64,000 nt of DNA from Clostridium sp. DL-VIII (GTDB lineage: Bacteria; Bacillota; Clostridia; Clostridiales; Clostridiaceae), in NCBI RefSeq assembly GCF_000230835.1, contig NZ_CM001240.1, forward strand, positions 5,602,279 through 5,666,278, in the 5' to 3' direction. Positions 1 to 64,000 of this stretch are shown piece by piece. Position 1 is the stretch's first letter, and each line of letters starts with the position of its first letter. A program made the translations under genes and the position numbers. Under the pieces are notes generated by a model, which saw only the letters and a program-made list of their open reading frames with translations, was not told the DNA's origin and made no database searches.

Positions 1-33
1 CGAATCCGCCATCCATTTTCCGTAATCTCTCAT
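1..33 (-). CDS. Start of a gene running off the window edge
   Basis: Only the first 11 codons are present (M-R-D-Y-G-K-W-M-A-D-S). A good ribosome binding site (AGAGGTAG) lies 5-12 bases upstream of the ATG. The gene follows the LUD-domain gene by about 20 bp on the same strand, so the two are probably co-transcribed. Too little is visible to name a product. Confidence 0.5.
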   Translation of the reverse strand, partial: MRDYGKWMADS

Positions 34-54
34 CTTTTCTACCTCTTAATAAAA

Positions 55-693
55 TTAAAATCCTGCTTCATCAGCTATAACTATAATACTTATCCTACCA
101 TCAAACTTCCATCCGTGATTTATTACAGTCAAATAGTTACATATTCTTTTCTTCACATTACAATCCATGCATTTACCTGTTCTTACACAAGGTGTTTCAT
201 GGCCTATTCTTCTAGCATTTAGTGGTGCTATAGATTTAATTCTTTTAATAGCTGCTTCTACATCATCCACTAACTTATTTGCACTAGCGACTACTATAAC
301 TCTTTTAGGACCAAATATCATCCCAGAAACTCTATTGCCTGAACAATCCATATTAACCAATTCGCCATTTCTTGTTATAGCATTAGTACCAGTTATTAGA
401 AAATCTGCTAATAAAGATTGTCTTTGTATTTCAATGATCTCATCATGAGGTAATTTCTGATATCTATCAAATAGTTTATACTTACCTTCTCTAAATATTT
501 TAAGTAAGCCCATTTCATCTATAGTTACAGAGCCTCCTAATGCAACACTTGCGCCTTCTGTAATCATGCCTAGTACCATATCTTTAGCTTCTTGAAGATT
601 CTCTGCATAATGAGCATCATAGTGATTATCTTCAAGTATATCTACTGCTTCTTTGGCAAGACATCTATACTGCCATTTTTTATTTTCATTCAT
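55..693 (-). CDS. LUD-domain protein (LutC/YkgG-like family)
   Basis: This is a 212-residue cytoplasmic protein of the LUD (lactate utilisation, formerly DUF162) fold. Visible family features are the GGS loop at residues 53-55, a TGTNAIT segment at 101-107 and the GPKRVIVVASANKLV strand-loop at 128-142. Near the C-terminus is a CX5CX2CX6C cluster (Cys169, 175, 178, 185) that could bind a metal or Fe-S centre. Stand-alone LUD proteins like this are common in clostridia, and their reaction is not settled; a redox role is inferred from LutABC relatives. A perfect GTTAACGTTAAC palindrome lies 35 bp upstream and could be an operator. Confidence 0.8.
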   Translation of the reverse strand: MNENKKWQYRCLAKEAVDILEDNHYDAHYAENLQEAKDMVLGMITEGASVALGGSVTIDEMGLLKIFREGKYKLFDRYQKLPHDEIIEIQRQSLLADFLITGTNAITRNGELVNMDCSGNRVSGMIFGPKRVIVVASANKLVDDVEAAIKRIKSIAPLNARRIGHETPCVRTGKCMDCNVKKRICNYLTVINHGWKFDGRISIIVIADEAGF

Positions 694-727
694 TATCTTC
701 CCTCAAAAAAACTTTCATAGATAAATT

Positions 728-739
728 GTTAACGTTAAC
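728..739. promoter_or_regulatory. Palindromic operator candidate upstream of LUD gene
   Basis: GTTAACGTTAAC is a perfect 12-bp palindrome located 35 bp before the LUD start codon, in the expected promoter zone. The binding protein is unknown. Confidence 0.4.
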
Positions 740-1106
740 TTAATGTAAGTATAGCTCATCAAATGTAATAAATCTTATCATTTATTGTTTTTATTATTGA
801 TTTTATACATATTTTGTTGTCCATTTAAATTCTTATACAAAACTTAATTTCACAATTATATTCATCAAGTTAGGCTTGAAAGTGCATTTGTCGAGATAAA
901 AATGTCTATTAACACTATTCAGTACTTTTATTCTGAAATTTTTTTATGCATTTGAATTTTTAAGTATGTATTTAAAGAAAATTTGGCAGATAAATATAAT
1001 GTATTTTTTATTCTTTTAAATATTAAAACGAGTTAATTAATATGTTCAAAAAGTTATACCTTCAAAGAGTACCTCGTGCACAGATTTTACTAAATTATAA
1101 TTTCCT
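740..1106. other. Non-coding stretch with a decayed repeat trace
   Basis: No supported gene is present. Around 975-1015 an AT-rich segment (AATTTGGCAGATAAATA followed by TTTTTTATTCTTTT) resembles the middle of the ~195-bp repeat next to it, so this may be an older, decayed copy. Confidence 0.35.
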
Positions 1107-1300
1107 CGAGAAAATAAAAAAATCGCAGGCGACTATGGAGCCGGAGATTTTTTTTACGCATCTGCCTTTTCGAACGCATGTGAGAAAAATCTGGCAGGCG
1201 AATAAGATTTATTTTTTATTCTTTTTGACACACAAAACCTACTTAATTGGCCTTTTCAATAAGTTATCCACAGCTTTAACTTTATTATAAATTCCTAAAG
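1107..1300. repeat. Dispersed ~195-bp structured repeat, copy 1
   Basis: The block starts near AAATAAAAAAATCGCAGGCG and ends near TTCCTAAAGAATAAAAA. It matches 18684-18880 over its full length, including GAGCCGGAGATTTTTTT, ACGCATCTGCCTTT and AATCTGGCAGGCGA. It is GC-richer than its surroundings and has several short inverted repeats, suggesting a folded RNA or non-autonomous element. The small open frame across it is not convincing as a gene. Confidence 0.65.
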
Positions 1301-1302
1301 AA

Positions 1303-1332
1303 TAAAAAAAACAGACTGTTCTGTGCAGCCTG
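1303..1332 (-). terminator. Intrinsic terminator after the PTS EIIA gene
   Basis: On the minus strand CAGGCTG pairs with CAGTCTG (one G-U pair) across a 7-nt loop and is followed by eight T. It lies 31 bp after the EIIA stop codon. Confidence 0.7.
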
Positions 1333-1362
1333 CCTTAAATCCTCTAAATACAAATCACTTTC

Positions 1363-1875
1363 TTATAAAATTTTGATAAGCTTTTCTGATTTTTCTCTAT
1401 GACCTTGTGCAAGTACTTCTATATCCTTATATTCATCAGTGTTTGTTACAACTATTGCTGTAGTAGTCACATATCCTGCCTTTTCAATATCAGATATAGA
1501 AAATGTCATCAGTGATTGCCCACATTTTATTTTTTCTCCAGCTTTCACTAATGGATTAAAGCCTTTTCCGTTCATTTTAACTGTATCCATTCCTACATGA
1601 ATTAGTAGTTCTATTCCATCACAGCTTTTCAATGCAATTGCATGTTTTGTTTCTGTAATCAAAAGAATTTCTCCATCAAAAGGTGCATATAGTTTTCCAT
1701 CTTTCGGCTTCATTCCACACCCTTTTCCAAGCATTTCTTCTGAAAATACACCATCATTAATTTCTTTCAAAGAAATTACTTCACCTTCCATTGGTGCATA
1801 AATAAATCCATTTTCCGTTTTTTCTATAATTGTTTCTTCTTGCTTTTTATTTATAAATTTTTGAAATATATTCAT
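1363..1875 (-). CDS. PTS glucose/beta-glucoside-type EIIA protein
   Basis: This 170-residue cytoplasmic phosphocarrier is of the EIIA-Glc (Crr) fold. It accepts phosphate from HPr and passes it to an EIIB domain. The domain covers about residues 25-155. The two family histidines are His78 (ETKHA) and His93 (LLIHVGMDTV), the latter being the expected phosphorylation site. A good ribosome binding site (ATAGGAGTGATATA) sets the start. The nearest EIIBC (5554-6981) lacks its own EIIA, so this protein is the natural partner. The two are separated by an IS110-type insertion, a gene fragment and a hairpin repeat, so the operon may have been broken apart. A terminator follows. Confidence 0.9.
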   Translation of the reverse strand: MNIFQKFINKKQEETIIEKTENGFIYAPMEGEVISLKEINDGVFSEEMLGKGCGMKPKDGKLYAPFDGEILLITETKHAIALKSCDGIELLIHVGMDTVKMNGKGFNPLVKAGEKIKCGQSLMTFSISDIEKAGYVTTTAIVVTNTDEYKDIEVLAQGHREKSEKLIKIL

Positions 1876-2049
1876 TATATCACTCCTATCTCAATAAATT
1901 GAGTATTTTCTTTATTATTCTCTTAATTTCTTAAGATTTCATTTATATCATAAAGTAGTTCAAATGAATAACTTGAGATTATATTGAATAAATAGATTTA
2001 TTTTACTTAAGAGTCGTAGAACCCACCAATTAAAGCTTAATATTTCAAT

Positions 2050-2250
2050 TTTTTAAGGTATACACCTCGAACGCTCTAATGCTGACCCTATCATGTCTCC
2101 CTGAGTACATATTTTTAATGCCTCTATCATTCCTTCGTTCTGCATTTTAGAGCAGGTGTTGCAGTAATCCTTGTATACTGGGTCAATTAAGCCCTTATGG
2201 AGGGTTGAACGCGCTTAACCTTACTCTTTTTAAAGAACAATCTTTTTCCA
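2050..2250 (-). ncRNA. Candidate IS110-type bridge RNA region
   Basis: The 3' non-coding end of the element is clearly less AT-rich than the flanks and contains several short complementary segments. IS110-family recombinases are guided by a bridge RNA (seekRNA) made from a non-coding end; in the IS1111 subgroup this is the end downstream of the gene. The location fits, but no loops were matched to target and donor sequence, so this is an inference. Confidence 0.4.
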
Positions 2251-2270
2251 ATACAATCTTTATACTTTCC

Positions 2271-3524
2271 TTAAGCTACTTTTTGATAACTTTCTAGTCC
2301 ATGAACTTTGTCATTAGAATAAAGTTCTTTTTTAGTACATAAAACATAAAGGACTTTGATAAGTCTTACGCTTAATGCAACTATTGCTTGTTTTCCTGTA
2401 AGTTTATTATTATTTCTTTTTGTAAGATGCTCATAAACTTCTTTAAATGCTTCATTTTTAGCGACCATAACCAATGATGCTTGATATAAAATATTTCTTA
2501 AATTAGGCCTACCTCTTTTGCTTATTTCTGTTTTTCCTTTTTTATTGCCGGAACTAGTTTCTTTTAAATTTAAACCTGCAACTTTCTGAATTTGCTTATA
2601 ATCATCATATTTTGATACATCTCCTATTTCTGCTAAGAAACTAGATGCAGTAACTATACCTATTCCTTTTACACTTAAGATGTATTCTGAATAACCAGTT
2701 TGAATTAAATATTTTTGCATTATAAGTTCAATATCATCTATTTGCTTTTGAATGTTTTCTAAATTTTTAATTATAAGATTTAATCTATATCTAGCTCCAT
2801 CTAAACCGACAGGGACACCTATAGAATTTTCTGCTGCTTCACAAACTAAAGTTGCTTTTTTTATTCCAACTCTATTTTGGGTGGCACCTTTTAGCAATTC
2901 TGTAATTTTGTCAATCCCTGTACCTCTTATATCCTTCGGGAACGGGCATTTTTTTAGTATTTCTAATGATGATTTACCTAAAATATCAGAAAATAACTTT
3001 CTTAACTCAGGAAAATATTCATCTAATAGCGCTATTAGTCTAACTTTTTCTCTAATTAATTGCTTTTTTAAATCCTGCCTGCTATTACTAGCTATTCTCA
3101 AATTAACGTATAATTCATCATCAAACATACATGTAAGATATTGACCTTGATATATAAGTCTTGCTATTACTCTAGAATCCTTTTTATCATTTTTAGTTGG
3201 ACTATTGTCTTCTAGTTCCTTGGTTTTATTAACATGATAAGGATTTACCAAGCATAAGCTTATGCCTCTATTTTTCAAATAATAGGCGATATTTTTCCAG
3301 TAATGACCTGTTGGTTCCATCCCTACAAGAGTATGAACTGTTCCATACTTTTCAGTCAATTCTTTCATTATTTCAAATAGACAATCAAAAGATTCTTTGG
3401 TATTCTTTATTAAGAATGGTTTTTTAATATATTCACCATTTACTATAAATTGACCATAGTGGTTATCCTTTGCGATGTCTATTCCTAAAATTAAAGTATT
3501 TGGAACCATTATTATATTATTCAT
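2271..3524 (-). CDS. IS110-family transposase (DEDD recombinase)
   Basis: The 417-residue protein has an N-terminal RuvC-like DEDD domain and a C-terminal transposase_20 domain. The acidic residues are visible as Asp16 (GIDIAKD), Glu70 (GMEPTGHYW) and the Asp113/Asp116 pair (KNDKKDSR). The C-terminal HhH-like segment (VKGIGIVTAS) and the serine-containing motif (KETSSGNKKG to SKRGRPNLR, about residues 320-345) are intact. Length is normal for the family, and no frameshift is seen, so the element may still be active. The ribosome binding site AGGAGGTT lies directly after a hairpin arm that could limit translation. Confidence 0.93.
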   Translation of the reverse strand: MNNIIMVPNTLILGIDIAKDNHYGQFIVNGEYIKKPFLIKNTKESFDCLFEIMKELTEKYGTVHTLVGMEPTGHYWKNIAYYLKNRGISLCLVNPYHVNKTKELEDNSPTKNDKKDSRVIARLIYQGQYLTCMFDDELYVNLRIASNSRQDLKKQLIREKVRLIALLDEYFPELRKLFSDILGKSSLEILKKCPFPKDIRGTGIDKITELLKGATQNRVGIKKATLVCEAAENSIGVPVGLDGARYRLNLIIKNLENIQKQIDDIELIMQKYLIQTGYSEYILSVKGIGIVTASSFLAEIGDVSKYDDYKQIQKVAGLNLKETSSGNKKGKTEISKRGRPNLRNILYQASLVMVAKNEAFKEVYEHLTKRNNNKLTGKQAIVALSVRLIKVLYVLCTKKELYSNDKVHGLESYQKVA

Positions 3525-3536
3525 TTAAGTTAACCT

Positions 3537-3591
3537 CCTGATATAAATGTTTTGTCGTCTTGCAAGTGACATACAATATGTTTATATCAGG
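3537..3591 (-). promoter_or_regulatory. Hairpin overlapping the transposase ribosome binding site
   Basis: CCTGATATAAA (3581-3591 on the minus strand) pairs perfectly with TTTATATCAGG (3537-3547). The second arm runs into the AGGAGG Shine-Dalgarno sequence. Folding would hide part of the site, a usual way to keep transposase translation low. It could equally be a recombination-end structure. Confidence 0.5.
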
Positions 3592-3650
3592 TTTTTTTAT
3601 TTCTTACAAAGTCCAAAACACTTTATTACAGGAATACTTGTATTTTACTC

Positions 3651-3820
3651 TTATTTTTTAATCAGATGATCATTACCTGGATGGCTGTCTCTAAAAGTAC
3701 TTTCAATTATTATCTGTGTTTTAGATAAATCTTCTACACTCCATCCCATGGTTCTTCTTAAAGTATCCATTTTAGGAGCTATTTTTCTAATTTCTTGACT
3801 AATGATATTTATAGATATCT
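3651..3820 (-). pseudogene. Fragment of an IlvD/Edd-family dehydratase
   Basis: An open frame without start codon reads S-Q-E-I-R-K-I-A-P-K-M-D, then MGWSVEDLSKTQIIIEST and DSHPGNDHL, ending at a stop after ~50 codons. This resembles the N-terminal region of IlvD/Edd-type sugar-acid or dihydroxy-acid dehydratases (segment before the first Fe-S cysteine). The rest of the gene is missing. The break lies next to the IS110 upstream end, which suggests the insertion or a linked deletion destroyed it. Confidence 0.45.
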
Positions 3821-3892
3821 AAAATAAATATTTGACTTATTAAATGAATATATTTACAAATTTGTTAAGACATTAAGGTGATATCTTAACTA

Positions 3893-4077
3893 GAAATTAT
3901 AAGCATTTTTGTGAAGAAAACATTTGAAAATGAGCTGTTAAAGGTTCTTAGTTATAGGTTGTTCCACTTTAGCTTGTCAAACTGAAAGTTGGAGCATGCT
4001 AAAGTGGATGCAACCTGCAACTTAGTACCTTCAGCGATATTTTCATAGTTTTTCGGAATAAAAATGTTTATAATTTC
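3893..4077. repeat. MITE-like long-hairpin repeat, copy 1
   Basis: The 185-bp element is bounded by inverted repeats GAAATTATAAGCATTTTT and its near-perfect complement ending at 4077. The interior is also self-complementary (CCACTTTAGC against GCTAAAGTGG, plus AGGTTG against CAACCT), so the whole unit can fold into one long hairpin. A related, larger copy with the same design lies at 60679-60938. It has no coding capacity. Confidence 0.7.
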
Positions 4078-4136
4078 GGTAAGTTATCTCATAATTCTAA
4101 GTTTAGTATTGTTTATCTATAATAATCATTACTTTT

Positions 4137-6981
<2,845 letters not shown>

Positions 6982-7109
6982 TTTATTACCTCACTTATAT
7001 TTATTATTTTCGAATAGCTATTGAATTTATCTTAATGTTAATTTAAAAAGCGAATTTTGTCACTATGTAAACCTTTATAAAAAACATGTCTGTTCTTAAA
7101 TAACTTGTT

Positions 7110-7140
7110 ATTGCAAAAAAACAAAATGTTTTTTTGCAAT
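7110..7140. promoter_or_regulatory. Inverted repeat, likely RpiR-family operator
   Basis: ATTGCAAAAAAAC and its exact complement GTTTTTTTGCAAT are separated by 5 nt. The 13-bp arms lie 129 bp upstream of EIIBC and just after the RpiR-type gene. The position fits an operator for that regulator. No T-tract-terminator geometry is needed to explain it, although on either strand it could also form a hairpin. Confidence 0.5.
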
Positions 7141-7294
7141 CAAAATCGAAATATGTTCTTGACATTTCATATATTTAAATAACTGTGATTAACAAACAAA
7201 AAGAGTAATTAAAATAAGCTTTATCAACTTGAGTTAAAAACTTCAAATTAATAAAGCTCTATGTAAAATACTTTTATTTTTCATGCATAGCTAT

Positions 7295-8038
7295 TTACTC
7301 ATCTTGTATAGATTCTTCTCGACGATTTTGCAATTTTCTTCCAATCCTCTCTATTATACTTATGATTGGAATTTGAGTTGTAATATCATATATTCCTATT
7401 TTAACATATGGTACATAATAAGGTATATTATAATCAGACATTTTCGCTATAGTGCAATTTTCAGTATTAGTAATACTAACAATACAGCAATTATCTTTTT
7501 TAAATCTATTTATATGGCCTATAATATCTTTTGATTCTCCAGATACAGAACATACTATCACAACTGAATTTTCATAAAATTTACCTGTAGTCGGGTAATA
7601 CGGATCATCAATGCATAAACTAAATTGTCCAACACTTGATAGATATCGTGCTCCATATCTTGCTACAATTCCTGACATGCTACTTCCTATAAAAATTGTT
7701 CTCTTTGCTTTTAATATGGCTTTTACTATTTCCTCTATCTTTTCATCATATTCTTCAGTATTCGTTTTCTTAAAGAAATCAATTATCTCTGTATTATCTT
7801 CACTTACTTTTTTAATTTCTTTTTCTTCTATAAATAATTTAAATTTTAGTTTAAACTCTGAATAACCACTACAACCTATTTTTTTGCAGAAATTTAATAT
7901 GGTTGTAGTTGATACATGAGATTCAACTGCTAATTCCCTTATTTTCATATATCGAACCTTATCTTTATTATCCATAATATAATTATAAACAGAAATTTCT
8001 AAATCATTAAGACTTTTGATTTGACTATAACTGAACAT
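7295..8038 (-). CDS. MurR/RpiR-family transcriptional regulator
   Basis: The 247-residue protein has an N-terminal RpiR helix-turn-helix (about residues 1-77, recognition region SHVSTTTILNFCKKIGCSGYSEFK). A C-terminal SIS sugar-phosphate-binding domain follows (about 105-235, with IFIGSSMSGIVARYGARYL and VVIVCSVSGES). It lies directly upstream of and parallel to EIIBC-GH1, so it most likely senses a phosphorylated sugar and controls that operon. The 13-bp-arm inverted repeat at 7110-7140 is the obvious target. Confidence 0.9.
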   Translation of the reverse strand: MFSYSQIKSLNDLEISVYNYIMDNKDKVRYMKIRELAVESHVSTTTILNFCKKIGCSGYSEFKLKFKLFIEEKEIKKVSEDNTEIIDFFKKTNTEEYDEKIEEIVKAILKAKRTIFIGSSMSGIVARYGARYLSSVGQFSLCIDDPYYPTTGKFYENSVVIVCSVSGESKDIIGHINRFKKDNCCIVSITNTENCTIAKMSDYNIPYYVPYVKIGIYDITTQIPIISIIERIGRKLQNRREESIQDE

Positions 8039-8196
8039 ATAATACTTCCTTCCATTGGACTATTGCCTCTACATTATATCAATTGATAACGTTTTTTTCA
8101 ATCGATGTATAAATAAACAAAAAGAAAAGATCTTAGCTTATATTAGCTAAATACAAATCTTTAACTCCTAGAAATGGACTATATTTAGCCAAACTA

Positions 8197-8469
8197 TTAA
8201 AAGAAAAACTTGATTTTTATAATTAATTTATCTCTATAATTATACTTGTGCACTGAATAGGAAAATTTTAAGCTACTAGTCCTAATTTGGGAAATAACTG
8301 AATCTAGATTTATCCCGTTATCGTCACAGGAATGTGCAAAACCAACTATTTGTACCAAATAATTGTTATAGAAGTAAGATATTGTATCTCCTAAAGTCTT
8401 TAATTTAGGTCTCTTACTATTTTTAACTTTGAAAATCTCGAGGAATGTATATGTTAATGGAATTTTACT
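8197..8469 (-). pseudogene. Coding remnant without start codon
   Basis: A 91-codon frame on the minus strand is open from a stop to a stop but has no plausible start. Its composition is protein-like, for example YFYNNYLVQIVGFAHSCDDN and GINLDSVISQIRTSSLKFS. I do not recognise a family. It lies in an 830-bp gap between the RpiR gene and the cell-wall protein, a zone that also holds a terminator and a dispersed repeat, so a decayed gene is the simplest reading. Confidence 0.35.
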
Positions 8470-8480
8470 TTACCATATAG

Positions 8481-8510
8481 AAAAAGGGAATACTTAAAGT
8501 ATTCCCTTTA
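8481..8510. terminator. Bidirectional-type terminator hairpin
   Basis: AAAGGGAATACTT pairs with AAAGTATTCCCTTT; T-rich tails exist on both strands (CCCTTTTTC on minus, CCCTTTACTT on plus). It would stop minus-strand transcription before the remnant at 8197-8469. Confidence 0.6.
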
Positions 8511-8740
8511 CTTATATTTATTAAAATATACTACATGCTCATTGGGCTATTTTATGTACAATAATTAATGAACTACGTCTAACCTCAAATTCCATATCCA
8601 ATTTCAGTAAATTTATCACTCACTTATGATATGTTTCTCTTTTACAGATGCTAAATTTCTTAAAATCTTTACTTATAATATTATATTCTCTTATATTGTT
8701 ATGTATATAAAATATTCCTCTAAATCTATACAAACTAAAA

Positions 8741-8835
8741 CAATCCACGAAAATTCAAATTTTAGATTTTCGTGGGTTTCATGGTGGAGGCGAAGCACGA
8801 CTTTTGAAATTCACTATATTTAACTAAAATAAACC
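8741..8835 (-). repeat. tmRNA-3'-end-like terminator cassette R1
   Basis: On the minus strand the block reads GCTTCGCCTCCACCATGAAA followed by a CCCACGAAAATC/GATTTTCGTGG hairpin. The CGCCTCCACCA segment and the hairpin arms match the 3' end and terminator of the tmRNA gene (58511-58562). It lies 34 bp after the stop of the cell-wall protein gene and probably ends its transcript. Confidence 0.65.
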
Positions 8836-8868
8836 TAATTTTTCAATTGTCTCACATACATACATTAA

Positions 8869-10605
8869 CTATTTAATCCAAGCTCCTGTGGCATCTAGTA
8901 CATATCCATCAACAGTCGTGTTCTCCAACATAGCGCCTGATTCATTTAGGTAATACCAACTTCCTTCGTCACTGATCCAACCTGTTTTCATAACCCCTAA
9001 TTCATTTAAATAATACCAAGTTCCTTTGTCGTTGATCCAATCAGTAGCTTTAGTTCCATCGGCTTTGTTATAATTCCAAGTTCCATCTATAGCCTGTACC
9101 CATCCAGCCGTTGCTACTGTTGCAGTTGTTACACTTGCTGCAGCTGTAGTTGTTGCAGTAGATGCCACTGTAGGTTTTGTAGATATTACTGAATAAATCT
9201 CTTTATCTTTATTCCATAAAATCATATTACCAACATTCTCAACTGTAAATTCATTTAAAGATGAATCTATTTTATAAGTTTTATTCCAACCACCATTATT
9301 ATCATATGAGTATACATATCCGTCGGATACTCTATAAAGAACTCCTCCTGAAGCTGCTACAGCACCTACTGTACCAAGTGTTGAATCATCAGCTTCTTCA
9401 CAATCTTCTGTATCTATATTACCTTCATCCAAGTAATTCCAGTTACCATCTGAACTAAATTCGTAAGGTCTAATTGTCACTTGTGTACAATCTGAATTAA
9501 GAGCATATATTGAAATTTTTCCATCCATTATAAAGTAGTTACCAGTTATCATTTTGCCTTTTCCATCAATTCCATCTACAGCATTACCATGTTTATCAGC
9601 AAGCACGTAATTAATTACAGTCTGAGGATATTTAGCTCCATTTATCTCATTAGGAGCTGCTGCTTTTGATAATTTTTGAATAACATTATAGCTTATTTCA
9701 GTTTGATCTCCTTTCACATCAGTAAATGCTGTCTTTATATCTTTATTTTTATCTATAATTTCTACTCCATTAATTGCTTTTATTGGTGAATCACTCATAA
9801 CTGTAATAGTTGCCCATCTATAAACATTGTTTTGATCGTGATCTATATTAACAATATTACTAAGACTTGCACTTACTTTACCATCTTTAATGTCCTTTGA
9901 ATCTTCTGTATTGCTAATAGTAGCTGCACCAGCAGTAGTTGTTTCGACTTTGATTTTGCCTAAATTATAGTCGCCATCAATATAATTTCCATTTATGTCA
10001 CAATAAACATTAAAATAGTAGTTTCCTTTACTATCGATTTGCGCATATTTTTTTTCATTATCACTTGTAGCATATGTAGTCATAAAATAATTACCTGGTC
10101 TTCTTGAAATATTATGATCATCATATTTTTTTAGAATTTTGTCTGACTTATCATATCTATCTGTTGCATCTTTGATTTTGCTTTTTAAAGCTTTTCCTAC
10201 TGCATCTAACATGTCTTGCTTTGCATCGGTATCGGTTACAGTTCCATTAGTCATATCAACAGTATAATCTGCTGTATACAGATCATTACTTAATACTCGA
10301 GCATATTTACTCGCAAAGTTAGAAGCTATAGATCCTTGCTCAATCTGATTATTCTTATTATTAGAACCAGATAATAATTCATTATACTTTCCATCTGGTG
10401 ATACATAATAAACAGCTTCACCTTTACCATCAATATCCCCATCAATGTAATAAGCACCGTTATTGAATGATGCTGCACTTTCTATAGTGCCTTCATGTAC
10501 ATCAATTGTCTTAATTTCTGCTGCACTTACCCCCTCAGGTACTAGTGAAACAACAGCAGCTGCTGCTACTAATAATGAAGTGATTTTGTTTCTTCTTTTA
10601 ATCAT
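8869..10605 (-). CDS. Secreted protein with cell-wall-binding repeats
   Basis: This 578-residue protein has a signal peptide (about residues 1-28, KRRNK then a hydrophobic stretch, cleavage after VSA). A long extracellular region of unknown fold follows, and at about 500-578 there are glucan/choline-binding-type repeats (GTWYYLNELGVMKTGWISDE and GSWYYLNESGAM). The repeats are the CW_binding_1 type that anchor proteins to teichoic acid or polysaccharide. An Ala/Thr/Val linker precedes them. It has no catalytic motif that I can identify. Ribosome binding site AAGGGGGAAATAAAA precedes the ATG. A terminator cassette follows the stop. Confidence 0.85.
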   Translation of the reverse strand: MIKRRNKITSLLVAAAAVVSLVPEGVSAAEIKTIDVHEGTIESAASFNNGAYYIDGDIDGKGEAVYYVSPDGKYNELLSGSNNKNNQIEQGSIASNFASKYARVLSNDLYTADYTVDMTNGTVTDTDAKQDMLDAVGKALKSKIKDATDRYDKSDKILKKYDDHNISRRPGNYFMTTYATSDNEKKYAQIDSKGNYYFNVYCDINGNYIDGDYNLGKIKVETTTAGAATISNTEDSKDIKDGKVSASLSNIVNIDHDQNNVYRWATITVMSDSPIKAINGVEIIDKNKDIKTAFTDVKGDQTEISYNVIQKLSKAAAPNEINGAKYPQTVINYVLADKHGNAVDGIDGKGKMITGNYFIMDGKISIYALNSDCTQVTIRPYEFSSDGNWNYLDEGNIDTEDCEEADDSTLGTVGAVAASGGVLYRVSDGYVYSYDNNGGWNKTYKIDSSLNEFTVENVGNMILWNKDKEIYSVISTKPTVASTATTTAAASVTTATVATAGWVQAIDGTWNYNKADGTKATDWINDKGTWYYLNELGVMKTGWISDEGSWYYLNESGAMLENTTVDGYVLDATGAWIK

Positions 10606-10683
10606 TTTTATTTCCCCCTTGTATAATCTATCTATAACATTTGATAGAAAACCATTTATCTTGATACTGAAACTTTATTGATC

Positions 10684-12969
10684 TTATTTCTTTTGTATAA
10701 CATTTAATTCTGTATTAATAACAGTTAACAGTTCCTTTGGTATGTTAAACCTTGATCTCTTAGACATGCTGTCTATAGTCATGAGCCCCATCATAACCTT
10801 AAACTGTTGACTTTCAGCTATATCTCCAAAATATTTTATAAATACAGCTTTTGCCTGCTCATCTTTATAAAGTTCTTCAATTGTATCAAAAGTTGAATAA
10901 TGTCCTTCTTTTATAGCTACTTCTTGAACATTAGATAAATCGAATTTTTGGAACCAGTTAGTAACATGTGTTTGTTCTTCTGGTTTTTTAAGTATGTAGC
11001 TTTCATCTGCCTCTTTAACATGCTTCAAAATCATTTCATCAGTATAAATAGCTCCATTTTCATCAAAAGCCTCTGCCTTAATTTTGTTTTCTCCTAAAAC
11101 TAATTTAACTGCTTCAAATTTCTTTATTGGTTCATTGCTATTAATTTCACTTACGAATTCATTATTTACATACAGTTTAATATTATCAACATTTGAAATC
11201 ACCACTATATCATTTAACTCCTCATGCCTATTTACAAATCTGCTGCCAGCCAATTTAACAAAATGCTCCTTTGACCAATATGCTTTACAGAGATAAAAAG
11301 AATCTTTTTTTATCTTTCTGTCTATGGTTACTAGACCTTTTTGATTTCTCCCCTTTTCTCCTCCTTCATTTCTAATTTCGCTGCCAAAATCAAACATAGC
11401 CCATATATACCCGCCCAAAACAAATTCTCTCTCATTAAAAGTTTTTAGCGCATTATTTTGGAACAATAACTGATATTCTTCTGTATAATCCTTTACTGTT
11501 GGGTTATATGAATGAAGCTTAGGGTTAGTATCAACCCCGTATTCTGTAACCATAACTGGTATATTAGGTCTTGCCTTATGAAATTCATCTAATCTTTTTC
11601 CCAAGTCCTGCATTTCCTTATAATACCATCCGTAATATAAGTTATAACCTACAAAATCAGTCAATTCATTAAGCTTACTCTCATTAGCCACTGAGTGAAT
11701 ATTAGCCTGTGCTATAAATCTGTTGGAATCTAATTCTTTAGCCATAATTGCAAGTTCTTTTACCATTTCATGTATCTGTTCATTTTCTATTGCTATAGTG
11801 ATTTCATTTTGAACACCCCAGCAATAAATAGAACTATGATTATACGCCTGCTTAATTAATCTTTCTAACTGTTCCTTAGCATTTTTATTTTCCTTATCAG
11901 AAGTGGTTGGAATACTGATAAAAGGAATTTCAGCCCATACTAATATTCCCTCACGATCACAAAGGCTGTAAAAATAATCATTATGTTGATAATGAGCAAG
12001 TCTTATAGTATTTGCACCTATTTCTTTAATAATTGACATATCTAAATCCATGTGTTCTTTAGTTAAAGCATTACCAATACCTGCGAAATCCTGATGGCGG
12101 CTTACTCCATTAAACTTAATAGCTTTACCATTTAAAAATACTCCTCTATCTGGTGTTATTTCTATGGTCCTAAATCCAATTTCTATGCTTCGTTTATCAC
12201 ACATCATTTCTTCATAGTATAATTGTGCTTCAAATTTATAAAGATAAGGATTTTCTATTCCCTGCCACAATTCTGGATTATTTATTTCTTCTATTAATTC
12301 AAATTCCGAATCTTTAGATATGTTAATATTAACCGTTTTCTTAAATATTATTTTTTCTTCTTTATTTAATAATTTAAATTCAATCTTAGAAGCTTTTGTT
12401 TCTTTTAATTCATTTATGACTTTTCCATTTATTTTTAATTCAAACTTGTTCTCACAAATTCTCTTTTGAGTTAAGTATATGCCATCTCTACCGTTATCCA
12501 TTAAATCAAAGTGAAGATCATCTGCTACTACAAGGTTAACTTCACGATATATTCCTCCATAAAATGAAAAGTCAGCCATTAGTGGATATACATCGTCATG
12601 TCGACTGTTATCTACTATAATTGAAATAATGTTTTCTCCTAAATGTAAGAATGGATTTAAAAATACCCTAAACATTGAAAATCCACATTTACTGCTTCCA
12701 GCCAATTCTCCATTTACATATACTTTAGAAATAATAGCCGCGGCGCCTATTTCTAGAAATATAAATTTATTTAATTCCTTTTCTGTTATATCTAATTTTC
12801 TTTGATAACAGCATTCTCCTTTAAACATTCCCTCTCCGCTTTGCCCATCTACATCATTAAAACAATGGGGTAAAGTTACATTTTCACCTTCAGAGATTTC
12901 TTTTCCTATATATTCTTGAGTTTTTTCTTTAGTAAATATCCATTTATCATTTAAATTTATTACTTTCAC
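10684..12969 (-). CDS. GH2 family glycosidase (beta-galactosidase/glucuronidase type)
   Basis: The protein is ~760 residues: GH2 sugar-binding domain, immunoglobulin-like domain, TIM barrel and an extra C-terminal part. Counting from the upstream ATG (12984), the acid/base is Glu394 (WGVQNE) and the nucleophile Glu481 (MVTEYGVDT). The HYQHNDYFYSLCDREGILVW stretch before the barrel motif is typical. I prefer the GTG at 12969, because the ATGGAGG at 12984 is itself the Shine-Dalgarno sequence. No signal peptide is seen, so the substrate is an imported oligosaccharide or phospho-sugar. It lies downstream of the CelABC-type PTS on the same strand and may be co-transcribed through the hairpin at 13014-13036. 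Confidence 0.88.
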   Translation of the reverse strand: MKVINLNDKWIFTKEKTQEYIGKEISEGENVTLPHCFNDVDGQSGEGMFKGECCYQRKLDITEKELNKFIFLEIGAAAIISKVYVNGELAGSSKCGFSMFRVFLNPFLHLGENIISIIVDNSRHDDVYPLMADFSFYGGIYREVNLVVADDLHFDLMDNGRDGIYLTQKRICENKFELKINGKVINELKETKASKIEFKLLNKEEKIIFKKTVNINISKDSEFELIEEINNPELWQGIENPYLYKFEAQLYYEEMMCDKRSIEIGFRTIEITPDRGVFLNGKAIKFNGVSRHQDFAGIGNALTKEHMDLDMSIIKEIGANTIRLAHYQHNDYFYSLCDREGILVWAEIPFISIPTTSDKENKNAKEQLERLIKQAYNHSSIYCWGVQNEITIAIENEQIHEMVKELAIMAKELDSNRFIAQANIHSVANESKLNELTDFVGYNLYYGWYYKEMQDLGKRLDEFHKARPNIPVMVTEYGVDTNPKLHSYNPTVKDYTEEYQLLFQNNALKTFNEREFVLGGYIWAMFDFGSEIRNEGGEKGRNQKGLVTIDRKIKKDSFYLCKAYWSKEHFVKLAGSRFVNRHEELNDIVVISNVDNIKLYVNNEFVSEINSNEPIKKFEAVKLVLGENKIKAEAFDENGAIYTDEMILKHVKEADESYILKKPEEQTHVTNWFQKFDLSNVQEVAIKEGHYSTFDTIEELYKDEQAKAVFIKYFGDIAESQQFKVMMGLMTIDSMSKRSRFNIPKELLTVINTELNVIQKK

Positions 12970-13013
12970 AGCACTATCCTCCATATATACGTAATATCAA
13001 AAGTTAGAAATTC

Positions 13014-13036
13014 AACCATCACTAAAGGTGATGGTT
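13014..13036. other. Stem-loop between EIIC and GH2 genes
   Basis: AACCATCAC pairs with GTGATGGTT around a 5-nt loop. There is no T tract on the minus (coding) strand, so it is more likely an mRNA processing or stability structure than a strong terminator. On the plus strand a TTTTAAATT tail is present. Confidence 0.4.
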
Positions 13037-13131
13037 TTAAATTAAATTTTTTATTTAAATTTCCTTAGTTTAAGAAGAGAATTATTTAAATTTAATCTGC
13101 TCTTAATAACATTCTATATTTCTAAAATATG

Positions 13132-14400
13132 CTATTGATTTTCTGACTTTTGCTCTAATTCATAGGCTTCTTTGTCCGCTTTTCTAAAGAATGGATACCA
13201 CACTAAAGTTGATAGTCCTACAAGTGCAACTTGTAATACGGCTATCTTCCAGCTTCCTTCCATTAAACCGCTAAATATTATTGGCATTCCACTCATTGGC
13301 GTCATTCCTGCAACTCTTGGCACTATTCCTGTTACTGTCATAAAATACGCAATAGTTAAATTAATTGCATTCATAAACACAAATGGTATTACAAATTTAA
13401 AATTAAAAACAAGAGGTGTCCCAAAAACTAATGGTTCACTAATTCCAAATAAAGATGGTACTGCTGTCAGCTTTCCTAATGTTTTATATTGTTTACTTTT
13501 AGCTGCAAATAGCATAAGTAAGGCAAATCCAATTGCACTGGCAGACATTGTATATACACTTACAAATGCTCTACCTGTTATATTGGGAAGAGCTTCTCCT
13601 GCTGAATAAGCAGATAGTTGTGCTGCATCCATTGCTGTGAATATCGGCATCATAACTGAATAAATAACCAATGTTCCATGAATCCCAAAAAACCATAATA
13701 CTTGTGCAAATGTCCATAGAATTATTATTGATACAATATTTCCGCCAACACCTTGTAGTGGTGTTTGAATAAAACTATATATAAATTGGTGCATAGTTTT
13801 AAATGGCGTTGCAGCAAAAAGAGCTGATACTGTTAGAAATACAATAATAGATGCAAATCCAGGAAGCAAGCTGCTGAAACTATCAGATACAACTGGTGGC
13901 ACAGTTGAAGGCATCTTAATAGTAATCCCTTTTTGCTTGATATATACATATATTCTAGTTGATACTAAACTTATAATAATAGCTGAAAAAATTCCAGGTG
14001 CACCTAACCAATACATAGAAAGTGTAGTTCCTCCCTTATCTGTGGTAAACGGCGTTACTATGAAGAAACAAACCAAAGCTAATAATGCTGGTACCGTTCC
14101 CTCTTCCTTGTACTGTTTTGCATAGCTGCTTGCTATAGTTAAACCAAAAACTACAGCCAGGAAATTTGTTGAAAACATTATAGCTATATTTAATGCATAT
14201 GCAATTCCAGTTGCAGTAATAAAACCTTTCCATGCAGGTATTTGTAAGTTTAAAAACAATGCTGCAAATGCACCTAAAAGTGTAACTGGCATTGCCATCA
14301 TCATTCCTCCAGAAACACCATTTGCTATCTTACTTTTCTGAATCTTATTTAACATTGGAGATATTTTTTTAGATATAGCTTTTGCATCAAAATTTGACAT
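13132..14400 (-). CDS. celB: PTS lactose/cellobiose-family EIIC permease
   Basis: The 422-residue membrane protein belongs to the Lac/Cel EIIC family. About ten hydrophobic segments are visible, with the conserved GISEPLVFGTPLVFN motif near residue 315 and the MHQFIYSFIQTPLQGVGGN region. It translocates a beta-linked disaccharide as the last gene of the CelC-CelA-CelB cassette. The ribosome binding site GAGGAGGAC fits the ATG. The substrate (cellobiose, chitobiose or another diholoside) cannot be read from sequence; the downstream GH2 enzyme hints at a galactoside or glucuronide-type substrate. Confidence 0.9.
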   Translation of the reverse strand: MSNFDAKAISKKISPMLNKIQKSKIANGVSGGMMMAMPVTLLGAFAALFLNLQIPAWKGFITATGIAYALNIAIMFSTNFLAVVFGLTIASSYAKQYKEEGTVPALLALVCFFIVTPFTTDKGGTTLSMYWLGAPGIFSAIIISLVSTRIYVYIKQKGITIKMPSTVPPVVSDSFSSLLPGFASIIVFLTVSALFAATPFKTMHQFIYSFIQTPLQGVGGNIVSIIILWTFAQVLWFFGIHGTLVIYSVMMPIFTAMDAAQLSAYSAGEALPNITGRAFVSVYTMSASAIGFALLMLFAAKSKQYKTLGKLTAVPSLFGISEPLVFGTPLVFNFKFVIPFVFMNAINLTIAYFMTVTGIVPRVAGMTPMSGMPIIFSGLMEGSWKIAVLQVALVGLSTLVWYPFFRKADKEAYELEQKSENQ

Positions 14401-14443
14401 ATTAAGTCCTCCTCAAAAAATATTTATAATAATATTTTTTTAA

Positions 14444-14749
14444 TTAATCTAATAATGCAAGGGCATCCTTTAACACTTTTTCACCGTTAAGAGTTCCATA
14501 ATCCATCATATCTATAACCGCTACTTTAATTCCCTTTGGTTCATATTGTTCCTTCATTTCATCTGCCATATATTCAATTTGAGGTCCTAAAAGTAAAACT
14601 TCTGTTGGTTCCTCATATTCCTCAAATTTTGCTTCTGACATAGCAATGATTTTTGCTTCAATTCCTTGCTTTTTTGCACTTTCCTGCATTCTAGCCATTA
14701 AAATACTTGTTGACATACCTGCTGCACATACTAAAGTTATATATCTCAT
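14444..14749 (-). CDS. celA: PTS lactose/cellobiose-family EIIB
   Basis: A 101-residue cytoplasmic EIIB. The phosphocysteine is Cys8 in LVCAAGMSTSIL, and the VLLLGPQIEYM strand near residue 52 is a family hallmark. It takes phosphate from EIIA (14836-15153) and passes it to sugar bound by EIIC (13132-14400). It is 43 bp upstream of EIIC with its own AGGAGGAAG site. Confidence 0.92.
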   Translation of the reverse strand: MRYITLVCAAGMSTSILMARMQESAKKQGIEAKIIAMSEAKFEEYEEPTEVLLLGPQIEYMADEMKEQYEPKGIKVAVIDMMDYGTLNGEKVLKDALALLD

Positions 14750-14835
14750 TTTTTCTTCCTCCTAAAACTCTATTATTAATTTTATTTATATCTTGTTATC
14801 AAACTAATTAAATTTATTTTTACTTTATTTAACAA

Positions 14836-15153
14836 TTATTTTCTAAACTCCTCATACATAAAAACCATTTCTTTAGCTAAATCTCTTACAGTCATAGCAT
14901 TCATTAAATGATCTTGTGCGTGCACCATAAGTAAACTTATCTCTACACTTTCTCCTGCTGCTTCTTTTTGAATTAACTTGGTTTGGAAATCATGGGCTTT
15001 ATTTAAGGCTTCATTAGCTTCCTTTATTTTTTCCTTCGCTAATTCAAAATCACCTCCTTTTGCCGCCTTAATAGCTGCCATTGCTTTGCTTCTAGCATTC
15101 CCTCCATTTATGACTAATTCCATGACTATTTGCTCCATTGATAATATTTCCAT
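14836..15153 (-). CDS. celC: PTS lactose/cellobiose-family EIIA
   Basis: A 105-residue helical EIIA and first gene of the cassette. The active histidine is His78 in SLLMVHAQDHLMNAM; His82 of the same motif is also kept. It carries phosphate from HPr to the EIIB encoded next. A sigma-54-type promoter lies 52 bp upstream, and the adjacent gene encodes a LevR-like activator, so expression is expected to need sigma-54. Confidence 0.92.
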   Translation of the reverse strand: MEILSMEQIVMELVINGGNARSKAMAAIKAAKGGDFELAKEKIKEANEALNKAHDFQTKLIQKEAAGESVEISLLMVHAQDHLMNAMTVRDLAKEMVFMYEEFRK

Positions 15154-15204
15154 TACTTCACCTTCTACTCTGATTATTTGATTTGCTTCTTGCTAATATA
15201 TATA

Positions 15205-15219
15205 GCAAACTTCATGCCA
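15205..15219 (-). promoter_or_regulatory. Sigma-54 (-24/-12) promoter of the EIIA-EIIB-EIIC operon
   Basis: The minus strand reads TGGCATGAAGTTTGC, matching the consensus TGGCAC-N5-TTGC at 9 of 10 fixed positions with exact GG-GC spacing. Transcription would start near 15194, about 40 bp before the EIIA start. The neighbouring activator with a GAYTGA loop supports it. Confidence 0.8.
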
Positions 15220-15344
15220 ACATAAAAAAATTAATATAAAATATTTTTCAATTTCTTTACCCCTTGCATTTTAGCCTTTTTAGGTTAATAAAAAAAAGCT
15301 TTTAAAAAGTATTTATGTGCTTTACTTTTCAAAAACTTTTCAAT

Positions 15345-15361
15345 GCACATCAAGAATGTGC
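15345..15361. promoter_or_regulatory. Dyad, candidate activator binding site (UAS)
   Basis: GCACATCAAGAATGTGC is a 6-bp-arm dyad about 130 bp upstream of the -24 element, just after the activator's stop codon. A third ATGTGC lies at 15315-15320. Distance and symmetry fit an enhancer for the LevR-like protein. It could instead be a weak terminator, but no T tract follows. Confidence 0.5.
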
Positions 15362-15362
15362 T

Positions 15363-18053
15363 TTATTTTTTTCTACTCTTCATAATAAATAGATTCATAA
15401 GATAACATATTTCATCATCTGAAATATAAATTGTATACTTAGTATTTAATATTGAACATTCACTCTTTATTATTCTATATAATTCCAAATTTTCTTTTAT
15501 ATATGAATCAGTATTTGCATATGTATCTATTACTCCATTATCGCATAATCTATCAATCATTACTGCCATATGAAGAGTTATTCCTATAATTGCATTTGAT
15601 GTTAATTTTATATTTAGTAACTTAGTAACTGTTGTAATAAATCTCCTTATATCACTAAGAACTACTTTCCCTTCTATTTTCTTTAACTGATGTTCTAAGG
15701 TATCCTCCATCTTAGCGTAAACTTTTTCTCTATTTATTAAGTCTTGTATATTTTCTATGCAATTACCTTCAATAACATCATCTAAATTATATTGCAGATA
15801 GTCACTTTCAAGTTCAAAAGGACTAACTAAACAAATTATTTGATATTTATTTGATAATTTATCTAATCTACTGTATATGCTTTCTTTTCCTATGATATTA
15901 ACAGGAACAATTTCTAGAAAATTATTTTCAAATTTGAGCGTTCTTTCTAATAATGCTTTCATTGCTTTAGCACTGCCTTCGCCAGTAGTACATACTGTTA
16001 CAATTGCTAGCTTTCTTTCTTCAGGATCATCTGGAATATAATCTAATACATTATTATCGTATAAATTATTTACCTCTAAGGTATCTCTATATATTTCATC
16101 TAAGGTGTACCCAAGCATCGCTTTTCTAGTTGCTTCAATACAATGCAGCGTACTTACTAATGGAATTGTCCTTGTCTTCAATTTAAATTCTTTTTCTATT
16201 TCTCTGCCAAATGTAACTAGTGACCCCATATCCACTAAAAATAAAATATCTGATTTAATACCATTTTCTCTTACATAATCCTTAGTCTTCTCCAATATAA
16301 TCTGTGGCTTTTCTTCTATTGGCGCATTTATTCCCTTTGCATATTGTGTTCCTAAGAGTCCATTTACTGCATTAACCATGGATGTAGCAGTTCCTTCACC
16401 ATGAGCAATAATTATTACATTTACATCATTCCGTTTATTTCTTATTTTTTCACTATTGTAAATTAAAAACATAGTTAAAAATCCTGCTTCGTCAATAGGA
16501 ACTTCTCTGTCTATAGATTCTTCTATTATCTTCAAAGCCTCTAGTGCAATATTAAATTCTTTATTATATTCTTTCCTTATTTTATTTAACTTTGGATTTT
16601 CAATTTTTTTATTTCTCTTAATTCTATCTATGGAATTACTAATATGGACTGCTAAGCCATATTGTATCTGTTTATCAAGCTCTCTTTTTAATTCTGCTTC
16701 ACAAAAATTAATTACCCTTTTTATTATATCCATAATATATGGCTCTATAATATTCTCTAAATTCGTTGAGTCAACTTTATTATGAAATCTAATCATGTAA
16801 TTTTTAAAATAGTCTTCTATATCACTCTCCATTTCTTCTTCAAATTGTTTCCCTTCAACCCCTTTCGCTTTAAGTTCCCTAGTTTTTGCTTCTAACATCT
16901 CATAAATATTTTCATCTTGGTCCTTTTCCTCAAAAATCATTTGTTTTTCATCTTTATCAAAAATACAGTATCTGTTATTTATATCAATTAACTTATTCCA
17001 TAACTGTCTATGCTCAACTTCTTTATATAATCCTTCTCTTATATAAGGCTGCAATTCTAAACTGCTAATCCTTATATCTTCCTTTCTATTAGAAAGAAAA
17101 TCTGCATATGCTTTAGCACAAGTGAGCTGGATATCAGACTTTAGCTGCCCTATATTATTGGGACAATCGTAAAACAAAAATGCCTTTAATGAATTTACTG
17201 ATACTTTAATGCTCTTTCCTAAACGGCTAGACTCTTCAATCATAAACTGTTTTATAAGGTTAAATCTCTCTTCAATTCCCCTATTTCTTAAAGCTGGTAT
17301 ATTTATAACCATTGGAATTCTTCTGCTGAAGGTTTGAAGTAAGTTCATGTTTGGATCTTCAGTTGTAGCTGTTATAATAATTACCTTTGCACTTCTTTCG
17401 CTGTCAGTTTCCCCAAGTCTTCTGTATACTCCTCTATCCATAAAGGTAAAAAACATTTCCTGCCCCTCTGCTGGCAGCCTATGAACTTCATCTAAAAATA
17501 GAATTCCTCCATCAGCTTTTTCTAAAAGACCTTCTTTATCAAAATCTGCACCTGTATAAGCACCTTTTTTTACTCCAAACAATTGTCCAAGTAATAGCTG
17601 AGGATTATTAGCATAATCAGCACAATTGAATGTTATAAAAGGACTGTCTTTAGATTTTACTTTCATTTCAATTGCATACTTATATATTATCCCTGCAAAA
17701 GTAGACTTACCAACACCAGTTTCTCCAAGAAGTAATATGTTCATTCCATTAGGTGGATATAATATGGCTGCTTTAGCTTGTTCTATAGCTGTATATAAAC
17801 TCGGATTAGCTTCAGAAAACTTATTTATTATGGATACTACTGGAACTTCAATTCTTTCATTTGCGGCAATGAATAATGTTGGTTTCCCTTTTAACTTTAT
17901 TACCTTCCCTTCACTTGCTAGCTTATTTAAATCGGTACTTACATTACCTCTAATAAGATTTAGCTCTTCGGCAATTTCAGTTGCAGAGCAGCCTTTTGGA
18001 TTTGTACTCGTTTTCTCTTTGAGTTTCATAAGAACTAATTCAATTCTCTTCAT
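15363..18053 (-). CDS. LevR/CelR-type sigma-54-dependent PTS regulator
   Basis: An 896-residue activator. Order: N-terminal winged helix (1-60), AAA+ domain with Walker A GETGVGKS (110-117), sigma-54-contact loop GAYTGA (163-168) and Walker B GILFLDEVHRL. Then come a PRD domain (about 460-560), an EIIA-Man-like domain (about 570-690, IIAHGEGTATS with a candidate phosphohistidine), an EIIB-like segment (AIVTVCTTGEGSA) and a second PRD (about 790-890, HMAVMIDRL). Such proteins are switched by PTS phosphorylation and drive sigma-54 promoters. Its target is most likely the promoter at 15205-15219. Confidence 0.93.
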   Translation of the reverse strand: MKRIELVLMKLKEKTSTNPKGCSATEIAEELNLIRGNVSTDLNKLASEGKVIKLKGKPTLFIAANERIEVPVVSIINKFSEANPSLYTAIEQAKAAILYPPNGMNILLLGETGVGKSTFAGIIYKYAIEMKVKSKDSPFITFNCADYANNPQLLLGQLFGVKKGAYTGADFDKEGLLEKADGGILFLDEVHRLPAEGQEMFFTFMDRGVYRRLGETDSERSAKVIIITATTEDPNMNLLQTFSRRIPMVINIPALRNRGIEERFNLIKQFMIEESSRLGKSIKVSVNSLKAFLFYDCPNNIGQLKSDIQLTCAKAYADFLSNRKEDIRISSLELQPYIREGLYKEVEHRQLWNKLIDINNRYCIFDKDEKQMIFEEKDQDENIYEMLEAKTRELKAKGVEGKQFEEEMESDIEDYFKNYMIRFHNKVDSTNLENIIEPYIMDIIKRVINFCEAELKRELDKQIQYGLAVHISNSIDRIKRNKKIENPKLNKIRKEYNKEFNIALEALKIIEESIDREVPIDEAGFLTMFLIYNSEKIRNKRNDVNVIIIAHGEGTATSMVNAVNGLLGTQYAKGINAPIEEKPQIILEKTKDYVRENGIKSDILFLVDMGSLVTFGREIEKEFKLKTRTIPLVSTLHCIEATRKAMLGYTLDEIYRDTLEVNNLYDNNVLDYIPDDPEERKLAIVTVCTTGEGSAKAMKALLERTLKFENNFLEIVPVNIIGKESIYSRLDKLSNKYQIICLVSPFELESDYLQYNLDDVIEGNCIENIQDLINREKVYAKMEDTLEHQLKKIEGKVVLSDIRRFITTVTKLLNIKLTSNAIIGITLHMAVMIDRLCDNGVIDTYANTDSYIKENLELYRIIKSECSILNTKYTIYISDDEICYLMNLFIMKSRKK

Positions 18054-18256
18054 AAATCACTTTCCTCTTTCTTAACTCTTCTATAATCTTAAATGCCGTT
18101 TTTAATTCGCACGTAATATGTACTTTATTATACTTAAATACTAACATATATTTATATTCTCACCTATATTAAATACTATGTTTAAAATATTCCAACAAAA
18201 AATAACTACACATAATTATGTTAAATTTGAGTATATCATAATAACAAAATAAAAAA

Positions 18257-18312
18257 ACCACGAAAATTAAAATTAAATTTTCGTGGGGTTCATGGTGAGT
18301 AGGAAGCATCAG
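18257..18312 (-). repeat. tmRNA-3'-end-like terminator cassette R2 (degenerate)
   Basis: AACCACGAAAATT and AATTTTCGTGG form a hairpin followed by GTTCATGGTGAGTAGGAAGC, a diverged form of the shared GTTTCATGGTGGAGGCGAAGC. It lies 71 bp after the barstar stop codon on the minus strand. The rest of the 18054-18382 gap holds the activator's promoter region and no other gene. Confidence 0.5.
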
Positions 18313-18382
18313 TAGCATCCCTATTTTTTGTTAGTTATAATTATTTTTTCATTTTTATCCCCTATTTCTTAAAATTCACCTT

Positions 18383-18667
18383 CTAAGAAATAATTATATT
18401 AAGTTTTCCTCCAGTAAATTTTTCTGCTTCATTAAAAATTTCCAAGGTATTTTCAGCATAATCACCTAATAAGTCTTTACTTTTTTGGAAGTCAACCCAT
18501 TCAATTGTAACTGGCAACTGAATATCAGCAGTTAGACAATCCCATAGTGCATCTAAGTTTTCACCGTAATGCGCAGGAAGCTGTAATTCCTGCTTTAAAA
18601 TTTTGTGTAAAATATTTTTATCCGTAAGCTTACTGCCTTGTATCACTACTTTATTCAAGCTATTCAC
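18383..18667 (-). CDS. Barstar-like ribonuclease inhibitor
   Basis: The 94-residue cytoplasmic protein has the barstar fold. It starts with a beta strand (KVVIQGSKL), has the PAHYGENLDALWDCLT helix-loop that in barstar blocks the barnase active site, and ends with a strand after TLEIFNEAEKF. It neutralises the barnase homologue encoded just upstream (18880-19401) before that enzyme is exported. The two genes are separated by 212 bp carrying a dispersed repeat, so they may not be strictly co-transcribed. Confidence 0.92.
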   Translation of the reverse strand: MNSLNKVVIQGSKLTDKNILHKILKQELQLPAHYGENLDALWDCLTADIQLPVTIEWVDFQKSKDLLGDYAENTLEIFNEAEKFTGGKLNIIIS

Positions 18668-18683
18668 CTCCTACATCCTTTGA

Positions 18684-18880
18684 AATAAAAAAATCGCAGG
18701 CGCCTGTGGGAGCCGGAGATTTTTTTACGCATCTGCCTTTCCAAACTCATGTGAGGAAAATCTGGCAGGCGAGCATAATTATTTTTTATTCTTTTTGAGC
18801 GATTTAACTATAGTAAAATGGCCATTATAATAATTATCCTAAGATTTAAATTTATTATAGATTCCTAAAGAATAAAAAAC
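18684..18880. repeat. Dispersed ~195-bp structured repeat, copy 2
   Basis: This is the second copy of the repeat at 1107-1300, sharing AAATAAAAAAATCGCAGGCG at one end and TTCCTAAAGAATAAAAAA at the other, with several substitutions between. It fills the whole space between the barnase and barstar genes. Confidence 0.65.
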
Positions 18881-19401
18881 TATTTTCCCTTATATAATAC
18901 TTTGAATGTTTTGTAATGATCTGAGGTAGAGTAAATTAATCCATCATTTGAATAAAGAATCCTATCATCCCCACGATGTCCTCCATTATAGTTAATATCG
19001 CACTCATGCCAAATTCTATTAGCCGCATCTGGAAGAGATTTTTCAGCATTCTTAAAAACATCTCCTCCTATGCTTTTACCAGGTGCTACTTTACTAAGAT
19101 CGTCTCCTGGCTTCCATCCAAGCTTATCAGCCTGTGCTTTTGTTATAAAATTTTCAGGCAAGGTTCCATTTTTATGTATATAATCTGCAACGCCTTGAAA
19201 ATCATTAATTACTTTTTTATTTTTTGAATCTCCATTTTGGCCAGAATCCATATTTTCATCTTCTGATTTTATAGTTTCTGCCTTGTTATCCTGCTGATTA
19301 TTTACAGCAGTTTTATTTGCTGCTGCACACCCAAATAAACTTATAAACATAAGTAAAAGTATAAAAACAACAGAAATTTTCTTTATAAATAATTTTTTCA
19401 T
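18880..19401 (-). CDS. Barnase-like secreted ribonuclease (lipoprotein)
   Basis: A 173-residue N1/T1-family RNase. A lipoprotein signal is visible (hydrophobic 9-23, lipobox ending at Cys25 in ISLFGC), then a charged linker to about residue 64, then a barnase domain. Catalytic residues Glu133 (WHECDINY), Arg147 (DDRILYS) and His162 (STSDHYKTF) have exactly the 14- and 15-residue spacing of barnase Glu73, Arg87 and His102. VAPGKSIGGDVF is also conserved. The lipobox predicts attachment to the outer membrane face rather than free secretion. It pairs with barstar at 18383. Confidence 0.93.
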   Translation of the reverse strand: MKKLFIKKISVVFILLLMFISLFGCAAANKTAVNNQQDNKAETIKSEDENMDSGQNGDSKNKKVINDFQGVADYIHKNGTLPENFITKAQADKLGWKPGDDLSKVAPGKSIGGDVFKNAEKSLPDAANRIWHECDINYNGGHRGDDRILYSNDGLIYSTSDHYKTFKVLYKGK

Positions 19402-19667
19402 TTTTTAATCCTCCATCTAAGAAAACCTCTTATAACTTAATATTATATCCTAAGCAGAAGAACTAGTACACATATCAAATTCAATGTTTATTCTATTTTC
19501 TTCTTTATTTCAAGCTTACCCTTTGTACTAATATTAATTTTTAAGTATAGCTGTTGCAACACAAAAGGATTTAAATCCTACTCTTCCGCCCATTAAATTA
19601 ATCTCTAGTCGATTCTTTTATATACTTCTTCTCTTTAATCTTCAATAGCTGAAATTTATTATATCTG
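19402..19667. other. Intergenic stretch with a possible coding tail
   Basis: Promoter of the barnase-like gene is expected near 19402-19500. At 19537-19611 the minus strand has a short open frame ending in VGFKSFCVATAILKN, which looks like the C-terminal tail of a lost gene. No family is assigned. Confidence 0.25.
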
Positions 19668-20561
19668 TCATTTTAAGCAAGATGCTAGAATCCCCGCTCC
19701 AAGCAATCCTGCATCATCACCTATTTTAGCCAATTTAATATTTACATTAGTATTGTTAAATACTCTTAGCTTAACTTCATTAATTAATTTTTCTAAGTAA
19801 TTAGAATTGTTTAATATAACTGATCCGCCAAGTACTACAACTTCTGGATCTACTATAGTTATTATATTAGCAATTGCTTTAGATAAATTTACAGACCACT
19901 CATTTAAAACCCCCCTGCAATTTACTTCTCCATCCTTAGCTCTGTCAAAAACATCTTTGGCAGTGAGTTCCTGTCCTAACTTCTTACTAGCAATTCTAGA
20001 AATACTTACTCCACTGCACTGTCCTTCTAATCCTCCAGCGTTTAAGCCCGCATGACTATATTCATCTTCATTTATTATCATGTTACATACTTCCCCAGCT
20101 ATGTTATTAAAGCCATTAATTATCTCATTTTTATAAATAAATCCGCCACCTACTCCTGTCGATAGAGTAATATAATATACACTTTCAGCATTTTTAGCTG
20201 CTCCTATCTTAGCTTCACAATATCCAGCCACATTTGCATCATTATTTACAGTTGTAGGTAATTTAAAACGCTCTTCAAAGTATTTTTTTATTTCAAATCC
20301 TTCCCATCCTTTTAAATTAGGTGGATTAATTATTACTCCATTTCTTATATCTAAAGGACCTGGACACGCCACCCCAATAGCCTGAATGTTATATGTATTC
20401 CACTTTTCCCTAATTATTTTTATTAAATTATCTACATTATAGTTCGCACCTTTTTCAACGATATTATCTATTTTAAATTTATCTATTAAATTATATTCAT
20501 TATCTAAAATAGCGGCTCTTAAGTTGGTACCTCCTATATCAATTCCCAAATAATAATTCAT
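19668..20561 (-). CDS. ROK-family sugar kinase
   Basis: The 297-residue ROK protein has the phosphate-binding motif LGIDIGGTNLRAAI at residues 4-18, the catalytic Asp in NNDANVAG near residue 120 and the second phosphate loop STGVGGGFI. The usual ROK zinc cluster (CXCGXXGCXE) is not kept: the region reads GLNAGGLEGQCSG. There is no DNA-binding domain, so it is an enzyme and not a repressor. It follows the EIIA gene of the third PTS module across a terminator. A glucokinase or beta-glucoside kinase role is plausible but not proven. Confidence 0.88.
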   Translation of the reverse strand: MNYYLGIDIGGTNLRAAILDNEYNLIDKFKIDNIVEKGANYNVDNLIKIIREKWNTYNIQAIGVACPGPLDIRNGVIINPPNLKGWEGFEIKKYFEERFKLPTTVNNDANVAGYCEAKIGAAKNAESVYYITLSTGVGGGFIYKNEIINGFNNIAGEVCNMIINEDEYSHAGLNAGGLEGQCSGVSISRIASKKLGQELTAKDVFDRAKDGEVNCRGVLNEWSVNLSKAIANIITIVDPEVVVLGGSVILNNSNYLEKLINEVKLRVFNNTNVNIKLAKIGDDAGLLGAGILASCLK

Positions 20562-20689
20562 CTTGACCTCCTAAAATATTAACAAAACTATTTGATTAAA
20601 TAAAATCTTTTATGATATTTTTTAATTGTGCACTTACTTAAAATTGTTATTTCTTATTCGTTCCAAACTTTTTATAAGCTTATTTTATT

Positions 20690-20716
20690 AAAAGCCGAGA
20701 TAAATCCTCGGCTTTT
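20690..20716. terminator. Terminator between EIIA and ROK genes
   Basis: AAAAGCCGAG pairs with CTCGGCTTTT around a 7-nt loop, with T-rich tails on both strands. It lies immediately after the EIIA stop codon, so the ROK gene needs read-through or its own promoter. Confidence 0.8.
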
Positions 20717-20718
20717 TA

Positions 20719-21042
20719 CTATTTTTTCTTTAAATCATTTATTTCTTTCTGCATATATAACATCTCTTTAGCTAAAGATAAAATTATTTCTGCTGCCATT
20801 AATTGATCTTCAGCATGCATAAGTATTAATGAAAGCTCTTGCTTATTTCCTTTTGCTTCTTCTTGTATAAGTTGTGCATGTGACTTATGTCCTTCTCTCA
20901 TAAACACGGATGCATCTTCAAGTAATTTTTCTGCCTCTTCTACATTTCCGCCTCTTCCTTTAATTAAAGCCTGGATTCCCATACTCTTTGCCGTTCCAAC
21001 ATTACTAATAATATTGAAAGCTATTAACTCCATTCCTTCCAT
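20719..21042 (-). CDS. PTS lactose/cellobiose-family EIIA (second set)
   Basis: A 107-residue EIIA with the active His76 in LILMHAEDQLMAAE. It lies 11 bp after the EIIB gene and ends the operon GH1-EIIC-EIIB-EIIA. It resembles the EIIA at 14836 but the C-terminus is distinct (lysine-rich LKKK end). The ribosome binding site AAGGTGG fits the ATG. Confidence 0.92.
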   Translation of the reverse strand: MEGMELIAFNIISNVGTAKSMGIQALIKGRGGNVEEAEKLLEDASVFMREGHKSHAQLIQEEAKGNKQELSLILMHAEDQLMAAEIILSLAKEMLYMQKEINDLKKK

Positions 21043-21053
21043 TTTAAACCACC

Positions 21054-21356
21054 TTATTTCATTAAATCTATAGCGAAAGTTAAGACTTTATCAGCATTCA
21101 TTCTACCATAATCCACCATACTAATAACTTCTACTGATATCTTATTTTCTACTGTCTCTTTTACACTGTCTTTCATAAATCCAATTTGAGGTCCTAGTAG
21201 AATTACATCTGCACTTTGCCAACACTTAGATAAATCTGTCGAAGGTATAGCTTCTATTGTTACTTCTATACCCTTTTCTTTTGCCACTCTAATCATCTTT
21301 TGTACAAGCATTGAAGTTGACATTCCTGCATTACATACTAATAATATTTTTTTCAT
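21054..21356 (-). CDS. PTS lactose/cellobiose-family EIIB (second set)
   Basis: A 100-residue EIIB with phosphocysteine Cys8 (LLVCNAGMSTSML) and the VILLGPQIGFM strand near residue 52. It acts between the EIIA at 20719 and the EIIC at 21395. A GGGAGA ribosome binding site precedes the ATG. Confidence 0.92.
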   Translation of the reverse strand: MKKILLVCNAGMSTSMLVQKMIRVAKEKGIEVTIEAIPSTDLSKCWQSADVILLGPQIGFMKDSVKETVENKISVEVISMVDYGRMNADKVLTFAIDLMK

Positions 21357-21394
21357 AACAAAACATCTCCCTTTTATCTTTATATTCTTTCTAT

Positions 21395-22696
21395 TTATTC
21401 TTCAATCTGCTTTTTCTCTGAAACCTTTAAAAAAGGAATATATAGTAAGACTGTAAGTGCAATCATAATTATTTGAAATACTGAAGCTCTCCAATCTCCA
21501 CCGGTTGCTAGAAATCCTGACAAAATTGGTGGAGTCGTCCAAGGTGTTTGAATTACTACTGGTGACATCCATCCTGCCTCAGTCACTAAGTATGCAGCAG
21601 TTAAGCAAATTGGTGAAGCTAATACAAATGGAATCATTAGTGTTAAATCAAATACTATTGGTAAACCAAATATAACTGGCTCATTAATATTAAATATACC
21701 TGGTGCTGTGGAAAGTTTAGCAATATCTCTATAATCCTTTCTCTTTGAGAATAAGAATATAGCAATTAATAACGCAATAGTATTACCTGATCCACCCATT
21801 ACTCCAAATGTATCCTTAAATGACATGCTAATTATGTGAGGGATAGGTTGGCCTTGAGCAAAAGCAGTCATATTTTCATTCATAGCTGTGTATAATACTG
21901 GATCCATAATTGGCGCAATTACCCCTCCTGGATGTATCCCTATTGCAAATAATAAATTAGACAACAGCATTAATATTATAAATCCTGGTAAGCTGGTAAC
22001 TAGAGCTACCAATGGTCGTTGTATTGTTTTTAAGATCAGTGAATTTATATCTGTCCCAAAAAGTTGCTTTATTGCAAATGACACTACAGCAAAAATTAGA
22101 ATAGTAATCATTATAGGTATTAAACTATTAAAGGACTTTGTAACGGCTGGAGGTACTGCTTCTCCACCTATATTAATCTTAAGTTTTTCATTTTTAGATA
22201 GCCACATAAATAATTCAGTTGATAATAGTGAAGTTATAATACCTACGAACATCCCACCTGAATTAGTGGAACTATAAGAAATAACTCCTGCAACTTTAAC
22301 TGCCTCTTTAACTCCTACAGGTGTAGTTGAAATCACAAATGGTAATAAAACAACAAATATTGAAATAGCTAGAAGCGCTGGTGCTATTGGATTTTCAAAT
22401 TTCCTATTTATTGCTAGATGATATGCACATGCACCCGCTAGCAATACTGCTAAGAAATTTAAAGTACCATTATTAATAGATGTTCCAACATCTTGCCAAG
22501 TAGTTAATGTTGCTGGACTAATTATTTTAGACATAAATCCTGTTGGTTCAATAACAACATAGTTAATGAAAATCATTAAGCCTGCAATAATAATGAATGG
22601 AATTAGTGATGCAAATGCATCTCTAAGTGATCTCAAGTGTATTTCTCCACCTAACTTTTGCGATGCTTTCCCTAGTTTTTCAAAAAATTTGTTCAT
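21395..22696 (-). CDS. PTS lactose/cellobiose-family EIIC (second set)
   Basis: A 433-residue permease of the Lac/Cel EIIC family with about ten membrane segments and the FNINEPVIFGLPIVFD motif near the C-terminal third. The ATG at 22696 (MNKFFEKLGK) is chosen because AAGGGGGAATATTG precedes it. The upstream in-frame start at 22729 would overlap the GH1 gene and has no such site. It is 16 bp after the GH1 stop codon. The substrate is presumably a beta-glucoside handled by that GH1. Confidence 0.9.
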   Translation of the reverse strand: MNKFFEKLGKASQKLGGEIHLRSLRDAFASLIPFIIIAGLMIFINYVVIEPTGFMSKIISPATLTTWQDVGTSINNGTLNFLAVLLAGACAYHLAINRKFENPIAPALLAISIFVVLLPFVISTTPVGVKEAVKVAGVISYSSTNSGGMFVGIITSLLSTELFMWLSKNEKLKINIGGEAVPPAVTKSFNSLIPIMITILIFAVVSFAIKQLFGTDINSLILKTIQRPLVALVTSLPGFIILMLLSNLLFAIGIHPGGVIAPIMDPVLYTAMNENMTAFAQGQPIPHIISMSFKDTFGVMGGSGNTIALLIAIFLFSKRKDYRDIAKLSTAPGIFNINEPVIFGLPIVFDLTLMIPFVLASPICLTAAYLVTEAGWMSPVVIQTPWTTPPILSGFLATGGDWRASVFQIIMIALTVLLYIPFLKVSEKKQIEE

Positions 22697-22712
22697 CAAT
22701 ATTCCCCCTTTT

Positions 22713-24101
22713 TTATTCTTCAAAACCATTATTTGTAGCTAACAGTTTATAAAACTCTCCACTTTTCTTTACTGTTCTCTTTTGAGTTTTTAAATCTAAA
22801 CTAACTAAACCATACCTATTTTTATATGCATTCATCCATGACCAACAATCAATGAATGTCCATAGATGATATCCTTTTATATTACATCCCTCTTCAATTG
22901 CTTTATGAACATATTTTAAATGTCCCTTAATAAAATTAATTCTGTATTCATCATTAATTTGTCCATTTTCAATAAAACGTTCTTCATCAGTGACACCCAT
23001 ACCATTTTCAGATATAAAAGCTTCTATATTTCCATAATTTTCTTTAACATCATTGCAAAGATCTAGTATTCCCTTCTCGTATATTTCCCATCCTCTATAA
23101 TTATTAAACTTTCTTCCTGGCATTATATATGGATCAAAAAACCATTCTGGCATAAATGGAGAATTAGGATTCACAGCATTTTCTCTAACCTTTGCTCTTC
23201 TTGGTTCATAATAATTTATTCCTAAAATTTGAGCTGTATTTTCTTTAATTATTTTTAGCTCGTCATCTGTATATATAGGAATTTGGTTATATTTTTTAAG
23301 AGTGTCTACTAACTTCTTAGGAAATTCGCCTTTTACACAAGGATCTAAGAAGCTTCTATTATAAAATAAGTCACAATATTCTGCTGCCTCTACATCATAC
23401 TTATTTGAACTTCTTGGATAAGTAGGACTAAGATTTAATATTACTCCAATTTTAGATTTTAGATTGTGTTTTTTAAATCTTTCAATGGCTTTCGCATGTG
23501 CAAGAATTGTATTAAAAGCTACTTGTGCACCCCTCTTAAAATCTATTATGTTTGGATAGTGAAAATCTTGTAAGTACCCTCCAAGTACTGGTCCTAAAGG
23601 TTCATTAAATGTAAACCAATGCTCAGCTCTGTCTCCAAATAATTCAAAACACTTATCTGCATAGTTCACATATGCCTCAACGACCTCTTTACTTTCCCAT
23701 CCTCCCTTTTCCTGCATTACTAACGGCATATCAAAGTGATATAAGTTAATAAAAGGCTTTACATCATTAGCTATAAATGAATTAATTACATTATTATAAA
23801 ATTCAACTGCTTTTTCATTAACTTCTCCATCTCCATTTGGAAATAATCGAGCCCACGAAATAGACATTCTAAATGAATTATGTCCAAGTTCCTTCATTAA
23901 TTTGATATCATCTTCATACCTATAGAAGAAATCTGAAGTAATATTTGGTCCAACTTCATCATAAAATCTGTTTTTTTCTAATTGAAACCAATGATCCCAA
24001 ATAGTTTTTCCTTTATCAGTATTACCTTTGCCTTCTGATTGCTCTGCCGATGAGGCACTCCCCCACCAAAATCCTTCTGGAAATTCATAAAATTTTTTCA
24101 T
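22713..24101 (-). CDS. GH1 beta-glucosidase / phospho-beta-glucosidase
   Basis: A 462-residue GH1 enzyme, first gene of the third PTS module. The acid/base Glu is in WFTFNEPLG (about residue 167) and the nucleophile in AFISENGMG (about residue 367). It starts with FPEGFWWGSASSAEQSEG, the GH1 N-terminal signature. It uses TFNEP rather than the TFNEI of the other two GH1 proteins here, so it belongs to a different subgroup. The adjacent PTS argues for a phosphorylated substrate. A CRE-like site and a GntR operator lie upstream. Confidence 0.9.
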   Translation of the reverse strand: MKKFYEFPEGFWWGSASSAEQSEGKGNTDKGKTIWDHWFQLEKNRFYDEVGPNITSDFFYRYEDDIKLMKELGHNSFRMSISWARLFPNGDGEVNEKAVEFYNNVINSFIANDVKPFINLYHFDMPLVMQEKGGWESKEVVEAYVNYADKCFELFGDRAEHWFTFNEPLGPVLGGYLQDFHYPNIIDFKRGAQVAFNTILAHAKAIERFKKHNLKSKIGVILNLSPTYPRSSNKYDVEAAEYCDLFYNRSFLDPCVKGEFPKKLVDTLKKYNQIPIYTDDELKIIKENTAQILGINYYEPRRAKVRENAVNPNSPFMPEWFFDPYIMPGRKFNNYRGWEIYEKGILDLCNDVKENYGNIEAFISENGMGVTDEERFIENGQINDEYRINFIKGHLKYVHKAIEEGCNIKGYHLWTFIDCWSWMNAYKNRYGLVSLDLKTQKRTVKKSGEFYKLLATNNGFEE

Positions 24102-24145
24102 AAGTAACCCCCATCTTAATATATATTATGTTTCTCGTCTCGAGC

Positions 24146-24159
24146 AGAAAACATTTTCA
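24146..24159 (-). promoter_or_regulatory. Catabolite responsive element (CRE) candidate
   Basis: The minus strand reads TGAAAATGTTTTCT, close to the CcpA site TGAAAGCGTTTTCA, 45 bp upstream of the GH1 start. It suggests glucose repression of this operon. Confidence 0.5.
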
Positions 24160-24192
24160 ATTATGATTATATATGTCCTTTTCAAAATAATC

Positions 24193-24237
24193 AATACCTT
24201 TTTATAAAAGATATATACCTTTTATAAAAAGGTATAT
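24193..24237. promoter_or_regulatory. Divergent-region operator for the GntR regulator
   Basis: ATATACCTTTT and its complement AAAAGGTATAT (24213-24237) form an 11-bp-arm palindrome. A second, weaker copy (ATACCTTTTTATAAAAG) is directly beside it at 24194-24210. The pair lies between the divergent GH1 operon and the GntR gene, the usual place for a shared UTRA-type GntR operator. Confidence 0.65.
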
Positions 24238-24311
24238 AAATACCAGTATATTTTTATTTATATCTGATATATAATATATATGTGGAAACAATTGAGAAAG
24301 GAAGATTATAT

Positions 24312-25022
24312 ATGCCGCCTAAATACAAAGTAGTATATGAAGATATAAAAAATAAGATAAATAACTATATTTATAAAACCAATGAAAAAATTCCAGATGG
24401 AGATTCTTTAGCTGAATGCTATAATTGCAGTAAACTTACAATAGCTAAAGCATTAGATTTATTAGTTCAAGAAGGTATGTTAATAAGACGACAGGGCTCT
24501 GGTACTTATGTTAAGGAAAATCTATCTAGCAGAACTACTATAGAATTAGATAATATTTCAGGTTATTCTAAAAAATTTAGCAAAGAACATCTGAAATCAA
24601 CGGTGATAGATTTTTCTATTATCACACCACCTAAAGAAATTGCAGAAAAACTTAACATCACTGATGAATATATATATAAAATCTTACGATTACGTTCTAT
24701 AGATAATGACCCACAAATACTAGAAGAAACTTATATGCCTATTTATGTTATACCTGGACTAAAAGAAAAACACTTAGAAGGCTCTATTTATGATTACATA
24801 ACTAATGAACTTGGATTTAAAATTCAAAGTGCCCACATCTCTATAAAGGGTGATGAGGCTAACTCTAACGATAAACTTTATTTAAATTTGACAGAGTCTG
24901 ACTTTATTATAGAACTTGAGAAAATATGTTATTTAGAAAATGGTAAGATTTTCGAATATTCGAAAACGCACCATAGATATGACGTCTTTAAATTCAATAC
25001 TGTTTTAGTAAATAACATTTAA
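24312..25022 (+). CDS. GntR/HutC-family regulator with UTRA domain
   Basis: A 236-residue regulator. The N-terminal winged helix covers residues 1-70 (CYNCSKLTIAKALDLLVQEG and LIRRQGSGTYV). The UTRA effector domain occupies the rest (ILEETYMPIYVIPGL in the middle). Members bind sugar phosphates and repress transport operons. I start it at the ATG at 24312, preceded by GAAAGGAAG; a GTG at 24282 lacks a good site. It is divergent from the GH1-PTS operon, with a palindromic operator between them. Confidence 0.9.
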   Translation: MPPKYKVVYEDIKNKINNYIYKTNEKIPDGDSLAECYNCSKLTIAKALDLLVQEGMLIRRQGSGTYVKENLSSRTTIELDNISGYSKKFSKEHLKSTVIDFSIITPPKEIAEKLNITDEYIYKILRLRSIDNDPQILEETYMPIYVIPGLKEKHLEGSIYDYITNELGFKIQSAHISIKGDEANSNDKLYLNLTESDFIIELEKICYLENGKIFEYSKTHHRYDVFKFNTVLVNNI

Positions 25023-25083
25023 ATTAATTACTTCTTATATGTAGCTTATTGTATTATCATCTAATTAAAATTTATGATTTGTG

Positions 25084-25205
25084 TACTCCCCGTAACCATA
25101 AAAAAACACGACTACCTGTATGTAGCTATTCAAGCCGTATACAGATGGTCGTGGATTTCATGGTGGAGGCGAAGCACGACCTTTTAAATCCACCAGTGAA
25201 ATTCA
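25084..25205 (-). repeat. tmRNA-3'-end-like terminator cassette R3
   Basis: On the minus strand the order is GGTGGATTTAAAAGGTCGTG, then CTTCGCCTCCACCATGAAA, then a strong hairpin (CACGACCATCTGTATAC and its complement) followed by seven T. It lies just after the stop of the remnant at 25259 and acts in that direction. The hairpin sequence differs from R1 and R4, but the shared CTTCGCCTCCACCAT block is the same. Confidence 0.7.
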
Positions 25206-25258
25206 TCTCACTTTTTCCATTAATATATTATGTATTACCAATTGTAGTTATAATATTC

Positions 25259-25794
25259 TTAAGAATAGATTTTTTGTTTAAGTTTTTCTGCTGTAGAGGA
25301 TGAAGCTGTATAAATCATCACTTTCAAATCAGGACAGTTAGACAGCTGTAAATTCACATGCTCAAACTCCACTTTTCCAATTTCCGGATAATCCCATGAT
25401 TTATGACAGTCCGTAACAGTTTTAACTTCATAACGAGGCCACCATAAATCGAATAATTCACTTTCCTGCTTAAATTTTTCGATCATTTCTTTTAACCTTT
25501 CATCTTGAGGATACCTGACACAATCTGCCCTAAACCTCGCAATCATGATTTTAGCCTTCTCTTCCCAATCAGAATTAATTTCTTTTTTAAATGGATCTGT
25601 TAAAAATTGATATAACAAATTCGGCTTTGAATTCATGCTAGTAGAATATGGAGGGAATCGAAATAAAAATTCTGCTGCACGATTCCATAATAATACATCC
25701 CAATATTTATTAATTATATATACAGGATTAGGTTCTAATGCAAAAACAGTTCTTTCTAATCCAATAACGACTGCTGCATTGTAATCTCTTTCAT
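25259..25794 (-). pseudogene. MmyB-like regulator remnant without DNA-binding domain
   Basis: The 125 C-terminal residues plus ~50 in-frame upstream codons form a MmyB-like ligand-binding domain (ALEPNPVYIINKYWDVLLWN and NRAAEFLF, then LLYQFLTDPFKK and MIARFRADCVRYPQD). Full-length members carry an HTH domain before this. Here an ATG with a perfect AGGAGG site (25794) opens a frame that stops after 12 codons; the domain continues in another frame. So the gene has lost its HTH part and carries a frameshift. It is divergent from the epimerase gene, as intact MmyB regulators often are from oxidoreductase genes. Confidence 0.6.
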
Positions 25795-25933
25795 TTATTT
25801 TCCTCCTTTATCCTACCACTCTCAATCATATGATAATCACAATATGGTTAAGCTATTTTAAGCCTGATATATTAGTAATATAACACAAAAATAATTAACA
25901 AACAAAACTGTTTAGAATGGAGTGAATTAACTT

Positions 25934-26782
25934 ATGAAAATATTTGTAACTGGAGCAACAGGTAAGGTTGGAAGTCGTTTTGTACCATATTTATTAGAGC
26001 AAGGTCATGACGTGCGTATTCTTGTAAGAAATGCTGAGCGTGCACTTACCTTAAAAGAACAGGGAGCAGAAGTGGTTTTAGGTGATCTTTTAGATAATGA
26101 AAATCTCACTGAAGCTATAAAGGGTGTTGATGCTGTGGTGCATCTGGCAGCTCAATTTCGCGGTGTCAGCGAAGAAATAGCACGAGCATCGAATGTCGAT
26201 GCAAGCATAATACTAGCTAAAGCTGCTTTGGAAGCCGGTGTCACAAGATTTGTTTTTAGTAGCACCAGTTTGGTATACAGTGGTATAAGCAGAAATAATC
26301 CATGTCGTGAAGATGACGTCCTTCAACCGACTCTAGCCTATCCAAAAACAAAAGTTGTGGCTGAAGAAGCTTTACTTAAGCTGCACCATGAAATGGGCTT
26401 AGATTTGCGTATTGTAAGATTTGCTTTTGTTTATGGCGATCATGACCCACACATTGAAGAATTTTCACCAATTATGAGTACATGGAATCCTTCGCAAAAG
26501 CTTTCGCTAGTACATCATGCGGATGTCTGTCAATCGTTAATGCTTGCAGCAAGTACACCAGGTTTTGACGGTCACATATATAACGTTGCTGATGACACAC
26601 CAATTACTGTTGCTGAACTTCTTAAACTTAATGGCTTACCAGAACAGGTACCTCCTAATGGCGGATGGCCTGATTTTAGCCCATGTGATATGATATTAAA
26701 TACGGAGCGTATTAAGAATGAACTTAAATTCCACCCAAAATATCCTTCTTTTCATACTGCTATGGATAAGAAAGCATTGTAA
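25934..26782 (+). CDS. NAD-dependent epimerase/dehydratase (extended SDR)
   Basis: A 282-residue extended short-chain dehydrogenase. The nucleotide-binding motif is GATGKVGSR (residues 7-15) and DLLDNENL, VVHLAAQ and the catalytic YPKTK are all present. It is likely to act on a sugar nucleotide or small carbonyl compound, but the substrate cannot be inferred. Base composition is noticeably less AT-rich than its neighbours, which may mean recent transfer. It is transcribed away from the MmyB-like remnant. Confidence 0.85.
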   Translation: MKIFVTGATGKVGSRFVPYLLEQGHDVRILVRNAERALTLKEQGAEVVLGDLLDNENLTEAIKGVDAVVHLAAQFRGVSEEIARASNVDASIILAKAALEAGVTRFVFSSTSLVYSGISRNNPCREDDVLQPTLAYPKTKVVAEEALLKLHHEMGLDLRIVRFAFVYGDHDPHIEEFSPIMSTWNPSQKLSLVHHADVCQSLMLAASTPGFDGHIYNVADDTPITVAELLKLNGLPEQVPPNGGWPDFSPCDMILNTERIKNELKFHPKYPSFHTAMDKKAL

Positions 26783-26819
26783 TTAGAATTTACAAAAATG
26801 AATGTGAATTTCCACAATA

Positions 26820-26914
26820 AAACCCACGAAAATCCAAACTTTAGATTTTCGTGGGTTTTATTGTAGAGGCGAAGCATGAGCTTTTAAATCCACTATATTT
26901 CACTAAAATAAACA
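26820..26914 (-). repeat. tmRNA-3'-end-like terminator cassette R4
   Basis: CCCACGAAAATCCAAAC and GATTTTCGTGGG form the hairpin; GCTTCGCCTCTACAATAAAA on the minus strand is the diverged tmRNA-like block. It serves as a terminator both for the epimerase gene (plus strand) and for the nuclease remnant (minus strand). Confidence 0.65.
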
Positions 26915-27195
26915 CTTTCTATTTTACAACTATGATTTTTCATTTTTGAATCGTAACATATAGCTACTAATAGTACATTTTCATGCTCTTTTATAAATTT
27001 TTGAAAATACTCTTTTTCCTTCATTTGCTTAATTGCTATATCCACAGTTTCATCTTTCTTAAGTTCTAGAATAAGCGGACTATCAGCCTTTCTTCTTGGG
27101 TGAAAAGTAAAATCAGCAAAACCTTTTCCTCCAATGCTGCCACATTTATTTCTGTAACAATTGTGAACTCTGTTTAATATTATTTCTATCGAAAA
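26893..27195 (-). pseudogene. C-terminal remnant of an AAA-ATPase/PD-(D/E)XK (DUF1703-type) protein
   Basis: An open frame with no start codon reads GGKGFADFTFHPRRKADSPL then ILELKKDETVDIAIKQMKEK and ends NHSCKIESVYFSEI. This is the PDDEXK_9 nuclease-like tail found at the end of AAA-ATPase-like (DUF1703/DUF1533-type) proteins, with the Asp and E-L-K catalytic pattern still visible. The ATPase part (400 or more residues) is absent. The rest of the 26915-27259 gap holds the promoter of the PfkB gene. Confidence 0.6.
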
Positions 27196-27259
27196 TTATC
27201 AACTATGGTATGATATAATTATCTAACAAACTTATTTTGCATAAACCTAGGAGGTAACC

Positions 27260-28168
27260 ATGAAAAAAGCACTGATTATAGGATCTACCGTACTTGACAT
27301 AATTATAAATATAGAAAAACTTCCCACTACCACTGAAGACTGTCACATAAATTGTCAGACTATGTCTATCGGCGGTTGTGCTTTTAATGTGCAGAACATA
27401 ATAAATCTTTTTGAAGTCCCTTATGTGTTTTGTTCACCTATCGGTACCGGAATCTATGGAGATTATGTGGCTTCACAGCTGAAAAAAATGGGATTATCAC
27501 CTTTTGTCCGAGTTACAGATCAAGATAATGGGTGTTGTTATTGTTATGTTGAATCTAACGGCGAACGAACTTTTTTATCATATCACGGTGCTGAATATAC
27601 TTTTAACCCTATATGGCTTAACGGAATTAATATGGATGATTTTGACCAGGTTTACATTTGTGGCCTAGAAATTGAGGAATCCACAGGTAATAAAATCATA
27701 TCCTTTCTTAATAAAAACAGACATCTACAAGTTTTCTTTGCCCCTGGACCAAGATTCTCAATGATAGATAAAGAAAAGATTGATGCAATTTTCAAACTTT
27801 CACCAATTGTTCATTTAAATATGGATGAAATTCTAACCTTTACAAAAACTTCAACTTTAGAAGGAGCTGTTAAAATACTTTATTCTTTAACCAATAATTT
27901 GATTGTCATTACAGATGGTGAAAACGGATCCTATCTATATGATGGTGAAAACCTACAGCATGCCATGGGTATCAAAGCTGATGTTGTTGATACAATTGGT
28001 GCAGGTGATTCTCACATTGGAGCCTTCATGGCTTCTAGAAAATTAGGCTATTCCTATATAAAAAGCCTCGAGATAGCTAATCAAGTATCTACTAAAGTCG
28101 TCGAGATAAAAGGCAGTCTTCTACCTTCGCATGTTTTTAAGCAGATAATATCCAAATTGAAATCCTGA
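27260..28168 (+). CDS. PfkB/ribokinase-family carbohydrate kinase
   Basis: A 302-residue kinase with the N-terminal PfkB region (IGSTVLDIIINIEKLP, GGCAFNVQNI) and the C-terminal catalytic motif DTIGAGDSHIGAF with the catalytic Asp. A cysteine-rich loop (NGCCYCYVESNGER) forms the substrate lid. It phosphorylates a sugar or nucleoside; adenosine, fructose and pseudouridine kinases belong to the same family. A very good AGGAGGTAACC site precedes the ATG. It stands alone. Confidence 0.88.
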   Translation: MKKALIIGSTVLDIIINIEKLPTTTEDCHINCQTMSIGGCAFNVQNIINLFEVPYVFCSPIGTGIYGDYVASQLKKMGLSPFVRVTDQDNGCCYCYVESNGERTFLSYHGAEYTFNPIWLNGINMDDFDQVYICGLEIEESTGNKIISFLNKNRHLQVFFAPGPRFSMIDKEKIDAIFKLSPIVHLNMDEILTFTKTSTLEGAVKILYSLTNNLIVITDGENGSYLYDGENLQHAMGIKADVVDTIGAGDSHIGAFMASRKLGYSYIKSLEIANQVSTKVVEIKGSLLPSHVFKQIISKLKS

Positions 28169-28346
28169 ATTATATAAATAAATTATGGTAATTACTACTT
28201 TCGCTAATGTTATCTTATTTTAATCCAAAATATATTACATCTTAACAACCTCACTTATAAAATCAACCTCATTATTTATCAATGTGTATGTTTAATCTCA
28301 CCATTATCATACTTTTCTCTTAATAATTTTCCAATATTATTATCCT

Positions 28347-28415
28347 TAATGTGTTTATATAAATGTATATGAAGCTAATAATTGGTATTGATACAACAGA
28401 AAATAATGTTGAAAT
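28347..28415 (-). pseudogene. C-terminal fragment of an AEC permease
   Basis: The frame reads FSTLFSVVSIPII and then runs into unrelated sequence. It matches, nearly base for base, the last codons of the AEC permease at 33656-34588. It begins right at the LysR stop codon, showing that a permease gene once ended here. Confidence 0.6.
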
Positions 28416-29330
28416 TTATTCTCTCCATTTAAACAAATCATCTCTATGAGCTTCTAACCAATTAAATGCAAATTTTTTAAAGCATTCAGCCTCTGGAGAT
28501 AATATTTTTCCTTTATTATATACAAAATATGTATCCCAAACACATTCTTCATCCTCAAACTGTTTTATAACCGTATTTGAGTATGGATTACTCCATGCAG
28601 CGAAATCTACAGAGATGCCTATCCCTTTGTTCATGTTTGCTATTTTATGTGTTAATGCAATCTCTGTGGTTTCCATCAAAATAATAGGCTTAACATTTGC
28701 TTTTAAAAATCTATTCATATTATTATAATATGGTTTAAAGTTTCTTCCTTCTAAAGCAATTTGTTCATTATCTAAATCACTATAGGCTATTTTATCCTTC
28801 TTGGCTAAAGGATGATTCTCATTTATAACCAAACAATGTTTATGTGAGGAGAAAATTTCAGCATTATACTTAGTAATATCAACTGGGCCTGCAATAAATC
28901 CAATTTCTATCCCTTCTTCTTGCATGTTTTTATCAATTAATTTATCTGTTCCTTCTAAAACATCTAATTGAATATCTGGATATTCTTCTTTGAAATCCAA
29001 TATAAAATCAACTGTTAAATAATCCATTACTCCAAATGTAGAAGCAACTTTCAATATTTTCTTATTTTCATTTCCCTCCATCTTAATTCCGTGCTTAATT
29101 CCTTCTAAATATTCAATTATTACCAAAGAATTCTTATATAAAATGTCACCATGAGCTGTTGGAAATACACCATGAGTATTTCTGTAAAATAACTGAACCT
29201 CTAATTCCTGTTCTAGTTTTTTTATTATTTTACTAAGCCCCTGAGGTGTAATGAATAATTGTTTTGCCGCATTACTAATATTACGTTTCTCATAAACTGC
29301 TAAAAAAGCTTTTAAATCCTTTGTATCCAA
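28416..29330 (-). CDS. LysR-family transcriptional regulator
   Basis: A 304-residue regulator with the LysR HTH (residues 1-60, NISNAAKQLFITPQGLSKII) and a substrate-binding domain (about 90-300). It starts with TTG, supported by GAGGTGATTTAAT. It is divergent from the nitrilase gene, so it is the likely activator of that gene. A short stretch of the same gene is duplicated at 33302-33337 beside a nitrilase remnant. Confidence 0.9.
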   Translation of the reverse strand: MDTKDLKAFLAVYEKRNISNAAKQLFITPQGLSKIIKKLEQELEVQLFYRNTHGVFPTAHGDILYKNSLVIIEYLEGIKHGIKMEGNENKKILKVASTFGVMDYLTVDFILDFKEEYPDIQLDVLEGTDKLIDKNMQEEGIEIGFIAGPVDITKYNAEIFSSHKHCLVINENHPLAKKDKIAYSDLDNEQIALEGRNFKPYYNNMNRFLKANVKPIILMETTEIALTHKIANMNKGIGISVDFAAWSNPYSNTVIKQFEDEECVWDTYFVYNKGKILSPEAECFKKFAFNWLEAHRDDLFKWRE

Positions 29331-29509
29331 ATTAAATCACCTCTTATCCAAAATACTTTTGTTATGACTTAATAATTTTATTATTTCACCTTTTTGATTA
29401 GAGCTTATTTACTTTCTCCTCTATAAATCACCTAAACTAATAATTGTACTATCTCAACTATTAATTGATAGCAAATTTAATTCTCATAAGTTATTATACT
29501 ATTATAGCA

Positions 29510-29543
29510 ATGGCGCTTGATATTTCAAGTGCCATTTTTTTAT
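29510..29543 (+). terminator. Leader terminator/attenuator before nitrilase
   Basis: ATGGCGCTTGA pairs with TCAAGTGCCAT across TATT and is followed by seven T. It is on the coding strand only 26 bp before the nitrilase start. A TATACT -10-like box lies at 29495-29500. An intrinsic terminator in this place suggests attenuation or read-through control. Confidence 0.6.
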
Positions 29544-29569
29544 TTTCAAATTCAAAGGAGGACATTAAA

Positions 29570-30571
29570 ATGGCAAATTATCCAAAATTTAAAGCAGCGG
29601 CAGTACAAGCTGCTCCAGTATTTTTAAATCTTGATGCAACTATAGAAAAAACTTGTAACCTTGTAGACGAAGCAGCTTCAAATGGTGCAAAAGTAATTGC
29701 TTTTCCTGAAGCTTTTATTCCTGGATATCCATGGTGGATATGGCTAGGTAATGCAGACTATGGTATGAAATTCTATATTCAGCTATATAAAAATGCTGTT
29801 GAAATTCCAAGTAAGGCTATCCAAAGTTTAAGTGAAGCGGCCAAAAGAAATAAAGTTTACTTTTGTGTTTCTGTTACTGAAAAAGATGGTGGTTCATTAT
29901 ATCTAACTCAATTATGGTTCAATCCTGAAGGTAATTTAATAGGTAAACATAGAAAATTAAAAGCTACAAATGCTGAAAAAACTATCTGGGGTGATGGTGA
30001 TGGAAGCATGATGCCAGTATTCGAAACAGAATATGGCAATCTTGGAGGTTTACAATGCTGGGAACATCTAATTCCTTTAAATATAGCAGCTATGGCTTCT
30101 CTTAACGAACAAATTCACGTTTCTTCTTGGCCAATTGCTATGCCTTATGAAGGACATTTATTTGCTCAGGAAGCATGTGATACTGCGGCAAAATATTATG
30201 CAATTAGCAATCAGGTTTTCTGTCTAGTAACTTCTCAAATCTGGACTGAGGAAATGCGTGATATTGTAGGAGAAACAGAATATCAAAAGAATTTCATGCA
30301 GCTTGGATATGGATTTGCAAAAATAATAGGTCCAAATGGTGCTGTTATAAGTAATACACTACCTCATGATGTTGAGGGTATTGTATATGCAGATGTTGAT
30401 TTAGAACAAATCATACCTGGAAAATTCCTAATTGATACTGCTGGCCACTATTCTACACCTGGATTTTTAAGTTTATCCTTTGATAGAACGCCACACACTC
30501 CAGTGAAGAAAATTGGTGATACTAAACCCCAAACCTTAACTTATGAAGAAATTCAATATAATGAAGAATAA
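29570..30571 (+). CDS. Nitrilase (C-N hydrolase family)
   Basis: A 333-residue nitrilase-superfamily enzyme. The Glu-Lys-Cys triad is complete: Glu47 (AFPEAFIPGYP), Lys129 (KHRKLKAT) and Cys163 (GLQCWEHL). The GYPWWIWLG and CWEHLIPL motifs are those of true nitrilases (branch 1), which turn R-CN into the acid plus ammonia. The start at 29570 follows AGGAGGACATTAAA; the longer frame upstream covers the leader terminator and is not used. It is divergent from LysR. Confidence 0.9.
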   Translation: MANYPKFKAAAVQAAPVFLNLDATIEKTCNLVDEAASNGAKVIAFPEAFIPGYPWWIWLGNADYGMKFYIQLYKNAVEIPSKAIQSLSEAAKRNKVYFCVSVTEKDGGSLYLTQLWFNPEGNLIGKHRKLKATNAEKTIWGDGDGSMMPVFETEYGNLGGLQCWEHLIPLNIAAMASLNEQIHVSSWPIAMPYEGHLFAQEACDTAAKYYAISNQVFCLVTSQIWTEEMRDIVGETEYQKNFMQLGYGFAKIIGPNGAVISNTLPHDVEGIVYADVDLEQIIPGKFLIDTAGHYSTPGFLSLSFDRTPHTPVKKIGDTKPQTLTYEEIQYNEE

Positions 30572-30584
30572 TTATACTTAAATT

Positions 30585-30628
30585 AAAGGTTACAACCTGC
30601 TTATGAATAAGAATGTTGTAACCTTTTA
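30585..30628 (+). terminator. Terminator after nitrilase
   Basis: AAAGGTTACAAC pairs with GTTGTAACCTTTT over an 18-nt loop, with a T-rich end, 14 bp after the stop codon. Confidence 0.75.
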
Positions 30629-30682
30629 AATTTATTATCATCGTATAACCATTGCTTACAATATGCGTCATACCTATTTTTA

Positions 30683-30859
30683 TTATTTTAATTTTTGATC
30701 AGACAACCATTCTATAATTGTTGTACTCTTGTCTCCTATAGTTGCTTTGCACTGATTATTATATACATATATCCAAGACCAATGACTTGAATATTCATAT
30801 AGTGTTCCATCTTCCTTATTATAGAATCCTGTAGTATCTATTAATTTTTTACCATACAC
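30683..30859 (-). CDS. Small ORF overlapping the FUSC gene end
   Basis: A 58-codon frame starts at a GTG that overlaps the FUSC stop. It reads DTTGFYNKEDGTLYEYSSHW and later CKATIGDKSTTIIEWLSDQK. Composition is protein-like, but there is no Shine-Dalgarno site. It may be a translationally coupled small gene or the C-terminal remnant of a larger one. No family is recognised. Confidence 0.4.
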   Translation of the reverse strand: MYGKKLIDTTGFYNKEDGTLYEYSSHWSWIYVYNNQCKATIGDKSTTIIEWLSDQKLK

Positions 30860-32750
30860 TCTTTATGGTAAGTGCTTCTTGAACTACATTAATTTCTTCA
30901 CAAATTTGAGGTATTTCCTCTATAATAGGAACTCTTTTAGGTTTTATTGCTTTTTTCTGTTCAATAGATGTTGCCATTGTTTCTAATACAAGCAGCAGTT
31001 GTGCTAAATCTTCATCAGCTAAACTTAAATATCCCTTTGTTGTGCAGTATTGATCAAGTAAGTAGCTAATATGTTCTAATGAGAAAAATGCTGGCCACAT
31101 CATTTCAAGCATTTCCTCATTATGAGGAATCTCACCTAATGCTGTATTATATGCAGTTTTAAAGTTCATAAGGTTTATTCCCATTTTTTCTTTTATCCAT
31201 TTTGTACTCTCACTATCGTTTTCTTTAGTATTAGTTGTCAATCTAACTAATACTCTAGCCTGACTACGTATCAATTTCACTATTAAATCTGGTAATCGGT
31301 TTGAGGCTGAACGACGTCCAATAATGTATGTTCCAATTAATCCAATGGCAGATCCAATCAATATATCCGTAATACGTGCTGCTGCAAAGTATGTAACATT
31401 GTGAATTTGAGTTGAGGTTTCCGCTATAAGTATGGCATTGGGCGTTATAAACATCGCTGCTACAGCATAATTTTTCACAATAAAAAGTTCTGTTATTGCA
31501 ATTAGAAGCATATTAATTATAACTATAGCGAAACCTTCTGGCTGAAATTTTAAAATTAAAATAGCTATTATAAGTCCTATGATTGTACCAAAAGAACGCT
31601 GAATTGCCCTGTGAAAGGTTGCCATAACAGTTGAACCTAACATAACAGCAGCACATGATAGAGGAATCCAATATGGTCTGTCAAAAGGGAAACTAAAAGC
31701 TATTATTGCTGATATTGAAAGAATAATTCCATATCTTATCGCATTAATAAACACTATTGAATCTTTATTTAAGGCTCTAGTAAATTTCATCATAAGAGAA
31801 GGTTTTGAAATTTTTATACTCTTTCCGATATAAGTCAATGGTATGTTTATAATGGCCTCAGCATCATAAATTATTAATAAAAACTTATCGTAAATCTCAT
31901 CTAGTTTTTGAGCTGGAGGATCTATTTTAATCGTTTCTCCATCTTTTAGTTCAATTGCCGTTGATAATTTTCTTATCATATCACTAAGTTCTTTTGGTAC
32001 TTTAGTATTTTTATTAACATGTAGTTCAAGCATTTCCAAAAACAACTTATTTGCTTCTTCATTTAAAAGTGATAAACGATTAAATAAGAATGAGTTCTTC
32101 CATGGAATATAACCTGTCAAAAGAGTTTCCTCCGCTTCCTTTAAAGCATTAACAGTACGATTTCTTATATCATTAATATTATCACTACCAATAGCTTCAC
32201 TAAATTTTGCTAAAGCTAAATAAAGTTTTTTAATAGTTTTTATTTCCGGACCATGAGGATCAAAAAAATATCCTACCATACAAACTATCCACGAGAATGT
32301 TCCTCCCATAAGCACTAAAAAAGCACGCAAAAGAAATTCTGATGGTTTAACAGGCATTCCCGTTACCATTATGAAGTTTAACACAAAAAAAACAGCAGAT
32401 GGACCTTGCATTCTAAGTATGCCAAATATAAGAGTTACAATTGCTCCAATCAAACCTACTATTAAAATAATTAGTACTGGATATGGAGCAGATAGTGTAC
32501 CAAGTGCAACTGAAATACTCATTCCAACCGCAGTGAAAAATATTTTTTTTGCACGCTGAGCATATGGTTGAGGTGTAACATATAGATATGTGAAGCCCCC
32601 AATCCCAGCTAGCAGTCCTAAATGTAATTGGTTTAATAATATCCCAACAAGCACAGGAAATCCCCCACAGAACCCAGCACATATGGCCTTGTTCCAAGGA
32701 AAAGTGGTTTTATTAATTTTAAATGCTTGTTTTATTATAGTCGTATCCAT
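30849..32750 (-). CDS. FUSC-family membrane protein (aromatic acid/fusaric acid exporter type)
   Basis: The 633-residue protein has two sets of about five to six membrane segments (about residues 25-160 and 335-475), each followed by a helical cytoplasmic part. This is the FUSC/YccS layout, with the YWIPLSCAAVMLGSTVMATF and HRAIQRSFGTIIGL motif in the second half. Such proteins are proposed efflux pumps for aromatic acids or fusaric acid. It is transcribed with the upstream MarR repressor gene, which is the usual arrangement for drug- or phenolic-responsive exporters. Confidence 0.88.
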   Translation of the reverse strand: MDTTIIKQAFKINKTTFPWNKAICAGFCGGFPVLVGILLNQLHLGLLAGIGGFTYLYVTPQPYAQRAKKIFFTAVGMSISVALGTLSAPYPVLIILIVGLIGAIVTLIFGILRMQGPSAVFFVLNFIMVTGMPVKPSEFLLRAFLVLMGGTFSWIVCMVGYFFDPHGPEIKTIKKLYLALAKFSEAIGSDNINDIRNRTVNALKEAEETLLTGYIPWKNSFLFNRLSLLNEEANKLFLEMLELHVNKNTKVPKELSDMIRKLSTAIELKDGETIKIDPPAQKLDEIYDKFLLIIYDAEAIINIPLTYIGKSIKISKPSLMMKFTRALNKDSIVFINAIRYGIILSISAIIAFSFPFDRPYWIPLSCAAVMLGSTVMATFHRAIQRSFGTIIGLIIAILILKFQPEGFAIVIINMLLIAITELFIVKNYAVAAMFITPNAILIAETSTQIHNVTYFAAARITDILIGSAIGLIGTYIIGRRSASNRLPDLIVKLIRSQARVLVRLTTNTKENDSESTKWIKEKMGINLMNFKTAYNTALGEIPHNEEMLEMMWPAFFSLEHISYLLDQYCTTKGYLSLADEDLAQLLLVLETMATSIEQKKAIKPKRVPIIEEIPQICEEINVVQEALTIKSVW

Positions 32751-32801
32751 GTGTTCTCCTTTTTTATTGATTTATATTTCTTTGCCAAACTTATATTCCT
32801 A

Positions 32802-33212
32802 CTATTGTTCTAAGTTCTTCATCATTTTTTCTAAAATATTATTAAAAATTTCTAGTTCATCTTTATCAATATTATTTATAGCCTCTATTTCTAAATCTTG
32901 AGCAGCTTCACGCCATTTAGGAAACATTTCATAAGCTTTTTCTGTTAGTTTTATAACCCTTTCACGCTTATCCTTTCCATCATTTCTGATTACCAGTCCC
33001 ATTTCTTCCATCCTAGTTAATGTCCTAGTAATAGTAGGAGCTTCTACACCAAGATATTTACATAATTCTATTTGTGTACATTGCTTTTTTTCATATAAGT
33101 ATAAAGCAATAGCCCACTGTGAAGAATATAAACCAAGAGGAGAAATTCTCTCATTTAATTTCTTTGTGAAATTCCGAGCCAGCTGATTTACTTTATGTCC
33201 GTATAAATTCAA
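32802..33212 (-). CDS. MarR-family transcriptional regulator
   Basis: A 136-residue winged-helix regulator; recognition region CTQIELCKYLGVEAPTITRT with the wing motif GLVIRNDGKDKRERVIKLT. The start is TTG after AGGTGAAATAAAA. It lies 51 bp upstream of the FUSC gene, and a 35-bp perfect palindrome lies 18 bp upstream of it, so it probably represses its own operon until a phenolic-type ligand binds. Confidence 0.92.
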   Translation of the reverse strand: MNLYGHKVNQLARNFTKKLNERISPLGLYSSQWAIALYLYEKKQCTQIELCKYLGVEAPTITRTLTRMEEMGLVIRNDGKDKRERVIKLTEKAYEMFPKWREAAQDLEIEAINNIDKDELEIFNNILEKMMKNLEQ

Positions 33213-33230
33213 TTTTATTTCACCTCACAT

Positions 33231-33265
33231 ATACTTACCTAAGTAATAATTACTTAGGTAAGTAT
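33231..33265. promoter_or_regulatory. MarR operator (35-bp palindrome)
   Basis: The arms ATACTTACCTAAGTAAT and ATTACTTAGGTAAGTAT are exact complements around one central base. The palindrome lies 18 bp before the MarR start and must overlap its promoter. Confidence 0.8.
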
Positions 33266-33301
33266 ATCATCAAAATAGATAATAATCAAATTTTGGACAT
33301 A

Positions 33302-33655
33302 TCCGTTCCTTCTAAAACATCTAATTCAATATTTGGACTGAAGAAATGTGTGACATTTTAGGAGAAATAGAATATTAAAAGAGTTTAATGAAGCTTAGAT
33401 ATGGATCTGCAAAAATACTAGGTCCAAATGGTGCAGTTATAAGTAATACACTACCTCATGATGCTTAAGGTAGTGTATATGCAGATGTTTATTTAGAACA
33501 AATTATACCCGAAAAATTCCTAATTGATACTGCTGGCCACTATTCTACACCTGGATTCTTAAGTTTGTCCTTTGATAGAACATTCCACGCTCCAGTGAAG
33601 AAAATTGGTGATACTAAACCTCAGGCTTTAACTTATTCAGAAATTGAATATAATA
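33302..33655 (+). pseudogene. Decayed second copy of LysR-nitrilase junction
   Basis: 33302-33337 matches an internal part of the LysR gene (28949-28981). From 33337 on, the sequence matches the last ~330 bp of the nitrilase gene at about 85-90 percent, including CTAATTGATACTGCTGGCC. Several in-frame stops are present (TATTAAAAG for TATCAAAAG, GATGCTTAAGG for GATGTTGAGG). A deletion has joined the two genes directly. It abuts the AEC permease end. Confidence 0.85.
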
Positions 33656-34588
33656 TTAAAGTAATACCGCAATAATTGGTATTGATACAACGGAAAATAA
33701 TGTTGAAAAAAACACTCCTTTTGTAATAAAATTCTGATCTCCACCATATTCATTACTCATCATTACTATATTTGATGCTACTGGCATTCCAGAAATAATT
33801 ACTAATACTCCTAAAAGTAGCTTGTCTGTAATAAAATATCGACCTATATACCATATAATTATTGGTAGTATAAGCAATCGTATAATTGTGAATATAATTA
33901 CCCATTTTTCTTTTATTAATTCTTTAATAGAAAAGCCTGCTAATGTTGATCCTATAACAATCATGGCTAAAGGAGTTGTTATATCTCCTGCTAATTTAAT
34001 AGGCTCTGTAATTACTTCTGGCAAAGAAACATCCATTAAATATATTGCAATTGCTATAATGGCTGAAATAGTTCCTGGATTAAAGAAACTTTTAACATTA
34101 AATGAATTTTTATTATTATTCGCACCCTTCATATCTTTACTAAGCAAAAGTATTCCATAAGTAAAAATTGAGACATTAAACACACTCATAAAAATTGATA
34201 CATATAATACTGCACTATTTCCAAATATAACACTAACAACCGGTATACCCATAAATCCTAAATTAGAATATACAAGCATACTTTCATATATTGCAGCGAT
34301 ATCTTTTTTTATTCTAAATATTACTATTAATAATTTAGCAATAATAGGTATTAAAATGTAATACAATATAGCTACTATAAAAATATATAAAACCATCGTC
34401 TTATCTTTTAAATGATCCCCTGATAAAACTGAATAAATAATTAAAGCAGGACTCGTTATATTAACAATTAGTTTTGAAAATAATTTATCACTATCTACAG
34501 TCATAATTTTTTTCTTATTAGCTAAGTAACCAACAATCATTAATATAAATAAAATTATCATTTGTTTAAATACAAGTATAATATCCAT
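33656..34588 (-). CDS. AEC-family permease
   Basis: A 310-residue protein with about ten membrane segments in two five-helix halves, as in auxin-efflux-carrier (AEC) family transporters. Features include ITSPALIIYSVLSGD in the first half and MPVASNIVMMSNEYGGDQ near the end. Bacterial members carry organic acids such as malate or malonate. A second gene copy has left only its 3' end at 28347-28415. The converging nitrilase remnant suggests a functional link with the nitrilase product, but this is inference. Confidence 0.88.
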   Translation of the reverse strand: MDIILVFKQMIILFILMIVGYLANKKKIMTVDSDKLFSKLIVNITSPALIIYSVLSGDHLKDKTMVLYIFIVAILYYILIPIIAKLLIVIFRIKKDIAAIYESMLVYSNLGFMGIPVVSVIFGNSAVLYVSIFMSVFNVSIFTYGILLLSKDMKGANNNKNSFNVKSFFNPGTISAIIAIAIYLMDVSLPEVITEPIKLAGDITTPLAMIVIGSTLAGFSIKELIKEKWVIIFTIIRLLILPIIIWYIGRYFITDKLLLGVLVIISGMPVASNIVMMSNEYGGDQNFITKGVFFSTLFSVVSIPIIAVLL

Positions 34589-34733
34589 TTGACTTCTCCT
34601 AAGTTATTCTAATTTTGTTTTTAGCACTAATATTTTATTTTAAACATAGCTATTCACACCTTATTAATTTTGTTATTTTTAATATTCTAAATTTTTTTAG
34701 GCTACTTTCACGAACAAATTTTACCAAACCAAA

Positions 34734-34768
34734 AAAGGAGTTAATTCATTAAAATTAGCTCCTTTGCT
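34734..34768 (-). terminator. Terminator downstream of the LicT gene
   Basis: AAAGGAGCTAATT and GTTAATT-type arms around AAAGGAG/CTCCTTT form a hairpin followed by TTTTTT on the minus strand. It lies about 190 bp after the antiterminator gene. The rest of 34589-34953 holds only a second inverted repeat, GTATCAA (34810-34816) against TTGATAC (34846-34852), of unknown role. Confidence 0.6.
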
Positions 34769-34953
34769 GTAAGTTTCAATTTATTATAACATAAACACTA
34801 AATATTTAGGTATCAACTTTTTGGTGTTACGTCATAAACAAAAAATTGATACAAAATACAAAGTTTTTGTGATATTAATTTAGAATTAAATCATACAATA
34901 AAATTTTCAAAATCCCTGATATGAAATTTATTGAAGTTAAAATAATAAAACTG

Positions 34954-35802
34954 TTATTTATTTATTTCATTATAAGCCTGTAATCTATTTATATGAACAG
35001 CTAAATAAGTTAATTCGTCTTTTGGAATATCTCCATCATAAACCTTTTTTATATAATCCTTTATTTTAAATGCAATCTCCATTGATTCTGGATATAATGT
35101 AGCTATCTGTTCAAACATTACATCATTTTCATCTTTCAACATTTCATTATTAAAAAACCTTTCTGTAAAAAATTTAACATGTGTAATAAAACGCTGATAG
35201 TGAATTCCTTCCATTTTCAGACTACTGCCAATTGAGTATCTTACCAAGTTAACAATTCCGCCAATCATTTTAGCATATTTCATACTATCTCTTGAGTCAT
35301 TACTTTGCGATTGAGCATTTATTATGTGAAATGCAATATTGGCAGCCTCTTCTTCCGGAAGCTTGACATCTGTTATTTTACTTAGAAGCTCTAAAGCATA
35401 TATTCCAATTTTAAATTCCTCTGGATAATAATTTTTTATTTCCCAATAAACACGATTTGTTATATTAATATTCTTCTTTGATCTTTCTACTGCAAAATTT
35501 AAATGATCACTTAATGTAAAATATATGCTTATATTAAGCTTAGAATCCAGCTCCTTTTCAGCTTTTGAAACAATTTTTTGAGTTATATCAAGATATATTG
35601 GGGGAATTGAATCTAATAATTTTAAGTATTCATTTATTTGAATGTTTTCTACAGGCATAAAAATTTGATCTATACTCTTTTTTTCAACGATATCTCCATT
35701 TTTTTTATTGTAGCCTATACCTTTTCCTAAACAAATGAATTCTTTGTTATTCTCGTCAATAGCTAAAATGACACTAGAATTAAGTACTTTTTTTATTTTC
35801 AT
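34954..35802 (-). CDS. licT: BglG/LicT-family transcriptional antiterminator
   Basis: A 282-residue RNA-binding antiterminator: N-terminal CAT domain (1-55, VLNSSVILAIDENNKEFICL and GKGIGY), PRD1 (about 65-170, LSDHLNFAVER) and PRD2 (about 172-280, LAVHINRL). The phospho-histidines of PRD1 and PRD2 are present. GGGGGA lies 6 nt before the ATG at 35802; the upstream ATG is too close. It is the last gene after EIIBCA and GH1. A RAT site overlapping a terminator is present in the EIIBCA leader, which closes the regulatory loop. Confidence 0.93.
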   Translation of the reverse strand: MKIKKVLNSSVILAIDENNKEFICLGKGIGYNKKNGDIVEKKSIDQIFMPVENIQINEYLKLLDSIPPIYLDITQKIVSKAEKELDSKLNISIYFTLSDHLNFAVERSKKNINITNRVYWEIKNYYPEEFKIGIYALELLSKITDVKLPEEEAANIAFHIINAQSQSNDSRDSMKYAKMIGGIVNLVRYSIGSSLKMEGIHYQRFITHVKFFTERFFNNEMLKDENDVMFEQIATLYPESMEIAFKIKDYIKKVYDGDIPKDELTYLAVHINRLQAYNEINK

Positions 35803-35832
35803 AATCATTCCCCCTACTAGGGATGTTCAAAG

Positions 35833-35878
35833 AAATACCAAGTCAGTATGCTAGTATATTTGACTTGGTATTTTCTTT
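35833..35878 (-). terminator. Terminator between GH1 and LicT genes
   Basis: AAATACCAAGTCA pairs with TGACTTGGTATTT over a 15-nt loop, followed by a T-rich CTTTG tail. It would lower expression of licT relative to the PTS and GH1 genes. Confidence 0.65.
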
Positions 35879-35892
35879 CACATCCCTTATCT

Positions 35893-37362
<1,470 letters not shown>

Positions 37363-37366
37363 CTAT

Positions 37367-39211
37367 CTAATTTATTGTAAATACTTTATCACTCTTATTA
37401 ACTTTTTTACTTTCTATAGTTTCTACCTTAGCATCTGGTCTATTTGTAATAATTACTGAAGTTACTGTATCAAATCCTTCTGCAATAATTTTATCTAAGT
37501 CAAAGCTTAATAATAAATCCCCTTGCTTTACACTTTTTCCAACAGTAACTTCTGGGTTGAAATATTTTCCTTTTAAATTCACTGTCTCCAATCCTACATG
37601 AAAAAAAATTTCAGTACCATCTTCTGACTTCATTGCTAAAGAATGTTTTGTTTCAAATACCATTTCAATTGTACCATCTATTGGAGCATATAGTTCTCCA
37701 ATAGATGGAATTATTGCAAAGCCTTCGCCCATTAATTTATTAGAAAACACATCATCTTTTACTTCACTTAAAGGGATTAATTCTCCTTCTAGCGGTGCAT
37801 TAAATTCTTCTTTTTTATTCTCGATTTTTATATCTTCTTTACTCTCAATTTTTATCTCTTCCTTATTACTAGGTGCTTGTTCTTTCCATAAAACTGCTAC
37901 AGCAATAAATGAAGCTACAAATGAAATCCCTAATCCTATTACTGCATTCATCAGATTATTTGGTAATGTTTCAGAAATAAACATAGATAAACTTGCGATT
38001 CCAGGGCCTACTGCTACATATGCTTCAACAGCTTGAATTCCTAAAAAAGCACCTCCTATAAAAGACCCAACCATTACACCATAAAGTACACGTTTATGTA
38101 AGATTGTAACACCATATAATGCTGGTTCAGTAATTCCAAATAGTGCTGATATACCTGCTGATACAGCAGTAGATCTTAATGCTTTATCTTTTGTACGAAT
38201 ACTTACTGCAAAACATCCGCCTGCTTCTGAAATATTATGTGCAAGTGATGCAGCATTATATATTAATTCTCTACCTGATTGACTTAAAGAGGTAACAACG
38301 TAAGGAATCATTGCCTTATGCATACCTGTAACAACCATAAATGGTAAGAATGCAGCTAATATTGCTACTGCTAGCCATCCAAATTTACCAAAAACAAATA
38401 ATATTACAGCTGCAAACCCTTGCCCAAAATTATAGCCTATAGGTCCAAGAAGAAGTAAAGTTATTGGTACAGTTATAAGTAATGACATCATTGGAACGAA
38501 AAAGCTACGAATAACCTTTGGACTAATTTTATTAAAGAATTTTTCTAGCTGTGAATATAATAATACGCATAATATTGCTGGAAAAACTTGATATGCATAG
38601 TTTATATTCTGCACTGGTATATTAAAAAGTAAAGTTCCATCTCCAAGCATCTTAGCTAAATTAGGTGTTAACAGTGCTGCAACAGCAGATACTGCAACTA
38701 ATGGATTTACCTTCATTTTATTAGCAGTTGTAAATGCTACTAATAGTGGTAAGAAATATAATGGTGCATCACCAACAAAATTTAATATCTTATATGTAGG
38801 TGTAGTATTTGATAGAATTCCGAGCATATTTAAAAGCATTAACAGTGACTTTAAAATACCACCTCCAGCTATTGCTGGAATCAATGGCTGGAATACACTT
38901 ATAACAAAGTCTAAAATTATTGCGCCTACTTTTCTTTTTTCTTTATTATTGTTAGCACTTGTTCCTTTATCAGAAATAAGTTTTTTAACCTCATCATATA
39001 CTTCAACAACTGCATTTCCAATAATTACTTGACATTGTACATTTTGCTTAACAGCAATTACCTCCGGAATACTTTCAAGGTCTTTCACTTTTACTTTGCT
39101 ATTATCAATTAGGTTGAATCTCAATCTTGTTGAGCAGTGTTCCAAATGTTCAACATTTTCATCTCCACCTACTGCTTTTAATATCTTCGCTGCTACTTCT
39201 TTGTAACTCAT
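37367..39211 (-). CDS. PTS beta-glucoside-specific EIIBCA permease
   Basis: A 614-residue three-domain transporter. EIIB: residues 1-85 with phosphocysteine Cys26 (LEHCSTRLRFNL). EIIC: about 105-450, ten membrane segments with GITEPALYGV. A charged linker rich in Glu and Lys follows (about 455-480), then EIIA (about 485-605) with KHSLAMK and active His in IFFHVGLETV. It is complete, unlike the EIIBC at 5554. Expression is controlled by LicT-type antitermination in its leader. Confidence 0.94.
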   Translation of the reverse strand: MSYKEVAAKILKAVGGDENVEHLEHCSTRLRFNLIDNSKVKVKDLESIPEVIAVKQNVQCQVIIGNAVVEVYDEVKKLISDKGTSANNNKEKRKVGAIILDFVISVFQPLIPAIAGGGILKSLLMLLNMLGILSNTTPTYKILNFVGDAPLYFLPLLVAFTTANKMKVNPLVAVSAVAALLTPNLAKMLGDGTLLFNIPVQNINYAYQVFPAILCVLLYSQLEKFFNKISPKVIRSFFVPMMSLLITVPITLLLLGPIGYNFGQGFAAVILFVFGKFGWLAVAILAAFLPFMVVTGMHKAMIPYVVTSLSQSGRELIYNAASLAHNISEAGGCFAVSIRTKDKALRSTAVSAGISALFGITEPALYGVTILHKRVLYGVMVGSFIGGAFLGIQAVEAYVAVGPGIASLSMFISETLPNNLMNAVIGLGISFVASFIAVAVLWKEQAPSNKEEIKIESKEDIKIENKKEEFNAPLEGELIPLSEVKDDVFSNKLMGEGFAIIPSIGELYAPIDGTIEMVFETKHSLAMKSEDGTEIFFHVGLETVNLKGKYFNPEVTVGKSVKQGDLLLSFDLDKIIAEGFDTVTSVIITNRPDAKVETIESKKVNKSDKVFTIN

Positions 39212-39264
39212 ATTATTTGTCTCCTCTCATTAAATAATGTTCACAGACTTTTTTATTTGGCCAA

Positions 39265-39314
39265 GATAAAAAAGGACTCAAATAAACTAATATAATATTA
39301 GCCTATTCAAGTCC
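39265..39314 (-). terminator. Leader terminator controlled by antitermination
   Basis: On the minus strand GGACTTGAATAG and TTATTTGAGTCC close a long stem followed by TTTTTT. Its 5' arm overlaps the 3' end of the RAT site, so the two structures exclude each other. Confidence 0.85.
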
Positions 39315-39338
39315 TGCCTGCATTACCAGTCACATGCC
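39311..39338 (-). promoter_or_regulatory. RAT site for the LicT antiterminator
   Basis: The leader contains GGCATGTGACTGGTAATGC followed by AGGCAGGAC, close to the ribonucleic antiterminator consensus of bgl/lic operons (GTTACTG...GCAGGCAA). LicT binding here would block the overlapping terminator stem. Confidence 0.85.
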
Positions 39339-39370
39339 TGATATTTATATACATTTTATGTTATGAATGA

Positions 39371-39399
39371 AGTATAACACGAACTAAAGTAAACGTCAA
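39371..39399 (-). promoter_or_regulatory. Vegetative promoter of the EIIBCA operon
   Basis: TTGACG (39394-39399) and TATACT (39371-39376) on the minus strand are separated by 17 bp. The start would be near 39364, giving a leader of about 150 nt that contains RAT and terminator. Confidence 0.85.
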
Positions 39400-39442
39400 C
39401 ATTTTTACAAATTATTTTTCATCATGTGTTAAATTATTGTGA

Positions 39443-39555
39443 TACTACCCGTGACAATAAAAAAACGCGACCACCTGTAAGCATCTATTCAAGCCACATA
39501 CAAATGGTCGTTGGTTTCATGGTGGAGGCGATACGTGACCTTTAAAATCCACCAT
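39443..39555 (-). repeat. tmRNA-3'-end-like terminator cassette R5
   Basis: The minus strand carries CGCCTCCACCATGAAACCAA, a hairpin (CGACCATTTGTATGTGG with its partner CTTACAGGTGGTCG) and seven T. It immediately follows the small gene at 39557. It is nearly identical to R6. Confidence 0.7.
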
Positions 39556-39556
39556 A

Positions 39557-39790
39557 TCATATAATTGATTTAATATATCTTTTTAATTTAGAAATTAAAT
39601 CTAATCTTATCATTTCATTTTGTATAGCATTTTTTATATAATTTTGATCCAATAATACCATTCCAATGTTTTTATCATAGTTAGCTACTGTTATACCTTT
39701 AAAAATTATATTCTTACTTTCATCTTTTATACATATATTAACTTTATACTTTCCTTGATTTTTTTCAAGAATACTGAATTCATAATACAT
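39557..39790 (-). CDS. Small hypothetical protein
   Basis: A 77-residue protein that I do not recognise. It has alternating beta-type sequence in the first half (YEFSILEKNQGKYKVNICIK, GITVANYDKNIGMVLL) and a charged helix at the end. A weak AAAGG site precedes the ATG. It ends directly at terminator cassette R5, which supports it being a real transcription unit. It lies downstream of mcrC but 108 bp away. Confidence 0.5.
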   Translation of the reverse strand: MYYEFSILEKNQGKYKVNICIKDESKNIIFKGITVANYDKNIGMVLLDQNYIKNAIQNEMIRLDLISKLKRYIKSII

Positions 39791-39898
39791 TCTAAATTAT
39801 CGCCTTTACTTTTTAATAAAATCTTCTTCAATTTAATAGTTAAAATTTAGCATAATAATAAAATATCCACTATTTCAGAAAAATACTATTTAGAAATC

Positions 39899-41158
39899 CT
39901 ATATATCTAAAATTATCTTTGTTAAATCCTCCACCGTATTATTGCATTCATCTAATCTTATAGTTTTTATTTCAATACTCTTGTCCTCACAGCCTAATAA
40001 GCTCCATTTCGGATATTCCTTTTCTCTAACTAATGAAGGATATAATAATACAACTCTCTTTGCTTCCTTATATGAATTTATATATGCATACATCTGATAT
40101 ATATCAGTGTTTTTATATGAAAGTCTAGAATTATGCTCTATAGACTTCCATTTTGTATCTATGATTACGGTTGGAATATTGTTTTCTTCAATGACTATAT
40201 CTGGTATTAAGTTAAATTCCTCATTCCTTGTTTTTTTATTAATCAGAAGATAATTTCTATCGTCTTGTTGTATGGCTTTTTTATTATTATTTATACTTAT
40301 CATTTTTACTAATTTCCAAATATACTTTTCATATAACATATTCATTTCAAATAACATAGAAAAGCCTTGATTATTCCCAATAGCATTTTCATTGCTAATA
40401 TTAAGTAAAATAAATTTTGCAAGTTCTAAGCATTCCGAGAATCTTTTATTTTGTTTACTTATCTTGTATTTACTAACCATATTCTTATTAATTGGAATTG
40501 TACTAATATTACTTAAATGAAAAATTGCTTTCTTAATTTTATTAATAAGTGTATTATCTTGAACCTTATTTATTCCCTTCATACAGGCTAATTTAAAAAT
40601 ATGATTCAAGTTATTATCCTCACTGTATTCTCCGTAACTACAGAATACCTTTGGTTTTCTAATGCATTTATTTTTAATATTTTCCTTAAATAATATTTTT
40701 CCTTTTATACTGCCTAAATTTTCTTCTTTATTAATATACTCATGATAAAGCCCCTTATTTATCTCCTTTAATAACACGCTAATATATTTATTTAAGATTA
40801 ATTCTAATAAGTTATAGTTCGCATTTGTAGAATCTATTGCTTTATCTAAATTAATTTCTAAATCCATGCATTTTGAAAGCATATGTAACAACATTTTTTT
40901 ATCTTTGTTAATATCATTGTTTAATGATATTTTAGGAATAACCTCTATGATTACATTTTTTATCTTTATAATTCCTACATAATTAATAAATCTAATTTTA
41001 TTATATTTTTGTTCAATAATATCACTATCATTAGATTTAGATACAGTAGTTTCTAAATACTTTATCAATGAATTTTTATCACTAATACTTAATTCTTTTT
41101 CCCCATTTCCAATATGAATCCATTCAAAAGCTTCTCTAACGCATATATATTTATTCAT
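39899..41158 (-). CDS. mcrC: McrC, nuclease subunit of the McrBC restriction system
   Basis: A 419-residue McrC-family protein. The N-terminal part contacts McrB; the C-terminal PD-(D/E)XK nuclease has LIPDIVI followed by VIIDTKWK, giving the Asp ... Asp-x-Lys catalytic set, and then [10 protein letters not shown]. With McrB it cuts DNA carrying modified cytosines. It overlaps the mcrB frame by 8 bp, showing translational coupling. It is intact. Confidence 0.9.
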
Positions 41159-42353
41159 ATATACTCTTTATATCTGCTTCAGTTATATCGCTTTTTACAT
41201 GATATTTATTTATTGTATTAAAGTCATATTCGGAAGTGTCTTTAAATAAGTCGTTTGGATTCATGGATTCTTTATATACAATAAACTTATCAATCTCAGA
41301 ATTACCTATTCCCCCTAAAACTAAGCCAATCCTATCATAATCTTCATAAAAATATTCTTGTAGTAAAGGAATAATTTTATTAGTTAGCGTTTCTTTTATA
41401 TCCTCTAAATTTTTATTATTAATAAAATATGCATGTCCAATTGTATGATCCCTGTCATGTAAGTATTCTATTCTAGCATTAATCTTTTTGAGCATTTCTT
41501 TTAAGTCTATTCCATCAATTATACCCAATAATTCTGCATTTGGCATAATCTCAATAAACTTAAATCTTCTTCTTAGTGCAATATCAATCGGTGCTATAGA
41601 TTTATCAGATGAATTCATTGTTCCAATTATATGTAGATTAGGTGGTAAAGTGAAATCTTCTTTAGAATATGGTAACTTTAATCTCATTTCATTTTCGTTT
41701 CCTAACCTCTTATCTTCTTCTAATAAAGTTATCAACTCACCAAATATTTTTGATATGTTACCTCTATTAATTTCATCTATAACCAATACATATTGTTCAC
41801 CACAAAAGAAATCAAACTTAGAACTATCATTTATGTGCTTTAATACAAGTTTCTTTTTCTCTTCATGAGATACATCATTAATCTTATTATTTGCTTTTTC
41901 TAACAACTCTGCTTTAAACTCATAAAGTAATCCCTCAAATATTGCATCTACAGTTATTTGTTTTAATAAACCATCTTCTAATTTATAATTTCCTTCATCA
42001 TCCGGTCTTAATCCCTCTATAAATTCTTCATACCCATATGATTGATGAAATGTGCAAATTCTAACTTGATTATCAGCTTGCAAAGTTGCTATTTTATCAT
42101 GTATATTATTTCTATCATTCTTAAATTCTATATATGTAGCTGTATCTATAATTTTTAATACTTCATTATCAATATTATATGTTTTACCTGTTCCTGGTGG
42201 GCCATAGAATATCGTATTATTATAGTTTCTAATACATTTATTTATTATATTTTTCCAAGAAGCATTCTTAGAATAACTTTTAATACTAATGATTGAACCA
42301 TATTCATATTTCTTATTTTCTTTAGATATTATATCTAAAACTATTCTATTTTT
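41151..42353 (-). CDS. mcrB: McrB AAA+ GTPase part (second half of a split mcrB)
   Basis: The AAA+ part of McrB. The frame is open from 42353 but has no ATG. It has Walker [11 protein letters not shown], a [17 protein letters not shown] segment, Walker [21 protein letters not shown] and the GTP-type motif [16 protein letters not shown]. An internal TTG at 42083 would drop the Walker A motif, so it cannot be the working start. The frame continues, shifted by -1, from the upstream 242-codon gene at a run of seven A (42349-42355). A single full-length McrB was clearly the ancestral product. Confidence 0.85.
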
Positions 42354-43069
42354 TTATCTATAGAAATATCTCTAATTTTCCCTATAACTCTTGTAACTCT
42401 CACTTCATCTCTCGTAGAAATAAATTCTCCAAGTAAAAAATCATTTTTAGAATATTTTTTTATTTCATCTAAATAATCTTTATTTTTTATCTTTAAATCA
42501 CTTAAATCAATTACTAATTCATTTTCTTTTTCCTCAATATGCTCCAAACCAAAGTAAAATATTTTCAAATAAATATTATTATTTTTATCATCTAATTCAT
42601 CAAATCCCTCTAAATTTCTGAATTCTTTAACTGAATTAGGATTTTTTATTTCATTTATTTTATAACATCTTATTTTATCATAAGCATTTAATAACTTATT
42701 TCGTTTCTTTATTAATCTAATAGGTAATATATGCCCTATATCATTTTTGTACTCATATATATTACTAAGTTCATCATTAACTTCACCAATAATTGTATTA
42801 TACTCTAAATATCTATTATTATCTTTTTCAACCACTTGCATCCATACCCAAGCTATATAATCGCCTTTGCTTATTTTCACAAATTCATTTAAATAATCTT
42901 GAAATTCATGTTTTATTTGCTTTCCTAAATTTATATTCTCTGTAAGATTAATATCCTTTCCTAATCCCATTACCACCTTATTTTCATCAAAATATTTCTT
43001 ATAATTTTGAGTATAATTATTAGTATCTATTATCCAAAAATTTTTATTTTCTAATGATTCATAATTCAT
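42341..43069 (-). CDS. mcrB: McrB N-terminal (EVE-like) part, split by a -1 frameshift
   Basis: The 242-residue product looks like the N-terminal DNA-recognition half of Mcr[32 protein letters not shown] and [13 protein letters not shown] resemble an EVE/PUA-type modified-base pocket followed by a linker. It stops (IDKKIE) just after GATAAAAAAATAG. One extra A there would join it to the AAA+ part. It could be a recent mutation, programmed -1 slippage on A AAA AAA, or slippage by RNA polymerase. EVE assignment is by pattern only. Confidence 0.75.
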
Positions 43070-43134
43070 TGTAAACCCCTCTGCAAATATAATTAATTTT
43101 AAATCCGTTAAATATAATTGAGTTAATTCCTACT

Positions 43135-44727
43135 TTATTTAATTATTGGAATTTTAAATAATCGTACATCCATTCCTAATTCTTTAATTCTTTTTACGTG
43201 TTGTAACAAATTAACCTTACTAAAGAATGGAATTATTTTTCTAATATCTTCACCTTTATCTGTTGATATGGCATAAACCACTATAGATTTATCGTATGGA
43301 AAATTATTTATATTATAGTTTAGATGCTTAAATTTATTATCTATTGAGCTTGTAAGTTTTTCTCTATATTCTGGAACATTTCTTAACAAATCCATAGAAA
43401 CAGATCCCTGTGCGAAAAGATGACTCAAAGTAGCTGATGATGTTTCCCTCTTCACACATACAAAATGATTTTCTTTTGAAAATAAATCACATACTTCTAT
43501 TTTACTTTTAGACTTAGGTATTTGGAAATTATCTTTATCCATTAGCATAAAATAATCGTTATTATGCCTCTCGTTATATGAACCTTCACTCTCTCCTTTT
43601 TTTATAGGATGTAAAAAACCATCATTCATTAAAGCAATCTTATTTACTTCCTCTTGAATAACCTTATAATAATTTTCTTCGATATAGTACCAATCGTTTA
43701 GTGTAAATATATATAACTTTTCTTCAAACTTGATTTCATAAACAATAAATTCCTTGATACTTACAGTTGTTGTTACTGGAGTTCCGAATTCATCCAACCC
43801 AACCACTTTTACTTTTTCATAATTTTCATATTTGTTTATATTAAGTTCATCTAAAAAATCATATAGTTTTTTTATATCTAAATCTTCAACTTCCTTATGC
43901 TTAGAATTATACATTAATTTAAAATTAGTGCATCTTTCGTATTCAATCATGTCAGGGTATGTTAGTATTACCTTTTCATCTCTATCACCAATACTTTCCC
44001 ATAAGCACATAAATAATGTATTTTTTAATTCTTTACTCTTAATTAGCTTCATATTATCTATAAAATCAAATTCCTCTTTATAATCCTCACTTTGATATAG
44101 ATCTAACAACTCTCTACATTTGTCTCCTAAAATTTCAAACCTAATATCACTATCCAAGTTCAAAGAAGCTGTTCCCCTTAAATTTTTTCCAATTTTCTCT
44201 ACCTTACTTTTTCCTGATACCAAATTAATAATATCTTGTTGAAAATCAAACTCAAACTCATCAATTCTGCTGCCTTTATTAATATGTATTCTTTTTTGTC
44301 TTGTTTTTATATCAATATTTCTCACATCCACTGCTTTTAATTCTGATGGATTAACGCAGTTCAATGTTACCTTTAGTCCAAAATCACTCTCTAACTTATC
44401 TTTATTAATCCCTGTAAATCCCATTCCACCGGTAATCCCAAAGAAATATTCATTGTCATTTTTATAAATTTTTAAAATGATTATAAATGAATTTACAGTG
44501 TTTTTTAATTCAGCCTTATCTAAAATTTCAGCATCGTTCTCTAAAAATTTTAACCATTTAGGCTCTTTTGTCTTATTCCTTTGAATAAATACCTTAGTTT
44601 CAAAGTTTAATTTTTCATTTGTTATTTTTAATTCTTCAAAATTGTTACTAGCGGTTACCTTTTTACTAATAATGGTATCCTCAAACTTCTTTACTGTGCT
44701 TTTAAATAAATAATATGTTAACTTCAC
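43135..44727 (-). CDS. DUF6119/TIGR04141-family protein, defence-associated
   Basis: A 530-residue soluble protein. Features are those of the sporadically distributed DUF6119 (TIGR04141) family: FFGITGGMGFTGINKDKLES near residue 115, FIVYEIKFEEKLYIFTLNDWYYIEE near 325 and the SATLSHLFAQGSVSMDLL motif near 425. Family members sit in defence islands, and their activity is unknown. A GTG start follows GGAGGGTGAAAA. It is the first gene of the operon with mcrB and mcrC (65-bp gap), so it may add a sensing or effector role to the McrBC system. Confidence 0.8.
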   Translation of the reverse strand: MKLTYYLFKSTVKKFEDTIISKKVTASNNFEELKITNEKLNFETKVFIQRNKTKEPKWLKFLENDAEILDKAELKNTVNSFIIILKIYKNDNEYFFGITGGMGFTGINKDKLESDFGLKVTLNCVNPSELKAVDVRNIDIKTRQKRIHINKGSRIDEFEFDFQQDIINLVSGKSKVEKIGKNLRGTASLNLDSDIRFEILGDKCRELLDLYQSEDYKEEFDFIDNMKLIKSKELKNTLFMCLWESIGDRDEKVILTYPDMIEYERCTNFKLMYNSKHKEVEDLDIKKLYDFLDELNINKYENYEKVKVVGLDEFGTPVTTTVSIKEFIVYEIKFEEKLYIFTLNDWYYIEENYYKVIQEEVNKIALMNDGFLHPIKKGESEGSYNERHNNDYFMLMDKDNFQIPKSKSKIEVCDLFSKENHFVCVKRETSSATLSHLFAQGSVSMDLLRNVPEYREKLTSSIDNKFKHLNYNINNFPYDKSIVVYAISTDKGEDIRKIIPFFSKVNLLQHVKRIKELGMDVRLFKIPIIK

Positions 44728-44902
44728 TTTTCACCCTCCTTATCCCATATAATACATTATATACTATATTTTAAATAACTTTTAACTTTTTCACTATATT
44801 TTTATATTATATTAGACGTTTCTTTTTCATGTTTAGATTCTTCCTCATAAAATGAATATATTATGTTTGGTACTAAAATATAATGCTTTATGAAAAATAA
44901 AC

Positions 44903-45059
44903 AACCCACAAAAATCCAAAAATTAGATTTTGTGAGTTTGATTGTAGCACTACCCGTGACAATAAAAAACACGACCACCTGTAAGCAGCTATTTAAGCCA
45001 CATACAAATGGTCGTGGATTTTATGGTGGAGGCGAGGCGTGACCTTTGAAATTCACCAT
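44903..45059 (-). repeat. tmRNA-3'-end-like terminator cassette R6 (tandem hairpins)
   Basis: Two hairpins stand in tandem: ACCCACAAAAATCC with GATTTTGTGAG (44903-44938), and a CACGACCACCTGTAAGC-type hairpin (44947-45020) joined to the CGCCTCCACCATAAAA block. On the minus strand it directly follows the truncated M14 peptidase. The rest of the 44728-45079 gap holds nothing else. Confidence 0.7.
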
Positions 45060-45079
45060 TTTTCTTAAATATTATAAAA

Positions 45080-45508
45080 TTATTTATTTGCATTAAGTCT
45101 ACGTTGTTTAAAAAATGCATATAAAGTTGACGGTCTATACCAATATTTAATTATATCTAATATAGTATAATCATCTTTTTTCCACCATTTTTCATTTATT
45201 TCTGCGCCATCTACGTCCCACACAGGAATAATCATCCATTTCTTATTTCCACCATTCTGAATCTCTAAAGCTAAATCTAATACATTATTTATTATTATCT
45301 GAGATAATGGTTCATTAGGATGTGGGAAACCAAGAAACATAGCATTTATATCCATATTATATATTTCAAATAATATAATATCCTTATTATTTCGTGATTT
45401 TCCAATTATATATTTCTTATAATTTAACTTTGATTCCAATAACTTTTTATCTATTTTTTTTAAATATTTATCTATAGACATAAACATACTTATCAATTCC
45501 TTTTTCAT
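45080..45508 (-). pseudogene. Truncated M14-type zinc carboxypeptidase
   Basis: The first half of an M14 metallopeptidase. GFPHPNEPLS carries the HxxE zinc pair, and WMIIPVWDVDGAEINEKWW the conserved strand and Asn/Arg region. M14 domains need a third zinc ligand (His) and a catalytic Glu over 100 residues later; the frame ends at 142 residues, right at repeat R6. An internal ATG (MFMSIDKYL) has a better ribosome site than the first. It is 14 bp after the ThiF-like gene, so it once belonged to that peptide locus, perhaps for maturation or immunity. The 3' part is gone. Confidence 0.65.
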
Positions 45509-45522
45509 AAATTTTAACCTAA

Positions 45523-46578
45523 TTATTTGCTACATATGGTACATTCATTATTTTTGTGCCATGGTGTTAGTTCCATTTTAAAATTAATTAAATCAACCAT
45601 TAGTGTTGATCCAATTAATTTCGAATCAGTAAAACCTGAAATATATTTTATTATTTCTGATGTAGCTATACTAGCAATGCAATTACAAAGTGGTCCAAAT
45701 GATGGAATTATTCTATCTGAATTTATAGACATATCATTAATATTCTTATTAATATTCTTATTAATACTACTATCAATACATTTTAAACATGCAGTTTTAT
45801 GAGGAATGATAAATGGTCCAATCATACCAACATATTCAGAAAATCCTGCAAAAAGAATAGATTTATCATTTCTAACGCATACGTTATTTACTATATTCCT
45901 AGTTGGCTTATCCATTGTACATAATACTAAATCGCATTCTTTAATTATTGGTTCTAAGTTATCTTCATTATTTATATATATATTAATAGTTTTTATATCT
46001 GCATTTAAATTAACTTCTAATAAATTTCTTTTTGCTGCATCTGTCTTTAAACTACCAACATCACTATTTTTAAATAATAATTGTCTATGCAGATTTGTAT
46101 ATTCTACTGTATCTGAATCAACTAATGTTAATTTATTTATGCCTGCTTTTATAAGTTGATTTGCTACATTACATCCTATTGCTCCAACTCCTAAAATAAC
46201 TATTCTCTTCTCTTTCATTACTTTTATCATACTAGTAGCTTTGGAAAAACTATTGAACATAGAAAAAAATAATACCTGCCTATTAAATAATTCATTGTGT
46301 AATATATCACAGTAATCAGAATAATCAACCAAATATCTTTCATTTAGTAGACAATTAACTGTCTCATTAATGTTCTGTCTATCAATTCTACTTTCTAAAA
46401 CACACAAATTTATCAATTTATTAACATCAACAGGCTTTATACACTGTTTCAATAAAAATATTAAATTTTTATCAATTCCTTCTATTATTTTTCCTGTTAC
46501 TGGCAAATTACCAAGACGTATGCCATCATGATTTTTATCTATATGCAAAGGTAAAGTTGGATTTATAATTACTTTCAT
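45523..46578 (-). CDS. ThiF/MccB-like peptide-adenylating E1 enzyme
   Basis: A 351-residue protein. Residues 1-100 look like the peptide-clamp/RRE-like domain found before ThiF domains in MccB-type enzymes. The E1-like domain follows: nucleotide motif ILGVGAIGCNVANQLIKAG (about 131-149), DSDTVEYTNLHRQLLF, and the zinc pairs CLKC (about 268) and CTIC (about 346). MccB and relatives adenylate the C-terminus of a short peptide. A 21-residue peptide gene lies 83 bp upstream, with a terminator-like hairpin between them. GAGAAATTAAT precedes the ATG. Confidence 0.85.
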   Translation of the reverse strand: MKVIINPTLPLHIDKNHDGIRLGNLPVTGKIIEGIDKNLIFLLKQCIKPVDVNKLINLCVLESRIDRQNINETVNCLLNERYLVDYSDYCDILHNELFNRQVLFFSMFNSFSKATSMIKVMKEKRIVILGVGAIGCNVANQLIKAGINKLTLVDSDTVEYTNLHRQLLFKNSDVGSLKTDAAKRNLLEVNLNADIKTINIYINNEDNLEPIIKECDLVLCTMDKPTRNIVNNVCVRNDKSILFAGFSEYVGMIGPFIIPHKTACLKCIDSSINKNINKNINDMSINSDRIIPSFGPLCNCIASIATSEIIKYISGFTDSKLIGSTLMVDLINFKMELTPWHKNNECTICSK

Positions 46579-46614
46579 ATTAATTTCTCCTTTATACTAC
46601 CTATCAATATTAAA

Positions 46615-46651
46615 AATCAACAGGCAATACTCAAATTACCTGTTGATTTTC
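46615..46651 (-). terminator. Attenuator hairpin after the short peptide gene
   Basis: AATCAACAGGTAAT pairs with ATTGCCTGTTGATT on the minus strand and is followed by TTTAATA. Partial terminators between a precursor peptide and its modifying enzyme are typical of RiPP operons, giving more peptide than enzyme. Confidence 0.75.
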
Positions 46652-46660
46652 AAACATTGA

Positions 46661-46726
46661 CTAACAGTTTTGATCTACATGACATGTAGTTTGTACATTT
46701 TCTACTTTTTTAACTGATATCTTCAT
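46661..46726 (-). CDS. Short peptide (21 aa), candidate RiPP precursor
   Basis: ATG preceded by AAGGAAGGTGAAATT starts a 21-codon gene. The peptide begins MKISVKKVENVQ and ends TTCHVDQNC, with two cysteines in the last seven residues. It is followed by an attenuator hairpin and the ThiF/MccB-like gene, and lies on the strand of the ABC exporter upstream. This is the layout of microcin C-type loci, but those peptides end in Asn, while this one ends in Cys. It is therefore probably the substrate of a related but different modification. Confidence 0.75.
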   Translation of the reverse strand: MKISVKKVENVQTTCHVDQNC

Positions 46727-46786
46727 AATTTCACCTTCCTTGTTAAAATTACTGCTATAATTCTAGCAAAAGAGGCCTACATTTAT

Positions 46787-46883
46787 CTATCCGTTAATTT
46801 TTTTACGCTTACCTTTACACGAATATTTAGACATAAAAATACACCTCAATATGATAGATATTTAGTCTAACATTTGGGGTACA
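46787..46883 (-). mobile_element. IS3-family left-end remnant
   Basis: The minus strand has TGTACCCCAAATGTTAGAC, which resembles the terminal repeat of IS150-type IS3 elements. An ATG 31 bp inside (46834) opens a frame M-S-K-Y-S-C-K-G-K-R-K-K then stops. IS150-like OrfA proteins commonly start MSKYS. Only the end survives, between the ABC permease and the peptide gene. The rest of the 46579-47044 gap holds nothing else. Confidence 0.45.
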
Positions 46884-47044
46884 CTTTATTATTATGCTGG
46901 CTATTTTTTATACATTATTTTACAATTTTTTAATACGATATTTTCTGAAGCGCTTACTGCATATGGCACTTCTTCTTGTTTAAATTACTATAATAATTTT
47001 CTAAAGACAGATTCTGCTTTCGCTAGACGTTAAATCTTTTACAC

Positions 47045-48622
47045 TTACACATATATTTTTTTATTAACTAATTTCTTATATATGATTGCTGATATTATTG
47101 TAATTATAATAATAGTTAAAATTGAAATTATTAAATTGTATTTATTAAAAGCTAAATATAAAACCATTGGAATAAATGCTGAAGCTATCCCTATGCCCAT
47201 CACAATCAAAACTGATATCGAACCTTTTACTGCATTATATTCGCTAGTCCAATCGTATCTACAAAATTTCACATCCATACCCATTCCTAATATAGAAATA
47301 TAAAATGCATAAGCAATAGGAATTATAAATATAAATATACTTTCTATAAAGCTTGAATCTAATGCAATGCATTGTAATATAGAACTTACTACTATAACTG
47401 GCAAAGTAGTTGTTAAGTTTACTGCAATCTTTGACTTAAAAATTTGTTTAGAACTTACTGGTAAAGAAGCCATTATCCAACGACTTTTTCCTTCTAAAGA
47501 TAATGCTACTGAGGTCGTAGATGATAATCCAACCAATAACGCACTAATAAATGGAGCTGCTTTTATACCAGAATCATAAATTAATTTCATTTGGCCTGCC
47601 AATTGTAAATTAACTTTACCTATAATCAACAGTGCTATTGAAGTTATAATTAACAAAACTAAACATATTGAAGAATTAAGTGCGTAGATTGTACATGACA
47701 AAAACCTTCTAAGTTCTTTTTTATACATAGCCATAAATACAGAATTCTTTTTTATTTCACCTAACTTAAAGTTACTTTTTGATCCATTAGAAGAAACAGC
47801 TGTATTAATTTTAGTATAATAATTCGCTAATATCATTACAAATATTCCAGCTATACTTACTGAAATAATTGAATATGCTCCAAAATGAAACCAACTACCT
47901 TTTAAAAGTGCAGTTGTAATTATATATGCTAAAGGATATATATGATTTATTAGATTAGCTATAGTTATTCCAATAGTCTCTATCGCCACTTCTCCTTGCG
48001 CCTCAAAAATTCCCAATACGATGATAAATACAAGAACTACTAATGTACTAAATATTAAAGATAATATATTCTTATTTTTAAATTTACTAGAAAAAATTGT
48101 GATTACTGTACTCAATGCTATTGCAATAATCATAGGAATTAACGGAGACAAAAATAATGTAAATAATATCATAATATAAAAAGAAATAGGTTCATTTAAT
48201 AAATTTCCAAAAAATATACTAGCTGGTGCAAGTGCAATAACCCCAATAAGAATATTGAGTATATACACACTAGTTAAACGACTTAAAACTACTTGTGTAC
48301 TAGTTACTGGCAAAGACATAACCATATCATAGTCATTAACACCAAAGAGCATATTACTACCTTTAATAAAAGTAAAAAATAAAGTAATTAAAAATGAAAT
48401 TGTTAGCATAAAGGATGGTAAAATATCAATAAGTCCTAACCTTATGCAAGTTCTAACAAATAAAGTGCTATATACCAACATAAATGCAAATAATATAAGT
48501 GAAAAGCTCCCTATAAACACTATATGATTTCTTTCTTTTTTTACTTTACTATGAATCATTCTGTTAATGCCAAACAAATTATAAAGTTGCATCTTAGTTA
48601 AAAGTGTATATCTACCTTTCAT
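47045..48622 (-). CDS. ABC exporter permease (ABC-2 type)
   Basis: A 525-residue membrane protein with about twelve hydrophobic segments in two halves. The VNDYDMVMSLPVTSTQVVLS and EGKSRWIMASLPVSSKQIFK segments mark each half, as in multi-drug/peptide ABC-2 exporters. It overlaps the ATPase gene by 4 bp (ATGA). It lies between the two peptide loci and is a likely exporter or self-protection pump for one or both products. Confidence 0.85.
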   Translation of the reverse strand: MKGRYTLLTKMQLYNLFGINRMIHSKVKKERNHIVFIGSFSLILFAFMLVYSTLFVRTCIRLGLIDILPSFMLTISFLITLFFTFIKGSNMLFGVNDYDMVMSLPVTSTQVVLSRLTSVYILNILIGVIALAPASIFFGNLLNEPISFYIMILFTLFLSPLIPMIIAIALSTVITIFSSKFKNKNILSLIFSTLVVLVFIIVLGIFEAQGEVAIETIGITIANLINHIYPLAYIITTALLKGSWFHFGAYSIISVSIAGIFVMILANYYTKINTAVSSNGSKSNFKLGEIKKNSVFMAMYKKELRRFLSCTIYALNSSICLVLLIITSIALLIIGKVNLQLAGQMKLIYDSGIKAAPFISALLVGLSSTTSVALSLEGKSRWIMASLPVSSKQIFKSKIAVNLTTTLPVIVVSSILQCIALDSSFIESIFIFIIPIAYAFYISILGMGMDVKFCRYDWTSEYNAVKGSISVLIVMGIGIASAFIPMVLYLAFNKYNLIISILTIIIITIISAIIYKKLVNKKIYV

Positions 48623-49341
48623 TTTTCTTCCTCCTTTAGGAAAATTTCTTCAAGGCTATCATTCCCTAAAATTTCCTCAGTATTTCCATTTAACACTTGT
48701 TTACCTTGTTTTATTATTACAATTTTATTACAAAGCTTTTCTGCAACATCTAGCACATGAGTTGAGAAAAAAATTGCACTTCCCTCTGCACATAATTCTT
48801 TCATCATATTTTTTAATTGAAACGCTGCTTTAGGATCAAGCCCTACAAACGGCTCATCTAGAAGTAATAACTTTGGTTTGTGTAAAAACGCAGCAATTAT
48901 AGCAAGTTTCTGCTTCATCCCATGAGAATATGAACTAATTAAATCACCAAGATTTTTAGTTATTTCAAATAAATCTGAATATTTTTCAATCCTCTTCTTT
49001 CTAATTTCTATATCTACATTAAACATATCTCCAATATAATTTAAATATTGAATACCTGTAACATATTCATATAAATCAGGATTATCCGGAATATATGCTA
49101 AAACAGATTTACATGCTATAGGATCTTCTTTTATTGAATTGCCATTTATCAGTATTTCACCCTTTTCAAAGTCCAGTACTCCCACCACGGACCTAATTGT
49201 AGTTGTTTTTCCTGCTCCATTATGCCCTATAAAACCATAAATATCTCCTGATTCAACTATTAAATTAAAATTTGATACTGCCTCTTTGTTCTTTAAATAC
49301 ATTTTTGAAAAATTCTTAATTTCCAAAATTTCATTCTTCAT
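48619..49341 (-). CDS. ABC exporter ATP-binding protein
   Basis: A 240-residue ATPase with Walker A GHNGAGKTT (about 38-46), the signature SSYSHGMKQKL, Walker B LLLLDEPFVGLDP and the H-loop STHV. It pairs with the permease at 47045. A GGAGGGTATT ribosome binding site precedes the ATG. Its neighbours on both sides are peptide-modification genes. Confidence 0.94.
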   Translation of the reverse strand: MKNEILEIKNFSKMYLKNKEAVSNFNLIVESGDIYGFIGHNGAGKTTTIRSVVGVLDFEKGEILINGNSIKEDPIACKSVLAYIPDNPDLYEYVTGIQYLNYIGDMFNVDIEIRKKRIEKYSDLFEITKNLGDLISSYSHGMKQKLAIIAAFLHKPKLLLLDEPFVGLDPKAAFQLKNMMKELCAEGSAIFFSTHVLDVAEKLCNKIVIIKQGKQVLNGNTEEILGNDSLEEIFLKEEEK

Positions 49342-49530
49342 AATACCCTCCTAATTGTTAAAATATATACCATATTTAATTAAAAATAAAAACATTTGTA
49401 TCGATTATATATATATATGTGTTAATTATACTATACCATTTCTTTAATTAAATTTTTAAACCAGCAACAATCATAACTTAATCATTGCTGATGTGTAATT
49501 TATGATGATATATTAAAATTCGCCTTAATT

Positions 49531-50337
49531 TTAGATAATATTGGAAAGTATAAATATTACTCCTATATGTAATGGATAAAATATATAGAATAGAAACTTT
49601 AATCCTTTTCCTTTTTCTCCATTATATAATAATAAAAATGGTACTGTAATTATCATTATCCATTGATAATTTACAAAAAATAAATTACTCATAGTCATTC
49701 CTATAAGCGCTGTACTAGTAAATTCAAATAACGAATATAAACAATACATAATTGTAAGTTTCTTTTTGTTACTTCTAAATAAATACATTCCCACTCCTAA
49801 TATAATCCATTGAAAGCCACCATCACAATAAATAAAATTAGGTAAAAAATTTGTGATGCACTCACACTTTGATGTATATTCAATCAATGAGCTTTGACTT
49901 AAAGTATTAAGTTGATTAATTGGTATAAATAAAATTGTTATTATATATCCTATGATAGTTTGAGTTAGTATAAAACCTACAAATGCTATTATCTTCTTTT
50001 TAACAGATAATCCAGAATTAATTATGTATATAAAAACTCCTATTATAAATAATGTTGCAAACATTGAATTCATCAAAGGTTGTTGAGAATTTGGAAATAT
50101 ATTCATTAAAATTATTTCTTCAATTCCTAACACAACTGAAGCCGCATACAAACGAATTATATATTTTTTTCTGGCACTTGTATGAATCATCCCTTGAACT
50201 AAACAAAATATAAATATTGGTGCTGCCATTCTACCAATCCATCTAAATTCTATTGGAAATATATCTGGCATATACATATTTAAATGATCAAGTACCATAA
50301 AACAAAGTGCTAATATCTTTAAAACAAATATATTCAT
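49531..50337 (-). CDS. TraX-family membrane protein
   Basis: A 268-residue protein with about eight membrane segments. The N-terminal motif LKILALCFMVLDHLNMYMPD with IEFRWIGRMAAPIFIFCLVQG is the TraX signature. In F plasmid, TraX N-acetylates pilin; chromosomal relatives are proposed acyltransferases of unknown target. Here it stands between the radical SAM cluster and the ABC exporter on the same strand, so acylation of a peptide product is possible but not shown. Confidence 0.88.
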   Translation of the reverse strand: MNIFVLKILALCFMVLDHLNMYMPDIFPIEFRWIGRMAAPIFIFCLVQGMIHTSARKKYIIRLYAASVVLGIEEIILMNIFPNSQQPLMNSMFATLFIIGVFIYIINSGLSVKKKIIAFVGFILTQTIIGYIITILFIPINQLNTLSQSSLIEYTSKCECITNFLPNFIYCDGGFQWIILGVGMYLFRSNKKKLTIMYCLYSLFEFTSTALIGMTMSNLFFVNYQWIMIITVPFLLLYNGEKGKGLKFLFYIFYPLHIGVIFILSNII

Positions 50338-50556
50338 TTTTTCCCCTCTTACTAAACTTTAGTAATTGCCTCCCCAAAAGAAACTTTGCTTTTATGAGAA
50401 TATGCAATCTTATATTTCAATAACTTCTACCCTAAAACCAAATTTTTAAAAATACGAAACAAATAGAAAATATTTCTCAGTTTGCTAGATTTATAATCAG
50501 TATTAATTATCTCTGACTCAACTCTCAGCTTTTAGATTCCTACTTAAACTTTTAAC

Positions 50557-51930
50557 TTATTCAAGTTCCAACTTCTTAAAAAGCACTAGAGAATGGCTCA
50601 ATTTTGTTAATTTTATAATACGTTCTTCAACTCTTTTTACTTCATCCTTTGAAATCTTAGGATGTACTTTGTAAAATATTTCTTTACTACTAACCCATAA
50701 AGGATCATCATATATTGTCTCATCCACATCAATGTTATATTTTTCTCTTTGACTCCATAAATCTGATGGTAACATTAAAAGCCAATTTAAATTACAAACT
50801 ACTTTATACCTTTGAGCTATATATTGAACAGTATCTAATGTCTTATTAATATCTGCTTCATCCTCCCATGGGAATCCAATTATGAAAGATAAGAAAATCT
50901 TATTTGCAAAACTAGTTATATGCATAATTTCAAGTGATTTACAAAGCTGTGCTACTGTAATGCCTTTTCCTACTAACTTAAGTCCCTCATCATATCCACA
51001 TTCAACCCCAATTTGCATTCCAGAAATCATATCTTTAGGAATATTATAAAATAAATCGCCTTTAATAATATTCGATACCCTAACTTCTATAAAGTACTTT
51101 ATTTTTGTTCCATATTTCTCAAATAATCTATGAAATATTTTAGCTGCTCTTTTCGTATCTATCGAAAAACAATCATCTACAAATAAAACGTGGTCAATAT
51201 CTTCTAAATTTATTATATTCTCCACTAAGTTATCAACCCTATCAACTACGTTTTCAGGCGAATACCCTCTCCAATTATTCCTATGTGGAATTGAACAAAA
51301 TACGCAACTAAATGCACATCCTCTTGAGGATTCAACCGGGTAAACTTTATATACTCCTTTTTGATACATCAATGAATAATCTGGCTGTTCACAAGTTTCT
51401 AGGAATTCTACTGGCAAACTTTTCGCTGATTTATTTATCTTGATCCTACCATTTTTTTTATATGACAGATTTTCTATATAATCTAGTGATTCACCTTTTT
51501 CTAGACAGCTTACTAGCTCAGGAAATGTCTTTTCACCTTCACCTCTCATAACAAAATGTGCCCCTGTTGTATTTAGTGCATATTCATCAAAAATTGTTGG
51601 ATGCAAACCACCTAATGCTATTAATAAATTAGGGAATTCCTTTGATAAATTATTAATAATTATTTTTGATATTCCCCAATTAAATGTATTAACTGAAAAT
51701 GCTACCAAATCTATACCCTCAAGCTTTTCTGATAATAACTCAAAACTTTTTTGTGGTAGCTCCTCTTCTCCATTAAGCTCTAGATATTCAGAAGGATCTA
51801 CAATTTTCACATTGTTACCAGCATGTCTTAAAACAGTCTCTAAAACATATAAAGCCATTGGAGGTGCTTCCCAAAGTTCAAATTTTTTTTTTGCAACCAT
51901 TGCTGGAACAAAAGTTAATAAAATATTCAT
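50557..51930 (-). CDS. Cobalamin-dependent radical SAM enzyme (B)
   Basis: A 457-residue enzyme. The N-terminal B12-binding domain (1-150) has APPMALYVLETVLRHAG and LIALGGLHPTIFDEYAL. The radical SAM domain has the cluster motif CAFSCVFC (about 205-212) with the following SIPHRNNWRGYSPENVV. A C-terminal part contains FLSFIIGFPWEDEAD. Such enzymes often methylate unreactive carbon. The ATG at 51930 follows GGAGGAAAAT. It is a paralogue of the enzyme at 54849. It is the last gene of the peptide cluster; the 219-bp gap below it holds nothing recognisable. Confidence 0.88.
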   Translation of the reverse strand: MNILLTFVPAMVAKKKFELWEAPPMALYVLETVLRHAGNNVKIVDPSEYLELNGEEELPQKSFELLSEKLEGIDLVAFSVNTFNWGISKIIINNLSKEFPNLLIALGGLHPTIFDEYALNTTGAHFVMRGEGEKTFPELVSCLEKGESLDYIENLSYKKNGRIKINKSAKSLPVEFLETCEQPDYSLMYQKGVYKVYPVESSRGCAFSCVFCSIPHRNNWRGYSPENVVDRVDNLVENIINLEDIDHVLFVDDCFSIDTKRAAKIFHRLFEKYGTKIKYFIEVRVSNIIKGDLFYNIPKDMISGMQIGVECGYDEGLKLVGKGITVAQLCKSLEIMHITSFANKIFLSFIIGFPWEDEADINKTLDTVQYIAQRYKVVCNLNWLLMLPSDLWSQREKYNIDVDETIYDDPLWVSSKEIFYKVHPKISKDEVKRVEERIIKLTKLSHSLVLFKKLELE

Positions 51931-51959
51931 ATTTTCCTCCAATCTCTAAGTAGTCTTTA

Positions 51960-52808
51960 CTAGTATTTGATTAACTTTTCCATAATTATATTTCTTCCCT
52001 TATTACATTGATTTTTACTAAATCCTAATGAACTAAGGAAATCTATTTTTCCATTTTCACTTGACAACTCTATTTGGAAAAACAATCTATCAGTTCTTGC
52101 TTTTAAGCTATTAAGGTTAATAAATGTCATACTCCATTTTAATAATTCTCCTAAGTTTTCTTTTACAAATTCTATATCATCATCTAAAATGAGAATATAT
52201 TCTATATTAAAGCCTAAAAGTTCTTTACCTGTTAGATAAGAGTATACTGGTGTATATGCTATTGAAAATTTTAACTTGTCATTATCATAACAATCAAAAT
52301 ATAATGTTCCTAAAAATTTAATTCCTTTTTCTAAATAAGGTTTACTAAACTTAACAAGTTTATTATAATGAGAATTAAATATATATCTACTATGCTCATC
52401 TTTTAATCTTTTAATTATTTCTTGAAATATTGGAACTTTATACTCAACACCTATCTTAGGGGAATACATATATAAAGAACTAAAAATATTTTTCTTATCC
52501 TTCCACTCAACTACCGTATTATTCCATAACTCATAAAAAGTTATTAGAATATCATTTTTCAAATTAATCTTTTCAACATCATATATATTAAATAGTATAT
52601 CTATAATTTCGCTTATTGAATTTTCTCCATTACAATATTTTAGAATTTCATAAGCAACCTCACTTAAGTAAATAACATCATAATTAGATAAAACTAATTG
52701 ATAGTTACAATTCTTTTCATCAACTACAATTTTTTCCTTTTGAAATATAGGATAATAATTATTTAAATCTTTATCTTTTAACTTATCTAAAAATTGCTTA
52801 TATTCCAT
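51960..52808 (-). CDS. PqqD-like (RRE) protein with unknown C-terminal domain
   Basis: A 282-residue protein. Residues 10-100 match the PqqD/RRE pattern: PIFQKEKIVVDEKN, then YDVIYLSEVAYEILKYCNGE and NSISEIIDILFNIYDVE. RREs bind the leader of a precursor peptide and present it to enzymes. The rest (about 100-282) is an unrecognised alpha/beta region. The stop of the upstream gene and this start overlap (TAATG). The precursor here has the Y-x-x-P leader motif that such domains bind. Confidence 0.7.
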   Translation of the reverse strand: MEYKQFLDKLKDKDLNNYYPIFQKEKIVVDEKNCNYQLVLSNYDVIYLSEVAYEILKYCNGENSISEIIDILFNIYDVEKINLKNDILITFYELWNNTVVEWKDKKNIFSSLYMYSPKIGVEYKVPIFQEIIKRLKDEHSRYIFNSHYNKLVKFSKPYLEKGIKFLGTLYFDCYDNDKLKFSIAYTPVYSYLTGKELLGFNIEYILILDDDIEFVKENLGELLKWSMTFINLNSLKARTDRLFFQIELSSENGKIDFLSSLGFSKNQCNKGRNIIMEKLIKY

Positions 52809-53302
52809 TAACGCTCCTCCCTTTCATAATATAATCTATATAATATCCTATTATTTTCTTCTTTATTACTATTGATAACTAAATCCTTTTCAAATCCAAT
52901 GCCTTTTATATTATCTAAATTTATCTTATCACTTTGGCAGTTTAAGATATCTAATTTAATACGTGACCATGAATAAAAAGAATATTCCTTTTTTATTTTG
53001 TTGATTGTATCAGATAAAAACTTTATATTTTTCGTATTAAACGCCCAAATGGTAATTTCACTTTCATCCTCTTCCAATTCAGGAACTTTGTATATTATAA
53101 AGTCAGCATTCTCCTCTTTCCCATCCTTAAAAATTAAAATTTTATAATCAAATAGTAATCTTCTAAGACTGGTTTCATCAAATGACTTTAAATCCATTTC
53201 AAAACTAATAAAATAGTCATCATTTTTTTCTAATTTTTTTGATTTTATTAACTTGAAAGCTTCTTCTACCTCTGAATATTGCACTACTTCAATATCTTCC
53301 AT
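52808..53302 (-). CDS. Unknown small protein of the radical SAM cluster
   Basis: A ~164-residue soluble protein without a clear family. Alternating strands and helices (YFISFEMDLKSFDETSLRRL, EITIWAFNTKNIKFL) and the tail GIGFEKDLVI ... ILYRLYYER faintly recall a GNAT-type acyltransferase, but no acetyl-CoA loop is visible. The ATG at 53302 has a GGTGAG site and lies 5 bp after the radical SAM stop codon. It overlaps the PqqD-like gene by one base pair set. Tight coupling shows it is part of the pathway. Confidence 0.6.
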   Translation of the reverse strand: MEDIEVVQYSEVEEAFKLIKSKKLEKNDDYFISFEMDLKSFDETSLRRLLFDYKILIFKDGKEENADFIIYKVPELEEDESEITIWAFNTKNIKFLSDTINKIKKEYSFYSWSRIKLDILNCQSDKINLDNIKGIGFEKDLVINSNKEENNRILYRLYYEREER

Positions 53303-53307
53303 TATTC

Positions 53308-54333
53308 TCACCACCCCAACTCTAACAGTAATTTCTTTGTTTTTTCTTCATAGTTATCATTTAATAAATCCAAATCTATATTTTTATCAAGGTAAATTTC
53401 AGGTAATCCAATACGACTTAAATCCATATCATCTACTGAATGAATTTTAGATATAATAGCTTTTAAAAATTCATTATCCCATACATCTTTTAATCCAGCA
53501 TCCATATATTGTTTTATAGAAGCTTTCTTTACATTTCCAAATGCTATTGGTAAATATGGTGATATTAAAATATCTCCATATGCATTAACTGCAACATGAA
53601 TGTTAGATTTTTTTACTCCATCAATAAATCTTAAGTGCTCTAATGGATCTCCCCATTCAATGGTAAAGTTTTGATTTATATATTGAATCTTCTTTTTATC
53701 TAATATACTTTTATATTTAATAAAGCCATTATAATCTAAAAGATAATCATTTAAATTTTTCTTAGCTCTTCCTAAAGACATAGCTGGCTGTATCCTAAAA
53801 TTTGAAATTCCCAAATTATATGCGTTATCTATAGCATTGCCCAGATCTTTTATATTTTTTTCCGTTGGAACAAATGCAGTTTCCACATTAATTCCATTTT
53901 TAACCAAATTATCAACTGCTTGTATTGCTCTTTCATAACTTCCTGGCATATTTCTCATCCAATCATGTTCTTCAGAGTTAGCGCCATCAATACTAATTTG
54001 TACACTTTTTATACCATTCTCAGCTAAATTGTAAGCCACTTCTTCATCTATTAGATACCCATTAGATACTAGGGCTACATTTATTTGATCATTATAATTT
54101 TTAACAGTTTTCCCCACTTTGTAAACAATATCTTTTCTTAGAAGTGCTTCTCCACCACAACAACATAAAGAATCGACTCCCAATTCTAAAAATTCATTAA
54201 CATTTTTTATTATTTGGTCTTCTGTCATTTCTATTAAACCATTATTATGTTCACCACTTGAATTAAAACAGTGTTTACATCTAAAATTACATTTATATGT
54301 TATATCAATTTGTGCCGATTTAATTAACTTCAT
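53308..54333 (-). CDS. Radical SAM peptide-modifying enzyme, SPASM-like tail lacking cysteines
   Basis: A 341-residue radical SAM protein. The cluster motif is CNFRCKHC (residues 15-22), with CCCGGEALL as the SAM-binding GGE motif. The C-terminal part (VNAYGDILISPYLPIAFGNV) has the layout of a SPASM/twitch domain, but the cysteines that hold the auxiliary Fe-S cluster are absent. It lies directly after the precursor gene with only a stem-loop between. Close relatives act on ribosomal peptides (PqqE/sactisynthase type). The missing auxiliary cluster suggests a changed mechanism or a leader-handling role. Confidence 0.8.
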   Translation of the reverse strand: MKLIKSAQIDITYKCNFRCKHCFNSSGEHNNGLIEMTEDQIIKNVNEFLELGVDSLCCCGGEALLRKDIVYKVGKTVKNYNDQINVALVSNGYLIDEEVAYNLAENGIKSVQISIDGANSEEHDWMRNMPGSYERAIQAVDNLVKNGINVETAFVPTEKNIKDLGNAIDNAYNLGISNFRIQPAMSLGRAKKNLNDYLLDYNGFIKYKSILDKKKIQYINQNFTIEWGDPLEHLRFIDGVKKSNIHVAVNAYGDILISPYLPIAFGNVKKASIKQYMDAGLKDVWDNEFLKAIISKIHSVDDMDLSRIGLPEIYLDKNIDLDLLNDNYEEKTKKLLLELGW

Positions 54334-54372
54334 GTAAATTCACCTCATAACTTCAAAATTACTATATATCCC

Positions 54373-54405
54373 CTATACATCCAAATAATAACTTTGGATG
54401 TATAG
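54373..54405 (-). other. Stem-loop between precursor and radical SAM gene
   Basis: CTATACATCCAAA and TTTGGATGTATAG are exact complements (13 bp) around a 7-nt loop, 15 bp after the precursor stop codon. No T tract follows on the minus strand. It probably protects the short precursor mRNA or reduces read-through, a common device in RiPP operons. Confidence 0.7.
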
Positions 54406-54420
54406 AGAATATACTCTACA

Positions 54421-54537
54421 TTAGTCTGGTGCAACAACTGCAGCAACAACTACAACGACTGCAACAAGTCCAGCTTCATGAACTCTTTCTTCGCCTAAAT
54501 GTGTTACTACAGGCTTTTCATATTTCTTTTTTTGCAT
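54421..54537 (-). CDS. RiPP precursor peptide (38 aa) with Val/Ala core
   Basis: ATG after a perfect AAAGGAGGTGATAATT site starts a 38-codon gene. The leader begins MQKKKYEKPVVTHLGEE; Y6-x-x-P9 and L14-G15 match the leader motif recognised by PqqD-like RRE proteins. The last 16 residues are GLVAVVVVVAAVVAPD: eight Val and four Ala, no Cys, Ser or Thr. The gene is surrounded by three radical SAM enzymes, two of them cobalamin-dependent. Bottromycin and polytheonamide enzymes of that class convert Val to tert-leucine, so C-methylation of these valines is the leading hypothesis. Confidence 0.85.
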   Translation of the reverse strand: MQKKKYEKPVVTHLGEERVHEAGLVAVVVVVAAVVAPD

Positions 54538-54848
54538 AATTATCACCTCCTTTCCATTTTTTAGGACTAATCATATTTCTTAACCCTTATATATCAAGAC
54601 CTTTAAGACCTAAATTTTTTATATCACTCAAATCTCCTAGTATCTTTTATACCTCTTTGGAAACAACAGGCACTGATTATAGATCCAATTTTAATGAAAC
54701 CTCAGATTACTTTAAGTTTTTTTATTCAATGAGAACCGAATATGAACATTATAATTCTCTAATCTGTATTCACTTTTAAAAGATCAATTATACTCATCTA
54801 TATATATTTTTTGTCTATCCAATGATTTATCATTTGTTATATTTATTA
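54538..54848. other. Intergenic region upstream of the precursor gene
   Basis: This 311-bp AT-rich space between the first cobalamin enzyme and the precursor holds no gene. It is large for an operon gap and probably contains a separate promoter for the precursor, though I could not fix -35/-10 boxes with confidence. Confidence 0.35.
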
Positions 54849-56204
54849 TTATCCATTAAATAGACAAATGCCTCGTTCTTCATATTGCTTTAAATAATCA
54901 AATATAAAATCTCTAGCATATCGGTTGACCCTAGGATGAGTTCTCTTAAAAATATATAAATCAGTACTAAAGTTATGATTGTCATAAACGCTTTCATCCA
55001 AATCTATACCATACTTCATTCTTTCTTCCCATATTTGTGATGGGAATATCTTTAACCAATTCAAATTTACATTTTTATATCTAAATCTTTCTACAATGCT
55101 TGCTGCATAATCAATAGTCTGAATATAATTATCTACAGTTTCCCATGGGAATCCTATAATAAATGAAAAATACACTTTTTTCATTAAATCATACTTTTCA
55201 AATAGTTTAATTTTTTCTTCTAGCAATTCTATTGTTAAACCTTTATTAATTGCTTTTAAGCCTTCATTATAGCCACATTCAACTCCAATGGCCACTCTTG
55301 TAATTTGTGGATAACTTAGTAGTTCAATTAATTTTTCATTTTTCAAGTCAGATGCTCTTGCTTCAATAGTTAATCTAATATCTTTGTTATTTTCAAATAT
55401 ATGTTGTAAAATCTTAATTGCTCTATCATTATCAACTGTAAAGCAATCGTCTACGATATATACATATGGATGCAAAAAATTTTTCTTATACTTATGTACT
55501 ATTTTTAATACACGTTCAGCAGCCCAATCAGCATCATAACCAACCCAATTATGCTTATGCGGTATTGAGCAGAATCTACAACCATATCTACATCCCCTTG
55601 ATGTCTCTATAGGAATTATCCCATACACATCTTTAGGTACATAAGAAAAATTAGGATACGGTAACTCTTTTATCTCTTCTCTATCTAATCTTTCTGCTTC
55701 TCCATTTTTAACAATTTGACCACCCTCTTTCCAGACAAGGCCTAACACATTCGCATATTCTCCATTCGTTTCAATTGTATTAACTAACTTAAGCAATGAT
55801 TTTTCACCATCACCAGCTAGTACAAAATCTGCTTTTGTACTAGCCAATACATATTTATAGAAATAAGTTGGATGTAAACCTCCTACTACGATTTTTTTAT
55901 TAGGGTAAATTTTTTTAATCACTTTTATAGCTATTACAGTCATAGACCAATTGAAAGTATTGCTTGAAATTGACACTAAATCTGTGTTTTTCAATCTCTT
56001 CTTAAAAAAATCAATTAGCTTTTCACAATTCTCATCCTCAACTGGATTTAGTTTCCTTATATAGAATGGATCAATTATGTCAACTTCATGACCATTTATA
56101 CGTAAAATTTCTCCCAACAAGTATATTGCTGTTGGTGGTATAATTGCCATACCAGGCTTGTCTACCTTGTGATAAACAGGCATACTAATTACCGTTACTT
56201 TCAT
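54849..56204 (-). CDS. Cobalamin-dependent radical SAM enzyme (A)
   Basis: A 451-residue enzyme and paralogue of the one at 50557. B12-binding domain in 1-150 (KPGMAIIPPTAIYLLGEILR, KKIVVGGLHPTYFYKYVL); radical SAM motif CRYGCRFC followed by SIPHKHNWVGYDADW; C-terminal YFSFIIGFPWETVDN and WLKIFPSQIWEERMKYGID. It is the first gene of the peptide cluster. The start is uncertain: ATG at 56204 or TTG at 56210, while the AAGGAGG site (56236-56246) lies about 30 bp away. An IS66 element begins 80 bp upstream and may have displaced the native promoter. Confidence 0.87.
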   Translation of the reverse strand: MKVTVISMPVYHKVDKPGMAIIPPTAIYLLGEILRINGHEVDIIDPFYIRKLNPVEDENCEKLIDFFKKRLKNTDLVSISSNTFNWSMTVIAIKVIKKIYPNKKIVVGGLHPTYFYKYVLASTKADFVLAGDGEKSLLKLVNTIETNGEYANVLGLVWKEGGQIVKNGEAERLDREEIKELPYPNFSYVPKDVYGIIPIETSRGCRYGCRFCSIPHKHNWVGYDADWAAERVLKIVHKYKKNFLHPYVYIVDDCFTVDNDRAIKILQHIFENNKDIRLTIEARASDLKNEKLIELLSYPQITRVAIGVECGYNEGLKAINKGLTIELLEEKIKLFEKYDLMKKVYFSFIIGFPWETVDNYIQTIDYAASIVERFRYKNVNLNWLKIFPSQIWEERMKYGIDLDESVYDNHNFSTDLYIFKRTHPRVNRYARDFIFDYLKQYEERGICLFNG

Positions 56205-56289
56205 ATACAATTCAAGATATTTATAAAATAATATCCTTTCCTCCTTAATAGTGAATTTATTGTATTTTTTAACCTTTTATAAAAATTCT

Positions 56290-58112
56290 GTAACTATTCA
56301 GCTACTTACAATTACATACTTACATAATAATAAAATAAAGTAAATATTTATAGAATAAAACGCATAAAAACATACATAAATGGAAATAATTAATAATTCT
56401 ATTCTATTTGTAACTATTCAGCTATTAAAGAATTTTAATATAAGTGGTATTATTAATTTCTAAAAACCCTTTCTATTATCATTAGTTTTTGTTATTATAA
56501 ACACATCTTGTATAAACTAATGATAAGGTGGTGACTTTCGTGAGCGAAGGCAAAATCATTGAAATCTATAACAAAGGAATATCTGAGGTTATAGGTTTGA
56601 TTAAAGAACTATCCAATCAAATAAAGGAACAAAGTGCAAATATAGATCAGCTTTCTAAGGAAAATAAAGCTTTAAATGAGCGTGTCAAATCGTTAGAAAA
56701 TCAAGTTAATAAAAATAGTAATAATAGTAGCAAACCACCATCGTCAGATGGTTTCAAAAAGAAAACTAAAAGTCTAAGAACTAAATCTGGTAAAACTCCA
56801 GGTGGTCAGAAAGGTCATGAAGGTAAAACTCTTGAACTTAGTGATAATCCAGATGAAATAATAATACATATAGTAGATAAATGTGATATTTGTGGAGAAT
56901 CCTTACAGGATGTATCTCCGGAAAGACACATTATTCGCCAAGTTGTGGACATACCAGAAATAAAAGTTAAAGTTACTGAGCATAGAGCCGAAGTGAAAAA
57001 ATGTCCAAAGTGTAGAAGAAAAAATACCGGTAAATTCCCTGATGGAATAACTAATAGTTTTCAATATGGAGAGAAAGTAAAAGCTGTATCAGTTTATTTA
57101 ACTCAATATCAGCTGATTCCATATAAAAGGGGTTCAGAATTAATTTTTGATATGTTTGGTATTAACTTAAGTCAAGGAACAATGGTTAATTTTAATGATT
57201 ATTGCCATGAGAACTTAAAAACCGTTGAGGACAATATAAAAAACTCAATAATTAATTCTCAAGGTGCTGTTCATTTTGATGAAACTGGAATATCTATAGA
57301 TAAAAAACGTCAATGGCTCCACGTAGCTTCCAATGATAGATATACATATTATGAAGCACATCAAAAACGTGGTAAAGAAGCAGTTGATGATATAAATATT
57401 CTATCTAATTTTACCGGAACAGCAGTTCACGACTGCTGGAAGACTTATCACCAATATTCTAATTGTGATCATGCCTTATGCAACGCTCACATTTTAAGAG
57501 AGTTAAATGGTATATCTGAGTTAGAAAAACAACAATGGGCAGAACCAATGAAAAATCTATTGATAGAAATAAAAAAAGAAGTAAATTTATCTTGGAATAC
57601 AGCCAATGCTTTAACCTTAGATAAAATTGAAACCTTTGAAAAAAGATATGCTAACGTACTAGCAGATGGCTTCAAAGAAGATTATATTGCAAATAGTGAG
57701 TCATACTCCAAAGAGAAATCTAAGAAAAGTACTAGCCTTAATCTACTTAATAGATTAAGTAAATATAAAGACCAAATACTTGCCTTTATGTATGACTTTG
57801 ATATACCTTTTGATAATAATCTTGCAGAGCGAGACCTGCGCATGACTAAAGTTAAACAAAAAATCTCTGGAACATTTAGAAGTAAAGATGGTGCAAAAGC
57901 ATTTACTAGAATTCGTGGATATGTATCCACTGTTCGAAAAAATGGATTAAACGCTCTAGATTGTATAAAATCAGCATTTACTTCAAATATTCTAGATCCG
58001 ACCTTAGTGTAACTAAGATATTTTCATGGGGTATTAGTTAAGTTGATACACTTATTTGTCATATCTAAAATTATACTTACTAAAAATTAAATTACTAGAG
58101 CTGAATAGTTAC
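56290..58112 (+). mobile_element. IS66-family insertion sequence, complete
   Basis: The 1823-bp element starts GTAACTATTCAGCT and ends with the exact complement AGCTGAATAGTTAC. It is flanked on both sides by the same 8 bp, AAAATTCT (56282-56289 and 58113-58120). IS66 elements have GTAA ends and 8-bp target duplications, so the limits are secure. An extra internal copy of the left repeat lies at 56409-56423. There is a single transposase gene and no tnpA/tnpB, as in the ISBst12 subgroup. The perfect duplication implies a recent insertion. Confidence 0.93.
56540..58012 (+). CDS. IS66-family transposase (TnpC)
   Basis: A ~490-residue transposase. N-terminal coiled coil (about 15-60) with NNSSKPPSSDG, then a zinc-ribbon-like region (CDICGESL ... 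CPKCRRK), then the DDE domain. It includes HFDETGISI, VHDCWKTYHQYSNCDHALCN, AHILREL and FDNNLAERDLRMTK. I start it at GTG 56540, 8 nt after AAGGTGG; in-frame GTG codons at 56528 and 56531 lie inside that site. Intact and likely functional. Confidence 0.93.
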   Translation: MSEGKIIEIYNKGISEVIGLIKELSNQIKEQSANIDQLSKENKALNERVKSLENQVNKNSNNSSKPPSSDGFKKKTKSLRTKSGKTPGGQKGHEGKTLELSDNPDEIIIHIVDKCDICGESLQDVSPERHIIRQVVDIPEIKVKVTEHRAEVKKCPKCRRKNTGKFPDGITNSFQYGEKVKAVSVYLTQYQLIPYKRGSELIFDMFGINLSQGTMVNFNDYCHENLKTVEDNIKNSIINSQGAVHFDETGISIDKKRQWLHVASNDRYTYYEAHQKRGKEAVDDINILSNFTGTAVHDCWKTYHQYSNCDHALCNAHILRELNGISELEKQQWAEPMKNLLIEIKKEVNLSWNTANALTLDKIETFEKRYANVLADGFKEDYIANSESYSKEKSKKSTSLNLLNRLSKYKDQILAFMYDFDIPFDNNLAERDLRMTKVKQKISGTFRSKDGAKAFTRIRGYVSTVRKNGLNALDCIKSAFTSNILDPTLV

Positions 58113-58120
58113 AAAATTCT

Positions 58121-58510
58121 TATATTTAGAATATACATCCTGTTTTATAGAATAATGCCACTTTTGGCTATTTTTGTCTACAAATTTTAAACAATAAAAA
58201 ACATATAATGAAAATCTTACCACCCATATGAGATATTTTTTAATAATTAAATATAAATCCAAAATATAAAGGCTCATTTGCAATATTATAAACATACATC
58301 AAAGATGAATAATTTTTAAGAGCTTCGCTGACATTATTAAATATACATTTACAAGAGTTATAATCACTCTTATTGTCGTAAAGCAAAAAAGAGAAAAACC
58401 GCATCCATCTGAACTTGGTTCTTCTCTATTATCTAAATATTCTATTAAATTTCACACTTATTTATAATCGGCTCATCATTTATAATTCAAAATTATTAGA
58501 AAACATAAAT
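58121..58510. other. Gene-free stretch between IS66 and tmRNA
   Basis: No convincing gene. The short minus-strand frame at 58095-58295 crosses the IS end and is not real. An imperfect hairpin (AGAGAA with TTCTCT, 58392-58428) may be a terminator. The native upstream region of the peptide cluster, cut off by the IS66 insertion, begins here. Confidence 0.4.
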
Positions 58511-58550
58511 AAACCCACGAAAATCCAATAAAATGATTTTCGTGGGTTTA
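58511..58550 (-). terminator. tmRNA terminator
   Basis: AACCCACGAAAATC pairs with GATTTTCGTGGGTT directly after the CCA end of the tmRNA gene. Related hairpins occur in the dispersed cassettes R1, R2, R4 and R6. Confidence 0.85.
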
Positions 58551-58551
58551 T

Positions 58552-58907
58552 TGGTGGAGGCGAGGGGTGTCGAACCCCTGTCCGAAAGCAGCTGAATTTA
58601 CCTTTCTCCGAGTGCAGTCTAACTTTTAAGATTCCCCAAAAGCATCGCCATTAGACAAGCTATACTTTCCGGTAGCTTCATAAATACCCCTTTAGCTCAA
58701 AGCTTTGCTAAACTTCGTTTCCTACTTAATGACACCAGTTATCCAAGCCGTAGGCAGCAAGGGCTGATGAGTAGCTTTAAACTAAGCTGCTAATGCAAAA
58801 TTGTCTTCTGCGTTTACATTTAATGCATACTTGATTAACGAGGATACATGCTTCCCTCGACTCGCTTAATAAACCCATCCCACCCCCGTCGAAGCCAAAA
58901 CGCCCCC
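58552..58907 (-). ncRNA. ssrA: tmRNA (transfer-messenger RNA)
   Basis: The 5' end GGGGGCGTTTTGGCTTCGAC pairs with the 3' end CGCCTCC-ACCA in an acceptor stem; the T-arm GGGGTTCGACACCCC is perfect. The tag reading frame lies at 58782-58826 and encodes ALNVNAEDNFALAA followed by TAG. The LAA end is the usual protease signal. The RNA rescues stalled ribosomes together with SmpB (not in this window). Length of about 356 nt is normal. Confidence 0.97.
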
Positions 58908-59032
58908 ATGGTTTAAGATGGTTTAATAACATATTCAATTTTCAAAGAATGTTCATCTTGCATAGTCTATTCTATCTCAATCACTGCATACTGTCAACTG
59001 GAACATTGTAACTCAGTTTGAAATGAAACCAT

Positions 59033-60538
59033 TTATTTTATCTCTATTGCAACCATAGTACAATCATCCTTTAGATTTCCAAATTCTAATATGGTATCAT
59101 CCAAAAACTGATCTATGTAATTTTTAAATTCAAAAATATTTACATCTTTCATATAGTTTTGCACAATCTTATCTTCATCTAATATAAAATCTAATCCGTC
59201 GCTAAAAAATATAAACTTATCTCCTTGTTTAAATTTGATAACTTTCTCAGAAAACTCGCTATCTTCAAACATACCCAAGAAAGTTCCTTCAACTATTTCT
59301 TCCTGAACTTCATCTCTTTGAAAAATAAATTGATTTATTCCGGCACCAACAGCCTTAAGCTCACCTTTATTAAAATCCATACTAAAACAACATACTGCAA
59401 TATAATTTTCTTCATAATAATCTATCAATTTTTTATTTAAATTCATCACTATTTCCATTGGTTCATAAGTAGCAGCTATCTCCTGAGCACATAACATATC
59501 AAATGCAGATATACTAAGTGCTGCTGAAATTCCCTTCCCCCTGACATCTCCAAGCACTCCAACTATTAAATTTTCATCTATTCTATAAATGCGATAGAAA
59601 TCACCACTGACTGTCTTAGCTGGCATATATGTTGTAGCAATATTAACTTTATCTTTAGCCGGAAAATCATTTTGCAAAGTCTTTCTTTGAAATTCGGCTG
59701 CTTTATTTAATTCTTTCTTAAACTCCGTTATATCCCTTATTATTGCAATAATAGCTGGATTTCCTTCATAAGATATGTAACTATAAGAAATTTGCAGATT
59801 TGCTATCTTATCACCTGGGAAAATAAATTCGTAATCTGAGATTTCTTTTAATTTTTTATTTAATAATATATTTCTAAATTTCTTATGTAGAGATTTCACG
59901 TACTTTTCCTGAAAATACTTATATATATTACTTCCTATTATTCCAACATGCTTTACATTAAGTAAGTTTAGCAGATTATATGCTTCCTGATTTGCTAAAA
60001 CAATTAAATTATCCACAATTATAACTACAGCATCTGGTATGCTGTTGATAACTTGTTTATATCTATCTTCACTTTCCTTACGTATTTTATCTAATATTTT
60101 CTTTTCTGTAACATCCCTAAGTCTTTCTACAATATATAGTATTTCTCCGTTCTCACCTAAAACTGGACTATAGCAGACATCCATAAATTTATTTAATTCT
60201 GGAATATATTTTTCCTTTGATATCATATTTTTATTTTCTACAACTTCTTCAAAGGAACAATCTAAACATCTTTCATTTCTTCCTAAAATTTCATAGCACT
60301 TTTTACCTTTAATTTCACTTGGCACTTTACTATAAAAATTATACCCAGCTTCATTAAAAAAACTTATTGTATAATCAGGATTATACACTTTTATTATATC
60401 TGGAATTCCATTAAGTACCCCACTTATCTCCTTTTCCAATAGCTGCTGTTCCCTGCTCGTAATAGCATTTGTGACATTATAATTTTTTTCACTTTTCTTC
60501 AAATTCAAAGCCTCGGTTCCGTCTTTTTCCTCACACAT
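59033..60538 (-). CDS. PAS-PAS-PP2C (SpoIIE/RsbU-type) phosphatase
   Basis: A 501-residue cytoplasmic signalling phosphatase. A first PAS domain lies about 40-145 (IPDIIKVYNPDYTISFFNEA, and a CX3C pair in ERCLDCSF), a second PAS about 160-280 and the PP2C-type SpoIIE domain about 290-500. Metal-binding motifs are visible: VSGDFYRIYR, GDVRGKGISAAL, FFSDGLDF and DDCTMVAIEI. Such enzymes dephosphorylate a STAS anti-sigma antagonist; the STAS protein at 61011 is the obvious substrate. The gene is separated from it by 472 bp that include a hairpin repeat. Confidence 0.92.
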   Translation of the reverse strand: MCEEKDGTEALNLKKSEKNYNVTNAITSREQQLLEKEISGVLNGIPDIIKVYNPDYTISFFNEAGYNFYSKVPSEIKGKKCYEILGRNERCLDCSFEEVVENKNMISKEKYIPELNKFMDVCYSPVLGENGEILYIVERLRDVTEKKILDKIRKESEDRYKQVINSIPDAVVIIVDNLIVLANQEAYNLLNLLNVKHVGIIGSNIYKYFQEKYVKSLHKKFRNILLNKKLKEISDYEFIFPGDKIANLQISYSYISYEGNPAIIAIIRDITEFKKELNKAAEFQRKTLQNDFPAKDKVNIATTYMPAKTVSGDFYRIYRIDENLIVGVLGDVRGKGISAALSISAFDMLCAQEIAATYEPMEIVMNLNKKLIDYYEENYIAVCCFSMDFNKGELKAVGAGINQFIFQRDEVQEEIVEGTFLGMFEDSEFSEKVIKFKQGDKFIFFSDGLDFILDEDKIVQNYMKDVNIFEFKNYIDQFLDDTILEFGNLKDDCTMVAIEIK

Positions 60539-60678
60539 AAACTAGAAATCCTTTCAACATTACTTATCTTAATTTTTACTACAAAACATATAAACATATA
60601 GATAAACAAACTATACATTAGCCTTATTATACAGACTAATTATTCATAGTTGTTGAATTCTTGTGTATGCTTACACCA

Positions 60679-60938
60679 GAAATTACATACATATTTGTGC
60701 AAGAGGCATTTGAAATTGAGCTACTCTAAGGTTCTTAAGTAGTGAACCAAAATCTATGATTTTGTGTGAATCACTTACTCAGTGAACGAATGTGAGTCGA
60801 GTTTCCTCTGCAGCTTGTTCCATTTACTGCTTGTCACGAACTTGCTTCGGGAACATGCAGAAATGGTTACAAGCTCCCATTTAGAACCTTCCAGCGAAAA
60901 TTTCATAAGTCCGCTGGAACAAATATGTATGTAATTTC
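60679..60938. repeat. MITE-like long-hairpin repeat, copy 2
   Basis: The 260-bp element has perfect 20-bp terminal inverted repeats, GAAATTACATACATATTTGT at the left and its complement ending at 60938. Similarity extends outward as GCTTAC/GTAAGC. The interior shares AAGGTTCTTA, GCTTGTTCCA and CCTTCCAGCGA with copy 1 at 3893-4077. It fills most of the gap between the STAS and PP2C genes. Confidence 0.75.
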
Positions 60939-61010
60939 GGTAAGCCACCACCTAATTCTAAAATCAAAGTTGTTTACCTATAAAGTTGGATATCTATATT
61001 TATGTACTAA

Positions 61011-61298
61011 CTAAGGGCATATTTCGAATACTCTATCTAATCTTGTTAATTTGAATAATTTTTCTACTTCAGGTCTTAATGTCTTTAATTTAATGCTTCC
61101 ACCTTTTTCTACGCACTTTTTATAAATAGATACTAATGCGCCAAGGCCTGTACTATCTATAAAATCACATTGGCTAAAGTTGAAAACAAAATTTTTCTGC
61201 CCTTTTTCTATCAACTTATTTATTTCAATTCTAAAGCTTGCTACTTCATCTACAATGAAATTTTTAGGTATATTTATAACTGTACTATTTTCCATCAT
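61011..61298 (-). CDS. STAS-domain anti-sigma factor antagonist
   Basis: A 95-residue STAS protein (SpoIIAA/RsbV type). The phosphorylatable Ser is in CDFIDSTGLGALVSIY. In partner switching the unphosphorylated form binds the HATPase kinase. The start is the ATG at 61298 (or the adjacent one at 61295) after GAGGTGAT, only 7 bp after the chemoreceptor stop codon. The kinase is likely the protein at 63340 and the phosphatase that at 59033. Confidence 0.92.
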   Translation of the reverse strand: MMENSTVINIPKNFIVDEVASFRIEINKLIEKGQKNFVFNFSQCDFIDSTGLGALVSIYKKCVEKGGSIKLKTLRPEVEKLFKLTRLDRVFEICP

Positions 61299-61305
61299 TA
61301 TCACC

Positions 61306-63291
61306 TCATAGTTTAAATCTTTCCACAAGTTTAGTTAATTCTTCAGACATTGCACTTGTCTCCTGCGCTGTTGCTGTGAAATTATTTATTGCATTTGCCT
61401 GTTCTTCTGATGCTGAAGATACATTCTCACAATTTTCAGTATTACTTTCAGTTACTGTGGCTATCTCATTGATTAATTTAACAACTTTATCTGAAGATGC
61501 AACTTCATCACTTGTGATCTCAAGTATTTCACCAACATGTTTAACTATCTTTTCTATAGCATTTCTTATATCTACAAAAGCTTTATCTGTTTCTGATACT
61601 ATTCTTACTCCATTATCAACTTCAGCCTTTGCTCTTCCCATTGAACTTACAGCATTTTGTGTTTGCTTAATCATTTCACTAACTAATGTAGCTATTTCCT
61701 TTGCTCTATCATTTGTTTCTTCTGATAATTTTCTTACTTCTTCAGCTACAACACTAAAGCCTTTACCATGTTCTCCTGCCCTGGCTGCCTCTATAGATGC
61801 ATTTAATGCTAAAAGACTCGTTTGCCCTGCAATATCATTTATAGTATTTACTATTCCATCAACTTTAGCAGATAATCCATTTAAAGCTTCAAGTGCTTCT
61901 GCTGTCTCCTGGCTTCCACTATTAATAACATTCATTGCCTTTACTGTTTCTTCTACTTTTCCTCTTCCAAACTCAGCCACGTTCATTGTGTTAGTTGCAT
62001 TTGAAGTTGTTGCTTCAGCTCTATTTTGTGCAAGCTGTACTAAACTTGACAATTGTACTAAAACTGTTGAGATTTCAACTATAGATGCATTTTGTTTTTC
62101 TGCATCTTCTGCAACTTGATTTATGGTTGCAGTTATTTCCTCAGTAGTGGCGCTTATTTCTTCTGAAGATGAAGCCATTTCTTCTGAGGCTGCCGTTAAT
62201 TGCTCTGACGCCTCTAAAACATTTCTGACTATGTGATCCTGATGCCCTATCATGTTATTAAAAGATTTTTCAAGCTCGGCAATTTCATCATTTCTATCTA
62301 CTTTAGCTTTAACAGTTAAATCTCCTTCTCCTGCAAGCTTCATTAGAGCTTCCAGTTTATTAATAGGATTAATTATTCCTTTAGTTGAATACAAGTATGC
62401 TAATAACATAGCTAAAATAATAGATATTAGCATAATGCCAATTGTATAATTTCTAATGCTTAGAGCTGGTGACATATAATCATTATAATCTGCTGTAAGC
62501 CCAATTATCCACTTATCAGCTGACTGAAAAACAACGTACTTTTTCACATTATCTGAATTATAAAATCCATCAACAGCCTTTCCATCTTTCACTTGATTAA
62601 TCATAGAAATTAAATCATTACTTGCACTTTCCTTTAAAATTTTACTTTTATCAGGATGATAGTCATACAATCCGTTTTTATCAGTAATAAATGCATATCC
62701 TGTTTGTCCAATTTTTATTTTAGATGCATAATTTGAAATGCTTTCAAAATTTATACTTCCAACTAAAGTTCCAATGATCTTATCTCCATCTTTAATTGGA
62801 TAAGCTATAGAAATACCTTCATTTCCTGTAGTTCTAGATATTAATACATCACTAACGGTTTCTTCTCCACTAAGTGCCTCTTTTATGTATGCTCTGTCAC
62901 TTAAATCTACGTCAGGTTCTATTGACTGATTATTAATAACTTCATCTCCTGCTATATCAGTAATAATTAATACTTCCATATTATCTTTGTTTTTATCTTG
63001 AACAGTTTTGATATAATTATAGGCCTTTTCCTTATTTTCTGGGCTTAAATTTTTGAGTGCATTATTAATATCTCCATTTAAGCTAGCTACTTCTAAAGTA
63101 CGTTTTAAAGAATCTATTTTATCATTAATTAAATTTCCTGTACTCAATGCCTGTTCATCTAATTGCTGCTGAACTGATGCTTGTATGGATTTGCTTGACA
63201 TCTCATATGATATACCTCCTAATACCCCCATTGGTATAGTAATCATACAAAAAAATGCAATCATTAATTTTATTTTTAAAGAAATTTTCAC
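61306..63291 (-). CDS. Methyl-accepting chemotaxis protein with Cache domain
   Basis: A 661-residue transmembrane receptor. First membrane helix about 7-30, extracellular double-Cache sensor about 35-275 ([20 protein letters not shown]), second helix about 280-305, HAMP about 305-360 and a signalling domain from about 380. The hairpin tip reads [20 protein letters not shown] and [14 protein letters not shown]. It starts with GTG after GAGGAGGAAGTCTA. It is embedded between the HATPase gene and the STAS gene, so it may feed a partner-switching pathway rather than, or besides, flagellar control. Confidence 0.93.
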
Positions 63292-63339
63292 TAGACTTCC
63301 TCCTCTGCTTATAAAAAAATAATAAAATTTATTATTTTG

Positions 63340-63726
63340 CTATGAAATATATTTTTTCATAATTATAGAGTTGTCTTTAAATTCTACTTCATCAGTATAA
63401 CATCTTATAATATACAACCCTCGTCCACTCTCTTCTAGAATATTATCTTCATTTATTTCTTTATGTGATTCTAGATTTTCAATTCCGCTTCCACAATCTG
63501 TTACAGTTAATATTAATTTTTTTTCATCTAATTCCCATTTCATATATATAGGTTTATTTTTATCACTTTTGTTCCCGTGAACAAATGAGTTGTTAAGTGC
63601 TTCTGATACAATTAGCTTTATTTCAAAGCACTGGCTTTTTAAATTTAATGTTTCTACTAATTCATCCAATTTATTATTTATATTATCTAAGCCATAAAAT
63701 ATCATCTCATTTTCTGCATTTCGCAT
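63340..63726 (-). CDS. HATPase anti-sigma-like kinase (RsbW/SpoIIAB type)
   Basis: A 128-residue GHKL ATPase. N-box EALNNSFVHGNKSD (about 43-56), G1-box DCGSGIENL and G2-box GRGLYIIRCY are present; there is no dimerisation or sensor domain. Such proteins are serine kinases that hold either a sigma factor or a STAS antagonist. It is the first gene of the module HATPase-MCP-STAS; no sigma factor gene is in the window, so the output partner is unknown. Confidence 0.9.
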   Translation of the reverse strand: MRNAENEMIFYGLDNINNKLDELVETLNLKSQCFEIKLIVSEALNNSFVHGNKSDKNKPIYMKWELDEKKLILTVTDCGSGIENLESHKEINEDNILEESGRGLYIIRCYTDEVEFKDNSIIMKKYIS

Positions 63727-64000
63727 ATTTAATATCCCCCCTTACCTAGCATTACCAGCTTTTAATATTAGGTTAACTTATAATAATAAATGCCTTAACC
63801 TATTGTTTATAAACTTCATCATCAAATATATAATTATTGATTTACATATATATGTTGCAATTGATTTTGTACATTTAACATTTAGATATTTACTTAGCGG
63901 ATAGACATCCTAAATATAATTTTATTATTGTAACATATATATAAATTTAAATGTTACATAAGTTAGCATTTTAATACACTTAATTACATTAATAACATCA
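63727..64000. other. Upstream region of the signalling operon
   Basis: No gene is seen in these 274 bp. An inverted repeat TTAGGTTAA (63769-63777) against TTAACCTA (63794-63801) lies about 45-75 bp before the kinase start and may be a control site. The remainder is plain AT-rich sequence. Confidence 0.35.

Follow-up and report, generated by a model that had tools for sequence, protein, structure and literature searches.

A candidate RiPP gene cluster with a YxxP-led Val/Ala-rich precursor, a C-x-C-GGE radical SAM enzyme and an RRE-GNAT fusion in Clostridium sp. DL-VIII

Organization of the gene cluster

The window analyzed here, a stretch of 64,000 nucleotides from Clostridium sp. DL-VIII, contained a six-gene cluster encoding a short peptide, three radical SAM enzymes and two further proteins. 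All six genes lay on the minus strand, at the coordinates given in the first-pass annotation. These genes and the features around them were as follows.

54849..56204, minus strand: B12-radical SAM enzyme 'a' (P0002, 451 aa), carrying B12-binding and Radical_SAM domains by Pfam
54570..54597, minus strand: weak promoter-like site before the precursor, TTGATA-16-TATGAT, 10/12 matches
54421..54537, minus strand: precursor peptide (P0001, 38 aa), KKKYEKP leader, EAG, Val/Ala-rich tail
54345..54415, minus strand: hairpin in the precursor-radical SAM gap, possible attenuator or processing site, MFE -29.5 kcal/mol, z -6.17
53308..54333, minus strand: radical SAM enzyme with C-x-C-GGE (P0004, 341 aa), proposed to act on C-alpha, probably an epimerase
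52808..53302, minus strand: 164-aa protein with no assigned fold (P0005), no NCBIfam or Pfam match
51960..52808, minus strand: RRE-GNAT fusion (P0006, 282 aa), PqqD Pfam match and fold matches
50557..51930, minus strand: B12-radical SAM enzyme 'b' (P0003, 457 aa), carrying B12-binding and Radical_SAM domains by Pfam
49534..50337, minus strand: TraX-like membrane protein, probable cluster member, Pfam TraX 2.1e-23
47048..49341, minus strand: ABC transporter genes (ATPase and permease), perhaps for export or immunity, membership uncertain

For P0002 and P0003, the ATG starts at 56204 and 51930 fitted better than TTG starts. Pfam matches above cut-off were obtained for Radical_SAM in P0002, P0003 and P0004, for B12-binding in P0002 (9.7e-12) and P0003 (1e-11), and for PqqD in P0006 (27.6 bits against a cut-off of 23.4), which bore out the three radical SAM enzymes, two of them with B12-binding domains, and the PqqD-like protein of the first-pass annotation. 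The tight coupling claimed for the whole cluster held for the third radical SAM gene, the 164-aa protein, the PqqD fusion and the second B12 enzyme, which were separated by a 5-nt gap, a 1-nt overlap and a 29-nt gap, respectively. However, the precursor was 311 nt away from the first B12 gene and 87 nt from the radical SAM gene. The latter gap held the strong hairpin, which was not called as a terminator by the pattern scan and had a positional counterpart (z -4.00) in a locus of Blautia caecimuris (L009). The promoter-like site is only suggestive, because 61 such sites were observed in comparison with 56.6 expected in shuffles.

In the Blautia caecimuris locus, seven genes matching those of the window were found in identical order, the precursor included. 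The TraX-like gene probably belongs to the cluster; its product had a 45.5% identical counterpart at the corresponding position in L009, and a search of 24 other relatives found similar proteins in 2. The ABC transporter was also considered as part of the cluster. Its ATPase was 56% identical to the one beside a related locus, L008, and its permease 22%. However, permease homologues were present in 9 of the 24 other relatives, while in the genus search the B12 enzyme was found in its own genome only, so membership of this common transporter is only possible.

The two B12-radical SAM enzymes

Enzyme 'a' had a 54% identical orthologue at the corresponding place in Blautia caecimuris and fell in a clade of its own with the enzymes of L009, L010 and L012 (support 100/99). 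Enzyme 'b' had a 53% identical orthologue in L009, and its clade was separate from that of 'a' (support 99/95).

Two such enzymes beside a Val-rich tail suggest that the main product could be poly-C-methylated, with tert-leucine residues, and that the role of the third radical SAM enzyme is minor. When profile A4 was searched against the PDB, the matches included CysS and the methyltransferase TokK, as this reading would expect, but the best solved relative was OxsB, ahead of 9ccb (a radical SAM protein), CysS and TokK. To our knowledge, OxsB does not methylate. The scores against TIGR03975, the model of RiPP C-methyltransferases, were 69.1 and 69.7 bits, far under the cut-off of 281.85. No B12 relative was found within the 16, 12 and 20 kb read around three related loci that had been found through the third radical SAM enzyme, so B12 chemistry looks accessory. 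C-methylation of Val by PoyC is described in the literature (PMC5682303), and the same source gives Cx7Cx2C as the motif of PoyB, PoyC and the bottromycin methylases, whereas both B12 enzymes of the window carried Cx3Cx2C. This weakened the comparison with methylases made in the first-pass annotation, although its more general reading, of RiPP-type genes around a small, conserved precursor whose core is very hydrophobic, was supported. We consider poly-C-methylation unlikely as the main outcome. It is compatible with the explanation that we prefer, in which the third enzyme epimerizes the tail and the B12 enzymes make further changes, and both may happen.

The C-x-C-GGE radical SAM enzyme

The third enzyme, P0004, contained only six cysteines (15, 19, 22, 57, 58 and 59) and lacked SPASM or auxiliary-cluster cysteines. 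The C-x-C-GGE motif was present in this type of enzyme in 12/12 distinct loci (L023 and L024 are near-identical) but in 0/12 of the other radical SAM ORFs of those loci; L073 had one C-x-C copy and one C-x-S copy. The closest solved relative of P0004, by sequence and by fold, was the sactipeptide maturase SkfB. However, SkfB has T-x-T-GGE in place of C-x-C-GGE, P0004 lacks the auxiliary-cluster cysteines, and the precursor has no cysteine. The 25 best of its 85 NCBIfam matches included no PoyD-type epimerase model. Epipeptide clusters (EpeX/EpeE) are likewise small Firmicute clusters, in which a radical SAM enzyme with a proposed cysteine hydrogen donor modifies hydrophobic residues, but P0004 has neither the second cluster nor Cys223 of EpeE in the corresponding place, and the leader and RRE differ.

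Most likely, this enzyme acts on C-alpha and epimerizes Val or Ala. The first-pass annotation had missed the C-x-C-GGE type, the RRE-GNAT fusion and the likely C-alpha chemistry.

TvgB and TigE, which belong to cyclopropylglycine pathways, are also radical SAM enzymes acting on Val/Ile-rich repeats, and P0004 could by analogy make cyclopropylglycine or a dehydro residue from Val. We regard this as rather improbable. The precursor has no TVGG or other repeats, TigE ranked well below SkfB among the relatives of P0004, and the TvgB subfamily is said to bind up to three clusters, whereas the six cysteines of P0004 comprise only the cluster triad and C57-C59.

The RRE-GNAT fusion and the 164-aa protein

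P0006 was predicted to be an RRE fused to a GNAT-like fold, with modest model confidence. The best structural matches of its RRE half were lasso-peptide RREs with bound leaders, and PqqD matches were obtained in 9/9 family members. BLASTP gave no significant match between P0006 and its counterpart in L008, and their kinship therefore rests on alignment A7 and the PqqD matches.

Lasso peptides share both this RRE fold and the YxxP leader, which is known from them (PMC12710340). However, no lasso transglutaminase-like protease or asparagine-synthetase-like cyclase was found among the cluster genes and scanned neighbours, and no lasso protease or macrolactam synthetase was found in the L009 contig, where the search was by similarity to window proteins only.

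A GNAT-fold maturase within a RiPP cluster is also known from the selidamides, and P0006 might accordingly acetylate or fatty-acylate the peptide to give a related lipopeptide or N-capped product. In selidamides, however, a separate GNAT enzyme acylates Lys/ornithine of proteusin-type precursors, whereas here the fold is fused to an RRE and appears to lack the usual CoA motif: a simple acyl-CoA pattern, [QR]xx[GA]x[GA], was absent in 7/9 family members, and the two remaining members matched it only near the domain start or earlier. Together with a single invariant column in the 9-row alignment and the modest confidence of the fold itself, this makes acylation a rather improbable reading, and a non-catalytic scaffold role of the GNAT half would be just as probable.

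A sequence search of the PDB with P0005 found no match even at E values up to 5, and its comparison with the pseudo-radical SAM protein of L008 and with A7 gave nothing. Among the loci read, a counterpart (31% identical) was found only in L009.

The precursor peptide

The precursor has an ATG start a few bases downstream of a ribosome site, GGAGGTG, and 12 of its final 16 residues are Val or Ala, which confirmed the short precursor with a Val/Ala-rich end noticed earlier. Of the 364 start-to-stop ORFs of 25-150 aa that the window contains, just 1 had at least 12 Val or Ala in the last 16 residues, and the same rule gave 0 matches in 60 random windows generated with a first-order Markov model. 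P0001 has no cysteine, so there is no core thioether donor as in a sactipeptide or ranthipeptide, and the proposed core has no Lys.

The Blautia caecimuris counterpart (L009:1688-1810) lies between the orthologous enzyme genes and shares the layout YExP...EAG followed by a hydrophobic tail. The first-pass reading presupposed that the short gene is kept in otherwise conserved clusters, and its retention here left that reading unrefuted. A spurious ORF, or a hydrophobic peptide left unmodified, is very improbable: the ORF is just 38 aa, has no family in Pfam or NCBIfam and has a leader only modestly similar to that of the Blautia peptide (9/24 identical, E 0.019), but it has a ribosome site, its position, layout and tail are kept where the syntenic enzymes are only about 53% identical, and a precursor of the expected kind was present in 2 of the 3 loci found by the third enzyme alone.

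Related loci and distribution

The genome contig scan with the alignment of B12 enzymes gave 35 loci, while a scan with P0002 alone gave 18 stretches and no relative; plasmids (E 1e-60) and viral contigs also gave no relative. A YxxP-leader peptide near a third-type enzyme was found in eleven further loci (two near-identical), that is, in 12/13 loci including the window, with none recognized in L061. Most of these peptides were rich in Val/Ala or Val/Ala/Asn, and the Y and P of YxxP were the sole invariant columns in 11 aligned precursors. L016 entered this set by eye, and L073 was added later. In the 113.5 kb lying no more than 5 kb from a C-x-C-GGE enzyme, ten YxxP ORFs rich in Val/Ala were counted, against three in 468.5 kb elsewhere (two in tandem in L035, one in L043). 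This count is descriptive only, because the rule was written after the precursors had been seen and the B12 search had supplied most of the loci.

L007 was set aside despite its related B12 enzyme, since no Val-rich or YxxP precursor was seen there; one of its radical SAM enzymes carries C-x-S-GGE. Leader labels assigned by eye (Nif11 in L014; NHLP in L019, L021, L026 and L030) were dropped, because Pfam, in a scan of L014, L019, L021 and L026, gave only weak matches below cut-off, namely L_biotic_typeA, Bacteriocin_IIc and Frankia_peptide.

In the prevalence search, the B12 enzyme was found in its own genome only among 68 genomes of the genus and 225 of the order, in 3/391 of the class including its own, and, for the Blautia caecimuris family, in the query genome only of 397. 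The third-enzyme profile A6 gave 3/397 in that family, including the query genome, and 3/391 in the class, including the window's own genome and G266.

Comparison with proteusins and proposed pathway

A conserved precursor was found beside peptide-modifying enzymes, as the synteny in L009 showed, together with a probable leader-binding RRE, identified by its PqqD Pfam match and lasso RRE fold; both are features of RiPP pathways. Proteusins of the polytheonamide/aeronamide type are similar in their hydrophobic Val/Ala core, auxiliary-cluster-free radical SAM enzyme and B12-radical SAM enzymes, and relatives of the window cluster have alternating Asn and a methyltransferase. However, the window precursor is 38 aa in total, without the long NHLP/Nif11-type leader and without a Pfam or NCBIfam match; the B12 enzymes have Cx3Cx2C in place of Cx7Cx2C; the RRE is not part of the epimerase but of a separate protein, where it is fused to a GNAT fold; and the third enzyme is nearest to SkfB. 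Neither the peptide nor the enzyme set turned up in a literature search, which covered few subscription journals and is therefore weak evidence of novelty.

Our best explanation, held tentatively as a whole, is a RiPP pathway with C-alpha epimerization and further B12 changes. The RRE half of the fusion would bind the YxxP leader and present the Val/Ala tail to the third radical SAM enzyme. This C-x-C-GGE enzyme would take the C-alpha hydrogen from Val or Ala; one of its two non-cluster cysteines would then give hydrogen back from the opposite face, yielding D-residues. Epimerization would be both the least certain and the most important step. The two B12-radical SAM enzymes would then add further changes at different positions, C-methylation being the likeliest, and the tail from about EAG onward would be released and exported. 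The product would be short and extremely hydrophobic, with D/L alternation or D-blocks, and probably membrane-acting. Its behaviour would be that of a ribosomal gramicidin, or of a polytheonamide, but it would not be a proteusin.

More speculatively, the cluster could belong to an as yet undescribed class of RiPPs, a ribosomal answer to the linear gramicidins that extends over Clostridia and reaches at least one assembly of the Planctomycetota. In this class, which we think possible but less probable than the pathway above, a C-x-C-GGE epimerase with a single cluster would work with an RRE-GNAT protein to make a D/L beta-helical membrane channel from a short Val/Ala or Val/Asn peptide with a YxxP leader; B12 enzymes or an N-methyltransferase would be optional decorators. 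The RRE-GNAT fusion offers a search handle for the class, and the C-x-C-GGE pair a clean mutational handle on the hydrogen donor of an epimerase without auxiliary clusters. If true, this core logic has been joined with at least three leader types, namely YxxP, the GG-type of L014, and long leaders found next to related B12 enzymes. The large proteusin pathways known from sponge symbionts and cyanobacteria would then not be the only source of beta-helical or otherwise hypermodified poly-Val peptides, and a compact five-enzyme set would suffice in cultivable Clostridia, such as the named strain Blautia caecimuris DSM 29492.

Gene cluster and precursor

All six genes that the first-pass annotation had placed in a radical SAM peptide cluster were confirmed in the window as it gave them. 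The precursor (P0001, 38 aa; YxxP leader, EAG motif, Val/Ala-rich tail) has a strong ribosome site. Among 364 short ORFs of the window, it alone carries 12 or more Val or Ala in its last 16 residues, and 60 Markov-model windows contained no such ORF. The genes for the third radical SAM enzyme (P0004), the 164-aa protein (P0005), the PqqD-type protein (P0006) and the second B12-radical SAM enzyme ("b") are tightly packed; the gene of the first B12 enzyme ("a") and that of the precursor lie outside this packing. A long hairpin (z = -6.17) separates the precursor from the P0004 gene.

Conservation in Blautia caecimuris

A scan with the B12 enzymes, using one genome per species, gave 35 loci. The complete gene order was kept on a 7.2-kb contig of Blautia caecimuris (L009).

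Proteins encoded by L009 and identity to the window counterparts
B12 enzyme "a": 54%
precursor: encoded between B12 "a" and the radical SAM gene
radical SAM enzyme: 53%
164-aa protein: 31%
PqqD-type protein: 28%
B12 enzyme "b": 53%
TraX-like protein: 45.5%

The L009 precursor retains Y-E-x-P and E-A-G, its tail consists of Val, Ile, Ala and Gly, and its BLASTP match to the window precursor is modest (9/24, E 0.019). A hairpin was also found at the equivalent position (z = -4.00). The system was rare among the genomes searched. We conclude that this is a real, conserved and rare RiPP cluster.

Neighboring genes

Downstream of the main cluster, a second tiny candidate peptide cluster was observed at 45083-46726 on the minus strand. 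The features flanking the main cluster were as follows.

43138-44727, just past the ThiF gene: DUF6119 protein (Pfam 2.1e-136)
within 45083-46726, minus: 142-aa ORF with no Pfam match; HPNEP stretch, peptidase-like by eye only
45526-46578, minus: ThiF-type protein (Pfam 5.9e-51)
46661-46726, minus: 21-aa ORF containing two cysteines; a ribosome site is present
56528-58009, plus: IS66-type transposase, immediately adjoining the main cluster

The adjoining transposase, together with the absence of the cluster from the other members of the genus that were searched, suggests that the cluster was acquired horizontally.

The wider family of YxxP precursors

A P0004-type radical SAM enzyme was found near YxxP peptides at L008, L009, L010, L012, L013, L016, L023, L024, L029, L062 and L073. 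The tails are long and rich in Val, Ala and Gly at L010, L012, L062 and L073, alternate strictly between Val/Ala and Asn at L008, L023 and L024, and are aromatic at L013 and L029. The precursor of L016 is present in two copies, which have Val/Ala-rich middles and end in Tyr, Gln and Thr. Alignment of 11 precursors showed that only the Y and P columns are invariant.

For three loci (L061, L062 and L073), the enzyme profile was the sole route of discovery. The expected precursor was present in two of them (L062 and L073), none was recognized at L061, and no B12 relative was found within the stretch read at any of the three. The first-pass annotation, which read the cluster as the source of a C-methylated Val peptide made by the B12 enzymes, had spotted the object correctly but gave these enzymes too much weight.

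Other arrangements were also observed. L061:3800-15600 encodes a P0004-type enzyme, an RRE-GNAT-like protein and an L008-type methyltransferase, surrounded by acyl-carrier-protein and ligase-like genes, with no recognized precursor. In a Thermoflexales assembly, tandem Ala-rich precursors led by YESP (L035:5753-5962 and 6140-6349) have a distant B12 enzyme nearby and no C-x-C-GGE enzyme. L007:5500-12600 encodes two radical SAM enzymes, a PqqD-like protein, a degenerate radical SAM-like protein, a B12 enzyme, a methyltransferase and an ABC pair; a precursor was not recognized there.

The B12 enzymes

In a B12-enzyme tree of 28 rows, L009 "a" grouped with window "a" (100/99), with L010 and L012 next (100/99), and L009 "b" grouped with window "b" (100/99), with L013, L029, L014 and L011 next (99/95). 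The two enzymes are old paralogues retained together, and they are therefore probably not redundant. Within the "b" clade, L014:3118-5736 encodes three precursors. Their long leader ends in GG and has no secure Pfam name, and their tails are Val/Gly-rich, one of them nearly pure Val/Ala/Gly; they adjoin the "b"-clade enzyme and a pair of radical SAM enzymes that carry TGGE. At L015 and L017, B12-enzyme relatives lie amid polyketide/NRPS-like genes, as judged by similarity to window proteins and by gene sizes; the substrates of this enzyme group need not, therefore, be peptides. It is plausible that the B12 enzymes methylate.

The RRE-GNAT protein

Pfam matched PqqD in P0006 and in all nine family members (9/9). 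In the structural model of P0006 (pLDDT 69.1), residues 18-109 matched lasso RREs in leader complexes and residues 117-282 matched GNAT folds; the sequence profile agreed weakly (PqqD 6.9e-5; acetyltransferase 2eui 4.8e-4). The lasso-like RRE and the YxxP leader fit each other. Catalysis by the GNAT half is doubtful, since the CoA-motif pattern is absent in 7/9 family members.

Predicted epimerization and product

The sections of reviews dealing with these enzymes describe C-alpha hydrogen abstraction as common to sactisynthases and epimerases, after which a substrate cysteine gives a thioether and an enzyme cysteine a D-residue; for proteusin epimerases they describe a single cluster together with one cysteine that is critical. 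No cysteine occurs in the window core, and conserved cysteines of P0004 adjoin its SAM-binding GGE. Taken with the shared abstraction step, these features suggest that P0004 would act as an epimerase, with a cysteine near GGE serving the reaction. However, EpeE Cys223 sits at a different place from C57/C59 of P0004, and these residues could have another role, in tuning the cluster or in metal binding.

No protease was found for the cluster. The downstream ABC pair, whose homologues are frequent in the relatives, may serve export or protection. The tail after EAG has about 15-17 residues, comparable in length to the linear gramicidins, which it also resembles in composition. Alternating D/L residues are given as the common mark of gramicidin and polytheonamide channels in the part of PMC8183687 that treats them. 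The cluster is a variant within the radical SAM RiPPs, an already known kind, and it is possible that a new class lies behind it.
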